64,000 nt of DNA from the NCBI GenBank assembly GCA_006386115.1, contig VFIW01000087.1, positions 124,001 through 188,000 of the forward strand. The letters are read 5' to 3'. This stretch comes from Globisporangium splendens. Its lineage: Eukaryota; Oomycota; Peronosporomycetes; Pythiales; Pythiaceae. The notes under the pieces are model-generated. The model saw only the letters and a program-made list of their open reading frames with translations, was not told the DNA's origin and did no database searches. The translations under genes were made by a program, and so were the position numbers. Below are positions 1 to 64,000 of this stretch, one piece after another. Position 1 is the first letter of the stretch. Each line of letters opens with the position of its first letter.

Positions 1-302
1 CCCGTTTGCTCGTTTTTCGAATTTTTGGGGTGTCAAATCGATCGTGCCTTTGACAGCTGAATGCTTCGACTATATTAAATAACCAGGTTATTTAGGTTCA
101 AGAGGTATCTTGGCTATCACAGTTGAGAGGCATGAGTAATTTATAGTCGCTCATTGCTTTTCTGAAAGAATGCCCTTGAATATAGAAAATAGACTTTGAT
201 CTCGTATTTAAAAGGGTATTAAATAATAGTGGGTTCGGATGATGAACCTGACTGTGTGATCAAGAGGGGACAGCGATTGGATGCGGCGAGAGCTACCAAC
301 GG
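1..302. other. upstream intergenic, AT-rich
   Basis: AT-rich sequence upstream of the hydrolase gene. Short ORFs reading leftward across 208-681 are shadows of the hydrolase first exon. I see no RNA gene, repeat or clear initiator motif here. Confidence 0.5.
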
Positions 303-1453
303 ATGAATGCATCGCAGCAATTGGAGCTCGTGCGCGTGCATGACGCCGCGGGGCTCGCGCTCGTGCGCATTCGCGGCGGCGACGAAGGCACCACCAAATG
401 GATCCCGTGGCCGCCATCCGCAGGCGATGCCTCGTCTTCTCCTTCTTCCAGCGCAAAAGAGCCCTCTGTCGAGCTCCGCAAAGCGGATTTTGCACCAAAC
501 ACGCACTTCCAGACCGCTGCGAGCGCCGATGGCCATTCGCCGCAGAACGTGCTGGTGTTTCTGCATGGACGCGGGGACAACGAAGCGCCCTTCGCGAAGC
601 TTGGCGCGCAAATGGCACTGCCGCAGACAGGTATGCGAGATGATCTCTGCAGCCACGTTGAAGTGGGGATAAATCACTCACTTGACGTTACGAAGATGCA
701 TTCATTTGATCGTTTTGAGCCTTGTTCGTCACCTTAATCTGTCCGTTTTGCTATTTGGTAGCTGTGATCTCTCTGCGCGCGCCAGTCGAATTGCCATTTG
801 GACTGGGAAACACATGGTACAACGATCTGGACGACGACTTTGAAGTGATCCCTCCGCATGTGCCGCATGCAACGCGCAGCGAAAGGTGAGCATGTTGCGA
901 TTGATTTGCATCCGCTGCGTGACTGGCATCACGGAATAATTGGCATTTGCCTTGTTCCTACAGGTTGACAATTGCAGAGCAGTTTGTATGGGATTTCCTA
1001 CAAGTGCTGCATTCTGTATATGGATGGAAGTACGAGCGCATGTTCCTCTTTGGGTTCTCGCAGGGAGCGTGCGTGGCGTATCATTTGCTGATGACACTTC
1101 CTGCTTCCGTTCGCCTCGGTGGCGTTGTTCTCGTGGCAGGAGGCTGCATTATCGGTCCGCACTCTACAGAATATGCGGCGTCTTTGGATGCCGAGACTCC
1201 TGTGTTGGGCATGTGGGGCTCGAACGATCCCGTGTACCCAACGGCACTGGCGCTGCAAACGGAGCAGTTGTTTGCCGAGCGATACCCCAAAGCGAAGACG
1301 CTGTTCACAAAGTACATCGCGAGCAACAAGAGCCACGAAATGATCCGAACGCGGGACGAAATGCTGCAGGTCATGACGTTTTTCTCGTCGCATCTCTACT
1401 TGAAGAACATGGCGCTGGAGGCACGAAGTGATCTCATTGAAATTAAGTATTAG
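303..1453 (+). CDS. LYPLAL/acyl-protein-thioesterase-like serine hydrolase
   Basis: Predicted three exons, 303-630, 762-885 and 964-1453, joined by GT-AG introns; the total of 942 nt closes in frame and gives 313 residues. The fold looks like an alpha/beta hydrolase of the phospholipase/carboxylesterase family: VFLHGRGD near residue 85 (oxyanion strand), nucleophile motif GFSQG with Ser183, Asp239 in WGSND and His275 in KSHEM form a complete triad in the usual order. Members remove acyl groups from S-acylated proteins or lysophospholipids in the cytosol. An N-terminal part of about 80 residues precedes the hydrolase core, longer than in human APT1/2 (about 230 residues). No signal peptide is evident. 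The substrate cannot be told from sequence. The 303 ATG is the only in-frame ATG ahead of the conserved core; a more upstream exon cannot be excluded. Confidence 0.85.
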
Positions 1454-1609
1454 CGCAAATGGATCCTTGTCTCCCACACTTTTTTTCTCCCCATATTTCT
1501 GTCTTCATATATCTCCATGTTGCTTGGTTTTAATGCGAAAAAATACACCACTTTCCACTGCCCTTACCGCCTTCTTCCTGTACACATTGCTGCTCTCTTT
1601 CTCTTCTAT

Positions 1610-2778
1610 CTATTTGTTCAAAAACGCCATGAACGACGCGTAGGCGCGCTCGAGGTCGAAACTGAGCTGCCGCGCCTGGTCCTCATCCAGTTCGTCCGAC
1701 GCGCGCATGCCGTTCATCGTGCACAGCCAGCCCTCGAGCTTCTCGCGGCACTCGAAGTCCGGCGGCAACCCGCTCACCTGCGTCAGACTCGCCATCATCT
1801 CGCTCACGAGCGGCTGGATCTCGTCCACAGCGCGGATGTTGAGCTTGAGCACGTCCATGAGTGTGATGAAGTTCTGCACCGTCTGCGCCACGTTCACCGA
1901 GTCAGTCTTCCGGTTCGTCGTGTTGTGCACGACGGTTGCAGGCACTCCGATGCGCACGAGCCGCTCCAGCGCACGCGGACAGTCGAGGCGGTAGTGCGCA
2001 ATAAACGCCTCGATATTCTGCAGATGCCCGCCGAGGCGCAGCGCGTTCTCCGCAGTCTTGAACTGCGAGATCAGCTTCGTGCATGCCTCCGTGTACTTGG
2101 GTTATTCGTAGATAAATACACATACACGACCATGAGCATGATGATTTTTCCTAGTTGCATCAATAGTAGCTGTTGTACCTCGTCAGGTGTGATGGCGTCA
2201 CGAACGTATGCTGCTTCAAGGTGCTCTGTCGTCTACAATCCACAGAAATAGCGATGCGCATTAGTCAGCAGCAGCAGATACACAGCCAAAAGACTTCTTT
2301 TGCTTCCTCGTACCTTGATAATCGCGAATAAATCGGAGAGGTCTTCAAACTTGCGTCGATCTTTCGTATCATTCCAGAGTTTCACTTCCTATTACGTCGT
2401 ATAATTCAGTCAATCCCCCTCCCCCTCCCCAAAAAACAAACAAAACAAGCAAAACAAACAAAACAAACAAAACAAAACAGCTTCATTCGCAGCAGACGAC
2501 AAGCAATGCTGACCTGGTCCATCGGCGCCGCGACTGGCATCTGATACGACTGCTGCCACATTATAACAGCAAATCCCCCCAGTGAGAAGGCAAACAGCGC
2601 AAGTGAGAAAGCGAGACAGCGTGAGAAGCAAATGAGCAAATGGCTTCAGCGCAGACTGCAAAACAAAGGCTGCCAGAAGCATAGCGCATGCGCGTACCCC
2701 GTTGGACTCTTGCGCTGCGTCTGGGTAGCTAAACGGCATGGACGCGCCCCCGACGGACTGCGCGTACCCGGCACTCAT
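1610..2778 (-). CDS. VPS28: ESCRT-I subunit VPS28
   Basis: Four exons on the minus strand, 2778-2698, 2388-2314, 2232-2179 and 2095-1610, all phase 0, give 231 residues (human VPS28 is 221). The N-terminal core-binding part has the LWNDTKDRRKFEDLSDLFAI block followed by HLEAAYVRDAITPDE and YTEACTKLISQFK. The C-terminal four-helix domain has AVDEIQPL, LPPDFE, GMRASDELDEDQARQ and a final LERAYASFMAFL, all diagnostic of VPS28. As part of ESCRT-I it bridges TSG101/VPS37 to ESCRT-II during multivesicular body sorting at endosomes. The first intron (309 nt) is unusually long for this window and contains an AAAAC-type microsatellite at about 2430-2478. Long plus-strand ORFs over the last exon are shadows. 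Confidence 0.93.
2426..2480. repeat. AAACA/AAAAC microsatellite in VPS28 intron 1
   Basis: Irregular run of AAAC/AAAAC units on the plus strand, next to a C-rich stretch, entirely inside the first VPS28 intron. Confidence 0.8.
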
Positions 2779-2939
2779 CTCGGTCGTTCCGCCCGCTCTT
2801 CCAGCCGATCAGGATGGCCGCGCAGAGCAAGGAAGGCTGGTTTACAGCAATGCGTCCAGCTCCTGATGCGAATGTAGCTCTTCGCCTTCTTCGGCTTCCA
2901 CAGTACTTTTCGTACCGCACTACTGAGCCGATCCTTCTG

Positions 2940-2961
2940 ATACCGGCAGCACTACCGGTAT
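2940..2961. repeat. short inverted repeat ATACCGG/CCGGTAT
   Basis: Seven-base perfect arms (ATACCGG at 2940-2946, CCGGTAT at 2955-2961) around an 8-base loop, upstream of VPS28. A similar ATACCG-type inverted repeat lies at 18021-18046. Confidence 0.55.
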
Positions 2962-2998
2962 TAAAGTGCTAAAGCAAGGGTGCCGTTGAAATTTTGCG

Positions 2999-3120
2999 TG
3001 CGACTCGATGCTAAAAATCCAGCTATTTTGAGATAGCACGCTAATTCGTAGTGTCAACATTACGAGCAATTATTTCGCCGTGTGACTCGGAAGCTAAAAA
3101 ATCCAGCTATTCTGCGATCA
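2999..3120. repeat. diverged direct repeat, two copies of about 38 bp
   Basis: Two imperfect copies around 2999-3036 and 3081-3118 share GCTAAAAAATCCAGCTATT-like sequence preceded by an ACTCG motif, about 82 bases apart. They lie just upstream of the small membrane ORF at 3151. Function unknown. Confidence 0.5.
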
Positions 3121-3150
3121 CGACAGCGAAAAAATCGCTAACATTTCTCC

Positions 3151-3435
3151 ATGTCATCATCGTCACGAGCAGTCCGCACGGTTTGTTTTGCATTGCTCTT
3201 CACGATGCTGCTCCAGACCTACTGGGTAATCTTGGTTTGTTTGTCACGTGCTCTTAAGCACGATCGTGCATGGCACCCACGTGCTCGCCGTTCTGGAGCG
3301 CCAGTGCACTGCGACGACGAGACCCACGACACGTCTCGAACCAGTACCTACGCTTTCTTCTTTATGATTCTCTTTAGCGGCATCGCGCTCATGGTGTGCT
3401 TTGACGTCATCGAAGACGCGGTCTTCTCGCCCTAG
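3151..3435 (+). CDS. possible small two-helix membrane protein
   Basis: A 94-residue ORF from ATG 3151 to TAG 3435. It has one hydrophobic helix near residues 9-32 and a second near 68-86 (FFFMILFSGIALMVCF), with a basic, polar stretch between. The last 30 codons mostly end in G or C, like real genes in this window, which is the main support. I do not recognise the family. A minus-strand ORF at 3244-3588 overlaps it and also has a hydrophobic run, so strand is not certain. Transcript data would settle it. Confidence 0.35.
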   Translation: MSSSSRAVRTVCFALLFTMLLQTYWVILVCLSRALKHDRAWHPRARRSGAPVHCDDETHDTSRTSTYAFFFMILFSGIALMVCFDVIEDAVFSP

Positions 3436-4484
3436 CCCTTCCATAAGCAACGTGAACAACGCACCGCAAACAACAACAACAACAAGGACAAGACCTGTGC
3501 CAGCATGAATCGAATGTCCGCGAGTGATTGCTGCCCCCTGCCGAACAAGAGAATCACGCAGGCGAGTTATGATTGCCCGCAAGCACAAATGCTGCCGTTG
3601 AGACGATATCTTCCTGCTCCAAAGGAAACTTGTCGTTTGATGTGTCTTCGCTTTGGAATTGTGCTCGCGCGTACTTCATTCAGGCAACCACTGCGCTGTG
3701 CCTCAATACGTGTCAAGTTGAACATCTCACTCTCGTGCAAGGCGTGGACTCGAAGTGTAGAGAGCTGATTAGAGAGAAACGTCCTTTCTCAAGCTACGAA
3801 GATGCAAACAAACGCACACGGATCCCAATATCGATTTCGATCGAGCTTCGTGAGCTGAGCACAATTTTCAGCATCTGTGCTCTGCGACACAAGTCTCCGT
3901 CCGAGCGCACACGCACTCAAGGAGATTTCAGCGAAAAAGGAAACGTGGTACAGCATTCGACGCAGTGATACGGCAAATAGACTCTCCGTGTCTCGCACAA
4001 TGCGATTAACTGCCTGCAATGTAAGATCTCGATTTGCCATGCACTCGTGCCGAATGGTTCATTCTGCATTCTGGCGCGCCAACCGTCACGGTTCGACGTT
4101 GAAGTTTGGTGTCATAATAGCGTGGCCCACCTTATTTCCAATAGTGGTACAGTGTACCACGACACCATCTGCAGTTTCTTTCGCTGAGGGAGGGGGGACA
4201 ATGGCTCTGCACACACAGCAATTGCGCGCACACGAGAGGGGGGAACGTCGAGAAGAAGAGGAGAACCCATCAACGTCGCGTGCACAGCAGGCAGGCGAGC
4301 GCTAAGGGAGGGACCGACACTCGCGCTTTCTTTCCGTCAGAGACGCAGGCGAGAAGCCGAAGAACACGGCTTGCGTGACGCAATTGGGCGAGCGGCGCGT
4401 GGGTGAGGCCAGTTTCTCTGCGAAGGCTTTGCGCGTTGGGCGGAAAGATTCGTTGCGGACGAGGCGCCGTAGTGGGTGCGCTTT
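3436..4484. other. intergenic upstream of formin
   Basis: About 1 kb with no convincing gene. An ORF near 3573-3968 lacks an ATG and resembles nothing I know. It holds one copy of a dispersed repeat at 4060-4136 and a possible promoter at 4485-4500. Confidence 0.5.
4060..4136. repeat. dispersed ~78-bp repeat, copy 1
   Basis: This stretch, from CATTCTGCATTCT to GTGGCCCACCTTAT, is nearly identical in reverse complement to 10961-11038. Read on the minus strand it can encode KVGH..(M)TPNFNVE, then a one-base shift, then GWRAR-like residues also encoded by the other copy. It is probably a remnant of a repeated element. Confidence 0.7.
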
Positions 4485-4500
4485 GCTCATTTCTCCAAGT
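4485..4500 (+). promoter_or_regulatory. oomycete initiator-like motif for formin
   Basis: GCTCATTTCTCCAAGT fits the initiator half of the oomycete core promoter but only weakly the flanking half. It lies about 195 bases upstream of the formin ATG. Confidence 0.45.
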
Positions 4501-4694
4501 GCTGTGCGCATTGCCAGAGGGGGAGATTCTTTCACTTAGTGGGTGAGCGTTTTTGTTTTTGTTCTCCTGTTTCAAATCGCCGTTGGTACGTGGCAGCTGT
4601 GCTTCTTGGTGTGGTGACGTAATTTTGTGCGTTGCGAGCATTTTTCCAGTTTGTCGGCGTGGGTTGTGCGTTTCAGACGAAGGAGAGGAGTTAA

Positions 4695-7600
4695 ATGTGG
4701 CGAAGACGCGGATCGATTGGAAGCGGCAGCACGTCGTCGTCGTCGAATGCGAAAGGGCTCGAGTCGCCAGGCGTGTCCTCGCACTCGCTCACAGGGTATC
4801 CGTCGACGGCAGGCAACAACTCGCTTTTCGGCAACGACCCGCGCACAGAGAAGAATGACCGGCCGCTGATTTTCACGATTGATGTGCCGACACCAGGTCC
4901 ATTAGGTCTTGATCTGCGTGCGCGCCACATTGAGCGCGACAAACCGCAGCGCGGCTGTATCGTGAAAGGGTTCCGACCGCTCGATGGCGGACGACGAGGG
5001 TATTTAGAGGAAACGGGTCGCGTGAAGGTCGGCGACATCTTGCAGGTGATCCATAAGACGCAGATTGACGATTTGCCGTTCGAGCAGATCGTGAACCACG
5101 CCATGCAGCTCCAGAAAGACCCGTCGGCGTGGCCGTTGAAGCTCGAATTCAAACGAGACCCTTCGTCAGGCGAGCAGTCTTCCGGTCGGCCACGACGATC
5201 GAGTTTCTTCCGCTCGTCGATTATTAATCCTGCGCAGGACGGGAACTTCAACGAGAAGCTGCAATACTTTCGCGGCTTTTTCGCGAACCGAATGCCGACA
5301 GGTGGAGCAGCACCGAAGATTAAGGAAAAGCCGCAGATGCCGTCGTCCGACACGGTGAACGAAATGTACCGCGATCTGCTGCTGAAACGCGGCGTGCCAG
5401 ACGACGTGATGGACGAGTTAATACGAATTGAGCCGCTGGACACGAAATGGCATGTCGTGTGGTATGCGCAGCAGCATGAGAACGAAGAGCACAAGCAGTC
5501 GAGCAGTGCGGAAGCCGCGAAACTCGCAGAAAGCCTTGTCGAGCTGAAATGGGACAACAAAGGTCTGAAAGACTTGGAGGCGCTGCGGAACAAAATCTCG
5601 GTTGGCTCGACGGAGTGGCTCGAAGCGTTTCTTGCGAATTTCGGTCTCGATTACCTGACGATGAAGCTTCCAGACCCATCACCGTTTCCGATTGAGCAGA
5701 ACAAATACGAGAAGGCAACGCGTATCTGTGAAGTGATTTTGCGAATTTTGCGCTCGCTGACGCACTTTACGGCTGGTGTGGAAGCGATTACGAACGTCCC
5801 GGGTCTCGTGAAGCGAATTGCGCTGTGCTTCCACACCGATAATGGCGATTTGAAGAAGTACACTCTCCAATTGCTCGGCATCGTGTGTTACAACAGTGCG
5901 GCGGGTCATCAAGCCGTAGTCCAAGCGTTTGATCATTACAAAGAGACAAAGGGTGAAAGCATTCGTTTCAGCTGTCTTCGTGATGCGTTAAAGTCGGCGC
6001 GGTACTCGTTGGTGTTCAAAGAAGATGTGCTGAGTTTTGTGAATATTATCGTGAACAAAGCCATTCGTCTGGAAGATCGTATGGCGATTCGCTCCGACTT
6101 CATGGCGCTGAATATGGCTGGGTACTTTGAAGAAATCCGTGCGAAGTCTTTGGCAGTGCAGCGAAAGAAGTACCCTCTCACAACTGATGCGTCACCAGAA
6201 CCAACCCCAGAAACGTCCAAAGCTGTGAAAAGCTTTGCTCCGTCACCGCTGCTTCGAAGTGAAACCAGTCCCGCCGTGGCAGGTACATTCAAACTCGACG
6301 CAAGTAGAAATAATAGTCGGCTAAGGAGTCCTTCGCTTCAACCGTTTAGTCGTCCATTCAATGCCAGCAAAAGTGCGCCTTCATCGCCCGTGGATCGATC
6401 GGACTCGATGACAGCGTCTCCGACTACGCGTGCTCCTGATCGGTCGTCACTTCCACTCGAGAAAGAAGGAGGAGGCACGACGAGTATGAGTTACGGCGGC
6501 TCGATCATCAGCAGCACAGTTACCCAGCTTCGAAATCAGCTGGACAACGTGGAGAAGCAAATCGATGTGTTTGAACGCTTTATGGAAGAAGACCGGAAAG
6601 ACACGATTTATGAGCAGACCGATCTGTCATCCATCGAGAGTGTTTTCAAGACATTGCTTCGCGATATTTCGAATGACACCGAGCTGAACGCTTGCCTGTT
6701 ATCGATCTTGCAGCAATTGCTGTTCATTCCGTCGGATCGAGTGATTGGGAAGGAGATGTGGGCGCTTTGCGAACGTCTGATGAAGCAAGTGGGTCTACTT
6801 TCTCCAGTGGAGGAAGTGAAGAATTTCGAACTTGGCTACGAAGATCGGAAAGCGCTGTTGAAGATGAGAGACAGGTACACTGAGTTTTTGCAGAAATGCG
6901 CTGAGGAAGATCCGAGTTTCGAATACCACATTGGTCCGGTCATTCTTATCAAGAACAGAGTACCTGATCACGGAGACGATCTTTCGGAGGGCACTGTTGA
7001 TGAGACGGATGAAGAAGATGCTCCGGATCATTTCATGGCTCAAGATCACCCTGACCTGATCAAGTACTTCAAGTTGCTGAAGATGGGCATGCCTATTCAG
7101 CATGTTCAGTTGAAAATGAAGAGTGAAGTGCAAGATTTCGATGTATCTATTCTTGAGACTCCGGAGAAGATTATCTACTTGTCGAAAGCGGGTACTGAAG
7201 AAGAGAAGAAGGGAATCCGTGCAGATGAACATGAAAAGTATGCCAAATTCTTTAAGCTGAAGAAAATGGGTATGCCACTACCTCACATCCAGCTGAAAAT
7301 GTCAGCAGAAGGACTGGATGGCAACATCCTGGAAACTCCTGACTTGCTCCTGGACGAAGAAGGTAACGAGATCAAGAGTGAGGCTCCTGGATTTGCGGGG
7401 ATCCCCGTGAAAGAGCACGAGAAGTTTGCCAAGTTTTTCAAGCTCATGAAGATGGGGATGCCGTTAGAGCACATCAAGCTGAAAGCATCGTCCGAAGGGC
7501 TGGATGGAGCTCTTTTAGAGACGCCAGACCAACTCTTGAACGAAGATGGAACTGTTTTTGTTGCTGGCAAGCAAGAAGGACCTGCAGGGATTCCTGTGAA

Positions 7601-10103
7601 GGAGCACGATAAGTTTACCAAGTTCTTCAAGTTGATGAAGATGGGTATGCCCCTTGAGCATATCAAGCTCAAAGCATCTTCTGAAGGGCTCGATGGAAAT
7701 CTGCTCGATACCCCAGATGCATTGCTCAACGAAGATGGTACACCATTTTCGGGTGGCGGTAGTCCTGAAGTAAAGGGTGTTCCTGTCAAAGAGCACGAGA
7801 AGTTTGCGAAGTTTTTCAAGTTGCTAAAGATGGGGATGCCGATGGAGCATGTGAAACTGAAGGCTTCGGCTGAAGGTCTTGATGCGAATTTGCTGGAAAC
7901 TCCCGACAAGTTGGTGGATGAAGACGGAAAAGAAGTATCGAGCGCTGCGGCAGAAGCACCAAAGGGAACTCCAGTGAAGGAGCATGAGAAATTCGCCAAA
8001 TATTTCAAGCTTCTTAAGATGGGAATGCCAATGGAGCATGTGAAGTTAAAAGCGTCTGCCGATGGACTCGACGCGAACTTGCTCGAAACTCCAGACAAGC
8101 TGGTGGACGAAGAAGGAAAAGAAATTAAAGAGGCTGTGAAGGGCGTGCCAGTGAAGGAGCATGAGAAGTTTGCCAAGTTCTTCAAGCTCATCAAAATGGG
8201 CATGCCTATGGAGCATATCAAGCTGAAGGCATCGGCGGAGGGTCTGGATGCGAGTCTTCTCGAGAAACCGGACACTCTTGTCGATGAAGCGGGAAATGAG
8301 ATTAAAGAAGCGGGGAAGATGATCAAGGCGTCCGAGCACCCGAGCTATGCCAAATATTACAAGCTGCTAAAGATGGGAATGCCTCGACCTCAGCTTGAGC
8401 TAAAAATGCAAGCGGAGGGACTAGATGTTAAGTTATTAGATACTCCAGATGCCATGATTCCTGAAAACGGACCAGCAGAAGCTTCCAATGCGCCGCCAAA
8501 GCCTGCGCTTCCACCACCGCCACCCAAGCCAAAACTCCGAAATTTGTATTGGGACACGGTGAAGAGCGAAAATGCGTCTGGAACGATCTGGGAGCAGTTC
8601 TCACAGGAAGAGGAGAAGCCAGACCCAAATCCAAATCCGCTCAAGGATTTGTTCAGTAAAAATGCACCGAAGAAGAATGCTGAGAAGGATGCCGTGCTGG
8701 ATGAATATGTTGACAAACTGGCCGAGATCTTTGTGAACAAGCCGCCAGCGAAGGCCAAGGAAACAGAAGACACTAAAAAGGTGGTGAAACGACGAGCTCC
8801 GACTCGCGTCGCGCTTATCGATGTCAAACGTGCCAACAATATCGGTATCATGCTTGCACGATTCCGAATGCCGTATTTCAAGATCCGAGATGCGGTGTTG
8901 CTCGTCGACAAGGATATTTTGTCTTTGGAGAAAGTGTCGGCTATGATTCAGTTTGCTCCAGAAGAGGAAGAAATTCAAGCTGTGAAGAACTACGATGGAA
9001 ACCCGAAAGTGTTAGGAGATGCAGAACAGTACTTTTTGGAGCTGCTTTGCGTCCCTCGACTACAAACGCGTCTGCAAGCCATCCACGCTACGTGGCAGTT
9101 TGACACGTACGTGGAAGAGCAGCAGAAGCTGATGGACTCCGTGAGCAGCGCGTGTCGAGAATTGCAGGAATGCGAGTCTTTGAAGCAGATATTTAAGGTC
9201 GTCTTGCAGCTCGGTAACGCGTTGAACGACGGCACCGCTCGTGGTGGCGCCAAGGGGTTCCGGCTGAATATTTTGCTGAAGCTGAACCAGGTGAAGGCAG
9301 CCGACAACTCGATTACGTTGCTGAACTACGTGGCGCAGATTCTGCGAGCCAAGAATCCAGCGATTCTTGAATTTGACAAGCTTCTGCCGTCGATTGAGAG
9401 CGCCAGCAGAGTGACGGTCCAAGTTCTGCGAGCTGGTGAGAGTGCCGTCCGCAAGGCTGCTGCGCTGATTGTGGACGAGTTGGAGGCCCACTCGAAGGTT
9501 CCAGAGTCTACGTTTCCTTCCCCACCGCACCTGGATGGTGAAGAACCTGTGGTCATTACGGATCGTTTCCAGGAAGAGGTGAAGCCTTTTGCGGACCGAG
9601 CAAAGAAGATCTCGGACGATATCGTGGTGCAGTTGGATCAGATGATGAAGAGTTTCGAAGAGACTGCGAGTTTCTACGGCGAAGATCCATCGAGTCCCGA
9701 ATGCGGTCCTGATTCGTTCTTTTCGATTTTCTACTCGTTTGCCAAGCTACTGCAGTCTGCTGACCGTGACAATGAACGCAAGCGTATCGCTGAAGAGCGA
9801 CGCATCCGACGCGACGAAGAAGCCAAGAAGCGCCTGGAGATGCTGAAGAAGAAGAAGCAAGCGAGTTCGTTTGCGTCGTTGAAAGCGGGCGATGTGGACG
9901 ATATTGTGACGAAGATTCGCGCGAAACGTGCGGCTGAGAAACGTGCCGAGCTGCTCGAGAAACCGTTTGAGACGAGCAGCGAAACTAGTTCGCTGAGCGG
10001 CAGTATAGGACCGTCGTCGAGCAGCAACGGAGTGAGTCGAGCGAGTAGTAACCATCCACTGCGCCAGACCAATAGTTCGTCGGAAGCCGTGGAAGTAGCA
10101 TAA
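4695..10103 (+). CDS. formin with N-terminal PDZ, FH3 region, eight CCDC53-like repeats and FH2
   Basis: Single uninterrupted exon of 1802 codons. Order: Ser-rich N-terminus; PDZ-like domain about 56-157 (GPLGLDLR, VKVGDILQVI); GBD/FH3 armadillo-type region about 215-500; Ser/Pro-rich linker; short coiled coil near 610-640; eight tandem repeats of about 59 residues from 785 to 1256, each with (Y/F)(F/Y)KL.KMGMP and EGLD..LL..PD, resembling the CCDC53 (WASH subunit 3) motif; a very short FH1 (PALPPPPPKPK); FH2 from about 1282 (LRNLYWDTV) to 1665 with GNALNDGTARGGAKGFRL; and a basic C-terminal tail with DVDDIVTKIRAKRAAEKR that may act as DAD or WH2-like segment. Formins nucleate and elongate actin filaments at membranes. 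The FH1 is too short for many profilin sites. The 4695 ATG starts an ORF without upstream in-frame competition. Function in detail is inferred from domains. Confidence 0.92.
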   Translation: MWRRRGSIGSGSTSSSSNAKGLESPGVSSHSLTGYPSTAGNNSLFGNDPRTEKNDRPLIFTIDVPTPGPLGLDLRARHIERDKPQRGCIVKGFRPLDGGRRGYLEETGRVKVGDILQVIHKTQIDDLPFEQIVNHAMQLQKDPSAWPLKLEFKRDPSSGEQSSGRPRRSSFFRSSIINPAQDGNFNEKLQYFRGFFANRMPTGGAAPKIKEKPQMPSSDTVNEMYRDLLLKRGVPDDVMDELIRIEPLDTKWHVVWYAQQHENEEHKQSSSAEAAKLAESLVELKWDNKGLKDLEALRNKISVGSTEWLEAFLANFGLDYLTMKLPDPSPFPIEQNKYEKATRICEVILRILRSLTHFTAGVEAITNVPGLVKRIALCFHTDNGDLKKYTLQLLGIVCYNSAAGHQAVVQAFDHYKETKGESIRFSCLRDALKSARYSLVFKEDVLSFVNIIVNKAIRLEDRMAIRSDFMALNMAGYFEEIRAKSLAVQRKKYPLTTDASPEPTPETSKAVKSFAPSPLLRSETSPAVAGTFKLDASRNNSRLRSPSLQPFSRPFNASKSAPSSPVDRSDSMTASPTTRAPDRSSLPLEKEGGGTTSMSYGGSIISSTVTQLRNQLDNVEKQIDVFERFMEEDRKDTIYEQTDLSSIESVFKTLLRDISNDTELNACLLSILQQLLFIPSDRVIGKEMWALCERLMKQVGLLSPVEEVKNFELGYEDRKALLKMRDRYTEFLQKCAEEDPSFEYHIGPVILIKNRVPDHGDDLSEGTVDETDEEDAPDHFMAQDHPDLIKYFKLLKMGMPIQHVQLKMKSEVQDFDVSILETPEKIIYLSKAGTEEEKKGIRADEHEKYAKFFKLKKMGMPLPHIQLKMSAEGLDGNILETPDLLLDEEGNEIKSEAPGFAGIPVKEHEKFAKFFKLMKMGMPLEHIKLKASSEGLDGALLETPDQLLNEDGTVFVAGKQEGPAGIPVKEHDKFTKFFKLMKMGMPLEHIKLKASSEGLDGNLLDTPDALLNEDGTPFSGGGSPEVKGVPVKEHEKFAKFFKLLKMGMPMEHVKLKASAEGLDANLLETPDKLVDEDGKEVSSAAAEAPKGTPVKEHEKFAKYFKLLKMGMPMEHVKLKASADGLDANLLETPDKLVDEEGKEIKEAVKGVPVKEHEKFAKFFKLIKMGMPMEHIKLKASAEGLDASLLEKPDTLVDEAGNEIKEAGKMIKASEHPSYAKYYKLLKMGMPRPQLELKMQAEGLDVKLLDTPDAMIPENGPAEASNAPPKPALPPPPPKPKLRNLYWDTVKSENASGTIWEQFSQEEEKPDPNPNPLKDLFSKNAPKKNAEKDAVLDEYVDKLAEIFVNKPPAKAKETEDTKKVVKRRAPTRVALIDVKRANNIGIMLARFRMPYFKIRDAVLLVDKDILSLEKVSAMIQFAPEEEEIQAVKNYDGNPKVLGDAEQYFLELLCVPRLQTRLQAIHATWQFDTYVEEQQKLMDSVSSACRELQECESLKQIFKVVLQLGNALNDGTARGGAKGFRLNILLKLNQVKAADNSITLLNYVAQILRAKNPAILEFDKLLPSIESASRVTVQVLRAGESAVRKAAALIVDELEAHSKVPESTFPSPPHLDGEEPVVITDRFQEEVKPFADRAKKISDDIVVQLDQMMKSFEETASFYGEDPSSPECGPDSFFSIFYSFAKLLQSADRDNERKRIAEERRIRRDEEAKKRLEMLKKKKQASSFASLKAGDVDDIVTKIRAKRAAEKRAELLEKPFETSSETSSLSGSIGPSSSSNGVSRASSNHPLRQTNSSSEAVEVA
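7050..8462 (+). repeat. eight tandem coding repeats (about 177 bp) in formin
   Basis: Eight units encode the KMGMP...EGLD...LLETPD motif. Units 3-7 are closest to each other (core FAKFFKL.KMGMP.EH.KLKA) while units 1 and 8 are the most diverged, as expected for expansion from the centre of an array. Confidence 0.9.
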
Positions 10104-10166
10104 GTTAGCGTTATAGCAAGAAAATGCAAACAAAGCATGGATGATGTGGAGGTTTTTTTAACGATT

Positions 10167-10956
10167 TTAGCTGCCGCACAACTCGTAGAGTGATAGATAG
10201 GCTGGCAGCAAAGCTCTGTTCACGCCACAAAGCACAGGAACAAACTCGATCGCCCCTTTTGTCTCGCGGTGCATCTCTTGCATTTCGAGATACAATTTTT
10301 CCACAGCTCGGTCCAACCCACCGATGTCATCAATCAAAAGTTGCATTAGCGCACCATTTATCGAACCATTTGCGAATGGTTCGAGACGTTCCTGTTGTTG
10401 ATAGTCGGACGTGAGCTCAGCAGTCTGCACTTGGAACCGTCATTGTGGTGAACCAGCGAAGAAATCATTCACAGGACGGTAAATCGTCGCGGGTCAGATC
10501 ACAATTATCCAGCGCTTTGGTGTTCACGAGAGCCCCCAACGCGTCACAAAACAGCATCTCTGTACTACCTGCTCTGTGGTCAAGCTCCAGGAGACTGTCA
10601 GCGCACAGAATCGCACACTCACACATATCACCAAGCTTGGCTCCAGTCATTTCGGCCAACTTGGTCAGCACTTGGGTGTATTATTTCTTGTTCTTCAGCC
10701 CTTTCATCCTTGAAAATCTGTCGATGCGCCACAATTGGATGGCGTCCGTCAGATATAACCCACCGACTCCCCCGCATCGATCTCCGCGAGGAAACTGCTT
10801 CCACAAGCACGCAGAACAGCGTCAGTGTGCTTCCACTTTCCGGCGGTGCACTGTTCTCGGTCATTTGCGCCAGCGTTGTCCCCATTCTTGCCCAAAGACT
10901 CGGCAGTCGGTTCCTTCCCATTTGATGCTGACGATGAGAGAATCGAACCACCTTAC
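10167..10956 (-). pseudogene. fragment of unknown gene, possibly Crinkler/RHS-type NTPase
   Basis: Coding-like sequence on the minus strand without a recognisable start. Three segments can be joined: about 10956-10767 ending in AEIDAGESV, 10672-10473 (LTKLAEMTGAKLGDMCECA) and 10429-10167 (LLIDDIGGLDRAVEKLYLEM). The first junction is an ordinary GT-AG intron in frame; the second intron would be only 43 nt, which is short. No ATG precedes the first segment before a stop, and a dispersed repeat copy sits directly upstream, so the 5' end may be lost. The DIGG..RA.E.L phrase is reminiscent of the end of NTPase domains in oomycete Crinkler and trypanosome RHS proteins, but this is from memory of the pattern and is weak. 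It overlaps no other gene. Confidence 0.35.
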
Positions 10957-10960
10957 TAAA

Positions 10961-11038
10961 TATAAGGTGGGCCACACTGTTTTGACTCCAAACTTCAATG
11001 TCGAACATGACGGTTGGCGCGCGAGAATGCAGAATGAC
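10961..11038. repeat. dispersed ~78-bp repeat, copy 2 (inverted to copy 1)
   Basis: Reverse-complement match to 4060-4136, roughly 85% by eye. It encodes KVGHTVLTPNFNVEHDGWRA-like residues on the plus strand without the frame break of copy 1. It lies between the gene fragment at 10.2-10.95 kb and the first PLAC8-like gene. Confidence 0.7.
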
Positions 11039-11141
11039 AAGGAACGAGAATGCGGCATGGACCATGCTGCTGCTTCTGTATCAACGCGCGTTCATTGCGC
11101 GGTCCGCGCTGAAGAAGAGAAAAAGACGTTGAGCAGCTCAC

Positions 11142-12068
11142 ATGTGTCTGTTTCTGTGTTCGGGGGACCCCGTGGAGGGCGATGTGCGCAAGGATCGCGA
11201 CAACACCTACGCCGTCGGCATGATGGATGCGGCAGGTGCCGACCCGCTGTGTACGTATTTGATGGCATAGCTGCATCGCAATGGCGTTGTTGTATCTGAA
11301 CTTCATGGTATTTTATTGTTTCTACAGGCTGTATTAGCTCGTGTTTGTGTCCGTGCTGCGCGCAGATCTACATTCGACGCAAGGCGCTGCGCTATGACAT
11401 GCGGAACTACGCCTGCTGCCAAGGCTACATGGACGGCTTCGTGCCATGTTTGTATGCGGGCCAATGTGGCGAGCAATCGTGCCCAAACCTGTGCCTTTGC
11501 GTTGAGGCAAGAGCCGCCTCATCCGCATTGTTCTGCTGGTTTGAGCGGGATGCACTGATTTCAGTCAATATGACGTGATTGATGCAGGCGTTTGCATGCA
11601 ACGGCTGCGCCGTGTCGTCCACGCGGATGATGATCATGGATCGCTACAACCTGCGACCGGACGGATGGGACAACCGCATCATTGTGCGTACCATGCATTT
11701 TCTACTTGGACAGCTTCGTGTTGAAGCCAAACTAACGAAGAGCTCTTTTGCTTTGACTTGGTGACGCTAGCGCTTCAATAACTGCATCCAAATCGCGAGC
11801 ATCATCTGCACGTGCTTGGGGATCTGCATCCCAGGCGCGCAAGATTGCGCCGACACTATGCGCTGCATCGCGCAATGCACGTACTTGGTGACGGAAGGCT
11901 GCATGACGGTATGGACACCACATAAATGCATCTGTTGCTGTCTTGAACCTCACTCTTGTCTGTGTCCATTGGGTGAATATGCTGCACACATAGACGCAAA
12001 TCAACGTGGAGCTCAATAAGCGCGAATACTTTGGTGCGCCTGTGGATGAGTACATGGAGCGCGTCTAA
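11142..12068 (+). CDS. cysteine-rich PLAC8-like protein, copy 1
   Basis: Five exons: 11142-11250, 11328-11506, 11588-11683, 11771-11908 and 11994-12068; 198 residues. Its paralogue at 12420 has the same length and shares GDPVEGDVRKD, CPCCAQIYIRRKAL, CCQGYMDG, CAVSSTRM and the C-terminal INVELNKREYF block. Many Cys pairs (CLCPCC, CPNLCLC) suggest metal binding or membrane association; a hydrophobic Cys-rich stretch follows NNCIQ. I assign PLAC8-like only loosely: the Cys spacing is similar, but other Cys-rich families are possible. Intron 2 (11507-11587) uses a GC donor (GAG|GCAAGA) and is absent from copy 2, where the same site is continuous exon. Copies differ mainly by substitutions, and both look functional. 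A weak initiator-like TTCATTGCGC lies at 11091. Confidence 0.85.
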
Positions 12069-12144
12069 GCCTGTGATGCCATTGTGTTGCCCAAAGGATA
12101 ATCAACTCGTTTCCATTTTGATGTTGATGATGGCTGGCTGGCTG

Positions 12145-12172
12145 GAGTTTGTGTGTGTGTGTGTGTGTGTTT
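12145..12172. repeat. (GT)n microsatellite
   Basis: Uninterrupted GT run between the two PLAC8-like genes, in the 3' flank of copy 1. Confidence 0.9.
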
Positions 12173-12366
12173 ATTTTCTCTTGCTTTCCTTGAACATTCG
12201 CAGGCGTTTATTATAGAGAAGAACAAAAGAATAAAATAAAAAAAGACATGCACTAAGTGGTTTATCCGGATACTGTACAGACGACAAGGCGGCACATGTT
12301 TTTTTGCGACATTATTGTCGGCACTGGCGAGTGAGAGTGCGATATGCGCGGTGGGTGCAACCATTC

Positions 12367-12382
12367 GCTCATTTCCGCATTT
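12367..12382 (+). promoter_or_regulatory. oomycete Inr+FPR core promoter
   Basis: GCTCATTTCCGCATTT is a full match to the oomycete initiator plus flanking promoter region consensus, 38 bases upstream of the ATG of PLAC8-like copy 2. Confidence 0.75.
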
Positions 12383-12419
12383 GCCGACTTGGGAAGAAGA
12401 CAAGAGAAGAAGCGAAGCG

Positions 12420-13236
12420 ATGTGCCTGTGTTTCTGCTCGGGCGACCCTGTCGAAGGCGATGTGCGCAAGGACTTCAGCAACGACTTTGCCATCGGCATG
12501 ATGGACGCGCCGGCTGCCGATCCGCTCTGTAAGCACCATAATGCTACCATTTTTCTATAGCATGTGTATTTCTCACGCAATGAACTGTACGCTGTACAGG
12601 CTGCCTCGGATCGTGCTTTTGCCCGTGCTGTGCGCAGATCTATATTCGGCGCAAGGCGCTGCATGGCGACATGACCAGGTACACGTGCTGCCAAGGCTAC
12701 ATGGACGGCATCGTGCCTTGCTTCAAGTCGGGCCAGTGCGGCGAGTCGACGTTCCCGAACTTGTGCCTCTGCATGGAGTCGTTCTGCTGCAACGGCTGCG
12801 CCGTGTCGTCGACGCGCATGCTGGTGATGGATCGCCACAACCTGCGCTCGGACAAGTGGGACAATCGCATCATCGTGCGTATACTATCTTTTGCTCTTGT
12901 CCATTGCCGCACAAGAGATAATAACCGCTTTGTGCTTTTCGATAATAGCGGTGCAACAACTGCATCCAACTCCTCAGCGTCATCTGCAGCTGCTTGAGCA
13001 TTTGCATCCCAGAGATGAACGACTGCGCGGACGCCATGAGCTGCATTGCGCAATGCACGTACGCCGCTACACAAGGTTGCATGACGGTGAGAAGAATGAA
13101 AAACGAAAGCGGTGGTGCTCATACTTGTTGTGAATACTGAAGTCTCTCACTGTTGTGATAGGCTCAAATCAACGTGGAGCTCAACAAGCGCGAGTACTTT
13201 GACGCGCCGGTGAACGAGGCCATGGAGCGCGTCTAA
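12420..13236 (+). CDS. cysteine-rich PLAC8-like protein, copy 2
   Basis: Four exons: 12420-12528, 12600-12874, 12949-13086 and 13162-13236; 198 residues, same length as copy 1. First exon sizes (109), penultimate (138) and last (75) are identical to copy 1, so this is a tandem duplication that kept intron positions. The copy 1 GC-AG intron is missing: LCMESFCCNGC is encoded without a break. The protein has the same Cys clusters (CFCPCCAQIY, CCQGYMDG, CLCMESFCC). It has the best core promoter match in the window. Role unknown; PLAC8-family proteins elsewhere are linked to cell size, metal handling and membranes, but that should not be transferred without evidence. Confidence 0.87.
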
Positions 13237-14261
13237 GGGAACGAGGTTCCTTTTCACATGTGTGTGTGTTGACACTGCTGACTTCTGCCCATCCACTGCT
13301 TCCTCCACCACCAGCGTAATCACGTGCATGTGTGAAAAATGCAGAAAGTCGCAAAAGTGTTTGCCCCAGTTTGCCCCGTGTTGTCCCATTGCAAGATGTG
13401 GAAAGTCATGTAGGTTTTGCCCGTTCTATCCCGCTTGATCCACTCGCTTCGTCTTCGTTCCGCCGTTCGCTCCTCACATCGTTGGCCATTCGACGGAAAG
13501 CTTGGAGCTATTGTGTACCCACTTCGTTTGTGTCTCATTTGGATCATAGAGTGCGAAGGTTCGTGCTTTTGCCATTTCCACTGTGTCGGCACTTTTCACG
13601 ACTCGCAGCGAATTTATGTTTTGTGGACAATGCAACGTCATGCCTCGTGTCACTGGCACCTCTTACTGATAAAGCTAGCAAGTCCCACGATTCTGTCGAC
13701 GTCGAGTAGGCTTCTGGGATCGGAACGGTCCAGGCACACTCAGCACTAGTCTTCCATGTAGGATGGTGCCATTGCATCTTTAGGCGTCAAGGTGCAGGTA
13801 ATAAGGCTACTGTCCAACCACCTTCATGAGAAATTTACCAAGAGGGACGCTTTATAACCTCGACAAGTGTTGCTTTCAGCAACGTGTGGAATCATCTCAC
13901 GCTCGCACAATTTTGTTGGAGGAAGGGTCCACCAAAAAGACGCGGGACAAATCGGGGCAACGATGACACTCTCGGCAAGTTTTGGTAGGTGAACCCAGAT
14001 GTCGCCCTTCCCTTTGACCCATTTCCTCCCACATCATCTCGAATTGACCCACCCATTCTTCTCTTTCCCAATTATCCCATGCTCCCTCGAGCCTCGAGTA
14101 CACCGACCATCTCTTTATCCGTCAGTTCGAACACCTCACATTTGTGCATATAAGAGCAATGCAATAAAACCTCGACTTTGGGTCCTTGGGTGGAAACACA
14201 CAATGGCGCTTACCCCCATTCTAATTGGATCGTCGCGAGCGCAATAGGACAGATAGGCAAC
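13237..14261. other. intergenic between PLAC8-like pair and SF3A1
   Basis: About 1 kb without a supported gene. Short ORFs on both strands have no recognisable motif. A possible initiator CCCATTCTAATTGG lies at 14213-14226, 36 bases before the SF3A1 ATG; it favours the ATG at 14262 over an in-frame one at 14202 or further upstream. Confidence 0.5.
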
Positions 14262-16642
14262 ATGGCGGACGGCGACGCGAACGCGAATGGCGCGACGGCC
14301 ACGGCGCAGGGCCGAGTGACGGGCCTCATCGTGCCGCCGCCGGACATCCGCGCCGTGGTGGACAAGACGGCGCAGTTCGTGGCGCGCAACGGTCGCAGCT
14401 TCGAGCGCAAGATCGCCGGCGAGACGGTCTCGGCCAAGTTCTCGTTCCTGAAGTCGTCGGACCCGTACCACGCGTACTACGAGCACAAGGTGAGCGAGTG
14501 GATCGAGCAGAACTCGCAGGAGGCAGAGAAGCCTGCAGCAGCGCAGGTAGAAGCACAGGCAGCAGAGCCAGAGGCGCCAGCAGCGGCAGCTAGTGCTCCA
14601 GAGGCGCCAGCGGCAGCAGAAACAGCAGCTGACGAACCCGCTGCAGACGCCAATGCGTCAGTCGTCGTGGAGAAGAAAGCGGTGGAGACGGTGACGGCGA
14701 AGGTCGCGAAGAAGCTGAAAGATAAGGCGCTGACGCCTCCCGAGCCGGAGAAATTCAAGATCAAACACCCGCAGCTCAGCGCGCTGGACCAGGAAATCAT
14801 GTACCTGACGGCACAGTACACGGCATTGAGCGGGAAAACGTTTCTGGCGGGACTCGCGACGCGTGAGCAGCGGAACCCGCAGTTCGATTTCCTGAAGCCC
14901 ACGCACGCACTCTTTGCGTACTTCACGGCGCTTGTGGAGAGCTACACGCAGGTGCTCGCGCCGACGAGGCAGAACGACGAGCAGCAGCAGCAGATGAAGC
15001 GGATAGAAGAAGGCATGGACCGAATGAAGGTGCTCGACCGGTGCGTGCACAACCTCGAGTGGGTGCGCACGGAGCAGGAGCGCAAGGACGCGGAGGCCGC
15101 CGAGAGCGACGCCGAGCGGCTCGCGCTCGCGCAGATCGACTGGCACGACTTTGTGGTGGTCGAGACGATCACGCTCGATGACGCCGAGGAAGAGGAAGCC
15201 GCGGCGGCAGCAGCAGCAGCAGCTCAGGTTGAGGCCGACAAGGGATCGGATGACGACATGGACATGGACGAGGATTCCGACAACGACGATGCCGATGCCG
15301 CGAAGCCAGAGATCAAGGTCGTCGAGGATTACGTGCCGCTTGCGTCGTCATCGACTGCCGCGACCTCGCAGCCGCTTCTGACGGTCGATGGTAAAACCGT
15401 GAGTTCGGCCGAAGCCAACGAGCACATGCGCATCCTGCTCATGAATCCGAAATGGCGGGAGGAAACGCAGCGTCATCTAGAAAAGCAAAAGGAGAGCTCC
15501 TACGCTGCAGGCACTGCGATCGCCGACTCGCTTCGACGGTTCGCGACGAAAAGAGCGGATATTTTTGCGTCATCAGCGGAAGAAGAAGCACGGTTGCTGC
15601 AGGCGACGTCGACGCCTGCGCCAGGCGCTGCCGCATTTGTTCCTCAGCAGGACGAAATGGACGACGACGGAGACGATGATGAACAGCAGCAGCAACAACC
15701 TGGACCGTCTGCAGCACCTGGAGCACCTGGAGCAGCTCCTGGTCCGTTCGGTCAGCCTCCAGCACAGTTCCAGGCGACAGGATACCCAGGCGCTCCAATG
15801 CAACATGGTCTCCCGCCTGGAGTTGGTCCTGGGATGGCGGGTCCACCAGGTACGATGGGACCTCCAGGGATGATGATGGGTGCTCCAGGTATGCGCGGAC
15901 CTCCTGGAGTCGGTGGTCCTCCAGGTGTAGCACGACCTCCTCCAGGTGTGATGATGATGATGGGACCACCAGGAGTGAACGGCATGCCTCCTGGACTCTC
16001 TGGTCCGCCTGGCGTCCCTCCTGGTGTTTCTGGTCCTCCAGGTGTCTCCATGCCGGGTCCTCCTGGAGCTCCAGGCACTGCTCCAGGTACATCAGCTCCG
16101 CAATCTACGGACGACTCGGAGCCTGCAGCTAAGCGACAACGTACCGACACGACGCCGACGTTACTCCCAGAAGCCGAATTTGCAGCACTGCATCCGGTAC
16201 GAACTGATCTAGCTTTTGTGTGTGTTGTGTTTATGTTATGCTAATGCTTTGCGACTTTGCTACGGAATAAACAGGGAACAGTGCGATTAGTGATCAATGT
16301 GCCCCAGGAGCCCGAACATTCGCAGTGGAAGCTCGAGGGACAGACGCTGAGTATCGAAGTGGACATCAAGGACAACATCCGCACAGTAAAGGAAAAGATC
16401 ATGGTACGCAGACCTGTGCACCTGACGGTAGCTTTCATAGACAAAGGCTTGCATTCATTGTTTATGGCTAACCTACATTTCTGTGTTTTACGCAGAGCGA
16501 GCTCAACGGCATGCCAGTCAACAAGCAGCAGCTCAAGATCCCCGTGGGCTTCTTGAAGGACACGCTCACGTGCGCGCACTACAACTTTGTCAACGGGACG
16601 CCACTGGAGCTGAGTGTGCGCCAGCGTGGCGGACGACGCTAA
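14262..16642 (+). CDS. SF3A1: splicing factor 3A subunit 1 (SF3A1/PRP21)
   Basis: Exons 14262-16196, 16275-16403 and 16496-16642; 736 residues (human 793). Two SURP modules: IRAVVDKTAQFVARNG...SDPYHAYYEHKV near residues 30-85 and LDQEIMYLTAQYTALSG...KPTHALFAYFTALV near 175-230. A PRP21 core follows with HDFVVVETI, then an acidic stretch, VNEH-like EANEHMRILLMNPKW, a long Pro/Gly/Met region of PPG(V/M) repeats and a C-terminal ubiquitin-like domain (GTVRLVINVPQ ... NFVNGTPLELSVRQRGGRR). The basic RGGRR end parallels the RNA-contacting tail of human SF3A1. It acts in the U2 snRNP at branch-site recognition in the nucleus. The ORF continues upstream to 14178 but MADGD at 14262 is the natural start. 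Confidence 0.94.
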
Positions 16643-16781
16643 GTATACGATACACAATCGCAAAGGGTACGCTACAGCGCAACACTATAAACAAATACAA
16701 CCATGCAAGTCCAGGTAACTCTTTCTCTCTCTGTTTGTCTTACACTTGAATGCCGTTGGTTTATCCACTTGGGCAGCCAGC

Positions 16782-17826
16782 CTACTTTGCACCGGCAGCC
16801 TCGAGCTTCTCCTCCTTGGCGTCGATCTCCTCGGCGCACTTGACCATGTACTGGAGCTCCACGGCGTGCTTCTTGGTCGCGTCCAGATCCTGCTGCTTGT
16901 CGTAGACCTGCCCGAGTTTGGCGATGATCGCGTCGATCTGCTCCGAGATCTGCTTGCGCAGCGTGTTGAGCGCCTCGATCGTCTCTGCCTCGTCGATCTC
17001 CTCTCTGTCAACAAAATAACAATTACCCCAAGAATGCGTCAACCAAATGCGAACTTTGAGATTGCATAAAGCGAGGCGAACGTACCTGATCTCCATGGTC
17101 TGCATGAGCAATTGCGGGTCGACGGCCGTGCTCGCAGATTCGCCAAGCGCATCAATGCCATGCAACGCCAGCTACACACACATGCAAACATACACACAGA
17201 CGTCATTTAGCAGGCTACAATAAAGAAACGGAATGGCTTTGCGCAGGTGTTGTTACCAGGTACTTGACGCGCGTGTTGGGTGTCTTGAGCATGTTGTAGG
17301 CGTCGTTGATCACAGCAGCATTCACGGCCGACAACTCTCTCTCAAACTCGGATTTGGAGCCGTAGAGGTCTGGGTGCAGACGCTTCTGCAGGTTCCAGTA
17401 CGTTTGCTCGATCTTGCGCTGCTCCAGCGTAAAGTTTTTGGGACTATGAACAAACCGCATTAACAAGCATACACGCGACGGTCAGACAGCGAAATACAAG
17501 CACATATATAAACGAGCCAAGTCGTACATTTTGAACATCTCAAAGTAGTCGCAGTGGTTGTCTTTGTTCAGTGGCTGGATCGTACCGCAGCTCTTGCAGA
17601 AAAACGAGCAGCAGTCGGTCGCATGGTGGCAATTCCAGCAGTCCTCTGGCAAACACACTTGCTTAGCTCTTGCTTTACTCACATACACTCTTTGCAATAA
17701 ATACAACCGCGCGCATGCAGGGCGCTACGTACTTCCTTTGTGCGCGGCCTGCGCCATGTGCCGCACGCCGTGGATGCGGCCGCGCGTCGCCTGCTGCGCG
17801 TGCACGAGGAGCGCTCTCCGCAGCAT
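16782..17826 (-). CDS. HSCB: mitochondrial Fe-S co-chaperone HSC20/HscB
   Basis: Five exons on the minus strand: 17826-17733, 17645-17528, 17443-17257, 17171-17086 and 17004-16782; 235 residues, the same as human HSC20. Exon 1 encodes an amphipathic presequence (MLRRALLVHAQQATRGR) rich in Arg and without acid, typical of mitochondrial import. Exon 2 has two CxxC pairs (CWNCHHATDC, CKSCG) as in the eukaryotic zinc-binding N-terminus. The J domain carries HPD in KRLHPDLYG, and the C-terminal helical domain (YMVKCAEEIDAKEEKL) binds the scaffold ISU. The protein delivers ISU to HSP70 for Fe-S cluster transfer. Exon phases (1, 2, 0, 2) close perfectly, which supports this model. An initiator-like TCATTGCGACAATG lies upstream. 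Confidence 0.93.
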
Positions 17827-18179
17827 CTTCGTTTATTTCGTGCTTCGCGCTTGTTCACTGGCGAAATGGTCCCGTCAACGTGAAACGCCATCATTGTCGC
17901 AATGATTACCTTCGTGCAACATTGTTCAGAGCAGAATGGTGGTCATTTGTGCATGGCATGCGCCTTTTTTAGAGTAAGGTACTCGCTTGATACCGGTAGA
18001 CGACTGCAAACATCAAGTATAATATACCGGCGACTAGCGGTATATTCACACCACTGAAACAATAGAAGACAGTGAACTCGGTTGAATGCCGATGCCAAAT
18101 CATATCATTATTGTTACTGTTCACGTTGCAGCTTTTCGTGAAGGAGATTTTCTGATTATCGTCACTCAGGACCATTTTG
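17827..18179. other. intergenic, contains ATACCG inverted repeat
   Basis: Stretch between HSC20 (start) and the BAR gene (end). It holds a perfect 9-base inverted repeat, AATATACCG at 18021-18029 and CGGTATATT at 18038-18046, plus an ATACCGGTA palindrome near 17990. No gene seen. Confidence 0.55.
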
Positions 18180-19613
18180 TCATCCGCTGGAGCGCCAACG
18201 CGACTGCTTCACTGGCTGCACCTTTGGACGCGACAACTGGATCGTCTTGAGCTTCTCAGCAAGCTCGTCCTCCGAAATGTCTTCTGTCTGCGGATCTTTT
18301 GCATCTGATGGATTCACGCCAGCCACTGCACCTCTGTTCTCTGTCTCTGGTGCCGTCGCAATTGCTGATACTGGTGGTGGTAATGGCAGTGGTGCTAATG
18401 CATTTGCTGACAATGGAGCAGGAACGACGAGCGCTCCAGGCGGACTGGGAAGTGGGTCCAGGCTGTAATTGTGATACGCTTCAGGAGAGATTTCCTGTGC
18501 GTCGCTGTAATCCGTCTCGGCAGCAGGCGCGGCTGGGAGCTCCTTCAAGGTGTACTTGTTTAGTTCTTTCTCCACCATGGTCTTGAAGATCTATATACAT
18601 CATGACCGCGATAAGACGGAGCTCTTCGAATTCAACACGAGGGACTGCATAGAAAAAGTACCGACCTGCTCCGTTTTCGCGTCCAGTGCTGCACGATCCA
18701 CCTCTTCGGCGATAACGAAATCCGTGGCTTCAGCATTCTTTGCGTAAAAGCCGTTCATGACCTGACGCACCATTTCCAATTCACCATTGAGCATTGTGTC
18801 ACGCTCGCTCTCGTACTTTGCAAACACGCGGTAGAGATCCAATGTGACCGCTTGCAACATCTCGCGGGATTTTTGCAGCTTGAACTCGTTGCGCTCAATG
18901 CGTTGAGAGCTGCTCGCAGGAGCGGCTCGCTCTTTGAGCTTGCTGAGCTTCTTCTTGTAGCAGTCGAAATCGAGTTTTACGCGCTTCCGGTGGTCAATTT
19001 GCGATTTCACTGACTTCATGGCGTTGATGTGAATGTCTAGGAAACGAAGCGCGCCAGAGGACTTCATCCTGCGAAGAAGACATTACGAGTATTCAAGTTT
19101 CGATCCAACGGTAAACAACGAGAGCGTCACTGCACCGCATTAAAGAAATGGCTCTTCGCTTCCTTGGTCTCGTTGATCGCGCACATTGCGTGGCGGAATT
19201 TCTCTGCATCAGCTCCTCTGCCGACAGCGTCGACACTCACAACACACCACACATCGGCACCGAGACTCGCACACGCCGAGCAGTACAGCGGGAGCGCAGT
19301 GATCCGATAATGCTCCAGGCTTTTCCGAATATCGAGCAGTTTCTGAAGCAGACCCAAAAAGCTCTGCTCATACTGCTCGTAGTCGTCGTCAGGAGATGCC
19401 AGATTCTTCTTGTCACCATTGCATTTTAAGCAAAAACAAAAAACAAATCAGCATTTTTCACCCAGGCAAGATACCCACCTGCCAACAACGCCAGGACTTT
19501 TCCATTACCTTTCCAAAACTGCTCAGCAACTGATATTGCAGCTTGCGTTTCTGCATCTGCCAGCTCAGGCGCTTGTTTTTGAGCGTCCCACTCGAGCGCT
19601 TCTCGTCCTTCAT
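18180..19613 (-). CDS. BAR-domain membrane-curvature protein
   Basis: Four exons: 19613-19509, 19408-19131, 19068-18666 and 18590-18180; 398 residues. The first ~260 residues form a BAR-like helical region: KNKRLSWQMQKRK, DDDYEQYEQSFLGLLQKLLDIRK, KSQIDHRKRVKLDFDCYKKKLSKLK and FKLQKSREMLQAVTLDLYRVFAKYE are typical of amphiphysin-type BAR helices. The C-terminal ~130 residues are Pro/Ala rich and look disordered, ending in an acidic DELAEKLKTIQL motif. It probably binds curved membranes in endocytosis or trafficking. The start at 19613 was chosen because upstream frames do not splice in; an ORF at 19638-19859 reading MERKSAG... is in another frame and was left out. Exon 2 could start three bases later (19405). 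Confidence 0.83.
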
Positions 19614-20057
19614 GTCGGTCCGCGCGAATGGCTACACTCAATATCGGGGTCTTGGTGTCAATTGCACTCCAGGTGGAGCTTCTTCGGGGTCAACCAGTCT
19701 GTGTCTTGGCGCGCTCTGCTTGCTGCCATTGCCCACAAGCTCCTGGTGCTGCTGCTGCATGACCTCCTCATAAGTATTCATAGGCTCCGAGACAAGAAGA
19801 TAAGACTGACTCGCAAAAAAAGGCAAGATACTTTTTCGACCAGCACTCTTCCTTTCCATAGCTTAATACCCTGTTGTATATGATCACATGTTTGCATGAT
19901 GCATCTGACTCCAAACCCTCTCGTATTTGATCTCACCGTCAAACCATTTGTACCGCACAAAAAAACAAAGCGAAAAGAAAAAAATGACTTGGCGTTTGTA
20001 TGCGAGCAGCTCAAACAGGGCGGTCAAAAAGGCAAGAAGCAACCAAGACGGGGAAGG

Positions 20058-21979
20058 ATGGCGGACGTCGCGAGCCCCAAGCGCGACGCGGACGCCGCCA
20101 ACGGCGCTGCTGCTGCGGTGGCTCCCCCGTCTATCGTCACTACTGCGGCTGCACCCGTGACCGCGATGGAGGACGCACCGGAGAAGGCGACGCCGAACGG
20201 CGCGCGCGGTCGCAAGCGCGCTGCCGCTCCTCAACAGCAGCAGAAGGGCTCGTTCTCTCCCGGCGGCCATTACGCGGACCCGATGTCACCCATCGCGTCC
20301 ACGCCGCTCAAGCGGCAGCACGTGAACACTACGGCGGAGAAGAGCAAGTCGGCGAGACCCACACCCCAGGGTGTGTCGGCGGGGAAGAAGCAGAAGAAGC
20401 AGCAGCGAAATGACACCAGCGGGAACGTGGTGACTGGAAATGCGAAGGCAGAGGATGATGGTTTCTTGTCGCCACGGAAGCTCGTGAGTGAATATGACGC
20501 GACAGACGACAAAAATACGTACGTATCGACACCATTTATGCATGGAGAGCTACGCAGAACGACTGATTTGCTGGTTCTTCTGTGGAAGCAGAGATAGGAC
20601 TAGGAAACAGGAACAGAGCGACGCCGACATGCCGAGTGAAGACGATCCGACGGGCGTGATGTTCTCCCCGATGCTCAGGCCACCACGTGCGGTCAGAACC
20701 ACGTCGTCCTCTTCGTCTCCGTCGACTGCCACGCCCGACGCGTCGTTCCTGTCCTCAAGCTCCACGTGCTCGGAGAAGAACGACGACGAAGAGGACGCAG
20801 TAGTGGCAACTGCTACTGCTACTGCTACTGAACATACCGAGGCGGAAGACGATGAAGACGCGTATTCGTACACTGCTGGCTCGGAATCCGGGAGCGACGC
20901 GTCGGCCACCGAACAGGAATTCAATCCGTGAGTGTGGCAGTATATTTGTACCTTGCTTGCCCTGAAGCGCTCTTGTCTTGAACGCTTTGCTGTTGCTTGA
21001 CGTCAGGTTTTACTTTATGAAGACGCTACCGAAGTACGAGCACGTGGTCATTGGTCCACGGCCAGTTGTTCTTCCAGCGAAATCGGCTCATGCCCCCAAG
21101 ATCTCTCTGGTACGTTCGTCTCTAGCTGGTGCCTGCCATGTATCTGGAAATGGCTTCAACATATAAACTTTATCCTGTTTTTATATGTTTTCTTGTATTG
21201 CAGGTGTTAGATTTGGACGAGACGCTTGTCCACTGTAGCGTAGACGATGTGGAGAATCCGCACTTGCAATTTCCGGTAATACGGTTGTTGCCTTCATGAT
21301 GCTACCGCGCAATTCGTAATATTCATTCTCTCTATGTGAGCAGGTCAATTTCAATGGTGTCGAGTACACTGTGAAGGTCAAGAAACGTCCGCACATGGAG
21401 TATTTCCTCAAGCGCGTCTCGCAGCTTTTCGAAGTCGTCGTGTTCACGGCCTCGCATCGCGCGTACGCCGAGACGCTGCTCAATCTGATCGATCCGCACC
21501 GAAATCTCATCAAGTAAGTCTAAGATACACGGAAGACTTTGCTTTTTGCAAAATGTGCGGCTGACGGACGACAATCGTCTCTCTATCTCTAGGTATCGGC
21601 TGTATCGGGAAGATTGTTTGGACGTGTATGGGAACTATCTGAAAGATCTGACTGTCCTCGGACGCAACTTGTCCAAGGTGCTCTTGGTAGACAATTCTCC
21701 TCATGCGTTTGGCTACCAAGTGAGTTCGTCTATGTGTGAATTTGGTCATGAATGGCGTCCAAATATCACGTTAACCTCTTGTTTTGTATTTGTGTTTCGT
21801 GACAGGTCAGCAATGGCATTCCGATTGAAACGTGGTACGACGACGAAGCCGACGACGAGCTCCTGAACTTGCTGCCGTTCCTCGAGAGTCTGGTCGACGT
21901 CGACGACGTTCGGCCGATCGTCGAGAAGCAGTTCCAGATCCAGAAACTCATTGACGCCACGCCCGACGACATCATCTAA
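20058..21979 (+). CDS. CTDSPL2/SCP-like HAD protein phosphatase
   Basis: Seven exons: 20058-20518, 20598-20927, 21007-21109, 21204-21275, 21344-21513, 21593-21719 and 21806-21979; 478 residues. The C-terminal half is an FCP1-like catalytic domain with the nucleophile motif DLDETLVHCS (DxDxT), VVVFTASHRAYA, GRNLSKVLLVDNSPHAF and SNGIPIETWYDD, closest in my memory to CTDSPL2. The N-terminal half is low-complexity, Ala/Lys/Gln then Ser/Asp/Glu rich, and includes SP sites. It dephosphorylates phospho-Ser in nuclear or membrane substrates such as RNA polymerase II CTD or SMAD-type targets in animals. Exon 1/2 splice (donor 20519, acceptor 20597) is the least certain. The frame is open to 19896, but MADVASP at 20058 is the preferred start. 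Confidence 0.9.
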
Positions 21980-22203
21980 ATGGCCTTCAGAGCCAAGTTC
22001 TCCCGCATTATTGCTTGCCGCCCCCCTCCATCACCGTCGCGTTATTTTTCCCCTCTATTGAAGCGCAATCTCCTCGCAGTTTGTGTTTCTTTCCTTCGTT
22101 TATGTATTGATTTTTTTCCACGCAAGTCGATTTGATTTATCATATCCTCCCAATATCCGAGTTTTGTACACAGGCACTCACAAGAAACGAGACTACCTTC
22201 AAG

Positions 22204-25035
22204 TCATACCTGAATCACGGCTTCCTGCCGTTCGCTTGGAGTTTCTAGTGCGGCAGCATCGACTGAGAGATGGTCACGACTAGGCGGACGACGCTCACGC
22301 TCACGCTTTGCGATGAATGTCGCAACGACTCGCGCGGCCGCTTCATCCGTCAATTCGCGTACTTGATCAACCACAAGAACAGAGGTATGAGCAGCGAGTC
22401 GAGCTTCATTCAAATGCAAGAAAAGCGTCATCTCTTCAAACGCTTGGATCTCATCGCGAATCGATTTCCGCCACGGCAGTTGACTTTGGACACCAAAGCA
22501 GCAACGTACGCAAGTGTGGAAGCCTTCAGGCTGAGTTGCATTGGCACGAAGATACGGAGACATGGTAGACGCTGGATGACCAAGAACCGCCTGGGCGAGC
22601 AGCGCGAGCGTTGGGTAATCGAACGCCTTCCGCTGCCAATACGGCAGCACTTTGTCAAACGGGACGTCACAGAACGCCACGGACTCGTTCTGCAGATACC
22701 GTTCGATCTCTCGGCTGATCACCAGGTCAGCCGCCGGCCAGTCACTCCCGTAGCCATTCACATCACCAGAGCCATCACCAGCACTAGCAATGCCATCCGG
22801 CAGCATCGGCGTGGAGACTACTTCGAGGTACCCGAGACGAGAGAGCTCCTGCGCTTGGCGAGTCAGCTTCTCCTGGCGCGCGAGCTTTTGTCTTTTCAAG
22901 GACGGTTGGCTGCCACTGTGGTCTTCGTCATCGTCTCCTTCGGATGCGCCTCCAGGACTTCCACTTGGTGGTGATGTCAGCCTCGCCTTCCATTGGAGTG
23001 CTTCGCGTGCATATTTCTTGATCTGCGCGTGAATCAGTAGCTTCGTATCCAGTGAATCCTCACCTGGTGCATTGATAGAAAATTGCTGCTGGTCTAGCAA
23101 GCCAAGCTGACGGAAGCACGGATGGAAAAACACGCACATGATCGCCAACAACGACGACGATGAAGGACTCGCTTTCTCTCGGATAGCAGCAGCCCAGTGG
23201 GTCGCAAGCTCCTCGTGTAACTTCCTGGCAAACTCCGTCAATGTGGCATGGTCCATCGCTGCAACGCGCTCCTCTGAGGCATGTCCGTCCGAATTGGTGG
23301 CCATGGTGACCTGCAATGGCGTGGCTGGATTGAAGGTCGCTTGCTGCAGTGCAAACATGCGAAGGATCACCTCGGTGCAAGTAGGACTACTATTTCCTCC
23401 GCTCTCCGTGCCGGATTCGTCTTCAAGCTCGCTAAAAAAGCGTCCAAGAGGCTGCAAAATGGACACGCACTCCATGATTCCGTGCTCTGTGAAGTCTCGC
23501 ACGAGCCGTGGCGGGAGCGAGCCATGGTCGCTGCTTGCTTGCGTGAGGAAGAACAGACGACACGCCTCCCATTTGCTTCCAACACGCTGGAGAACGTTTG
23601 TAAATGATCGCCAGAAGGAGCTCGTGCGCTGACGAGCAGCATTGACTTGAAGCACACATTGAACGTCAGCCTCGACTCCCTGGAAGAGATCTGCAAAGTC
23701 CGCATCTAAAGCGCATGCAGCAAACTCTTGCAGCGCGGTAACCAGCTGCAGCAGATGCGAGTCGCTTGACGAGGAATACGCCTCGTCGATCGCGGCATGA
23801 CATGCAATCAGGCACGTACTTTCAATACGATGGCCAAGGTCTGCCGCAATGATGTGCGTCAACGTCGACGTTACAGCACCACAAGCCGACTTGTCGGCGA
23901 CAAAGGACTGGATGTGGTGCTTGCTGAGGTGGAGTCTCTCAAGCACACATCGAATCCATCGCTTCACACTTTCGCAATATGCAGCTGTGAGCTTCTCAGT
24001 GTCCTTATCCTCGCCGTTCTTTCTTGGGACCACAAAGCGCTTGACATCCAGCGTCAGGTGTTCGTGGTCAAACGCAGACGAAATGAACGACACGTGAAGC
24101 GCCAGGAACGACTCTTGCGTCTCTGCTTCTCGTTTTCCAACCGAAGATCTCGCCCGACACACGGGAATTTCCTCTAGGATGAGATGGAAAATCGGAATCG
24201 CCGCCAGCGGCAGCTCTCGCGCGATCTTCTCCATCAGATGAGACTGCGCGCTATCGAAGAACTCCGCCAAGTGATGCTGGATCCGTTTTTCACTCAGCGG
24301 CATTGAAGTTCGTGATTGCAGTGGCGATCGCGCAAGTCGTTGCAGCCGGTCGTCATTAACGAGCAGCGCAATCGGGAGTAAGTTGCGCACCACTGTCGCC
24401 ATCGTCCACTCCAGCGCTCGCGCTCGATCCGACACTTGTAGCTGCTGCTGATCCTGTCGAGGAGACTCCACAGCAGACGCTGCATGGAGTGCCGCTGCGT
24501 TCTGAACATCCACTGCTTTAACTGAAGTCACCGCAATATCTTCACTCGGAAGTTGGGGCTCCACCACTTGGCCCACTGTCGTCGTCATCGCTGCATCCGT
24601 CGCCACGGGCTGCAACCCAAGCAGGATCGACACCTGCTTTGGCTGTGGCGGCGCTTGGCCTCTCGCCTTGCGGTTCGCGTGCACGGTCTTGGGCGAGATG
24701 AGCTGGTGGAAGACCTGCAGGTGGCGCGTGCAGCCGGAGATGTTGGCGGCCGTGCTGATGATCGTCCTGTTGGCACGGCACTGCGGTGACGCGAGGCAGA
24801 ACCAGTGCGACTTGCCCGTGGCGAGGCACTGCACGCGGCGTCCGAAAAAGTAGATGAGCGAGCGCTGCAGGTTGTTCTTCGTGGGGATCGGGAAGTCGGC
24901 GAAGCCCGCGGGCGGCACGAACGCCGCGACGGCGGCTGCCACGACCGGCGGCACATCCGCCGCGCTCTCGTAAGGTGATGATGACGGTGATGCAGATGCA
25001 GACGCAGGGCGTCGTGCTGGGTCGCGCGGCGTCAT
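22204..25035 (-). CDS. hAT-transposase-derived BED zinc-finger protein
   Basis: Single exon; the frame is open from 25095, but MTPRDPARR at 25035 (943 residues) is the more likely start because the preceding 20 residues look like leader sequence. A BED-like zinc finger is near residues 80-120 (WFCLASPQC...CTRHLQVFH, C-x5-C and H-x4-H). A hAT-like RNase H region follows, with FVADKSACG where active transposases have (V/T)TDNAxN, and a C-terminal hAT dimerisation-like motif, VLPYWQRKAFDYPTLALLAQAVLGHPAST. The usual ...SERxFS after that is SPYLRAN, so the Glu of the DDE triad is probably lost. No terminal inverted repeats seen nearby. The intact long frame with missing catalytic residue suggests a domesticated, DNA-binding gene. 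Function unknown. Confidence 0.75.
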   Translation of the reverse strand: MTPRDPARRPASASASPSSSPYESAADVPPVVAAAVAAFVPPAGFADFPIPTKNNLQRSLIYFFGRRVQCLATGKSHWFCLASPQCRANRTIISTAANISGCTRHLQVFHQLISPKTVHANRKARGQAPPQPKQVSILLGLQPVATDAAMTTTVGQVVEPQLPSEDIAVTSVKAVDVQNAAALHAASAVESPRQDQQQLQVSDRARALEWTMATVVRNLLPIALLVNDDRLQRLARSPLQSRTSMPLSEKRIQHHLAEFFDSAQSHLMEKIARELPLAAIPIFHLILEEIPVCRARSSVGKREAETQESFLALHVSFISSAFDHEHLTLDVKRFVVPRKNGEDKDTEKLTAAYCESVKRWIRCVLERLHLSKHHIQSFVADKSACGAVTSTLTHIIAADLGHRIESTCLIACHAAIDEAYSSSSDSHLLQLVTALQEFAACALDADFADLFQGVEADVQCVLQVNAARQRTSSFWRSFTNVLQRVGSKWEACRLFFLTQASSDHGSLPPRLVRDFTEHGIMECVSILQPLGRFFSELEDESGTESGGNSSPTCTEVILRMFALQQATFNPATPLQVTMATNSDGHASEERVAAMDHATLTEFARKLHEELATHWAAAIREKASPSSSSLLAIMCVFFHPCFRQLGLLDQQQFSINAPGEDSLDTKLLIHAQIKKYAREALQWKARLTSPPSGSPGGASEGDDDEDHSGSQPSLKRQKLARQEKLTRQAQELSRLGYLEVVSTPMLPDGIASAGDGSGDVNGYGSDWPAADLVISREIERYLQNESVAFCDVPFDKVLPYWQRKAFDYPTLALLAQAVLGHPASTMSPYLRANATQPEGFHTCVRCCFGVQSQLPWRKSIRDEIQAFEEMTLFLHLNEARLAAHTSVLVVDQVRELTDEAAARVVATFIAKRERERRPPSRDHLSVDAAALETPSERQEAVIQV

Positions 25036-25413
25036 GATGGGGAGGAAGCGTCTCAACCCACTTCGATGGAAGAGGGAGGGGGTACTATTAAACATTATGG
25101 AACTTGAAGAATAAACCTTGCGAGGTTTTTGGACTGGTTTTGGTGGTGCTGTGAGGTTTTAGGCAGTCAAGAAGGTCATATCATGGTGTTCAAGTATAGA
25201 ACAAGCCCATTTCAAGTCAAAGGATACACTTCATTAAATCGGTTCCGAGTGTTCAAATGTTAAATATGGGAAAGTATCGACTTGGTGCGTATAAAGGTGA
25301 TGTTGCACATTCACTCTGGGCTGCATGCGTGCATGCATGCATGCAGGTATGAGGAAGATGGGTTCGACCGTTTGTTGCATGAATGCAGAAGCGGAGAAAG
25401 AGGGAAAGAACGC
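25036..25413. other. intergenic between hAT-derived gene and MOCOS
   Basis: Contains a TTGCGAGGTTTTT motif at about 25125 repeated in reverse at 28239-28250, and a GCATGC run at 25322-25345. Divergent promoters for both genes must lie here. Confidence 0.45.
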
Positions 25414-25430
25414 GGTCATTTGCGCATTTA
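25414..25430 (+). promoter_or_regulatory. oomycete Inr+FPR core promoter for MOCOS
   Basis: GGTCATTTGCGCATTTA matches TCATTYYNCAWTTT-type consensus and lies 39 bases before the ATG at 25469. It supports that start over the in-frame ATG at 25325. Confidence 0.7.
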
Positions 25431-25468
25431 ACAGCAGACGCGCACAGCAGATACACACAGAGAGCACG

Positions 25469-28072
25469 ATGGCAGTGGACGACTGCACCAGCAAGGACGA
25501 GCTCCTGCGCGTGTTCCCTCAGTACGGATACGGCAAAGACGATGCGCACAAGGAGCAACTGGCGATCGATTGCATGCGCGCGCAGGAGTTTGCGCACATG
25601 GAAGGTATGTGCGTTTTGTATAGGTTCTCTATTGCATGCTTGATGCAGTCACTCCCATGTGCTTGTGCTGATTGTATAGGGAGTGTGTACTTGGATCATG
25701 CGGGTGCGACGATGTATTCGTCGGCGCAGTTGCAGCGCGTGTTTGCGGAACTGAGCTCTGGTCTCTACGGCAATCCACACAGCACACCCACGATGGCGAG
25801 AGACGTGGAGAACGTGAAGCGCCGTGTGTTGCGCCTCTTCTCGGCAAGGGAGGACGAGTACGAGCTGATCTTCACGTCAGGCGCCACGGCGGCGCTCAAG
25901 CTCGTGGGCGAGTGCTTCCCGTGGCAGAAGGGGAGTCGATTCGCGTACTCGATGGACTCGCATACGAGTGCGCTGGGCATCCGCGGGTATGCGGCCAAGC
26001 ACGGCGCTGATACTGTTTGCATCCCCCTGGACGAGATGCAGTGCATGGAAGAAGATCGAAGCGAAAGCAACGACGCTGAGGTCAGCACATCAACAGAAGG
26101 AGAAGCGATGCAGAGCAATATGCCGTTAAATCTGTTTGCGTTCCCAGCAGAGTGCAACTTCAGCGGCTTGTGCCATCCGCTTTCGCTTGTGGATAGGGTC
26201 CGAAAGGGACAACTAAACAAGCAGCGATCTAGAGAAGCATCAGAGGCACAAGGATCCAGGTGGCTTGTGCTCGTGGACGCTGCAAAATATGTCTCGACGC
26301 ACAAGTTGGATCTCTCGAACCACAAGCCGGACTTTGTCGTGTGCTCGTTCTACAAGATGTTCGGCTACCCGACGGGTCTCGGCGCTTTGTTGGTGCAGAA
26401 AACCGTGCTGCCGTTGCTTCAGAAGGTGTACTACGGAGGTGGCACGGTGCAAAGCATCCTGGCGGCGCAGCATATCGTGAATCCGAAAGGAGGCATCGAG
26501 GCTGGCGCTGGGTTCGCCGACGGCACGCAATCGTTTCTCTCGATCCTGTCGCTGCGCCATGGACTGGATCAACTTGAGCGATTGGGAATGGCGAACATCG
26601 AGCAACACACGGCAGCACTCACCAACCTTCTCTTCACCAAATTAACCGCGATGAAACACTGGAACAACCGTCCAGTGTGCAAAATCTATGGGAATCACCA
26701 TAGAAAGTCATTGCAAGGCTCCATCGTGACGTGCAACTTTCTGCGGCCGGACGGCAGCTACGTCGGGTACTCGGAGGTCAGTAAGCTCGCTGCGATCCAC
26801 AATATCCAGCTACGAACAGGCTGCTTCTGTAATCCAGGCGCGTGTCAATCGTACCTGCAATTGCGGGATGCCGACGTGCTCGCGGGGATCGAAGCTGGCC
26901 ACGTGTGTGGCGACGACATGGATCTCGTGAATGGACTACCCACGGGCGCTGTGCGGATCTCTATCGGGTACATGACCACGTTCGAAGACATTGTCGCATT
27001 CACGGATTTCGTGACCAAGTACTTTGTGAGCACCATGGAACCCGTCAAGCAAATGCCCGCTACCAATATAGTGACAAAAGAACCGAGAGAGGGCGTGTAC
27101 CTGCGCAAGATCACGTTGTTTCCGATCAAATCTTGCGGTGGAATGGTCGTTGATGCATGGCCGGTGGGCTCGCGCGGGCTCCTGTTCGATCGCGAGTGGG
27201 CGATCATGGACGTCGCGACCAACAAGGCGTTCTCGCTCAAGGAGCTACCAGAACTGTGTCACATTCACCCTGTGGTCGATTTGAAGCACCAAACACTGAC
27301 AATCACGTTTCAAAAAGCGGACGGCAACTCGGACGATTCGGATACGTTTGCACTGCCACTGCATGCGGATATCGCAAGCTCGAACAGAAACAAAGATGCT
27401 GATACGTCGCGGGACCTGCAAGTGTGTACAGACGCCTGCAAGGGGCGTGATGTCGGTGGCGAGGTGTCGCAGTGGCTGAGTGCGCGGCTGCAGCGGCAAT
27501 GCGCACTCGTCCGCGTCGCTGCAAACCACCTCCGCGATTCCCAAGCGTCTTCAAAATCCACACGGCGTAATGCGCAGCGCAGCGATAGCTCTCCAACCAG
27601 CGAAGACGCTGTGACAACAGAGTCTAAAGCGAAGATTGGCTTTGCGAATCAGGCGCAGTACCTGTTGATCTCGAGTGCGAGCATCGCGAACTTCAACATT
27701 GCCCTGCGTGCGGTCGACGCCACGCTCGACGTGAACGAAGACGCGTTCCGTGCGAATTTCATCGTCGACGGCTGCGCGGCCTTCGAGGAAGACACGTGGA
27801 TGCGATTGCGCATCGAGCGCAATATCGACGGCGACAGCAATTGTGATGAAGATGGTGTGACATTCGACGTGTCAGGCGCGTGCAGCCGCTGCGCCATGAT
27901 CAACATCGACCCGAAGACCGGCGCATTCCACCGCGCGCCGCTGCAGGCGCTCTCCAAGTACCGGCGCGAGCGCAGCAGCATCTTCTTCGGGCAGTTCCTC
28001 ACGCGGCAGACGCGCGCAGGAGGTGTTGCGCTCCAGTGGGTGCGCGTTCGCGACCGCATCCTGTGCGCCTAG
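25469..28072 (+). CDS. MOCOS: molybdenum cofactor sulfurase (aminotransferase V + MOSC)
   Basis: Two exons, 25469-25604 and 25680-28072, give 842 residues (human 888). The intron (75 nt, GTATGT...TATAG) is a multiple of three and has no stop, so the frame also reads through it; removing it restores the conserved junction EG|SVYLDHAGAT. N-terminal NifS-like PLP domain: YLDHAGAT, GNPHS, FTSGATAALK, PLP-lysine in SFYKMFGYPTG, catalytic Cys in GCFCNPGACQ. MOSC_N beta-barrel then MOSC domain with FRANFIVDG, FEED, CSRC and a final YRR block. The enzyme swaps oxygen for sulfur on Mo cofactor of xanthine dehydrogenase and aldehyde oxidase in the cytosol. The reading is strong; the exact N-terminus depends on the intron being removed. 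Confidence 0.93.
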   Translation: MAVDDCTSKDELLRVFPQYGYGKDDAHKEQLAIDCMRAQEFAHMEGMCVLYRFSIACLMQSLPCACADCIGSVYLDHAGATMYSSAQLQRVFAELSSGLYGNPHSTPTMARDVENVKRRVLRLFSAREDEYELIFTSGATAALKLVGECFPWQKGSRFAYSMDSHTSALGIRGYAAKHGADTVCIPLDEMQCMEEDRSESNDAEVSTSTEGEAMQSNMPLNLFAFPAECNFSGLCHPLSLVDRVRKGQLNKQRSREASEAQGSRWLVLVDAAKYVSTHKLDLSNHKPDFVVCSFYKMFGYPTGLGALLVQKTVLPLLQKVYYGGGTVQSILAAQHIVNPKGGIEAGAGFADGTQSFLSILSLRHGLDQLERLGMANIEQHTAALTNLLFTKLTAMKHWNNRPVCKIYGNHHRKSLQGSIVTCNFLRPDGSYVGYSEVSKLAAIHNIQLRTGCFCNPGACQSYLQLRDADVLAGIEAGHVCGDDMDLVNGLPTGAVRISIGYMTTFEDIVAFTDFVTKYFVSTMEPVKQMPATNIVTKEPREGVYLRKITLFPIKSCGGMVVDAWPVGSRGLLFDREWAIMDVATNKAFSLKELPELCHIHPVVDLKHQTLTITFQKADGNSDDSDTFALPLHADIASSNRNKDADTSRDLQVCTDACKGRDVGGEVSQWLSARLQRQCALVRVAANHLRDSQASSKSTRRNAQRSDSSPTSEDAVTTESKAKIGFANQAQYLLISSASIANFNIALRAVDATLDVNEDAFRANFIVDGCAAFEEDTWMRLRIERNIDGDSNCDEDGVTFDVSGACSRCAMINIDPKTGAFHRAPLQALSKYRRERSSIFFGQFLTRQTRAGGVALQWVRVRDRILCA

Positions 28073-28221
28073 TTGAAGTTTCTCCCCATGAAAGCTTCAA
28101 TTGGATCTAGATCTAATACCCTGCATAATGCCAACTTCCTGTGAAAAAACCATGTAGCGATCTAAACCAACCTCTCATGCTTAATACAAACCTACGTGCG
28201 TACGCCACACAAAAACGGACA

Positions 28222-28247
28222 CGAGGTTTTTTGAAATCAAAACCTCG
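28222..28247. repeat. CGAGGTTTT hairpin
   Basis: Nine-base perfect arms CGAGGTTTT (28222-28230) and AAAACCTCG (28239-28247) with an 8-base loop, between MOCOS and the cyclophilin gene. Further GAGGTTTT words occur at about 28290 and, inverted, at about 25125 on the other side of MOCOS. Confidence 0.55.
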
Positions 28248-28427
28248 CAAAGACAATGGCTGCTCCCACACAAAACAATAACAAAACTATGAGGTTTTGA
28301 GGTTCTTTGGCAGCTCAATGCTGGACTTGGTGCTTGTTTGTTGCCCTTTTGCCGCCGCACTTTGACTTTTCCCCACCCAGTCGCAAGAGAGCTAAAGATC
28401 CCCCCTCCCCCTTCCTCCTTCTCCAAG

Positions 28428-29045
28428 ATGCCAAACCCACGCGTGTTCTTCGACATGACCATCGGCGGCGCTCCAGCCGGCCGCATCACCTTCGAGCTCT
28501 TCGCCGACAAGGTGCCAAAGACCGCCGAGAACTTCCGTGCGCTCTGCACGGGCGAGAAGGGCATCGGCCGTTCGGGCAAGCCTCTCCACTTCAAGGGCTC
28601 GGCCTTCCACCGTGTCATCCCAAACTTCATGTGCCAGGGCGGTGACTTCACCCGTGGCAACGGCACGGGCGGTGAATCGATCTACGGCGAAAAGTTCGCG
28701 GATGAGAACTTCCTCCTCAAGGTTCGTAATGCGTATGGTTGCGTCTGCGATCCATCATCCCCTTTAGGTATGTTGACGCACGGGTGCTGACGGAAATGTT
28801 TATTATTTTGTTATTAATCACAGCACAAGGGCGAAGGTATCTTGTCGATGGCGAACGCCGGCCCAAACACCAACGGCTCGCAATTCTTCATCTGCACGGT
28901 CGAGACCTCGTGGTTGGACGGCAAGCACGTCGTGTTCGGCCGTGTCGTGGAAGGCATGGACGTGGTCAAGAGCATTGAAGGCGTCGGCAGCCAGTCGGGC
29001 CAGACCAAGAAGCCAGTCGTGATCGCCAACTGTGGTGAACTCTAA
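28428..29045 (+). CDS. cyclophilin A-type peptidyl-prolyl isomerase
   Basis: Exons 28428-28721 and 28824-29045; 171 residues, the usual cyclophilin A length. All catalytic-pocket motifs are present: [15 protein letters not shown] (Arg55/Phe60-type residues), [21 protein letters not shown] in [12 protein letters not shown] and [13 protein letters not shown]. There is no signal peptide or C-terminal extension, so it is the cytosolic form. The [11 protein letters not shown] loop insertion matches the divergent-loop cyclophilins of plants and protists. It catalyses proline cis-trans isomerisation during folding and binds cyclosporin-type drugs in this family. The first ATG of [10 protein letters not shown] is clear. 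Confidence 0.96.
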
Positions 29046-29545
29046 GCAGCTTGTGTGTCGACGCACTTGAGCCAGTCGTCAAGTGAATGAATGATTTCTT
29101 TGTCTCCTTTTGTCGGGACGTTTATGAATAGCAGCATCAGCCGGTGCTTGTTGTGTACCATGCGGTCTCTTCCCCATGAAAACGAGCAAGAAAGCAGGAA
29201 AAAAAGAGAAAGTAATTAAGAACTGCAACCTGCTCTCGTTTGCAGGTTTCATGTCGACATCCCGCCCTCTTTGTCGCTTTTTTTTTTTTGTTCATATCTT
29301 CAACTGCGGCTGCAAGCGAATCTTGACGAACGCTCCCCCCACACACACGCACATGCACATGCACATGCACACGCTTCAAAGCCCATTGTAGGTACCAGAA
29401 AAGATCTCTTTTATATCCATCTGGTCTTCATGTCGCAGAGAGGCTACTATTAAAGGACACGGCTCTCTATTCAAAGCACTCCGCCTGTCACACGAAAGCA
29501 CTTGACAAGCTACAGTTACAAGAGAAAGTACATTAACACGAATCT
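29046..29545. other. intergenic between cyclophilin and SNF2-like gene (convergent 3' ends)
   Basis: Convergent 3' flanks. It holds a poly-T tract near 29279 and a CACATG/CACACG simple repeat at about 29337-29373. No gene supported. Confidence 0.55.
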
Positions 29546-32308
29546 TCACATGAGCACTTGTGCATGCGAACGCTCGTGTTTGATCTGCACGGCTTCGAAG
29601 GGGTCAATTGCAGCGATGTAGGCGCTCTCCACTGCACCAGACGCACTCACGCGCCTCCGTTTCCGTCGTGACGCCTCTCCCGAATCCGCTTGTGCAGCCG
29701 CTTGCAGCTGCGTCGCAATGTCTTCGTCAGCGTCTTCTGTCAGGTCAAACACGACACCGACAGCCGCCGCAGCTTCGACTCGCTGGTTGATCGCTTCTTC
29801 CAGTGACATGGCGCCTGCAATCTCAATCTCCTCGTCGTCTTCGGGTTTCTTATTGCCACTTGCATCTCCAGAGGATGTGTTTGATGCTGCAGCAGTAGCA
29901 CCACTGTTTGCTGATCGCACCTCCATACGCACAATCCGGCGAATGGGTTTATCGAAATCTGCACACACGTACGCATCCCCACCAGCTTGCTCGCCGTTGA
30001 AAAACGAATCGTCGGCCGCACGCGTCTTCTCGCTCGTCGCGTGGATCTCATCGTACAGCGTGGCTTCGAGCGTCTGCTCGGCGACAAAGCGCACGACAAA
30101 CACCTCGTTGTTCGTTTGCCCCATGCGCAGCACACGCCCAATCGCCTGCTGCTCCAGAGTGCTCGCCTGCGCGGCACTGTACCCAACGGGATCCAAGAAG
30201 ATCACGTGCGACGCGACTTGGAGGTTAATGCCCGATGCGCTCGTGAGCGAGTTCAGCAGCAGCACCTCGGTGTCCCCCGTCAAGAACGACAGCACGTGGG
30301 ACGACTTGACTTCGCTCGACTGGTGCTGCAGGAACTTGGCGCACGAGATATTGTTCTTCAGCAATGCCTCTTCCACCACTTTCAACGCAGCGGCCCACAT
30401 CGTAAACACCACGACTTTGATTCTTTTCAAGCGGCTCAGATACTCGACGAGGTGCGTGATTTTGGTGCCGTAAAAGGGAATTTCGGCTCCACTCTGTCGC
30501 TCTTCTTCGGCTTCTTTCATCGCGATACACTCTTTCAGGTTCTCCAGTTGCTCATTCACAAGCGCACGCGCACGCGGACACCGTTCGTTCAGCGTCGACT
30601 CCATAATCGATGCAAGCCGTGCGATCTGAGGCTGCGAGTCCCAGTACTTTCTCAGGTAGTCTTCGATCTCATCCTGGTGATACAGAATCAGTTCTGTTGG
30701 CTCAAAGAAAGTCTTGCTGCCTCTGTAATGGCTTCGCAGCATGCGGAACCCGTCCTTGGTCTCGCCGCTACGGTCAAAGAGCTCATCAAGCTTAGATGCC
30801 TCCATATCCTCGAAACACTGCGCCACGCTCGAGTAGACTTGGTTCTGGATCGCACGACAGATCGCAACGGTGTTGCGCGTCGCGGCCTCCATGACGTCGA
30901 CCTCTTTCTTTCGCATCGTGGCCACAGCGAGTTGCCGATGCAGATGGTACTTTTCGTTCTTGTACACTTCTGCGGGCGATTTCACCTTGACCGACGTTGG
31001 TATTGCCTGACCTTCTTTGCGGACGCGCTCGCGGTCCAAGATGCGATCCGAGATACCGACATGCACACAACTTTGCCGCGCAGTGTCGTACTTTTCCGTC
31101 CAGAGATGAGAAGATGGAGATGACGCTCCATTGGCAGTTGCCATAGCTCTCTCATCTTGCGCTGCGTTGCTTACTGGCTTCGCAGTCGACGCCGTGTCAT
31201 CACTCAAGTCAAAGGCAGCGTCCGCTTTGCTCGCTGCCAGCACTTGCTCGATTTTGTATAGCAGCAGCTCGCGAGGATGAAGTTTCACGGAAATGTAGGT
31301 CTCGTTCACCTTGATCTTGTTCGTGATGGCGTCTTGCTTGACTTGCGCGCAGTTCCGAAGGTAAAGCTTCCGCTTGATCTCGTCAAACGCTGGGTCGTGG
31401 GGCAACAGCCGCAGCCGCTTGAAGCCCAGGAGCTGGTTGTTGGCGTAGATCGACTCCGCTTTCTCTGGGAACGGCGTCGCTGTGATCAGCCACACGTTCT
31501 CACACTTGTGTGTGAGCTGAATGAAGCAATCCTGGGATTCTTTGCCTGGAAGCACGAGGTCCTGCACTTCTTCAAAGATGACGCGGCGCCACGGCTTCTC
31601 CGGGAGATGCAATTGCGTTACCCACACCAGACCAGAGTACGCTTTGCTCACAAATTTCGCAGCTTCCTGGTATTCCACCAGCGCGTCAATGTCCACGTGC
31701 ATGGGACGTCCTTGTGACCCAATCTCACGCGGATAGATATTGTGGTAATGGTAGTAGTACGCTCTCGACGCCACGGCTTCTTCGACGCCCACGAGCACGA
31801 GCGTGCGGTTCGAGATCTCGCTCCGATCCATGCTCAGGTACTTGCGCAGCCCGACGACGACCTGGATCTCACCTGGTTGCACGAACTTCTGCACTTCCAT
31901 CTCCCATTGTGCCAGCAGATGCGACGGCGCGATCAGCAAGTTACCCCCTTTCTCGACATTCACAGGCTCCGACACGATCAGTGCGAGTATCGTGGCCGTC
32001 TTGCCCATGCCGATGGCGTCGGCCAAACACCCGCCCTTCGAATAGTAGTCGAGCATCCCGAAGTTGAATCTCGCGACGGCGGCATGGCGCGACTCGATCT
32101 GCACCATGCGATACAGCGAGCGGCGCTGGTGCGCGTACAGCGGGACGTCGGCGCGGAACACGGACGGCGTCGGCTCCTCCGGCGATGTCAGCGGCAGGAA
32201 CGGCACCTTGAACTGCACATTCTCCTCGACGCTGCACTGCACGCTGTTGAGATACGACGTCATGCTCACCTGTCCTGTGCTCTTCCTGCGCGGTCCACGA
32301 GGAGCCAT
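29546..32308 (-). CDS. SNF2-family ATPase with unusual motif II
   Basis: Single exon, 920 residues, start MAPRGPRRKS at 32308. N-terminal helicase lobe: Q-like LYAHQRRSLYRM, motif I ADAIGMGKTATI, Ia LLIAPSHLLAQW, motif II IFEEVQD in place of the canonical (D)EAH/DEGH, motif III WLITATPF. A long insertion with HMG-like, Ser-rich segments separates lobes, as in RAD5/RAD16/SHPRH-type proteins, but no RING finger is seen. C-lobe: motif IV VVVFTMW, V LTSASGINLQVASHVIFLDP and VI QAIGRVLRMGQ with the arginine fingers. The tail is acidic and ends with a KRRRV nuclear-signal-like cluster. Probably a DNA translocase in the nucleus; the replaced motif II may weaken hydrolysis. Family exact branch unknown. 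Confidence 0.85.
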   Translation of the reverse strand: MAPRGPRRKSTGQVSMTSYLNSVQCSVEENVQFKVPFLPLTSPEEPTPSVFRADVPLYAHQRRSLYRMVQIESRHAAVARFNFGMLDYYSKGGCLADAIGMGKTATILALIVSEPVNVEKGGNLLIAPSHLLAQWEMEVQKFVQPGEIQVVVGLRKYLSMDRSEISNRTLVLVGVEEAVASRAYYYHYHNIYPREIGSQGRPMHVDIDALVEYQEAAKFVSKAYSGLVWVTQLHLPEKPWRRVIFEEVQDLVLPGKESQDCFIQLTHKCENVWLITATPFPEKAESIYANNQLLGFKRLRLLPHDPAFDEIKRKLYLRNCAQVKQDAITNKIKVNETYISVKLHPRELLLYKIEQVLAASKADAAFDLSDDTASTAKPVSNAAQDERAMATANGASSPSSHLWTEKYDTARQSCVHVGISDRILDRERVRKEGQAIPTSVKVKSPAEVYKNEKYHLHRQLAVATMRKKEVDVMEAATRNTVAICRAIQNQVYSSVAQCFEDMEASKLDELFDRSGETKDGFRMLRSHYRGSKTFFEPTELILYHQDEIEDYLRKYWDSQPQIARLASIMESTLNERCPRARALVNEQLENLKECIAMKEAEEERQSGAEIPFYGTKITHLVEYLSRLKRIKVVVFTMWAAALKVVEEALLKNNISCAKFLQHQSSEVKSSHVLSFLTGDTEVLLLNSLTSASGINLQVASHVIFLDPVGYSAAQASTLEQQAIGRVLRMGQTNNEVFVVRFVAEQTLEATLYDEIHATSEKTRAADDSFFNGEQAGGDAYVCADFDKPIRRIVRMEVRSANSGATAAASNTSSGDASGNKKPEDDEEIEIAGAMSLEEAINQRVEAAAAVGVVFDLTEDADEDIATQLQAAAQADSGEASRRKRRRVSASGAVESAYIAAIDPFEAVQIKHERSHAQVLM

Positions 32309-32387
32309 GGCTACTGGCAGTTACTAGCAAGGCGCTGCGTTCTGCGCTGCACTAGTGTATGAGTAGCAGACCCCTTGAGTGTCAGCA

Positions 32388-32452
32388 GCAGCGAGTGCAA
32401 GCAGCAAGCGCAAGCAGCGAGCGCAAGCAGCGAGCGCAAGCGGCAGGGCAAG
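32388..32452. repeat. 13-bp tandem repeat, five units
   Basis: Units GCAGCGAGCGCAA at 32388-32400, 32401-32413, 32414-32426 and 32427-32439, and a variant at 32440-32452. Sits upstream of the SNF2-like gene in the region shared with the DLST promoter. Confidence 0.8.
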
Positions 32453-32843
32453 AGGATTGAGCTCTTCGCCTGTCAATTGCGTCGACCTGTTCGTTTCGCG
32501 GCAGAATTGGACAATTGGCGCGCTTTTGTCGCGTTACAAACTATTTGTCTCATCTGCCACATGGTACCAACCATTTCTATCTGCTACACATGTTATCAAC
32601 GTGCTTTGGTCAGTGTTCCAATGTTACCAACCGACCACAAATCACATCCCTGTTGATTGTCAATCAACTCTGTCATTTGCTTTTGGAGTGAGAAAGAGGT
32701 TCAGCACTTGCACTTACGGTGCATGAGACAGCCCACATGTGGGTCGACATGTAGACCAACATGTGGAACGCGCCACTTCTTGTGGCTGTTCCCCTGTTTG
32801 ACTGACCTCCTCATTTAACGGATCAGCGAAGGAGAAGCAAATA
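32453..32843. other. intergenic between SNF2-like gene and DLST
   Basis: Together with the 13-bp array this forms a divergent promoter region. Around 32733-32772 there are several ACATGTGG/CATGTAG words, partly palindromic (CCACATGTGG). CCTCATTTAACGG at about 32808 is a weak initiator. Confidence 0.45.
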
Positions 32844-35173
32844 ATGAGCTTCCAGGTGCTCGGGAGAAGCGTGCGCGCGCGCGGACGCTACGTCGCGCGT
32901 CGCGTCGAAGCCGCCGCCGTCACGGTACGAGCGCCTTCCTCCATGTCCCTTCTATCTGCTGTTACAGGCGTGTGCGCTTACTGTGCGTATGTATTGGTGT
33001 TGGTAGACGGCGCAGAGCACTGCTCGCGGCCATGTGAGCGCATCGTCGACGCGTGCGTTCTCGGTGCTGCAGACGGCGGCGATGCCAGTGAGAAGGTACA
33101 AAGCGTTCTCTACTGATATGGTGCGTGCGTGGAGTGTGATAGTAATGTGAACGTGCTGTGATGTGAATGGTGTCGGATAAAGCAGCTTCCAGCCTCAGCG
33201 CATGGCGCGCTCGTTCTCGGCTGCTGCGGCGGAGCCGGTGCCAGTACCGTCCATGGGGGACTCGATCTCGGAGGGAACCGTGGTCGAATGGCTCAAAGGT
33301 ACTTAATGTTACACTTGTCGAATGTCCAGTGACGTTGTGCTCATACTGATATACTCTTATTTCTATGATGCACAGCCCCTGGTGATTACGTCGAGGTGGA
33401 CGAAGTCGTCGTCGTGCTGGAGACCGACAAGGTATACTTATTCTTGACTTGATCTACCAGTAACTCGGCCAGTGGTCATGGATTAAGGTGCCCTTCCATT
33501 ACAACAAACAGGTCAGCGTGGACGTGCGAGCCCCATTTGCCGGTGTGTTGGACGCGCAGCTCGCCAAGATCGACGAGAACGTGCTCGTCGGCGCACCGCT
33601 CTTCAGCGTGATCAAGCAAGCGGGTGGTGCTCCTGCTGCGGCGACCGCTACAGCGCCAGCGCCTGCTGCCCCTGCTACGGAGACCAAGGCTTCTGTTGCC
33701 GCTGCACCAGCTGCTGCTGAAGACCTGGAGACGGTCAACGTCCCATCGATGGGCGACTCGATTTCCGAAGGAACCGTCGTCACCATCTTCAAGAGTACGT
33801 CGCACTGGTTGCTATTATATGCTATTGTGTTGGACGTTGTGACACTAATTGCGTTGGGGTTGGTTTCTTTGCGATGCAGACGTTGGTGACTACGTGAACG
33901 CTGATGAACCCGTGCTGATTGTCGAGACAGACAAGGTGCACAACAACACGCCGCTGGCTGCTATGAATGGAATATGTGGACTAATGCTTTTGCTGTGCAT
34001 TCTTGCGAACAGGTCAGTGTCGACGTTAACGCGCCATTCGCTGGCAAGGTGACGAGCGTCTTGACCAAGTTGGACGAAGTGGTCCAAGTTGGTGCGCCGC
34101 TCTTCGTTCTCGACAAAGCCGCGGCTGCTCCAGCTGCTGCTGCTCCAACTCCTGCTGCTCCAACTCCTGCTGCCGCGGAAACCAAGCCAGTCGCTGCTGC
34201 CTCGACTCCAGCTCCAGCTGCTAAGGCTGCAGCCCCAGCTGCCGCCGCCTCCGCCCCAGTGTCCACTGGCCGCTACAGCCGCAACGAGACGCGCGTGCAG
34301 ATGAGCGCGCTCAAGGTGCGCGCGGCGCAGCGCCAGAAGGACACGCAGAACTCGGCAGCCATGCTCTCGACGTTCCAGGAGTGCGACCTGGGCAACCTCA
34401 TCGCGTTCCGCGACGAGCTCGGCGAGACGTTCGAGAAGACCCACGGCGTCAAGCTCGGCTTCATGTCGGCGTTCCTCAAGGCCAGCGCCTTGGCGCTGCA
34501 GAAGGTGCCGGCTGTCAACTCGTGTACGTAATTTTCTTGGTATATCTTTGAATGTGTGGCTGGGAATGGTTGTTGGGTGCTGACTGGTTATTCGCTGGAT
34601 ATTTTGTGGTTATTCTTTTTTGCAGTCATTGACATGGACGAAAAGGAGATCGTGTACAACGATTTCGTGGACATCAACGTCGCAGTCGCGTCGGAACGAG
34701 GGTACGCTTGTTGTTGCTGCAAGTGTAACTCTTATTTTACACATATGCTGATGTTGTCTTATGATGATGCTTTGATTTATTTGCACAGTGTGGTGGTGCC
34801 AGTGATCCGCAATGTCGAGAAGCTCGGTCTCGCTGATCTGGAGAAGTCGCTGGCGTCGCTCGGCCAACAAGCGCGCGACGGCACGTTGGCCGTCGAGGAC
34901 CTCGCGGGTGGCACGTTCACGATCTCGAACAGCGGCGTGCAGGGCTCGCTGCTGAGCACGTCGATGCTGACGTCGCCGCAGTCGGCTATCCTGGGCGTCC
35001 ACGGCGTGAAGCTGCGTCCGTCGCTGCACGAGGGCAAGATCGTGCCGCGCCCGATGATGTTTTTGTCGCTCACGTACGACCACCGCATCATCGATGGCCG
35101 AGAGGGCGTGACGTTCCTCAAGAGCATCGCCGAGTCCGTGAGCGACCCGCGTCGTCTGCTGTTGGATCTGTAG
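32844..35173 (+). CDS. DLST: dihydrolipoyl succinyltransferase (2-oxoglutarate dehydrogenase E2) with two lipoyl domains
   Basis: Eight exons: 32844-32924, 33199-33298, 33376-33431, 33512-33794, 33880-33935, 34013-34523, 34626-34701 and 34789-35173; 515 residues. Exon 1 gives a basic presequence ([20 protein letters not shown]), so mitochondrial. Two lipoyl domains: [18 protein letters not shown]...LETDK|VSVDV and [18 protein letters not shown]...VETDK|VSVDV, each with lipoyl Lys in ETDK. Both are cut by introns at the same two places and the 56-nt exons 3 and 5 are equivalent. Ala/Pro linkers follow, then the catalytic domain with [36 protein letters not shown] and [10 protein letters not shown] (active His). 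It transfers succinyl from lipoate to CoA in the TCA cycle. Most eukaryotic DLSTs have a single lipoyl domain; here a peripheral-subunit-binding segment is not clear. The TCG|T junction before FIDMDEKE is the least certain splice. Confidence 0.92.
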
Positions 35174-35900
35174 AGAGAGAGAGAGTTATGGCGATGATGA
35201 GGAAGACAAGCAAAATAAACAAGAAGAAATACAGAGGGATGGAACATCCAACTTCCAACCTCCGTTTGCTAGTGCCATTTGGCTTGTGTGTCAACAACCG
35301 CAGCACGCAAAAACTGCATGTTGTGTGGTTCAACAAATTCCATTGCACTTGCAGTGTTGATCTGGTGACTGCGCAATATGCCCGAAGTTGTGGTCAACGC
35401 AGCAGTGAGCGTGGAGTTACGTTGTGCAAAGATATGACTGCAACGTGCGCAAAACATGCAACAGCACTGCAAGATCAGACAAACAGACACGTGCATAGAG
35501 TTGTTGTTTGCAGCTTGCAGTTTTGTTGTTGCGCCAAGTTAGAGCCACTGCACTTGCAGAGAGCATCGTCCGATCGGAGGAGACCAGATTTTGTCACAAG
35601 TCCGTTTTTGCTTTTCGCAATTCGAAACCATCTCCTGTTCAATATAGTCACTTATTATAAAGAGGTATTGTGAGATCGTCCAACTCGTGCTCAAAAGATA
35701 TATTGCACAATAACAAACGTACTTTTATCAGCTATACCAAGGTTGATAGGTGCGGAACAGGACTGCAAACATTCTTGTTCCAAAGGAGGAGCAACCGTTT
35801 CTTCTTCTTTTGAGACCGTGACGCAGCTGATTAGCCGATCCATTTTGGAAACATTATTTATTCGCGCGCACAAGAGAAGCCTCAGAAGCAGCAGCAGGCG
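35174..35900. other. intergenic upstream of unknown gene at 35.9 kb
   Basis: Just over 700 bases with a GA run after the DLST stop and no supported gene. Short ORFs contain no known motif. A possible initiator TCCATTTTGG lies at about 35840. Confidence 0.5.
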
Positions 35901-36995
35901 ATGGCGGACGACGCGCCTCCAGCAGCAGCGCTACCTTCAGATGACAGCACTACGGCAGCAGGCGCGCTCCATGTGGACACCAGTGGCGACCAGGAGATGA
36001 CCGTCTCCCCCGAGCCAATGGCAGCCAATGGCCACGACAAGCACGACGAAACACAACGTGAAGACGCCGGTGACGAACTCCCGACTGTAGACGACTTGCT
36101 GCAGACGGTAGCACACTTGCAGGGTGTGGTGCGCGACATCGGCAGCGACGACGACGCGGCGCTCTTTGACGAGGACGAGTCGCCGTTCACGATCTACCGG
36201 AGTCCGAACCGCGGCCAGCGCTACTACATCGACCCGCGCGCGAACCTCAAGCACCACCAGTCCTCTCCAGATCTGTCCCACATCGCCACCAACCTGCCGC
36301 AGGGCATCTACGATCCGCGGAGGCGCGGCAACAGCGTCGTGTCGGCAATTTCGCCACAGAAAGACGTGAATGATCGTTATGCGTCGGGGCTTATCACGCC
36401 GCCGCCTAAGAGACGAGAAAACCCGACGTACGCGTTTGGGCGACAGTCGTCGGTGCCGCGTCCCACGACGCGCGTCGCAGCGCTGACCCGCGAGAATATC
36501 CAGTTGCTGCCGACGCCGCAGGACTTTGCGCGACACCGCAACACGCCCGGCTCGATCTCGGGCCACTCACAGGTATCGCGGACCTCAGCGCGCACGGACG
36601 GTGGCGCCGTGTTCTCGCGCCTGTACCAGGCAGACTACCACAAGAACCGCGACGAGAAGCTGCGCGCGATCCGCGACCGTCAGGAGCACCTCAACTTTAG
36701 CTTCGCACCGCGCACGAACGCGCTGCACCACCGCTCGTCGGTGTCATCCAAGGACGGCTCCGTGGGCTCGTCGTCCATCAGCTCGGCCAAGACGGACGTC
36801 GTGAACGTGTCGAGCCGCCTGTACGACCCCGAGTACGTGCGCAAGCGCAACGCGCGCCTCAACCGCCTGAGGGAGGAGCGCGAGATGCGCAACTGCACGT
36901 TCACGCCCGCGATCAACGCCACGAGCTCCACGGCGCCAGCAGCCAACGCCGTGCCCAACCGACGCAGCTCGTCTATCCATTTGAACTTGAAGTGA
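35901..36995 (+). CDS. conserved-looking protein with RLY...EH repeats, unknown function
   Basis: Single-exon ORF of 364 residues with strong codon bias (third positions mostly G/C), from ATG 35901 to TGA 36995. An acidic, Ala-rich N-terminus is followed by low-complexity Arg/Pro/Ser-rich sequence, then two copies of a basic motif: VFSRLYQADYHKNRDEKLR.IRDRQEHLNFSFAPRTN near residues 230-275 and VSSRLYDPEYVRKRNARLNRLREEREMRNCTFTPAIN near 300-340. Pattern RLY...Y..(K/R)R...L..(I/L)R...E......F.P..N recurs in several flagellar and microtubule-associated proteins, so a role in the axoneme of zoospores is possible, but I cannot name the family. No signal peptide or membrane segment. Confidence 0.75.
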   Translation: MADDAPPAAALPSDDSTTAAGALHVDTSGDQEMTVSPEPMAANGHDKHDETQREDAGDELPTVDDLLQTVAHLQGVVRDIGSDDDAALFDEDESPFTIYRSPNRGQRYYIDPRANLKHHQSSPDLSHIATNLPQGIYDPRRRGNSVVSAISPQKDVNDRYASGLITPPPKRRENPTYAFGRQSSVPRPTTRVAALTRENIQLLPTPQDFARHRNTPGSISGHSQVSRTSARTDGGAVFSRLYQADYHKNRDEKLRAIRDRQEHLNFSFAPRTNALHHRSSVSSKDGSVGSSSISSAKTDVVNVSSRLYDPEYVRKRNARLNRLREEREMRNCTFTPAINATSSTAPAANAVPNRRSSSIHLNLK

Positions 36996-37247
36996 GATCG
37001 TGTCCTCATTGCATCCTATGTTGTCCCCCTTGAACGGCGTGCATGCTTTTGTGGTATCCGCAGTCCAGAATTAGCTTGTCGGTCACTCCGAATTAGTTGC
37101 AAAAACAAACATGTAACCCTTTTTCTGACAAAAGATGATGAAATTGCCAGCATTTGATGATCAATCGGTTGTTCTACACGAGGTTTCGCTGACTGTCGTA
37201 TCCACAGCACAACAAGCAATTGCAAGTCGCACACCAATCAAGCAGCA

Positions 37248-38935
37248 ATGCCGCCGCGCAAGAAGCCATTCAGCGGCAAGGCCAAGAAGCAACAGGTATG
37301 CACGCTCTACACCAAATAGACATGCATCTCCTGCGTGAGCATACGCTGACACTATGTGTGCCTGCGCTTCTCTGTATGGACGAGCAGCTCAAGGAGAAGC
37401 GCGAGAAGCAGCGCGCACGCGACGCATGGGACGACGACTCTAAACCAACAGAACCCACAGATAACGACACCACAGCTGTTGACGCGTCTGCACCACTTGC
37501 AGCTGTACTGCCACCAGCGCCAACGGTAAGTTGCTACAAATTGCATGCTGCAAGTGTTGTTTGCTGCAACTATCGTAACCCCTTGTTTGGCTTGTGTAAC
37601 CAGGAGGGGCGACGTGACCTGCGCACGATCTTCCATCTTGAGTCCAAGGCCGTGATCGAAGCGCGCAAGAAGGACGCCACGCGCGCGCTGGTCTATGCTC
37701 CCGATCGCGGCAACTCGCAGTCCATTTACGCGTTCGGCGTGCAGAATGGTGCGCTGACGCAACCACCGCTGCTCACGAAGCCCAGTTGGCATCGCGACAT
37801 GACGCCCGAGGAGCTCCAGGAGGTCGACGAGCGCGCGTATGCTCAGTGGATCCAAAGCATCAACGAGGCCCAGCAGCAACTGCAGGAGTATGAGGGGAAG
37901 GTCCCCGTGCAGATCAACATGTTTGAGCGCAACATCGAGGTCTGGCGCCAGCTGTGGCGTGTGCTGGAGCGCGCGTCCGTGCTCGTGCACTTGGCGGACG
38001 CGCGCTGTCCACTGCTACACATCAGTGACCGTCTGATTGCCCATATTACGGAGAACTTCCCGTCCAAGCGCGTGGTGATCGTGCTCACGAAGGCGGATCT
38101 TGTGGCCGCCAGTCGTGTCCAAACCTGGGTAAAGTATCTGGAGAGCCGATACGCTCATGCAAAGATCAACGTGCTGGCGTATAGCCGCGAGGACATTGAG
38201 GGCAGCAACGCAGCTCTGATGCGCGCCATTGGCGGTGCAAGTGCGCAGATCGAGCCTGATGAACGGGAGCTCGCGCACCGCGAGGACGAGAAGGATGCGC
38301 TCGTCGTGGGTTTTGTAGGCGAGCCGAACGTCGGCAAGTCCTCGTTGCTCAACACCCTCTTTGGCCACAAACTCGTGAGTGTCTCGGCGACTCCAGGTCA
38401 CACAAAGCACCTGCAGACGCACTTCTTTGACCGCGTCGAGCTTCTCGGACCGGAAGAAAGTATGAAATTCAAGCGCGTGCTCATGTGCGACTGTCCCGGT
38501 GTCGTGTTCCCGCGGTTCAACGTACCAATTTCGCTGCAGATCCTGTTTGGGGGCTTCCCGATCGCGCAGGTCCGCGAACCGTTCAGCGCCATTCGCTTTA
38601 TTGCTGAGAACTGCCTGCCACCGCTGCACGAGATCTACAAACTAAGGCAAGTCGATGTCGATGACGAAGGTATGTGTGTATGTGCTTATGCGCGCATTGG
38701 CTGCTTCTAGGACTCACTCTCATTGCTTTGTGTGTCTGCAGACTGGTCGCCGTACCTGTTGTGCGAATCCTATGCGATGCAGCGCGGGTTCCACGTCAAA
38801 GGCGGCAAGTTCGACGTGCACAGAGCAGCGAACCTCATGCTGCGCGACACGCTGAACGGCAAGAAAGCCGTGCTATCGTTCCCACCGCCACTGGATAAAG
38901 ACACCAGCACCTCAGACGCGAACTCGACAGCATGA
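37248..38935 (+). CDS. GNL1: GNL1/HSR1-type circularly permuted GTPase
   Basis: Four exons: 37248-37295, 37388-37525, 37604-38669 and 38742-38935; 481 residues. The short first exon encodes MPPRKKPFSGKAKKQQ, which matches the human GNL1 N-terminus, and joins to LKEKREKQRAR. Motif order is permuted: G4 LTKADL before G1 GEPNVGKSS, then G2/G3 (TPGHTK, DCPGVVFPR). HxxxWRQLWRVLE and NIEVWRQLWRVLER are family signatures, as is the C-terminal AANLMLRDTLNGK block. YlqF/YawG GTPases act in ribosome assembly, and GNL1 is nucleolar/nuclear in animals. Interior introns and phases fit. A short TTTG-type linker differs from the long acidic insertion in the human protein. Confidence 0.93.
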
Positions 38936-39048
38936 GAATCTTACTAACCGCGTTTATATAATGAGCGAGTTGTGCGTGAGATGTATATGGTCGTGCATTG
39001 TTTGACTAGGTGACTTTGACAAAACGATAAACAAAAGTCAGAAGCAGC

Positions 39049-41151
39049 CTAAGGTGGACAGCACGGCTTGGAGTGCTCCTTGCCATTCGGGTCTTCGGGG
39101 ACGTTGAGCGTCGGGTTGCGGTCGAAGAAGCCGTCGGGCTTGAACGTGAAGCCCGCGTAGTCGACGGGCATCATGGGCCAGTCCTCAGTGCGCGGGAAGT
39201 GCGTGAGTCCAAAGGTGTGCCAGACCACGATGTCCTCGCCGTCGACGTTGCGGTTGGCCTTGGTGTACGCCGGCAACCCTGCTCCGCCTGGGTGCTGGTT
39301 GGGCGTGTACCCGGCTGCCCAGAACTCGTCGCGACCGTACTGCGTGACCCAGAGGTGCTTGGTGGCGAAGGTTGCACGCTTCTGGATCGAGGCTTCGTCC
39401 GCGGCGAGTAGCAGCGGCTGGCCCTCGGGGAAGAGCGCGTACCCCGTCGAGTGGCCGAGTCGGTTGGTTGCGTCGCTGGACGCGATGCGCCAGACGCGGC
39501 CCTTGTCGTTCGCCGCCACACGCTGCGCATCGTGTTCGTGCTTGAGTCGCGTGACGCTGCGCGTGAACGCGTTTCCGAACGGGTTCTCGGGACTGATCGG
39601 CAGTCGCTGGACGTCGAGCTCGTCGACGTGACACTTGTTGCCGTCGATCGCGACATCGAGACGCGCCGAGAAGAGATGCTGGTGGATCGGCGCTCCGAGA
39701 CGCGGCGCCATCTCAGTTGCAAACTCGTACTCGCCCTCGGGACGACCCGACGTGAACACGATGCCTGTGGCCTTGCACTCGAGCTCGATCTTGCCGTCGA
39801 GGTAGAAGTGCCAGTAGAAGCCGTAGTCGTAGTTGCCAACGGTGACGAAGAACGAGATGACCAGGCGGCGCTGGCGACGCACCGTGCCCTTGCCCGTGAA
39901 CACGTCGGTGTGCTTCCAGAGCGTGCCGTAGTCCTCTTCGTGGATGCAGATGACGTTCTTGAGCTCGAGCGGGTCGCCAAAATCGTTGACTACCGTCGCA
40001 TCCAGGTAGTGGATCTTGCCGAGGCAGTCGCAACCAAGCACGAGCGAGTTGGCAAGGCGGCCAAACTGGTACTCGCCCGCGTCAAAGTAGTTTTGCCAGT
40101 TGTGCGTCGGCTGCGGCTCGGCGTACGGCACGACCATCTCCGAGACCGATGCGCGGTTGAGGATCTTTCGCTTACGACTCTGGTCGTGGAACGAGATATC
40201 GTGCAGCGTGAGCCCTTCGCGGCCGTTGAAACCGATGCGCACTTCCCAGTTTTCCCAGGACAGCACGTGGTCCTTGACGGTAAAACTCGCGCCTTCAGGT
40301 TGCGTGATGTGGAGCGGCTTCATACTCGTGCGCATGGGACCCGAGATCGCCGGGTCCAAGTAATCGCCCGATTCCTCCGGCACGTGCATGTAGCCCGTAT
40401 CTGTGAGCCGCACCACACGGCGATTGGTCAGATCGACGTGCGCGACGATGCCCTCGACCGGATGCGCGAACATCGAGTGCGTGTTTTCCGTCGCGAGGAA
40501 GCTGAGCACGCGGATCATGCGCAGCCCGACTTCGTCTTCGAAGCCGAAAACGCCAGCCGAGAGCGGCGCTGCGCGCACGATGCTGAGGTCGGTGATGCCG
40601 CGCTTCGCGAGCGCCGCGACGTAGCCGGCATCCGCCTTGGTGATATCCTCGGCTGAGATGTAGTCCTGGTCGAGGATCGGACCCCAGCCATCGACCGCCG
40701 GGTTCAGCTCGCGCACATACACGATGCTGTGCGCCGGGATGTCGACGACCATCTCGCGAGCCGCATTCGTGCTCTGATCCAGAAGAAGCACGCCAATCTC
40801 ACGTGGCACGGGGTCGCCACTGCAGAACTTGTCGAGCGTGGCGTGGTCGGGTTCGCGCAGCATCACGTACGAGTACCGGAGGCTTGGGCTGGCGTAGCCC
40901 GCCTCGGCGAGGATTTGCTTCATGCTCTGCACCTCACCGGCCGTGATCGGGTCTAGCGGATGGATGACGCTACTTGGCGCAGTGGACGGCGCAGAGTGGG
41001 GGCACATCGGATGGCAAGTGGACGTGGGGGAGGGAAGGGAAAACCCAAAGTGAGGACCCAAATGCGCGCAGCTTTCCGCAGCGCACTGGTCTGCGTCACA
41101 GCCTTGTTGTGCACATGAAGCAGCAACTGAAGCATGCAGCAAAGGGTCCAA
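39049..41151 (-). CDS. copper amine oxidase
   Basis: Single exon of 700 residues from 41151. The active-site set is complete: TPQ cofactor tyrosine in VGNYDYG (Tyr441), catalytic base Asp357 in YFDAGEYQFG, copper ligands in IHQHLF and a third His in the VVWHTFGLTHFPRTEDWP block. N2 and N3 domains precede (REIGVLLLDQ; RKRKILNRASVSEMVVPY). An unusual Cys-rich N-terminal stretch of about 60 residues (SCAQQGCDADQCAAESCAH) precedes the first enzyme domain, and the C-terminus is SKPCCPP. The enzyme oxidatively deaminates primary amines to aldehyde with H2O2 and NH3. Peroxisomal or secreted targeting is not evident; an uncleaved leader cannot be excluded. Large antisense ORFs over it reflect the high GC3. 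Confidence 0.94.
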   Translation of the reverse strand: MDPLLHASVAASCAQQGCDADQCAAESCAHLGPHFGFSLPSPTSTCHPMCPHSAPSTAPSSVIHPLDPITAGEVQSMKQILAEAGYASPSLRYSYVMLREPDHATLDKFCSGDPVPREIGVLLLDQSTNAAREMVVDIPAHSIVYVRELNPAVDGWGPILDQDYISAEDITKADAGYVAALAKRGITDLSIVRAAPLSAGVFGFEDEVGLRMIRVLSFLATENTHSMFAHPVEGIVAHVDLTNRRVVRLTDTGYMHVPEESGDYLDPAISGPMRTSMKPLHITQPEGASFTVKDHVLSWENWEVRIGFNGREGLTLHDISFHDQSRKRKILNRASVSEMVVPYAEPQPTHNWQNYFDAGEYQFGRLANSLVLGCDCLGKIHYLDATVVNDFGDPLELKNVICIHEEDYGTLWKHTDVFTGKGTVRRQRRLVISFFVTVGNYDYGFYWHFYLDGKIELECKATGIVFTSGRPEGEYEFATEMAPRLGAPIHQHLFSARLDVAIDGNKCHVDELDVQRLPISPENPFGNAFTRSVTRLKHEHDAQRVAANDKGRVWRIASSDATNRLGHSTGYALFPEGQPLLLAADEASIQKRATFATKHLWVTQYGRDEFWAAGYTPNQHPGGAGLPAYTKANRNVDGEDIVVWHTFGLTHFPRTEDWPMMPVDYAGFTFKPDGFFDRNPTLNVPEDPNGKEHSKPCCPP

Positions 41152-43270
41152 GAGCGCACTGTTTGCACAACGCCGACCTCAAGGGCCGGGTGGGGCGTAA
41201 TTGATTCGTCACTGAGTCACCGAATAGCTACAGATGACTCAGGACACCGAGTGATGGTCTTGTCCGTTACCACCCAGTTAGCCAATCAGATGCGCGTGAC
41301 GCAGGACGCGTGACCATATTTGACACCGCAATGGGATCAGCTCGGACGAAACATGAGATGCTCGCCGGTGTCCTGTGTCGAGCTCATTGCGTCGATCTTC
41401 CGACGGACGAAACAAGGGGGATGCGACACAGCGTAGCCATGCGAAGAGGCGTAATCGCGGTGCCACTGTAGCTCATACAACTAACCATCCGGTCGAACAC
41501 ATTGCTCTCCATGTCCGCCTCAGAATCCAATTTGCAGCGGCGGCAAAAGGTGATAGGCTCGCCTCGTGCGTGACGCCGTGGTCATCGTCGCGAAATCACT
41601 CGGTGCATCAATGCAATGGGACGAGAACCTTCGTGCATGAACCATCATCGTTCTGTGTGTGGGATTCAGGTGGATCGCCGTCTTCCAACTTGCGATCATG
41701 CTCCATAGCAAGCGTCCATCCGGTGCTGCTCCTCGACTTAGTCAGGGAGATGAAGACACTGTTGAGTCCCAGGTTGCGTCGGCGCTGTCATCCGCATGCC
41801 AGCCTATGAGAAGACATAGCGTGCATCAGATCAGCGCAGGTGATATCCGGTCGGACATTGTCGTCCCTAACATGTAGCAGTCCAGTCCACGTACACCAGA
41901 GGTGATCATTTTGCTCTTCATGGTCCAGTATCCGTCCATATGCAAACGCTCATTTAGCTCACTCCGCTGCCGTCCATGCAAAAGATGCCATGTCCGATTC
42001 CAAGGGTCCATAATCGATGGGAATGCAAGTCGTATCGGTGCTCGTGGAGTCCGACAGCAGCACAGCAGGATAGAAAAACATCATGCAATACCCTTTGACC
42101 TGTCTGAAGCTTCCACCTGACCAGTTAAATCGTGGAAGTGACCGTGATTGACTGCGTGCCCGCCTCAGGACCACTGTGTTTGCGCAATTGCAGTCATTTC
42201 AACTTGGACAAAATGGGCTTCAGAGTTCCCGTTGAAGCAACATCTTGGGCTTGAAGTTGTGGCTACCACGATTGTGTGCCTTTTGACTTTGACAATGCAG
42301 GTGCCAGGCTCTTCCTGTCAAAATCGACTTCTTGGACATGTGAATGCCATCCGGGCTGTCAAGTCATGAGAAATGGTCTTTTCATAGCGCAATGACCGTT
42401 CGAACCTCCATCAAGCAGGACCTGGAAAAAGGTATTTTTAAATACAAATGATTCCACTTGAACAATTAATTATTGAAAACCGACGAGACTAGTATCCGGC
42501 TATGCCAGCGCAATTGAAACCAACCGCTAAAATTGTGCAATCACCGCCGACAGCCGCAGAAACAGAAGCCATCAAGTGCTCCGATAAGAAGAGAGTCACA
42601 GCTCAAGCGGAAAGAGCGAGACGACGACTACGCGACAATGGTTCTTCTTCATGGCAAAGATGCGCAGTCGCAGGGTTCGTCCATCGAGTACATTGATAGG
42701 AATGCACTGACGCTATTACTTTGACGTACTGCACCGACGTACTTTGTCCCGGTGTTTATGGGGAAAGTGTACCCATGTCAAGCGCGACACCTCTCATAGG
42801 TCGAACAACCTCGTGACTCGTGCTTCGTCATTCTGCTGCCAGTCGAACGCCGGCAACATCCACTGTCATGGGCACAACCTGACACCCACACTGCTAACAA
42901 AAGAACATCGTTTCCCACCATGCACCAAAGTGGAGATGGACGCTCGATGTTGCGGTTCGTGGGCTCTCAGATGGACGGCCAGCTGCCACAGCGCAGTAGC
43001 CTTTCGTCGTCATCGTCCTCCTCGGAATCGAGTCCCACGAGGAGGAACTCCAAGCGCTCGTGACGCACTCAGACTAGCCAATCCAGAGGCGAGTCTGCTC
43101 TTTTATCAGAAAGAGGAAGAAAGGCTTCTGGCATGACGAGAATGGGATCCTCTGAAGCAGGCATGATCTGCTGACTTTGTACCATGTACGCTCGCAGGTT
43201 GTTCTGCCCGCATGGGGTGCCACGATCCTCTCTCTCAAAAGTCCAACCCCGGTAATAATCTGCGCCTCTT
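41152..43270. other. 2.1-kb intergenic with decayed element remnants
   Basis: No intact gene. Minus-strand frames at about 41826-42174 hold ERLHMDGYWTMKSKM, which is reminiscent of the gag region of copia-type retroelements (L.g..Y..W), and frames around 41520-41900 continue with shifts and stops; it may be an old fragment. Around 42502-42724 there are two short overlapping ORFs rich in K/R. Everything else looks unremarkable. Confidence 0.35.
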
Positions 43271-43286
43271 GCTCACTTTGCAATTC
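43271..43286 (+). promoter_or_regulatory. oomycete Inr+FPR core promoter for APC transporter
   Basis: GCTCACTTTGCAATTC matches the core consensus (GCTCAYTYYNCAWTT) and lies 97 bases upstream of ATG 43368. It supports that ATG over the in-frame one at 43212, which is upstream of the motif. Confidence 0.7.
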
Positions 43287-43367
43287 GCGCGCTTCTTTAC
43301 ACACAGTCATCACCCCCAGTTCCTTCTCTCTGCCATATTGATCTTGGAAAGATCTCAAACAGCAAAG

Positions 43368-44831
43368 ATGTCCGCGAGTGTCATCATGTCCCCCGCAGTC
43401 GAAGGAACGAGTGGCGACACCCCGGAAAGCCACCGGTATGCTAAAGTGCCGCACTTGTGGGCACTCGGCGTCGGCGCCGTCATCGGTGGCGACTTTTACG
43501 GCTGGCAGTCCACGCTCATCGCTGGGTACCTGGGTCTGCTCGTCATCCTCGCGTTCGTGACGGTGCTGTACGTGTTGCTGTCGTTCTCCATCGCCGAGAT
43601 GTCGTCCATGATGCCTACGGGCGGCGGTCCGTACGTCTTCTCGCTGCACGGCATCGGCCCTCGCGCCGCGTTCTTCGCCGGTCTCGCCGAGACGCTCAAG
43701 GTCGTCGTCACGGTCGCCACAACGTTCTACACCATCTTCCTGTATCTGGACGCACTGTTTGGCCTCGGCTCGGACTATAGTCCGCTCTGGTGGGTCCTGT
43801 TCGCCACGGTGTTCGTCGGCCTCAACGTCATGGGCGTCGAGGCGTCGTTCCGCGTGCAGGTGTTTGCAACGCTGCTCTCGGTGTTCATGCTCGTCATCTT
43901 CTACGTCGGCGCCGCCACCAAGCTCGACTACAACCGCTGGGTCGTGCAGCAGGACTGGGAGTTCACCAACTGGAGCGACGCCATCAAGGGCGTGTCCTTC
44001 GGGCTCTGGTTCTACTTTGGCATCGAGGAGCTGCCGCTCGCGGCCGAGGAGACAATCGAACCGGAGAAAAACATGCCGCGCGGTCTCGTGGCGTCCATCC
44101 TCACGCTCGTCGTGCTCTCGTTCTGCACGGCCACGTTCAGCACGTTCATCGACCCGGGCGCCGTCGGTATGTACCAGTCCACGGCGCCGCTCGTGCTCGG
44201 CTACCAGAGCGTGTTCGGCGACACGACCACGACGTCCTACTTCACGTGGATCACGGTCATCGGCATCATCTCGAGCACGCACTCGTTCGTGTTCTGCATG
44301 GGGCGGCTGCTCTTCGCGATCGCGCGTGACGGTTTCTTCCCCGAGTTCCTCACCAAGGTGCACCCGACGCGCGGCTCGGCGTACGCGGCACTGATCGCGG
44401 GCGGCGTGGTCTCGCAGGTCATCGCCATCGTGCTGCACTTCGTGATCGGTGACGTGCGCCTGGGTGGCGTGCTCATCAACCTCGCGCTCATCGGTGGCCT
44501 CATCTCGTACGCGTTCCAGCTCACGTCGTACATCTTGCTGCGCATGCGCGAGCCCGAGCGTCTGCGGCCGTACAAGAGCCCGTTCGGCGTGCCGGGAGCC
44601 GTGCTCTGCCTCGCGCTCTGCGTCGCGGCGCTCGCCGCCATCGTGTACAGCGGCGCATCGGACCGCGACTTCCGCGCGTCGCTGGCGGCCGCCGTCATCC
44701 TCTTCGCGCTCGGCACGCTCTACTTCCTCAAGAGCGTGCAGCCGCGCCTGCAGAAGCAGGGGCGCGCGTCGCCCACGCGCATCAAGGAAATGCGCGAGAC
44801 ACTGATCAGCCAGCGCTCGAGTCTCGTGTAG
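43368..44831 (+). CDS. APC-family amino acid/amine transporter
   Basis: Single exon, 487 residues with about 12 hydrophobic helices. TM1 begins at LWALGVGAVIGGDFYGW, with the unwound Gly-Xaa-Gly substrate motif of the LeuT/APC fold (GAVIGGDF), TM3 and TM6 (GVSFGLWFYFGIEELPLAAEE) also characteristic. The EELPLAAEET segment and YGWQSTLIAGY resemble bacterial ethanolamine permease-type APC members. It likely moves amino acids or amines across the plasma membrane; the substrate is not predictable. C-terminus is basic (RLQKQGRASPTRIKEM). GC-rich codon use with a spectacular antisense ORF of 597 codons (43074-44867) that is a shadow. Start supported by the core promoter motif. Confidence 0.92.
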   Translation: MSASVIMSPAVEGTSGDTPESHRYAKVPHLWALGVGAVIGGDFYGWQSTLIAGYLGLLVILAFVTVLYVLLSFSIAEMSSMMPTGGGPYVFSLHGIGPRAAFFAGLAETLKVVVTVATTFYTIFLYLDALFGLGSDYSPLWWVLFATVFVGLNVMGVEASFRVQVFATLLSVFMLVIFYVGAATKLDYNRWVVQQDWEFTNWSDAIKGVSFGLWFYFGIEELPLAAEETIEPEKNMPRGLVASILTLVVLSFCTATFSTFIDPGAVGMYQSTAPLVLGYQSVFGDTTTTSYFTWITVIGIISSTHSFVFCMGRLLFAIARDGFFPEFLTKVHPTRGSAYAALIAGGVVSQVIAIVLHFVIGDVRLGGVLINLALIGGLISYAFQLTSYILLRMREPERLRPYKSPFGVPGAVLCLALCVAALAAIVYSGASDRDFRASLAAAVILFALGTLYFLKSVQPRLQKQGRASPTRIKEMRETLISQRSSLV

Positions 44832-45191
44832 GGAAGGATGTACTTCCAGCATTTTATCTACTTGCACATTTTATACAATTAATTGCAGTTTGTTGTTGAT
44901 TTTCGCCTGTTGTTGTTGACAGCTTGTGCGTTTGTTTATGCAGCGGAACAGAATGTGATGGCGCTATATTGGAACTTAGACCCATTGCGGTAGTTCGGGA
45001 TAAATAAAGACGATCATAGAAGAAGGTATTATTGAATGTTTGACGGCAAATGTGGAAACAAATGTAAACTGTCGACATCTCAGTACTGACGGGTCTATTT
45101 CAATTTCTCACGATCAACGAGCATCATTCGTCCGATACAGACCACAATTGCTATTTAAAGATGCATAGCGCCCTAACTACTTATTTTGGTA

Positions 45192-45207
45192 GTCATTCTT
45201 ACAATTT
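45192..45207 (+). promoter_or_regulatory. oomycete Inr+FPR core promoter
   Basis: GTCATTCTTACAATTT fits the consensus in full and lies 24 bases before the ATG at 45231; the in-frame ATG at 45186 is upstream of it and is therefore unlikely. Confidence 0.7.
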
Positions 45208-45230
45208 GCCGAGCCATTCGCAAAGCAAAA

Positions 45231-47195
45231 ATGGGAGAGGCGCATGCGGCGTACGCGTCGGCGCTGGCGCAGCGCATGGCGCAGTTCCTCCACGCCACGC
45301 GCCTACGCGTAGAGCCCTCGGTGGCGTTCGTGTCGTGCGAGTGTGCTGATCACCAGCACTTCGTCCCGGCGTCTGCGCTCGACACGCACTTGGTACGGAA
45401 AACGAGCCGCGCTCTCTCTGCTGCTTCCTGTGCTAATAGATGTGCATTTACTTAGAAAAGCGCGCATGGCGTTCGGTATCCGAAGCATGCTTCCCACCAG
45501 GTAATAGACGCAGCATATCTATCTCTCGTGTAATGGCGTGAAGCTCACGGCGTGCGGCGTGTAGTTCTTTTATACGAATGCGCCTGGTGTTGAGCGACTC
45601 ACGCATTCCCAGGAAGCTACAACAGGCGATCATACCAGCAGCAATAAGGACACAATTGAAGAAGCACTACGTTCACATGCGTCACCAGACACTGATACAG
45701 TGCACAAGGCACTTGAAAGCAACGATGCACCAGCAGGAGAGGACGAAGATGGGGAACAGAGTATGCTGCAGAGTCTATTGGAACCGCTGGCATCACCACA
45801 GGATGCTCATGGTGCAGGAGACGAAAACCAGGTCTTGTCACGTGAACAGCTTATCAACGTGATAGCTGAGTTGGCGTCGGGCACGGCGGAATTCTACACG
45901 ATCGTTCAGAAGTGGCAGCGCATTCCGCGGGCGTTTGCGCACTTGGCGACCACTGTCGACAATAACAGCAGCACTAGCACCAACAGCGTGGCGATGGTCG
46001 TGCCGAAGCAGAGCGTGCAAGGATGGCTCATTGCCGAGCTGAGCCATACATTGTTCAAGGACGAACTCCTCGACATGGAGCTCGTCGATTACATCGTCGG
46101 GCTGCTCGAACACCCCGAGTTCTGCCAGCCAGACCTCCTCGTGCTGGAGCTCCACGAGTTTCTCGGACAGGATACCGAGGTACGCCGTCCTAGTTGAGAA
46201 GTTATCAACGTGGCTATGGAGAGGATGATGAGAGACTGACTTTGTTGCATGCGTGCATGTGTTGTGGGTTTTCTAGCGTTTTGTGCTCGCGCTGTGGAAG
46301 TTCCTCGTGGTCGAGATCGCGATGCGGATCGCATTTGTAAGTGCGAATTTCTAGTTGCCAGGCTTCAGATGTTCTCTTGTGACTTATTGTATCATGTTTA
46401 TATGATTTATGATCGCGTAGAACACGACTAAAGACACACTGGAGAAGCAACTTCGAGCGAAAAGGGAGCAGGACGCTGCGGACCAAGCGAAGCACATGCT
46501 GGAAATGTTGCGCGCGACAGAGAAGACGCGTACGTGAGGCCTTTCCCATTCATGGTAATCTTTTGCCAAGATCTTGCTCTCACAAACCAGCTTGTGTTAA
46601 AATTTGCTTTGCAGAAGCTGATGCAGCACGTGAAGCTTCAAAGTCCGCTGTGGTTAGTGCCGAGCGTGACTACAAGCGCCGACGACCAACGTACCGTGGC
46701 AAGAAAAATGGTGGCGGTCCGAAAAGCAACCGCGAGGTTCTCCGCGAGGTGCTCGAGAAACAAATGCTGAGCTTATGCGTGGACTGCGGATGGGAACTAG
46801 CGGAAGACCCGAACGATGCAGGTGACGAACGTCAGGATGGATCACAACGTCCAGATCCCAGTAGGCGTGCTTTGAATGCTGATTGGATGTCGTGCACCGA
46901 CGCACTGCGAGTTCGGGATATGGGTCGAGGTCGAACCAAAACCGAAGCAGATCGAGGTGAGTCTGCACAGCCGCCTCGCCATTCTCAAGGTAGAAAGCGG
47001 AGTAGGAGCAGATCGCGAAGTCCAAGCCCCAGTCGACGCCATTCGGAACGAAGTAGGCACCATCGAAGCGCAAGCCGAAGTCGAAATCGCAGGAAGAGAA
47101 GCCCCCGGCGTGACTCACACTACAGAACTCGCAGCCGTAGTCGGTCTAAAGAGCGTCGTCGTCATGACAACTCCAGCAGACACAGGAGGTCGTAA
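45231..47195 (+). CDS. SNRNP48: U11/U12 snRNP 48K-like protein with inserted PWI domain and RS tail
   Basis: Six exons: 45231-45392, 45456-45500, 45613-46179, 46277-46336, 46421-46529 and 46615-47195; 507 residues. The N-terminus has a CHHC-like zinc finger (CECADHQHFVPASALDTHL) but the final Cys of U11-48K appears to be replaced. The middle (residues ~203-280) is a PWI domain: LFKDELLDMELVDYI, EHPEFCQPD and RFVLALWKFLVVEIAMRI match RBM25-type PWI. Residues ~330-360 (AERDYKRRRPTYRGKK then SNREVLREVLEKQM) match the conserved block of human SNRNP48. The last ~85 residues are an RS domain. U11-48K binds the 5' splice site of U12 introns in the minor spliceosome. I know of no PWI in the canonical protein. 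The first two exon joins are less certain than the rest. Confidence 0.83.
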
Positions 47196-47602
47196 TGCAC
47201 GTATCGTCTTCTTGAGTGGAATTGTGGAGCGGCTGACATTGGAAATCACGGTCCAATGACCCAAGCGAATGGATCGTTTTCTGAAAGTATTAATACATTG
47301 AGAACGAGCTATGGGGCAAAAACAAAACAGTTGCAGCACATCAGATCGTATAGAGCGGTTCGGGCGCGATGTTCTGCCAACATTGTTCCGACGAGCCAAT
47401 TCGATAATCCCCAGAACCAGTGCATCATTTTTCAAGGAAGTGAGAAACTCCGCTCCAATGCCGCCTCCAAATAGATTCCTCAAGTGCGTCTTTGCTGGAG
47501 GAAGCGCCGCCGCTGTTGTGATCCCGAAGCCCACTTTCCAACTCGTCCCTCCCACGAGTCGACTCGCTTCTCAAGTTCACCTCAAGACCCAGATCATCAA
47601 GC
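47196..47602. other. intergenic between 48K and Jupiter-like gene
   Basis: No gene seen; short ORFs without features. Confidence 0.5.
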
Positions 47603-48085
47603 ATGGCGAATCGCTTTTCTGGTCCACCGCCTACGCAGAGCAACAACAATTTCATGACGGAGCGCTCGAGTACGCGGCTGCACAAGCCCCCTGGCGGCGG
47701 CAACGACGAGCTGTCGTACATGGACGACCGCATGGCCCGCCGGTTTTCAAGACCTGACGCCGCGGGACCCGAGCAGAATCTTCCCATTATTGGAGACAAG
47801 TTGTCGTACTACGGGACCCAGACAGCCATCCAGCGCGAGCGCGACAACATCACGCTTCCACCCGGAGCTGTTTCCAGAGACTCGATCACAGCTGCCCGTG
47901 AACAGCAGCAACAGTATGCTGGGAACCAGACCCAAATGGTTCGACGCAGCTCCCAGCAGCAGCAGAATGTGGCCTCGGGAGATTATTTCGCCAACGGCAT
48001 GGGCAACAACCAGGACAACGGCGAGCGCCGCACAAGGCGCATGTACGGCCCACCAGGCGGTGCATCGTCCTTCAAGCTCGGCTAG
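47603..48085 (+). CDS. small disordered protein with Jupiter/HN1-like PPGG motifs
   Basis: Single exon, 160 residues from ATG 47603 (MANRFSGPPPTQ). Low complexity, Gln/Asn/Gly/Arg rich, with no membrane segment. Two motifs, STRLHKPPGGG near residue 24 and RRMYGPPGGASSFKLG at the C-terminus, resemble the short R.L.PPGG.S.F.LG motif of Jupiter/JPT (HN1) microtubule-associated proteins. That match is short and could be chance. Codon use is coding-like with G/C third positions; the gene is otherwise unannotated in my memory. Confidence 0.6.
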   Translation: MANRFSGPPPTQSNNNFMTERSSTRLHKPPGGGNDELSYMDDRMARRFSRPDAAGPEQNLPIIGDKLSYYGTQTAIQRERDNITLPPGAVSRDSITAAREQQQQYAGNQTQMVRRSSQQQQNVASGDYFANGMGNNQDNGERRTRRMYGPPGGASSFKLG

Positions 48086-48543
48086 AAAGCATGGGCTTGC
48101 GCCTCATTTTCTAGATTAACTAACCGAGGTAGCTTTCCTTTTTATTCACGAAGTCTTCTCGTCTTTTTGCATTTCAATCCCACGCTCATCTGGCAAAACT
48201 ACTTTTAAGCCAAGTATCTCGCTTTTCAAGCCTGTTTCAGTTCTGTCAGCCTCTCACCCTCGAGACGAACAACGTTACCAAATCGATCGCTTCCTCCATC
48301 CTTTGGTGCTATTCCAGCTTCTGCGAGCTATTTCCAGAAGCCTTGCTGTCGTCAACATCAGTGATTTATTTCGGATGTCTCGGTCGCTCCGTAATAGGCA
48401 GACAGCAAACAAGCAAACTCAAGCGTGCTCTGGTTGCTGTTGGGTATCTGGCGCTCTCTGCGCGCTGCTACAGACCAGCGTTAGTCGTGCCAATCTGCCC
48501 AGGTCCATATCGCGCCATCAAGAAATAAACTCAACTGCATGGG
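48086..48543. other. intergenic upstream of ankyrin gene
   Basis: About 460 bases, pyrimidine-rich stretches, no gene and no clear core promoter. Confidence 0.45.
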
Positions 48544-51126
48544 ATGGGATGTGCCGAGTCGAGAAACACGGTGCAGCCTCAGGGTGCGTTCTCGGTGGTC
48601 ACGTCGTCGTCCAGCCCGGCGGGGTTCTTCCATCGCAGCGCCGCTACATCAAACAACACAGGGTCAAGCGCACCGACTGCTGCCGCTGCTAAGGCCGCCA
48701 AGAAGAAATGCAGACTGCGCAAAACCAGCACGCTCTTCCCAGAACCTCAGGCGAGTACCACAGCAGCCTCGATAACTACAACTTCACAAAATGCAGATGC
48801 CCAGACTCGATGTACGTCGCCCAGCGTCGCAGAGATCGCACACGCAAAGGGGAACGCCGCATCATCTTCATCTTCAACCTCGACGGTCACGCCGCTGCCA
48901 ACGTTCGTGAATGGTCCGAGTCTCCAGCTATTGCCGACAGAGAAGCAGAACCTGCAGCACTTGACGTTCGAAGAACTCAGTCTCCAGTTCCTCAAGGCCG
49001 TCAAGAACGGCGACGTCGCGTTCGTGGAGCGGCTCGAGCAGCAAGCGGCCAAGTTGAGCCCTTCGCCACCAGCGGGAGGTCTCATCAACATCCGCGGCAT
49101 GTGGGAGAGCACGCCGCTGATCTACGCGTGTCAGTATGGTCACGCGAAGGCTGCGATGTGGCTGCTCCAACAAGGTGCCAATGTGCACTGCCAGAACGAG
49201 AAGGGCATGACGGCGCTGCTGCTCGCGAGTCTCGAGGGCATGACCGACATCGTCGAGTGGATCCTCGCAAAATATGCGACTAGTCCAATTAAGGTGGACA
49301 CGCCAGCCACTGGCGACAAGTTGTCGGAGCACCTGAGCATCGACAAACAGATCGGCGTCGTGTACAACTCGGTCGCGGATCTCAACATCCGCGTCAATCC
49401 GCTTCTGGCTGCGAGCATGAACGGCCACGTTGACATCGTGACCAAGTTGCTCACAGCACGCGATGCCAGCAACAACAGCGTGTCAGTGGACTTCGGCGTG
49501 GCCGCGTCGGCGTCTGTGGCCTCGGCCAAGCAGTTTGCGCTGCTACTCGCGGCCAAGTACGGCCACGCGAGCGTCGTGCGTGTTCTGATCAAGCACGGCG
49601 CGGACTTCGCAACGAGCGACTCGAATGGCAACCACGCGCTGCTGCTAGCGTGTGAAGCCGCCAAGGACGAGTGTGCCATGGAGTTGCTTCGGTTGCTGCC
49701 AGGTACTCGAGAAGTCGAAGGATCAGGCGCAGCAGACTCACCTGTACCACCGCCTTCAAATGCATACATTGCGACCTGGAAGCACGCGAATGCGCATGGC
49801 CTGACAGCGTTGCACTTTGCGGCTGCGAATGGCTTGCTCCACGTGGTGCAGCGCATGGTCGTGACGCTCCAGTAGGGGCTCGACCGGGACTTTTTGAATG
49901 CCGTGAGCGTGAACTGACGCGAGCGTGCGCTGCTCATGGCATGTCGGAAGCGGCAAAGCGAGGTCGTGCAGTTGCTCATTAACGTCGGCGCCGACTTTGA
50001 GCTGGCTGATCGAGGGGGAACGACGGCGCTCCAGGTGCTCAAGCGAGACAAGAAGGATGATCTCGTCAAGCTCTGCGAGCACACACGCAGGCTCCAAAGT
50101 AAAGCCAAGATCCATGGCGCTGGAGTAACCTTGGAGAAACGCGGCAGCAACGACATAGAGTCGATATCTGGTCAGGACTCGGATGAGAATGGGACGAACG
50201 TGTTGTCCATTGACGTCGGCGAGTCGGAAGCCATGCAGGAAGAGAAAGCCTCAATACCAGATTGCTCACTACCTCAAATCCACGAGCCGACAGAATGTGG
50301 TCCTGAGAGCAAGTCGAGTCCTACGAACGCTCTTATCGAAGATCAAAACCATGAAGTTGCCACAGTAAAAGGAGAAAAGCCCGATGAGGTGCGAATTGTA
50401 AACGACGCCAGGGAAATCCGTTATGACGCGCCAAAAATTGACTGGAAGGAGATGAGGATGGAGTCGAGGGAGTTGGACTCTATGAATTCCATGCTCGCAA
50501 GATCAGACAACGGGAGAAATGCGTCCTCACGAGTAACTTTGACGCGGACCATGTCGTTTGCTCCCAGTAGAAAGAACAGTCTGGAGCCTCAGAGAGGCAC
50601 TCTTTCGAGTGCAAACGAACTAGTTGAGGACGAGACGAAGGGGGAAGCCAATTCAATCGAGGAGATACCGCACGAATGTTCCAATGAAGTCGTCCAGGGA
50701 GAGCAAACGCAGATAGACAGCGGTGATGAGAAGAAGGGTGTAAGGCAGAGCCTGATGCAGCAAGCGATTGCGTCTGTTTTCACTGGAGAGGAGGAGGTGA
50801 AGGCAGGAATGGCTATTGACGATGCTGATGGAACAAATCACAGCACGACAGCGGTTACAGACGCGGCTCTCATTTATACCGCAACCATTACAGCTCATGG
50901 CGAAGCCAGTAGTGATGACAGAGGCAAGAAAGTATCGCCCGTAAAGCCAAAGCACCGACGGAAAGAGCGCTCGCCTAGAAAAGCAAAAGAGAAGCCAAAA
51001 CTACAAGATACAGCAAGCACAGCAGCAGTCCACGACGACGACACAGACGAATTCCCCTACTTTCGATTTAGTCTTTTAAAGGACAGACAGCATGAGAGAG
51101 AGAAGGTAATTCTATTTAACTTATGA
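48544..51126 (+). pseudogene. ankyrin-repeat protein gene interrupted by two in-frame stops
   Basis: One reading frame runs from MGCAESR at 48544 to a stop at 51124-51126 with only two internal stops, TAG at 49873-49875 and TGA at 49915-49917. The N-terminus starts MGC (possible myristoylation/palmitoylation) and is Ser/Ala rich. Ankyrin repeats run from about residue 150: TPLIYACQYGHAKAAMWLLQQGANV, MTALLLASLEGM, NPLLAASMNGHVDIVTKLL, ALLLAAKYGHASVVRVLIKHGADF, TALHFAAANGLLHVVQRM, then across the stops ALLMACRKRQSEVVQLLINVGADFELAD. The rest is a charged, Lys/Glu-rich tail. A 63-nt GT-AG intron (49861-49923) would remove both stops in frame, but the segment itself looks like ankyrin sequence and lacks a pyrimidine tract. 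A donor (GAGAAG|GTAATT) ends the frame at 51105, so a further exon may have been lost beyond the LINE. Confidence 0.7.
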
Positions 51127-51138
51127 TCTACATACAGT

Positions 51139-54100
51139 TTAAGAATTCCTGAGTCTCATTAACACTGCTGACAGTGAGGTGTTTCTAAGTTTTGACGGTG
51201 TGGCACCGATATCATTGTCGAGTAGAGCTGCGACTTGGGACATAAGAACTTGATCATTTCCCCGCGATTCGTCGGTGAGTATCTTCGCATTCTTGGAGTT
51301 CATTGCCATGTTGGCGAGAAGATCGGCCATTTTGTTTTGTTCTCGTTTTGTGTGATTCCAGGAGGTCCACGCAAAGTTGGCGATGATTTGATTTACCCGA
51401 ACTGCTAGTGGCTGCAACTCGGTCTGGCGTACTGAGGCGAACCCGTTCTGGGCTGCGATAATCGTTTGGCTGTCTCCGAAGACTTCCAACTTGACTTCAC
51501 AGTGCTGTAGGTAGTGTGCACTGTATGCCAGGCCATCTTTCAGCGCGCTGTATTCGCACCAATTGTCCGTGACTTCTGGTCCCATGTACGCATAGCCGCA
51601 TGCTTTGAGTTCCCATCGATTGCTGCGTTCATTCAGGAAGATGAGTGCCCATCCGCTGCCTCCTGGACCTGGGTTGCCGCGTGCACCTCCATCGAAATAC
51701 AAACGCGCAGTCGCCCATGCTTCCAGTTGGCGCGACAGGTCTTGCCTCTCCAGTACGCTGAGCAGTTGGCTCAGGCACGTTGCATTGATCTTTTCTCCTG
51801 TGAGCGTTCTCATCCGATGAGCCACGGCCCGTACTTGCATCACACACGCTGTCCACACTCGCTGGGTACTTTCTTCGATAGTGACGTGTTGCCGTTCATG
51901 CACTATTTCCACTCTCGTTCTCCACAGCAAAACTGGGATGCTTGATGTTACGATAAACCAAAGTTTCTGTAGTGCTACGGAGTGTTCCGGAGTAATGAAC
52001 CCGAAGTGCTTTTCCAATTCCCGAAGCAAAGATCGTTGACCTGGCGGGGCTGTGCGACTAGCAATATGAGGTAGGAAGAGATTGAGTGCTTGCTCCGTCA
52101 ATGTCCGACCCATCCATCGCCCGAGAATGGTCGTCCACGCGGCTTGCGCTCGCTTGCAATTCCACACTATGTGTGAGATAGTTTCTTTTGTCTCCCCACA
52201 TCCGGCATTGCTTGGGCACGCCGAAGACTCGATCCTTCCCGGATGGAACAGGTTGAGCTGCATCGTAGAGATCCGGTATGTCGTCCACATCTCATACAGC
52301 GTAAGACATCCTCGTTGTTTCCATAGATCTGCTGGTAGTCGATACTGCACATGGCTGTACCACTGGTCAGTTTTCGCAACTTCGTTGAGCTTGTCTATGA
52401 GTCCTCCGAGACCTTGATACAACTTGCTGTGCAACCTTCGTGTTCGTGCTCGGTCAATTGTCTTCTGGATGTTGTTTGGGGGAGTACGTTCGTGCACCAG
52501 CCACGGACAGAGAGTCGTGAGCGGGTGCGGTTTGAATGTCCACCCTGTGGTATTTATTTCTTCTTCGACCATTGCCACATCTTGTTGGCAAGTAGCATCC
52601 CCGTCCCAGTCGGTCACTGTCCAGAGAACTCCGTTTGCTTGCTGTTGCATCTGGATGTAGTCCGTGTGGCTCCCCTCCGATACTGGCACCGCGATGATGG
52701 TTCCCATGCCGTTGCTGATCCACTTGTACTCTCGTTTTGTGTGTTTCCTGCTCCACGGCTCCTGGTGACTGTTCAACTGGTTGCCTGCATCGATTTCTAT
52801 CTCTGGTGAGCATAGAATGATGCTGGTTACGAGTTTTCGCAAGGTGGTCATTCGTTTGAACGTGAGATTCGCCGTCATGGTTGGTAGCCGCACGGAGAAC
52901 ACTCGCTCTTCCTCCCGTCTCACGTTGAAGCTGGCCAAACTGCATTCCTTCAGGAAAGGAACCGTTTTGACTGAATACTGCTCGCCTTGACTGTCGATTA
53001 TCCAGGGGTTGTCGTTCCACTGAAAGGATGGCCAGAAGGCTCGAGTCTCTTCTGATAGTTGATGAATCGTCTGCTCAGGTTTTCTCCCAAAGTACACACC
53101 TACACGTCCGTCTGATCTCCACTCAAGGTCCAGCGTCAGTAGCAAGGATTCCATTTGCTGCTTCAGATCGTCTTTCCACGCGGGATTGCGTCTCTCTGCC
53201 ACCACCAGGTCTTCACAGAGATACTCCCACCCGAGTCTGTGAATATTGTTTATCTGGTACAGCCTTGTCTGTGCCAGCTGGCTTCGCTCCTTGGGTGAAA
53301 TCGCGCAACATCCCCAGTTTTGACTTTTGTCCCGATGCACTTGTTCATGCCAAGCTTCTGTATACTTGTCTCGCGCTCGCTGTAGCCACCGAGTTGTCCG
53401 CCGCATCGCTTGTCGCTTTATTGCAAGAGGTATTGAGTAGAGACCTATGCCTCCTTCCTTGACCGGCAAGTAGAGCAGGGAAGGACTCACCTTGTGCCTC
53501 GTGCCGTCTGTGCCGAGTGTCGATTGCCACAAAAATTGCTTTTGTAGATTCACTAGCTGATCCACGACTTTCGCTGGGGGCTTGATGTATCCGGCAGTGA
53601 ACAGAATCGACGGCAGCAAGACCGAATTCAGTATAAGCACTCTCCCCACCACGCTGTTGGAGACTTTGGCCGCGATAATCAATCTGGTTCGGAGTTTTTG
53701 CAGGCGGTCCTCCCAATTAGCTTGTGTGATGTTCCCGGTACCTATTTGGATGCCAAGGTACCTCACCGTCTCTCCATGCTTCAGGACCGGAATGCCGCAT
53801 CTTTGTTCCTGGACTACTGCTGTGTTGAGACAGATGTAGCTGCTTTTCGTTGGTTGCACGTGCAGACCTGATTGCTGGCCGAACTCGGACAGCAGCTGCA
53901 TCAGTCGAGGCAACTGTTTCCCTTGTTTCAAAAAGACGGCGGAGTCGTCGACGAAGGTCGAAATAAGATGGGGTTCTGCTCCGGATCTGGTCACACGAAT
54001 TCCTTCCAGATGGGGGTCTTGCTGAACTGCCAGTGCGAGAATCTCTGCGGCAACTATAAACAGAAGTGGGGCCAGGGGGCAACCTTGACGAATTCCCGAC

Positions 54101-56166
54101 TTGACCTCCCATTCTCTCGACAGTTCACCGTTCACCAGGTATTGCGCTGTAGTGTCCGAGTGCATTCGACGTACTAAATCCACAAATTGTCGCCCAAAGC
54201 CGAACTTGCTCAGCACAAGGTACAGAAAGTCTCTGTCCAATGTGTCGTAAGCCTTCATAAAGTCAAGCATCGCAATTCCCGGAGCGTCATCCAACCCTTC
54301 AGCGCTGTTGTGGTACGCTTTGTCCAACGCAGCTTGCATGATGAGGATCGCGTTCTCCATCAGTCGGTCGCGTACAAAGCCTTGTTGTGATTCCCCGATG
54401 ATCCACAGAAGGATGTCTTGCAGCCTTGTTGCCAAGACTTTTGCAAACAACTTGTAAGTGGTCGTGAGCAGAGTGATTGGTCTGTAATCGAGGGGGTTTG
54501 GCGAATCTCCTTTCTTGCGCAACGGTATCACGATTCCTTGACCGAATGATCGTGGCATGGTTGCCCCGCGTTGGATGTTGTTGAATTCCTGCACCAAAAC
54601 TTCGACCATCACGTCCTCGCAATCCTTGTAGAAGTCATTGTTCAGACTATCCACGCCACCTGCCTTATGCCGATGTAAAGCCGCGATCGCCTCTCGTACT
54701 TCCTTTTCAGTGATGGGTGCCATCAAGTCTTGGTTTTGCTCTTCCGTGACTTTTCGAGTTCCCGGGATATACACCAGTGCATCAAATCGCTGTTCAGCCT
54801 TCTGCGGAGGGACCGCAGCATGGCTCTGGCCGGTGATTTGGTGCCATTCTTCCCCCATGATGTCCGCTAGACTCGCGTTTGGTGAGTGGTACCTTCCGGG
54901 GGTCGGTTCCAATCGCGAAATTGTTTGATCCCGCTGCCAGTTGGCGATCCTCCGAAAGAAGTGACGAACATCCCCCTGCGTTGCTTGCATATACTTGCCG
55001 AATTTGAACTCTGCTGCCTCTCTTGCCGCGTTTGCTTGTTCTTCGATCAGCTGACGCCTTGTGCGGTTTGCTGGTCGGTGCTGCTGATCCTCCAACTTTT
55101 GCCGATATCTTCGTACTTGCCGCTTCTCTGCTCGATTTACTCTCAGTATTGCTTGGATGAGACGCTGCTCCAGGTGGCTCCAAACGATTGACCCTTCACT
55201 CTGCATCAGCTCCAGCTCGTGAGCGATTGCCTTTTGCACCCCAGTCCGCACCAAGTCAGGACGCGAGGTTCGCATCGGGTACCTGCACTTGTTCACCTTC
55301 CTTGGTCTCTGCAGTTGACTCGTCCATTTCATATGCAGCACCACTGCTTGGTGATCCGAGTAGCGCTTGGGTAGCTCTATGGCCTCCCATTGCACGGCGC
55401 TGCCCAGGTTTCCTGCAATATAGAATCGGTCGAGTCGACTGGGTGAGTTTTTTCTCCAGTATGTGAAATGCTCCGTCGGTTCCCTCTGTACTGGCCACTC
55501 CGGATCCTCCACTAGCTCCCGTGCATTGTGTATGCTCCACTCCGTCACTAGTCGTCTCAGTTCTGCACTTTCGCACTGCACAGGTAGCCGAACTCCTCTT
55601 TGGTACCGGTCCCGTTGCTTGTCGAGCACACAATTGAAGTCACCTCCGAGCACTGCTGCTGCACGATGAGTCCCGAACTCCTCGTTTAGACGTTGGAAGA
55701 AGTGTTCTCGCTCTGATTTCTTGTTGGGTGCGTACACATTAATCCACACCACTCCCTTGGACTTGATAGCGACTGTGCGATTCGTCCACTTGGATTCCTC
55801 GATCAGTTGTGTTTCGCTAATCGTCTTCGGATTTGTGAGTATTGCCACTCCGCCGGTCGCGTCTGGATGGATGGACCAAAAGGACGTTGGTTTGTCCAGG
55901 TTTGCAACCCCCCATATTCGGTTCCAGTAATGTCGGAGTCTGCTTTCTTCTTTGGCTGTGGTGATCCTCGTCTCCTGTAAATAAATGATATCATACTTTT
56001 CTGCGGTTAGTGTCCCCTTGAGATCCTCTAACCATTTTGTTCGTTCTTTCTTTTTGAATCCGCACACGTTCTGAGTTAATACCCGTAGCGTGTTAGGACA
56101 TGGTCTTTTTTCCTTTTCTTGGTTTTTGTAAAATGCATTCTTGAGGGCATGTAGCGCAGCGTACAT
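51139..56166 (-). CDS. LINE ORF2: APE endonuclease, reverse transcriptase, zf-RVT, RNase H
   Basis: 1675 residues. AP endonuclease from ~25: LTQNVCGFK, YLQETRI, GGDFNCVLD and YSDHQAVV. Reverse transcriptase ~480-760: RPITLLTTTYKLFAKVL, GFVRDRLMENAIL, MLDFMKAYDTLDR, GIRQGCPLAPLLF and the catalytic box STFVDDSAVF (FVDD rather than the usual FADD/YADD). A zinc-binding RVT segment (CPSNAGCGETKETISHIVWNC) follows near 1320-1370. The C-terminal RNase H (~1500-1640) has YFDGGARGNPGPGGSG, NWCEYSAL, VFGDSQTI and REQNKMADLLA. All catalytic residues are present. The FVDD variant is known in some groups. The product nicks target DNA and copies the element RNA. No frame break is seen. Confidence 0.93.
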   Translation of the reverse strand: MYAALHALKNAFYKNQEKEKRPCPNTLRVLTQNVCGFKKKERTKWLEDLKGTLTAEKYDIIYLQETRITTAKEESRLRHYWNRIWGVANLDKPTSFWSIHPDATGGVAILTNPKTISETQLIEESKWTNRTVAIKSKGVVWINVYAPNKKSEREHFFQRLNEEFGTHRAAAVLGGDFNCVLDKQRDRYQRGVRLPVQCESAELRRLVTEWSIHNARELVEDPEWPVQREPTEHFTYWRKNSPSRLDRFYIAGNLGSAVQWEAIELPKRYSDHQAVVLHMKWTSQLQRPRKVNKCRYPMRTSRPDLVRTGVQKAIAHELELMQSEGSIVWSHLEQRLIQAILRVNRAEKRQVRRYRQKLEDQQHRPANRTRRQLIEEQANAAREAAEFKFGKYMQATQGDVRHFFRRIANWQRDQTISRLEPTPGRYHSPNASLADIMGEEWHQITGQSHAAVPPQKAEQRFDALVYIPGTRKVTEEQNQDLMAPITEKEVREAIAALHRHKAGGVDSLNNDFYKDCEDVMVEVLVQEFNNIQRGATMPRSFGQGIVIPLRKKGDSPNPLDYRPITLLTTTYKLFAKVLATRLQDILLWIIGESQQGFVRDRLMENAILIMQAALDKAYHNSAEGLDDAPGIAMLDFMKAYDTLDRDFLYLVLSKFGFGRQFVDLVRRMHSDTTAQYLVNGELSREWEVKSGIRQGCPLAPLLFIVAAEILALAVQQDPHLEGIRVTRSGAEPHLISTFVDDSAVFLKQGKQLPRLMQLLSEFGQQSGLHVQPTKSSYICLNTAVVQEQRCGIPVLKHGETVRYLGIQIGTGNITQANWEDRLQKLRTRLIIAAKVSNSVVGRVLILNSVLLPSILFTAGYIKPPAKVVDQLVNLQKQFLWQSTLGTDGTRHKVSPSLLYLPVKEGGIGLYSIPLAIKRQAMRRTTRWLQRARDKYTEAWHEQVHRDKSQNWGCCAISPKERSQLAQTRLYQINNIHRLGWEYLCEDLVVAERRNPAWKDDLKQQMESLLLTLDLEWRSDGRVGVYFGRKPEQTIHQLSEETRAFWPSFQWNDNPWIIDSQGEQYSVKTVPFLKECSLASFNVRREEERVFSVRLPTMTANLTFKRMTTLRKLVTSIILCSPEIEIDAGNQLNSHQEPWSRKHTKREYKWISNGMGTIIAVPVSEGSHTDYIQMQQQANGVLWTVTDWDGDATCQQDVAMVEEEINTTGWTFKPHPLTTLCPWLVHERTPPNNIQKTIDRARTRRLHSKLYQGLGGLIDKLNEVAKTDQWYSHVQYRLPADLWKQRGCLTLYEMWTTYRISTMQLNLFHPGRIESSACPSNAGCGETKETISHIVWNCKRAQAAWTTILGRWMGRTLTEQALNLFLPHIASRTAPPGQRSLLRELEKHFGFITPEHSVALQKLWFIVTSSIPVLLWRTRVEIVHERQHVTIEESTQRVWTACVMQVRAVAHRMRTLTGEKINATCLSQLLSVLERQDLSRQLEAWATARLYFDGGARGNPGPGGSGWALIFLNERSNRWELKACGYAYMGPEVTDNWCEYSALKDGLAYSAHYLQHCEVKLEVFGDSQTIIAAQNGFASVRQTELQPLAVRVNQIIANFAWTSWNHTKREQNKMADLLANMAMNSKNAKILTDESRGNDQVLMSQVAALLDNDIGATPSKLRNTSLSAVLMRLRNS

Positions 56167-56215
56167 TTCTGTGCCTGGGCTACTTCCACCTTGGTTACCT
56201 GTTGGTGTCGCGCCT

Positions 56216-57103
56216 TTAGTACCTTGAAGGCTCGACCGAGTCCACTTCCACGGTGACTTGAGCCATGATCACCGATAGAGCTGACCATTCGCTGAGCTCC
56301 TCTCCACTCTTGAAGGCTGCTTTGAGTTCTCTGGTTTGCTTCAATATCGCACAGAAGTCTTCAATCGCCTCGTACAGGTTGTGTGGGTCTTCGGCGTCAC
56401 TGGCCCTGAACGTCTGCAGCTCCTCCTCATACACCACTGTGCAGATGATGTAGCGGCTGAGCTTCTCTAGCTGGGTCGGGTGACAAAGTCGCAGAACTTC
56501 GAGCCCACCGTACTTCATTTTTCCAAGCGTCAACCAGTCTTCCTTGGAGTTGAGCAGTGCGGCCCGTTGTTGCTTCGTGGTTGCCGTTGCAATCCTGTCA
56601 AACCAACCTGTGATCCATACCCTGGTTTCATCCTGATCGGTGCGGTGTACAAGACGTTTGAGTCCTTCCTCAATCACCTGTTCGCGCAGAATTTGCGTCA
56701 AGTCCACTAGCGTTGGCCCGCTGAGATGATTCAATATGTGATGCGGCCCTGGCGACGTCTTCAACATCGCTAGAATTCGCTCCCACTCATTGAGAGCTGC
56801 CTGCGTCCATACATCACGATTGGACGAGAGCAGAGGAAAGGGGCACTTGGTTTCTTGCTTCCATTGCTCCTGGAACCCTTCCCAATGCTCCTGCAGCGTG
56901 CGCTCGAGGTCTCTGCGTTTCTGCATGGAGTCTCCTTCGATCGCCAAACGTCTCGAGAGCGTTTTGGTTTTCTTGAGGGGGACATTGGGGCTGTTCAGGG
57001 TTAATGCGACGTCACCATCTATTGCTCTGAGCATCAGGGTTTCGTCTCTCTCTCGCTTCCTGGGTTGTGGAGGTAACTTGGTTGTGGGCGAGTGATATAC
57101 CAC
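56216..57103 (-). CDS. LINE spacer-like ORF (C)
   Basis: 295-residue ORF in the same frame as the upstream OTU-like ORF, from which it is separated by one TGA (57131-57133) and about ten codons. It is charged with no recognised domain; a helical LTQILREQVIEEGLKRLV stretch occurs. It ends at 56216 and polymerase ORF2 begins 50 bases later in the +1 frame. Either it is translated separately or it is the tail of the gag-like protein by readthrough. Confidence 0.65.
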   Translation of the reverse strand: MVYHSPTTKLPPQPRKRERDETLMLRAIDGDVALTLNSPNVPLKKTKTLSRRLAIEGDSMQKRRDLERTLQEHWEGFQEQWKQETKCPFPLLSSNRDVWTQAALNEWERILAMLKTSPGPHHILNHLSGPTLVDLTQILREQVIEEGLKRLVHRTDQDETRVWITGWFDRIATATTKQQRAALLNSKEDWLTLGKMKYGGLEVLRLCHPTQLEKLSRYIICTVVYEEELQTFRASDAEDPHNLYEAIEDFCAILKQTRELKAAFKSGEELSEWSALSVIMAQVTVEVDSVEPSRY

Positions 57104-57130
57104 AAGCTGATTCTCCTGCGACGCGAACAG

Positions 57131-58846
57131 TCAGCCGTGTTGTCCGCTGAGCTGGTTTGGCTCGAACATTTCTCGCTCGTCCAGCGATGGAGTCCATACT
57201 GACTCTCCCAAACTGGAATTGTCGCTGTCCTCCATCGAATCGTCTGTTTTTCGTTCGTCTCCGAATTGACCAGATCGGTCCGTCTTGAACTCCGCCTTGC
57301 TCCTCACGGATCCTTGGAGATGCTTCGCTAGTGATGAGCTCGTTATATTCGCCAGTGGCGTTGGGTCGTTCAGGGTTCTGAAGTGCAGACTGTTGTAGCG
57401 TTCGTTTGCGAATTTCATCACAATTGGTAGCGGACTGCTCAAGGTCTCTGCTTCGTTTCTGTCTTGACGGAGCTCGTCTTCCCATTGCTTCCCTGTGCAC
57501 ACATACTCTTTGGCTGACAAAAACTGGCCGCCTCCATGGACTCTGGATTGCAGCTTGTAAATTGCAAAGCCCTTGCGGTCTCCGTACGTTGTCTCGATCA
57601 GCACGAAGATTTTTCTCTGCAAAGCCTTGGCAGCCATCCGCAAGGACTCCGGGCCACCCCACAGGGATCCTGGCAGCGTGGAAGATCGGCTGGAGGAGCT
57701 GCTTGCGATATCACTGAAATAGTCGAGAACATCTGCTCTCCTTTCTTTTGGGCTCATTTTTCGATCCCCTCTCCCCAGTGTTTCGAGTATTCCCAAATGA
57801 GTTCCTTCAGGGAATTCTAGATTGAAGTTGAGCCGTGCTGCCGCGTTCATGCTTTGCTTGATTCTGCTCGCCGTTGCCTCGAGCAGCTTCTCATTTGCCA
57901 TGTTGTCATGCACGATTTGGAGCATCGCTTCCGCCACTGCATAAAATTGGCAATTTCCGGTAGGTAGTGTTGTTGCTTCTGCAAGTCCGTTGGCGTCCAT
58001 CACGTCTTGAATCGTGTACTCCCCATCCCAGTCCATGATGTCGTTGCGATTCGGGTTGAGCTCGGTTTGTCTTTCCACGTGCACCTTCATTAACTCGTCC
58101 ATATCTCGTCGGAAGCGCATCAGCTCTTTTGCCCACCGGATGTCATCCTTGGAAATTTGTCTTGGACCATTTTTCTGGCTTGCCTTTGACGCGGGTCCTT
58201 TTGCGTTCGCTGCTCCATCGTTTGGTTTCGCCTTCGCCTGTTCTTTGAGATTGCCGGTTTGTTGTACTGAAATTTCTGTTTTCACTGTAAACGACACATT
58301 TTTTGTTAGATTATTTGGGTTGGAGTTCGGTTGTGGGCTGGACGTGTTGGTCTCATCAGGCGTCACGGGATTCGTGTTCTCGCTCGGCTTGTTTTCCCCA
58401 CTTGCGTGAGGATTCTCTGTTGCGGGTTGAAGTGGCTGTTTCTGTTTGTCGATGCCATCTGAGACAGACTCCTTAATTTCCGCTGCACTGGTGAAAGTGG
58501 CTGGCTTTCTCGGGAGTTTACTCACGATCTCATCGTCTGCGTGAATACAGTTGTTAGTTGTTAGTTCCTGTTCCGTTGCCTTACACGCTCGTGCGAAATG
58601 TCCCGCTGCCCCGCAGATTAAACAAGGAGCCATTCTGTACTTGGATGCGTGGTGCAGGATGATTGTTCGCCCTCGCCAAATAATTCGTCTGACATCGATA
58701 AGCGCTTTTGGACATGATTCCTCTTCAAAGAGCACCTCCCACAACTGCGAATAGTTGGATCTTGGACCGTATTTATCGAGTGGGTAGGCGTAGAATCGCT
58801 TGCCTGTCGTCTGCTTCAAGTATTCTAAAAACAAAGACATATTCAT
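57131..58846 (-). CDS. LINE ORF with zinc knuckle and OTU-like cysteine protease domain
   Basis: 571 residues from MNMSLFLEYLK. Zinc knuckle CLICGAAGHFARAC (CCHC) near residue 75, a long Pro/Asn/Ser linker, then an OTU-like domain: PTGNCQFYAVAEAM with candidate Cys299 and ERYNSLHFRTL with candidate His488. The Cys region matches OTU (GNCxFxA) well; the spacing to His (189 residues) is on the long side, and the Asp is not obvious. The 5' end overlaps the previous ORF by 74 nt in the +1 frame. OTU domains have been seen in some retroelements, where they may process polyprotein or remove ubiquitin. Assignment is inferred, not proved. Confidence 0.75.
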   Translation of the reverse strand: MNMSLFLEYLKQTTGKRFYAYPLDKYGPRSNYSQLWEVLFEEESCPKALIDVRRIIWRGRTIILHHASKYRMAPCLICGAAGHFARACKATEQELTTNNCIHADDEIVSKLPRKPATFTSAAEIKESVSDGIDKQKQPLQPATENPHASGENKPSENTNPVTPDETNTSSPQPNSNPNNLTKNVSFTVKTEISVQQTGNLKEQAKAKPNDGAANAKGPASKASQKNGPRQISKDDIRWAKELMRFRRDMDELMKVHVERQTELNPNRNDIMDWDGEYTIQDVMDANGLAEATTLPTGNCQFYAVAEAMLQIVHDNMANEKLLEATASRIKQSMNAAARLNFNLEFPEGTHLGILETLGRGDRKMSPKERRADVLDYFSDIASSSSSRSSTLPGSLWGGPESLRMAAKALQRKIFVLIETTYGDRKGFAIYKLQSRVHGGGQFLSAKEYVCTGKQWEDELRQDRNEAETLSSPLPIVMKFANERYNSLHFRTLNDPTPLANITSSSLAKHLQGSVRSKAEFKTDRSGQFGDERKTDDSMEDSDNSSLGESVWTPSLDEREMFEPNQLSGQHG

Positions 58847-60086
58847 TGAGGTCTCTCAGCATCGCCATTGTCTCTTCCATTTTGCCGTCATTGCGGAATC
58901 TCGCTGCTTGCAAGATGGCTTCCACGATTCGTCCGGTCGACTGATGATCTTTGTAGACTTGCGTCGCATCCGATAATTTGCCGACCAGCTCTCCTTCCAC
59001 CTGAGCCGCGATGGTGTTCTGGAAACGGAAGAGGGTGTCCCCATCACATACTCGTCGTAGGAATTGAGGCAAGTGTCGAATCAGGAGTTCGCCTTCCACG
59101 ATCGCTAGCATGATATCCCATTCCATCGTTGTCGGCAGGCGCAGGGTCACTGAGTACTCGAACTTTTGCTTGCAGTGTCGGATCATGTTGCGTTGTTCCT
59201 CCTCCGAGTATTTGTTCGATTTGAAAATGAAGGACTGGGTGCCTTGCTCTTTGACGTTTGTTTGAGTGTTGGTGCTCGTTTGCGAACCCCATGGCGAAGC
59301 CTTGGTTTCATCTGCAAGCCTGTTCTGGTCAATTCTCTTTTGGATAAGCGCTACCACTGTCCACGACGACCGGTGCATATCCTTGCATAGATCTTGGATC
59401 GTCCGCTTCCACTCCGGAAAGGATTTTCCCTTTTCAATTGCCAGTAGACGGAATAGGTCCACCAGCGCGTCCGCTTCTTCTCCGTTGAGTGTTGGGCAAT
59501 TGTCGTTCGCCTTTTTTTGTTTCTCCAGAATCCGCATCCCGTTGTAGAGAGCTGTGAAAATTAACCGCACTTCGTATTCAATCTCCACTCTGTTGACCGC
59601 GTTTGGTGACACACGCAGCTTCGCGGCGAGGGCTTCGTATCTCTCCACTGGTGCAGTCTCCGTCGACGCTTCTTTCCGAGCGCCTTCTGCACGCGTTGGT
59701 GTCGTGCCCTCCTCAATGGCCCCAGACTTGTCTTGTCCTCCTGCATTTAATTGGACCGTTTCGTTCGTGCGCACAGGATCTGGGGCTCCCCCTTTCCTGT
59801 GCTGTGACGCTCGTACTGCCATCTCGGCGTCGACTTGCGCCTGCCCACTCCGCAGCGTGATGGCTGTCTTCGTGGAAACTCCGTCCGGAGCTTCCTTCCG
59901 CGCAGCCCCCTCCTTTGGTTGCTCCATGTTCATCATGGGGGCCTCAGGAGAAAGCTGTCGCTTATCGCTCTTTATAGAGGCTTGTATACTCAGTTCAGTA
60001 TACTCACCCCTTTCCGAAGATCTTTGTAGTGGCCTGTCGATTGTCGTCGTGGTACTTATACTCCCGATACAAACAGCTGGTACCAA
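58773..60086 (-). CDS. LINE gag-like ORF (A)
   Basis: Frame open from 60086; that first codon is TTG, so the true start is more likely one of the ATGs near 59936 (MMNMEQPKEG). About 387 residues from there. Basic, Ala/Glu-rich N-terminus, then a structured C-terminal half (WDIMLAIVEGELLIRHLPQFL, RFQNTIAAQVEGELVGKL) that may be the multimerising part. It ends within the start of the zinc-knuckle ORF, near a GTTTTTAGAA run that could allow a +1 shift. No known motif identified. Confidence 0.65.
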   Translation of the reverse strand: MVPAVCIGSISTTTTIDRPLQRSSERGEYTELSIQASIKSDKRQLSPEAPMMNMEQPKEGAARKEAPDGVSTKTAITLRSGQAQVDAEMAVRASQHRKGGAPDPVRTNETVQLNAGGQDKSGAIEEGTTPTRAEGARKEASTETAPVERYEALAAKLRVSPNAVNRVEIEYEVRLIFTALYNGMRILEKQKKANDNCPTLNGEEADALVDLFRLLAIEKGKSFPEWKRTIQDLCKDMHRSSWTVVALIQKRIDQNRLADETKASPWGSQTSTNTQTNVKEQGTQSFIFKSNKYSEEEQRNMIRHCKQKFEYSVTLRLPTTMEWDIMLAIVEGELLIRHLPQFLRRVCDGDTLFRFQNTIAAQVEGELVGKLSDATQVYKDHQSTGRIVEAILQAARFRNDGKMEETMAMLRDLNEYVFVFRILEADDRQAILRLPTR

Positions 60087-60125
60087 TGTTGTCTGTCCTT
60101 TAAAAGGCTAGATCGAAAGTGATGC

Positions 60126-61255
60126 TTTTCTCTTGCTGATGATGATAAAGAATCTATTGAACTTAGAGTTTAAGATTCCCGGGGAAGAGAATTGGTGGGT
60201 TCTCAGCTATCATATCCTGCCGTAACACAAGCATTCTCACACTTGCGTCCGGGTTTTTCGTCATTTTCTAGTTTTTCTGGCATTTGTTGTTTCTTCGTGT
60301 GCCATTTTGTAAATGGCTTTGTTCGTTGTTGTATACGTTTTGGCTGAGCTTTGTCAGCCTCACTTGAACTGGTGAACGTCGCGCTTCGATGCTTCGATCA
60401 CGTCTCGAGTCACAGAGCCGGTGGGGTCTGTCACGGGGGTCTTGTACTGCGCGGTGTGGTGGCCGCAGACAGCGGGGGGTCTTGTACTGCGCGGTATGGT
60501 GGCCGCAGACAGCGGGGGGTTTGTGCTGCTGCGTGAGGTGGCCGCAGACATCGGGGGGTCTTGAGCGTGGTATTGTGCCGCAGACAGCGGGGGGTCTTGT
60601 GCTGCGCGGTGTGGTGGCCGCATACAGCGGGGGGTCTTGTGCTGCGCGGTGTGGTGGCCGCATACAGGGGTGTCTGTGCGGCGCGGTGTGTGCCGAGACA
60701 GCGGGGGTCTTGTGCTGCGCGTGGGTGGCCGCAGCTCTTGTGCTGCGCGGTATGGTGGCCGCAGACAGCGGGGGGTCTTGTGCTGCGCGGTGTGGTGGCC
60801 GCAACAGCGGGGGGTCTTGTGCTGCGCGGTGTGGTGGTCGCAGACAGCGGGTAATAGTGCGGCGTCCTGGTGGGCGTCGCAGTTGTGCTTCATGGCGGAT
60901 TAACCACGACATAGGGTCCGCAGTCATGCTCATAGTGATCGTGCATTCCATTCCTCACCACCCCAGGGCCTCCAAGAAGGAGGGATTCTCTCCCTGGGAT
61001 GGGCCGGTCCAAACTGGACCGCTGAGGCTGGAACTGGACCGCTTGAGCTCTACTGGGAAAAATGGAGAATGTTCTTTTCTCTTGCTGGTTCTCGCTCTTC
61101 ACAACGAATATACAGTGCAGCCTTGATTACAAATACAGGCGTCACAAGCGAAATGATGCTCCAAACAAAACAGTGCAAAAACATGAAGTCGAGAGCACAT
61201 TAGCGTCTATTCATACGAAGGAATCTGCACAGTGGGTGCTCCAGTTTCTATCCGC
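60126..61255. other. intergenic with minisatellite, between LINE and Old Yellow Enzyme
   Basis: Holds a minisatellite (60426-60855) and otherwise only short ORFs. GGTCCAAACTGGACC near 61009 is a small palindrome. Confidence 0.5.
60426..60855. repeat. about 40-bp GC-rich minisatellite, around 11 units
   Basis: Units read GGGGGGTCTTGTGCTGCGCG followed by GTGTGGTGGCCGCAGACAGC, with several truncated or mutated copies (for example near 60640-60720). The antisense ORF at 60268-60951 is only the repeat read as His/Pro/Thr peptides. Each unit carries a run of six G. Probable 40-bp expansion by slippage or recombination. Confidence 0.9.
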
Positions 61256-62383
61256 TCACTGTTTCGCAGTCGTGTCGTACACTGGGAACGTGCTGTACCC
61301 TGCTGGACCCATCTTGGCGTCCCAGTAGTACTCGTATTCAATTTCCGGGTTCAGCGGCCAGTCATTCTGGAAACGCTCAGCCAAGTCCGGGTTCGACATG
61401 TACAAGCGACCGAAGCCCACGAGATCAGCACTGCCGCTGCGGATCACACCTTCCGCGGTGTCGCGCGTGTAGCTGTTGTTGGCCATGACGAGTCCCTTGA
61501 ACGCGGTCTTGGCGTCGAACGCCGAGAGCAGACGACTCTTGTCCGTGTAACCAAAGCCAAAACCGTCGAGCATCGCCAAGTACGCCAGTCCGTGATGGCT
61601 CAGCTGCTCCATCGCGTAGGTGAACACTTCGGCATTGTCTTCGCTGCCCATGCCGCCATACACGCCGTTTGGTGCCAGACGCACACCGATGCGGCCGGCT
61701 GGCCACACGGTCTTGATGGCCTCGACGACTTCGAGCAAGAAGCGCGTGCGGTTCTCGACCGAGCCGCCGTACTTGTCCGTTCGCTTGTTGGTGCTCGATT
61801 GCAAGAACTGGTCGATCAGGTATCCGTTGGCACCGTGGATCTCGACGCCGTCAAAGCCCACTTGCTTGGCGCGTTCGGCGCATCGACGGTAGTCCTCGAC
61901 GACACCCGCGATCTCGTCGGTCTCCAGCGCGCGCGCTGGCTCGAACGGCACGCTCTCACCCTTGTTGTTTCTCGTGTGGCCACCCTCGTAGCACGTGGCC
62001 GAGGCCGACACGACGTCGCCCTTCGAGTTGAGCGACGGGTGCGCCTGGCGACCCGTATGCCAGAGTTGCAGGAAGATCTTGCCGTCGCGCGCGTGTACCC
62101 GCTCCACGACCTTGCGCCAGCCTTCTGCTTGCTCGTCGTTGTAGAGCGCCGGCGCGCCATACCAGCCGAACGCTTGCTCCGAGATCGCTGTGGCTTCCGA
62201 GATGATCAGGCCCGCACCGGCACGCTGCTCGTAGTACACGGCGTTGAGCTCGCTGGGCACACGCGTGTGGATGTCCGAGCGCGCTCGGGTGAGTGGGCCG
62301 TAGACGACGCGGTTCTTGAGAGTGAGACCCTCGCCGATCTGCAGTGGCATGAAGAGCTTGTAGTCCTTGGTGACGGCGACCAT
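61256..62383 (-). CDS. Old Yellow Enzyme-type NAD(P)H:flavin oxidoreductase
   Basis: Start at 62383 (MVAVTKDYKLFMPLQIG), 375 residues, single exon. Conserved: LKNRVVYGPLTR, ATAISEQAFGW, FLQLWHTGRQAHPS, DGVEIHGANGYLIDQFL (His/Asn/Tyr active site), RTDKYGGSVENRTRF and the C-terminal ADLVGFGRLYMSNPDL. The in-frame ATG at 62467 lies upstream of the initiator motif at 62440-62455 and was rejected. OYE homologues reduce activated alkenes, such as 12-oxophytodienoate in plants; in oomycetes the natural substrate is unknown. FMN-binding barrel. The large plus-strand ORF across it is a shadow. Confidence 0.95.
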   Translation of the reverse strand: MVAVTKDYKLFMPLQIGEGLTLKNRVVYGPLTRARSDIHTRVPSELNAVYYEQRAGAGLIISEATAISEQAFGWYGAPALYNDEQAEGWRKVVERVHARDGKIFLQLWHTGRQAHPSLNSKGDVVSASATCYEGGHTRNNKGESVPFEPARALETDEIAGVVEDYRRCAERAKQVGFDGVEIHGANGYLIDQFLQSSTNKRTDKYGGSVENRTRFLLEVVEAIKTVWPAGRIGVRLAPNGVYGGMGSEDNAEVFTYAMEQLSHHGLAYLAMLDGFGFGYTDKSRLLSAFDAKTAFKGLVMANNSYTRDTAEGVIRSGSADLVGFGRLYMSNPDLAERFQNDWPLNPEIEYEYYWDAKMGPAGYSTFPVYDTTAKQ

Positions 62384-62439
62384 CGTTGGCGGTAGTGAGA
62401 GTGAGTCTGTGGTGGTGGTTGGTGTTGCTGCGACGTGGG

Positions 62440-62455
62440 AAATGCGCGAATGACG
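62440..62455 (-). promoter_or_regulatory. oomycete Inr+FPR core promoter for Old Yellow Enzyme
   Basis: On the minus strand GTCATTCGCGCATTT matches the core consensus and lies about 57-70 bases before the ATG at 62383. Confidence 0.72.
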
Positions 62456-63008
62456 AGCTATGGGCAAGGGTCAGTGCGTGGCTTGTGGTTGCGCTTCGAT
62501 GGCTGGTACGAGTTGCGTTTCCTCCAGGACGGCGGGACATTGCCATCTTCTTCTAAAGCACCACGCAAATGGGTTTACTCGTGGAAACTGCTGATGCAAT
62601 CACAAGTTGAATGTCTGTCGCTCTCGTCCAATGAGACGGCCGGATTCCAGGTCGGCCGCGCCGTGATTGGCTCACGCCGTTTCACATGAGACCATGATGA
62701 TGCAGTCGAACCTGACATTCACGCGTTGACGCAGTCTCTCTGTGACGTGTGAGCAGGATCGCTTTTTCCGGATGCTGTAGAAAGGACAGCTGGGTTATCT
62801 TGTCTCATCTCCACCACCCGCGATTGCTTCAAGCTCTTGCTCGTTCGTGCCGTAGGCGCTTTCGAACCAGATTCAACCAGCACACCATTGCAGTGAACAA
62901 TTCCTGCGAAAGAAAGTCAATGGTCAGACGCAAGTGATTTAACAGGCGTAACTATCGACATTGTGGTTTATTTTGTGATGTATTACAGATGGTCAACCAG
63001 ACGTAGTT

Positions 63009-63035
63009 TGTTTTGTTTTGTTTTGTTTTTTTGAA
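63009..63035. repeat. (TTTTG)n microsatellite
   Basis: Pure run of TTTTG units ending in T. Confidence 0.9.
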
Positions 63036-63365
63036 ATGAGACGAAAGGACAGACTAGATCTCGTGTGCATTTTAGACTGGAACTTCATGCTTGCTGGAGG
63101 GGGAAAGCAGTACCTATAGCTATTTAGTTGAACTACTGTGTCACGTACTCGAAGCACATGGGTAGAATCGCCATTAGCTTGCTTGGCTCATCGCGTTCTC
63201 CTCCTTTTCCTTGTCCATGTGCTCGTTCTTTTCGTGCTTGAAATGTCAAATGCTGTGCATAGTCCCAAACAGCAATCCGAAGAGCGACTCGGATTTCCCA
63301 CCAGCTTGGCCATGAGGTGCGCGATGATCTCGCAAGCTGGGGTTTGCCTTTTCAACGACGCGTCA

Positions 63366-63846
63366 CTATAGTATCAACGATTTGGAGCGTTCCAGCTTCT
63401 GTGTTCGAGGCCAACACACGACGAGGACAAGAATCGCCCATGAACGGCGCATGAGTTTTGGGATTGCTTGGTTGTTTCCGGCACCAACAAAGTAAGTTAG
63501 GAAGTTGTTTTTTCTTACCACCATGCCTCGGCCGAGTTTTATTTCAATCACGCACACCCGCAAACGCATGAGAGCTATTCGTCTCCATTTGTTGGTTCCC
63601 TCTCTGTTTCGATATCGACAGGCTCTTCCCAAGAAGGCATGCGAGAAACTGGTGCGTGGTGGTCGGCCAAAATAGCCTGTGACGCAGGATGTCTTGACCG
63701 TGGGTTCGCCATCGAGCACGATAAAGTCGCCTATGATAGCTCGGAACTGGTCCCACTGCTCCTTGGAGAGCGAGATGAGCCGAATTGGGTTCTCGACAAA
63801 GTAGAACTTCGTGAGTGTCGGTGGAAACGTGACATTCCGGATGAGT
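63366..63846 (-). CDS. possible partial gene or exon, unknown
   Basis: Minus-strand open frame ending at 63366 with a stop upstream near 63845 and no ATG before FPPTLTKFYFVENPIRLISL; the later part from about 63610 downward looks less like coding. The first ~80 residues have globular composition and no obvious family. It may be a spliced internal exon, with donor/acceptor sites undetermined, of a gene that runs out of the window at the right. Confidence 0.3.
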
Positions 63847-64000
63847 CAGCACTATGCATATCCTTACATACTCGATTGACTCGGAATTGTGCATCAGCAT
63901 TGTTCTGTATGAGAAGCTATGGATACAAGAAAAGCGGCAGTGGGTAGGAATATCGGTGGGAGGACAAGATGAGACCAACATGGATCATCGGACTGAGCTT

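What the first reader, a model, noticed from the sequence alone, without database searches (positions are those of the whole stretch)
45231..47195. U11/U12-48K minor-spliceosome protein with an inserted PWI domain
The gene combines a CHHC-like finger, the SNRNP48 block (DYKRRRPTYR), and an RS tail with a PWI domain (about residues 203-280) of the RBM25 type. PWI domains bind RNA/DNA and are known from SRm160 and RBM25, but I know of none in U11-48K. This would join a 5'-splice-site reader of U12 introns to a splicing co-activator domain. Domain recognition is by memory; the fusion in one transcript rests on hand-built splice junctions.
Basis: partly seen in the sequence, partly recalled or inferred. 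Interest (0 to 1): 0.75.

Follow-up and report, generated by a model that had tools for sequence, protein, structure and literature searches.

The report
Minor-splicing protein with extra PWI domain
A water mould's version of the protein that reads the start of a rare class of introns carries an extra helical splicing domain in its middle; the animal versions examined lack it, and the domain may give the rare-intron machinery a new contact point.

Summary
The + strand gene at 45231-47195 (6 exons, 523 aa) joins an N-terminal U11-48K-type finger region, a PWI domain, the 48K block (DYKRRRPTYR) and an RS tail. The PWI passes Pfam's cut-off; its predicted fold is closest to RBM25. A family profile finds one sequence among 177,635 in the PDB: human U11-48K (E 7.5e-8). 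Animal-type 48K matches both ends, not the middle, so the PWI is an insertion. The three-part architecture recurs in relatives from five oomycete genera, so it is not an artefact of this window. In this genome (evidently Globisporangium splendens) it is the only 48K candidate found; U11, U6atac, a U12-like RNA and AT-AC introns are present, U4atac was not found. The finger lacks the fourth Cys in 4 of 14 readable members, this one included, while the next residue is His in 14 of 14. Four paper searches found no link of PWI to U11-48K. Most likely it is the working U11-48K, with the PWI as an added, probably protein-binding, docking site; that function is inferred. New variant of a known kind.

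The parts
45231..45392 (+). Exon 1 (aa 1-54): N-terminal helix and first three finger ligands C36, H43, H53
   Evidence: four deposited models (P0001, P0006, P0142, P0146) leave the family sequence exactly after 'HL', the end of this exon
45336..45467 (+). U11-48K-type finger, C36-x6-H43-x9-H53-x4-H58 (interrupted by intron 45393-45455); the canonical fourth Cys is Ala57
   Evidence: hhalign animal-type N vs oomycete N, E 4.7e-8
45456..45500 (+). Exon 2 (aa 55-69), a 45-base exon skipped by the deposited G. splendens model P0001
   Evidence: matches G. polare 'RAVHGIKHAAHASHQ'
45565..46179 (+). Exon 3 (aa 70-274): FFY motif, acidic linker, upstream helices, first part of PWI; acceptor corrected from relatives
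45565..45573 (+). FFY motif after the finger, also in many animal 48K (e.g. 'SEFFYEN' in P0139)
46018..46336 (+). PWI domain, aa 221-294 (interrupted by intron 46180-46276)
46277..46336 (+). Exon 4 (aa 275-294): last PWI helix, RFVLALWKFLVVEIAMRIAF
46421..46529 (+). Exon 5 (aa 295-330 and one base): charged helix linking PWI to the 48K block
   Evidence: P0018 and P0019 read through extra sequence at the places of introns 4 and 5
46615..47195 (+). Exon 6 (aa 331-523 and stop): 48K block, conserved WMSCTDALRVRD, RS tail
46668..46775 (+). SNRNP48 block DYKRRRPTYRGKK...REVLEKQMLSL, aa 349-384
   Evidence: hhalign animal-type C vs oomycete C, E 2.1e-14, 47% identity over 36 columns
46992..47192 (+). 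Arg/Ser-rich tail, aa 457-523
   Evidence: 69% R+S

Best explanation
This is the oomycete U11-48K (SNRNP48) gene, a subunit of the U11 snRNP of the minor spliceosome, with a PWI domain inserted between its 5'-splice-site finger and its conserved DYKRRR block. Shown here: the sequence homology at both ends, the PWI, the recurrence in relatives, and minor-spliceosome RNAs and AT-AC introns in the same genome. Inferred: the finger reads the first bases of U12-type introns beside the U11 RNA, as in human; the block and C-terminal region hold the protein in the snRNP (towards U11-59K); the PWI is an extra docking surface, more likely for a protein than for RNA, giving this snRNP a contact of the kind that PWI proteins (fission yeast Usp107; RBM25 by recall) provide near the U1 snRNP.
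For: Family profile hits only human U11-48K among 177,635 PDB sequences; animal-type and oomycete profiles align end to end with the PWI as an insertion, E 8.6e-12; N-to-N and C-to-C match, crossed pairs and the middles do not. An animal-type 48K (P0020, unnamed source, nearest named relatives spiders) finds this locus in the genome at E 9.9e-4, the next match at E 0.7; PF05253 finds two other places, not this gene: L002 is TRM13 by Pfam and L001 nearly identical to it. PWI; 17 of 20 oomycete members match at E<=1. U11 50.1 bits (cut-off 39), U6atac 78.6 (cut-off 33), U12-like 47.3; control genomes above cut-off 0 of 14 in each. U12-type pattern 6 matches, 0 in the reversed control, of which L027 lies in an LSM-domain gene. 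Papers (passages): 48K recognises the first intron bases and binds 59K (PMC3584512); Brr2's PWI without P-W-I binds proteins, not nucleic acid (PMC8210318).
Against: The finger lacks the fourth Cys in this species and has x6 instead of x5 between the first two ligands; Pfam's finger model does not fire on it and reaches only 8 of 20 relatives, best E 0.013. U4atac was not found; 59K has only weak candidates, E 0.016 and 0.029; SNRNP25's domain only E 0.19. U12 lies under its cut-off. Single own-genome RBM25 and SRRM1 sequences align to the oomycete PWI profile only weakly (E 0.0025 and 0.0021, probability 12-13%). No expression or binding data. The PWI's net charge (-10) is not different in kind from RBM25 (-6) or SRRM1 (-7), and a basic stretch follows, so RNA binding is not excluded.
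Confidence: 0.78

Rival explanations
1. Two neighbouring genes (a finger/PWI protein and an RS protein with the 48K block) were joined by hand-built splicing.
For: The window protein rests on five inferred junctions and no transcripts; several deposited relatives are indeed merged with neighbours (P0007, P0013, P0014, P0015 with the downstream gene; P0010 with a thioredoxin; P0012 with a YTH domain).
Against: 15 of 34 rows carry finger, PWI and block together by motif pattern; two models, P0011 and P0145, from a source whose entries P0018 and P0019 appear to read through introns, run PWI, block and RS tail in one frame; the two ends are both 48K, flanking the PWI.
Confidence: 0.04
2. It is a paralogue or relative of U11-48K that has left the U11 snRNP and does another job, for instance a general SR-type splicing factor.
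For: Loss of the fourth Cys in four of 14 readable members; weak or missing 59K, 25K and U4atac.
Against: No other 48K candidate found in the genome, while U11 RNA and AT-AC introns persist. His at +5 is kept in 14 of 14, so the zinc site may be intact with a His.
Confidence: 0.15
3. The PWI is not an addition: it is ancestral to U11-48K, and animals lost or eroded it.
For: The animal-type model has helices in the same stretch between FFY and the block. 48K of other eukaryotic groups was not examined here.
Against: No profile signal between the two middles (E 0.33-0.36); 0 of 18 animal-type members match PWI; the Arabidopsis paper, read in passages, describes only the finger and an Arg-rich region.
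Confidence: 0.12

Closest known systems
U11-48K / SNRNP48 (human, PDB 8r7n chain F; animals)
   Same: N-terminal helix, finger, FFY motif, DYKRRRxxYR block, Arg/Ser-rich tail in the same order
   Different: Oomycete protein has an inserted PWI and no detectable match to the animal middle; finger spacing mostly x6 and, here, Ala for the fourth Cys
Arabidopsis U11-48K (714 aa, PMC4892727, passages read)
   Same: CHHC finger in the N-terminal half, Arg-rich C-terminal half
   Different: No PWI is mentioned in the text (0 occurrences); its sequence was not compared here
RBM25 PWI domain (PDB 3v53; own-genome copy L004, named by recall)
   Different: L004 reads APWV and RBM25 bears its PWI at the C-terminus (PMC10639069, passages); here the domain is internal and reads GWL
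Brr2 noncanonical PWI
   Different: Brr2 is a helicase; a Z this low alone proves nothing
SRRM1/SRm160 PWI (own-genome copy L003, named by recall)
   Same: PWI in an RS-rich protein
   Different: N-terminal PWI; no other Pfam domain in its frame
TRM13 (own-genome L001, L002)
   Same: Has a U11-48K-type CHHC finger (L002)
   Different: Methyltransferase; its frames gave no PWI match

Membership tests
U11-48K (SNRNP48) | N-terminal region homologous to the 48K finger region | tested here: met
   hhalign animal-type vs oomycete N-termini E 4.7e-8
U11-48K (SNRNP48) | Strict C-x5-H-x9-H-x3-C ligand set | tested here: not met
   Window: C-x6-H-x9-H-x3-A-H. Of 14 readable family rows, 10 keep the fourth Cys, 4 do not, 14 have His next to it. 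So it is filed as a divergent orthologue, not a canonical member
U11-48K (SNRNP48) | DYKRRRxxYR block with following helix | tested here: met
U11-48K (SNRNP48) | Reciprocal best match | tested here: met
   Family profile finds only human 48K in the PDB; animal-type P0020 finds this locus in the genome, E 9.9e-4, next match E 0.7
U11-48K (SNRNP48) | Contacts the U12-type 5' splice site and U11-59K | not testable with these tools
   No binding data; 59K candidate weak
PWI domain (PF01480) | Score above the curated cut-off | tested here: met
   33.2 bits against 22; 17 of 20 family members match at E<=1
PWI domain (PF01480) | Helical PWI fold | tested here: met
PWI domain (PF01480) | Literal P-W-I motif | tested here: not met
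   QGWL in Globisporangium and Pythium, xRWL or HQWL in the others, in 20 of 21 rows where the stretch could be cut out; only W kept. Filed as PWI by profile and fold, noncanonical in motif
PWI domain (PF01480) | Nucleic-acid binding | not testable with these tools
   Charge comparison does not discriminate
TRM13 / other CHHC-finger proteins | TRM13 methyltransferase domain | tested here: not met
   Pfam on the window protein gives PWI only, at E<=10

The most novel reading that the evidence does not exclude
In peronosporalean oomycetes the U11 snRNP took over, by insertion into its 5'-splice-site reader, a PWI module of the kind that serves the U1 snRNP side (Usp107/Snu71, RBM25). One polypeptide then both reads the U12-type 5' splice site and recruits the bridging or co-activator partner, which could stand in for weakened U11 subunits (59K, 25K) in a lineage that keeps few U12-type introns; the finger meanwhile moves its fourth zinc ligand from Cys to the neighbouring His.
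Probability: 0.25. Interest if true: 0.75.

Novelty: new variant of a known kind. Interest (0 to 1): 0.55.

Why it matters
U11-48K is the protein that reads the first bases of U12-type introns. A lineage in which it gained a domain known from other splicing factors offers a natural experiment on how a minor spliceosome is rewired when few minor introns remain, and gives a concrete, testable candidate for a new U11 snRNP contact. It would also explain database entries now filed only as 'PWI domain-containing protein'.

Tried and rejected
Strict CHHC in the window: rejected, the fourth Cys is Ala. First exon-3 acceptor (45613): rejected for 45565 on relatives' sequence. A hidden PWI in the animal middle: no profile signal; the animal-type model's fold search listed U11 snRNP chains and CHHC fingers first and no chain named as PWI, which does not exclude one. 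Charge as a test of RNA binding: does not discriminate. A USSE-like feedback element (TATCCTT) within 44831-47605: none on either strand. U4atac: none at E<=10. Rfam in the window: none at gathering scores. Relatives in Saprolegniales, Albugo, plants, fungi or other stramenopiles: not among the named hits, but those scored only about 8,000 candidates sharing most words, so absence is not shown. Of the six U12-pattern matches (gap 35-65 only), L025 has T before TATCC, and L028 and L030 (a near-identical pair) gave no open frame; they were not counted as introns. L026 gave open frames but no Pfam match. L027 gave four open readings; I chose the one with the LSM match. Controls: PF05253 rings in 1 of 14 control genomes; at E<=10 U11 rings in 3, U6atac in 11, U12 in 7 and U4atac in 11 of 14 control genomes, none over the cut-off. 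One search listed 120 of 535 proteins, none of the 120 with PF01480 in its Pfam column; I scanned 18 of the 120, six of them from unnamed sources.

Full report
What is there. The + strand gene at 45231-47195 has six exons: 45231-45392, 45456-45500, 45565-46179, 46277-46336, 46421-46529 and 46615-47195. All five introns are GT-AG and 63-97 bases long. The 523-residue product has an N-terminal helix and finger region, an FFY motif, an acidic linker, a PWI domain (221-294), a charged helix, the DYKRRRPTYR block (349-384) and an RS tail (457-523, 69% R+S). My first model began exon 3 at 45613; G. polare (HASHQFFYANAPGVER) and P. brassicae (HASHEFFYTNAPSVQR) show the acceptor at 45565. The deposited model of Globisporangium splendens (P0001, FI667_g14028) shows no difference over the exon parts it shares in the alignment; it skips exon 2, starts exon 3 at 45613, uses another acceptor for exon 6 and leaves the frame in the tail. 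The window is therefore evidently that species.

Junctions. I have no transcripts. Support comes from relatives. Models P0018 and P0019 carry extra, intron-like sequence at the places of introns 4 and 5; P0016 starts upstream of FFY and runs on past 'HEFLG', the places of introns 2 and 3; P0001, P0006, P0142 and P0146 leave the family sequence exactly after 'HL', the end of exon 1, and P0144 two residues later. P0011 and P0145, from the same unnamed source as P0018 and P0019, carry PWI, block and RS tail in one frame.

48K identity. phmmer hits human U11-48K in the PDB at E 2.3e-4 through the block. The family profile A2 hits it at E 7.5e-8, alone among 177,635 distinct sequences at E<=10, with a second, weak stretch (7.2 bits) over the finger in the right order. 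Profile against profile, 18 animal-type 48K (A4; 12 named animals, six unnamed) align with 20 oomycete proteins (A3) from finger to block at E 8.6e-12, with the PWI stretch mostly opposite gaps. Cut into pieces, N matches N (E 4.7e-8) and C matches C (E 2.1e-14, 47% identity over 36 columns), while crossed pairs (E 0.04-0.6) and the middles (E 0.33-0.36) do not. 0 of 18 A4 members match PWI and 18 of 18 match zf-U11-48K. In the genome, P0020, an animal-type 48K of unnamed source, finds this locus at E 9.9e-4 and next a place at E 0.7. PF05253 finds two other places: L002 is TRM13 by Pfam and L001 nearly identical.

Finger. Of 34 rows (window plus 33 family hits), 19 have the finger region; five of these leave the family sequence right after it (above) and cannot be read further. 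In the other 14 the fourth Cys is present in 10 and absent in 4 (window A, P0002 V, P0003 A, P0008 Y), and the next residue is His in 14 of 14. P0010 and P0012 come from one contig and may be one gene. Spacing between the first two ligands is x6 except in P0002 and P0003 (x5). I infer that His serves, or can serve, as the fourth ligand. Pfam's finger model reaches 8 of 20 A3 members, best E 0.013, and not the window. By the strict CX5HX9HX3C definition (PMC4892727, passages) this is not a canonical member; by descent it is the orthologue.

Distribution. One search returned 31 proteins at E<=10: 24 carry an oomycete name (Globisporangium, Pythium, Phytophthora, Nothophytophthora, Peronospora, Hyaloperonospora, Plasmopara), one a JGI identifier that I take for Phytophthora capsici (recalled), six are unnamed. 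One (P0141) is already called putative U11/U12 48 kDa protein. By motif pattern 15 of 34 rows have finger, PWI and block, from Globisporangium, Pythium, Phytophthora, Peronospora and Plasmopara; 21 of 34 have PWI and block; the rest are partial or merged models. Whether Saprolegniales or other eukaryotes have the PWI is not settled.

Is there a minor spliceosome here? U11: 50.1 bits, cut-off 39, with the 5' end AAAAAGGG of the model; U6atac: 78.6, cut-off 33; a U12-like RNA: 47.3, under the cut-off of 53; U4atac none. A U12-type pattern gives six matches and none reversed. L027 has an ATATCC...TTCCTTGAC...AC intron in a gene whose part before the intron matches LSM (E 1.1e-10; SmD3 by recall), and L029 an AT-AC intron before a CBS match (E 6.6e-4, under the cut-off; CNNM by recall). 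PMC10639083 (passages) confirms few minor introns in Phytophthora and dozens in Saprolegnia; PMC2846911 (passages) reports three U12 introns in P. sojae. The 59K candidate (L023) is weak: E 0.016 in the genome, 20.2 bits against 27 on its frame; SNRNP25's domain gave E 0.19 (that this Pfam family marks SNRNP25 is recalled).

Mechanism. In human, U11-48K reads the first intron bases that U11 RNA does not pair with, and binds 59K (PMC3584512, passages; PMC11039992, passages). Finger region and block being kept, I infer the same here. For the PWI I rank protein docking above RNA binding, because the P-W-I residues are lost as in Brr2, whose PWI binds proteins and not nucleic acids (PMC8210318, passages); but charge does not tell the two apart. 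The U1 parallel is the fission yeast PWI protein Usp107, proposed as the Snu71 counterpart in U1 snRNP (PMC2613882, one passage); RBM25's tie to the U1 side is recalled.

Print. Searches for U11-48K with PWI (one paper, whose two words are unrelated), PWI domain with U11 and minor spliceosome (none), SNRNP48 with PWI (none), PWI with U12-type introns (two, unrelated in the passages read). Only open-licence papers are held, so this is not proof of novelty.

Verdict. Real, conserved in relatives, and a new domain arrangement of a known snRNP protein; the function of the added domain is open.

Noticed in passing
window 47603-48085 (+): The gene downstream (MANRFSGPPPTQSNNNF...SSFKLG, no Pfam match) is merged onto the 48K model in four Phytophthora entries (P0007, P0013, P0014, P0015): annotation merges that also show conserved gene order.
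   Followed up: partly
window 43167-44831 (+): Upstream neighbour is an amino-acid permease (PF13520, E 1.2e-37).
   Followed up: no
L001 and L002 (contigs C147, C163): TRM13 is present twice in nearly identical form, probably two haplotypes kept in the assembly; L028 and L030 look like another such pair.
   Followed up: partly
L027, about 1500-1598: AT-AC intron with U12-type 5' splice site and branch site in an LSM-domain (SmD3-like by recall) gene: a core snRNP gene that itself seems to depend on minor splicing.
   Followed up: partly
L029: AT-AC intron candidate in a CBS-domain (CNNM-like by recall) gene.
   Followed up: partly
G000 (whole genome): U4atac was not found by Rfam while U11, U6atac and a U12-like RNA were; it may be too diverged or missing from the assembly.
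   Followed up: no
P0001 (G. splendens FI667_g14028): The deposited model skips exon 2, starts exon 3 late and leaves the frame in the tail, so it loses part of the finger region, FFY and the RS tail.
   Followed up: yes
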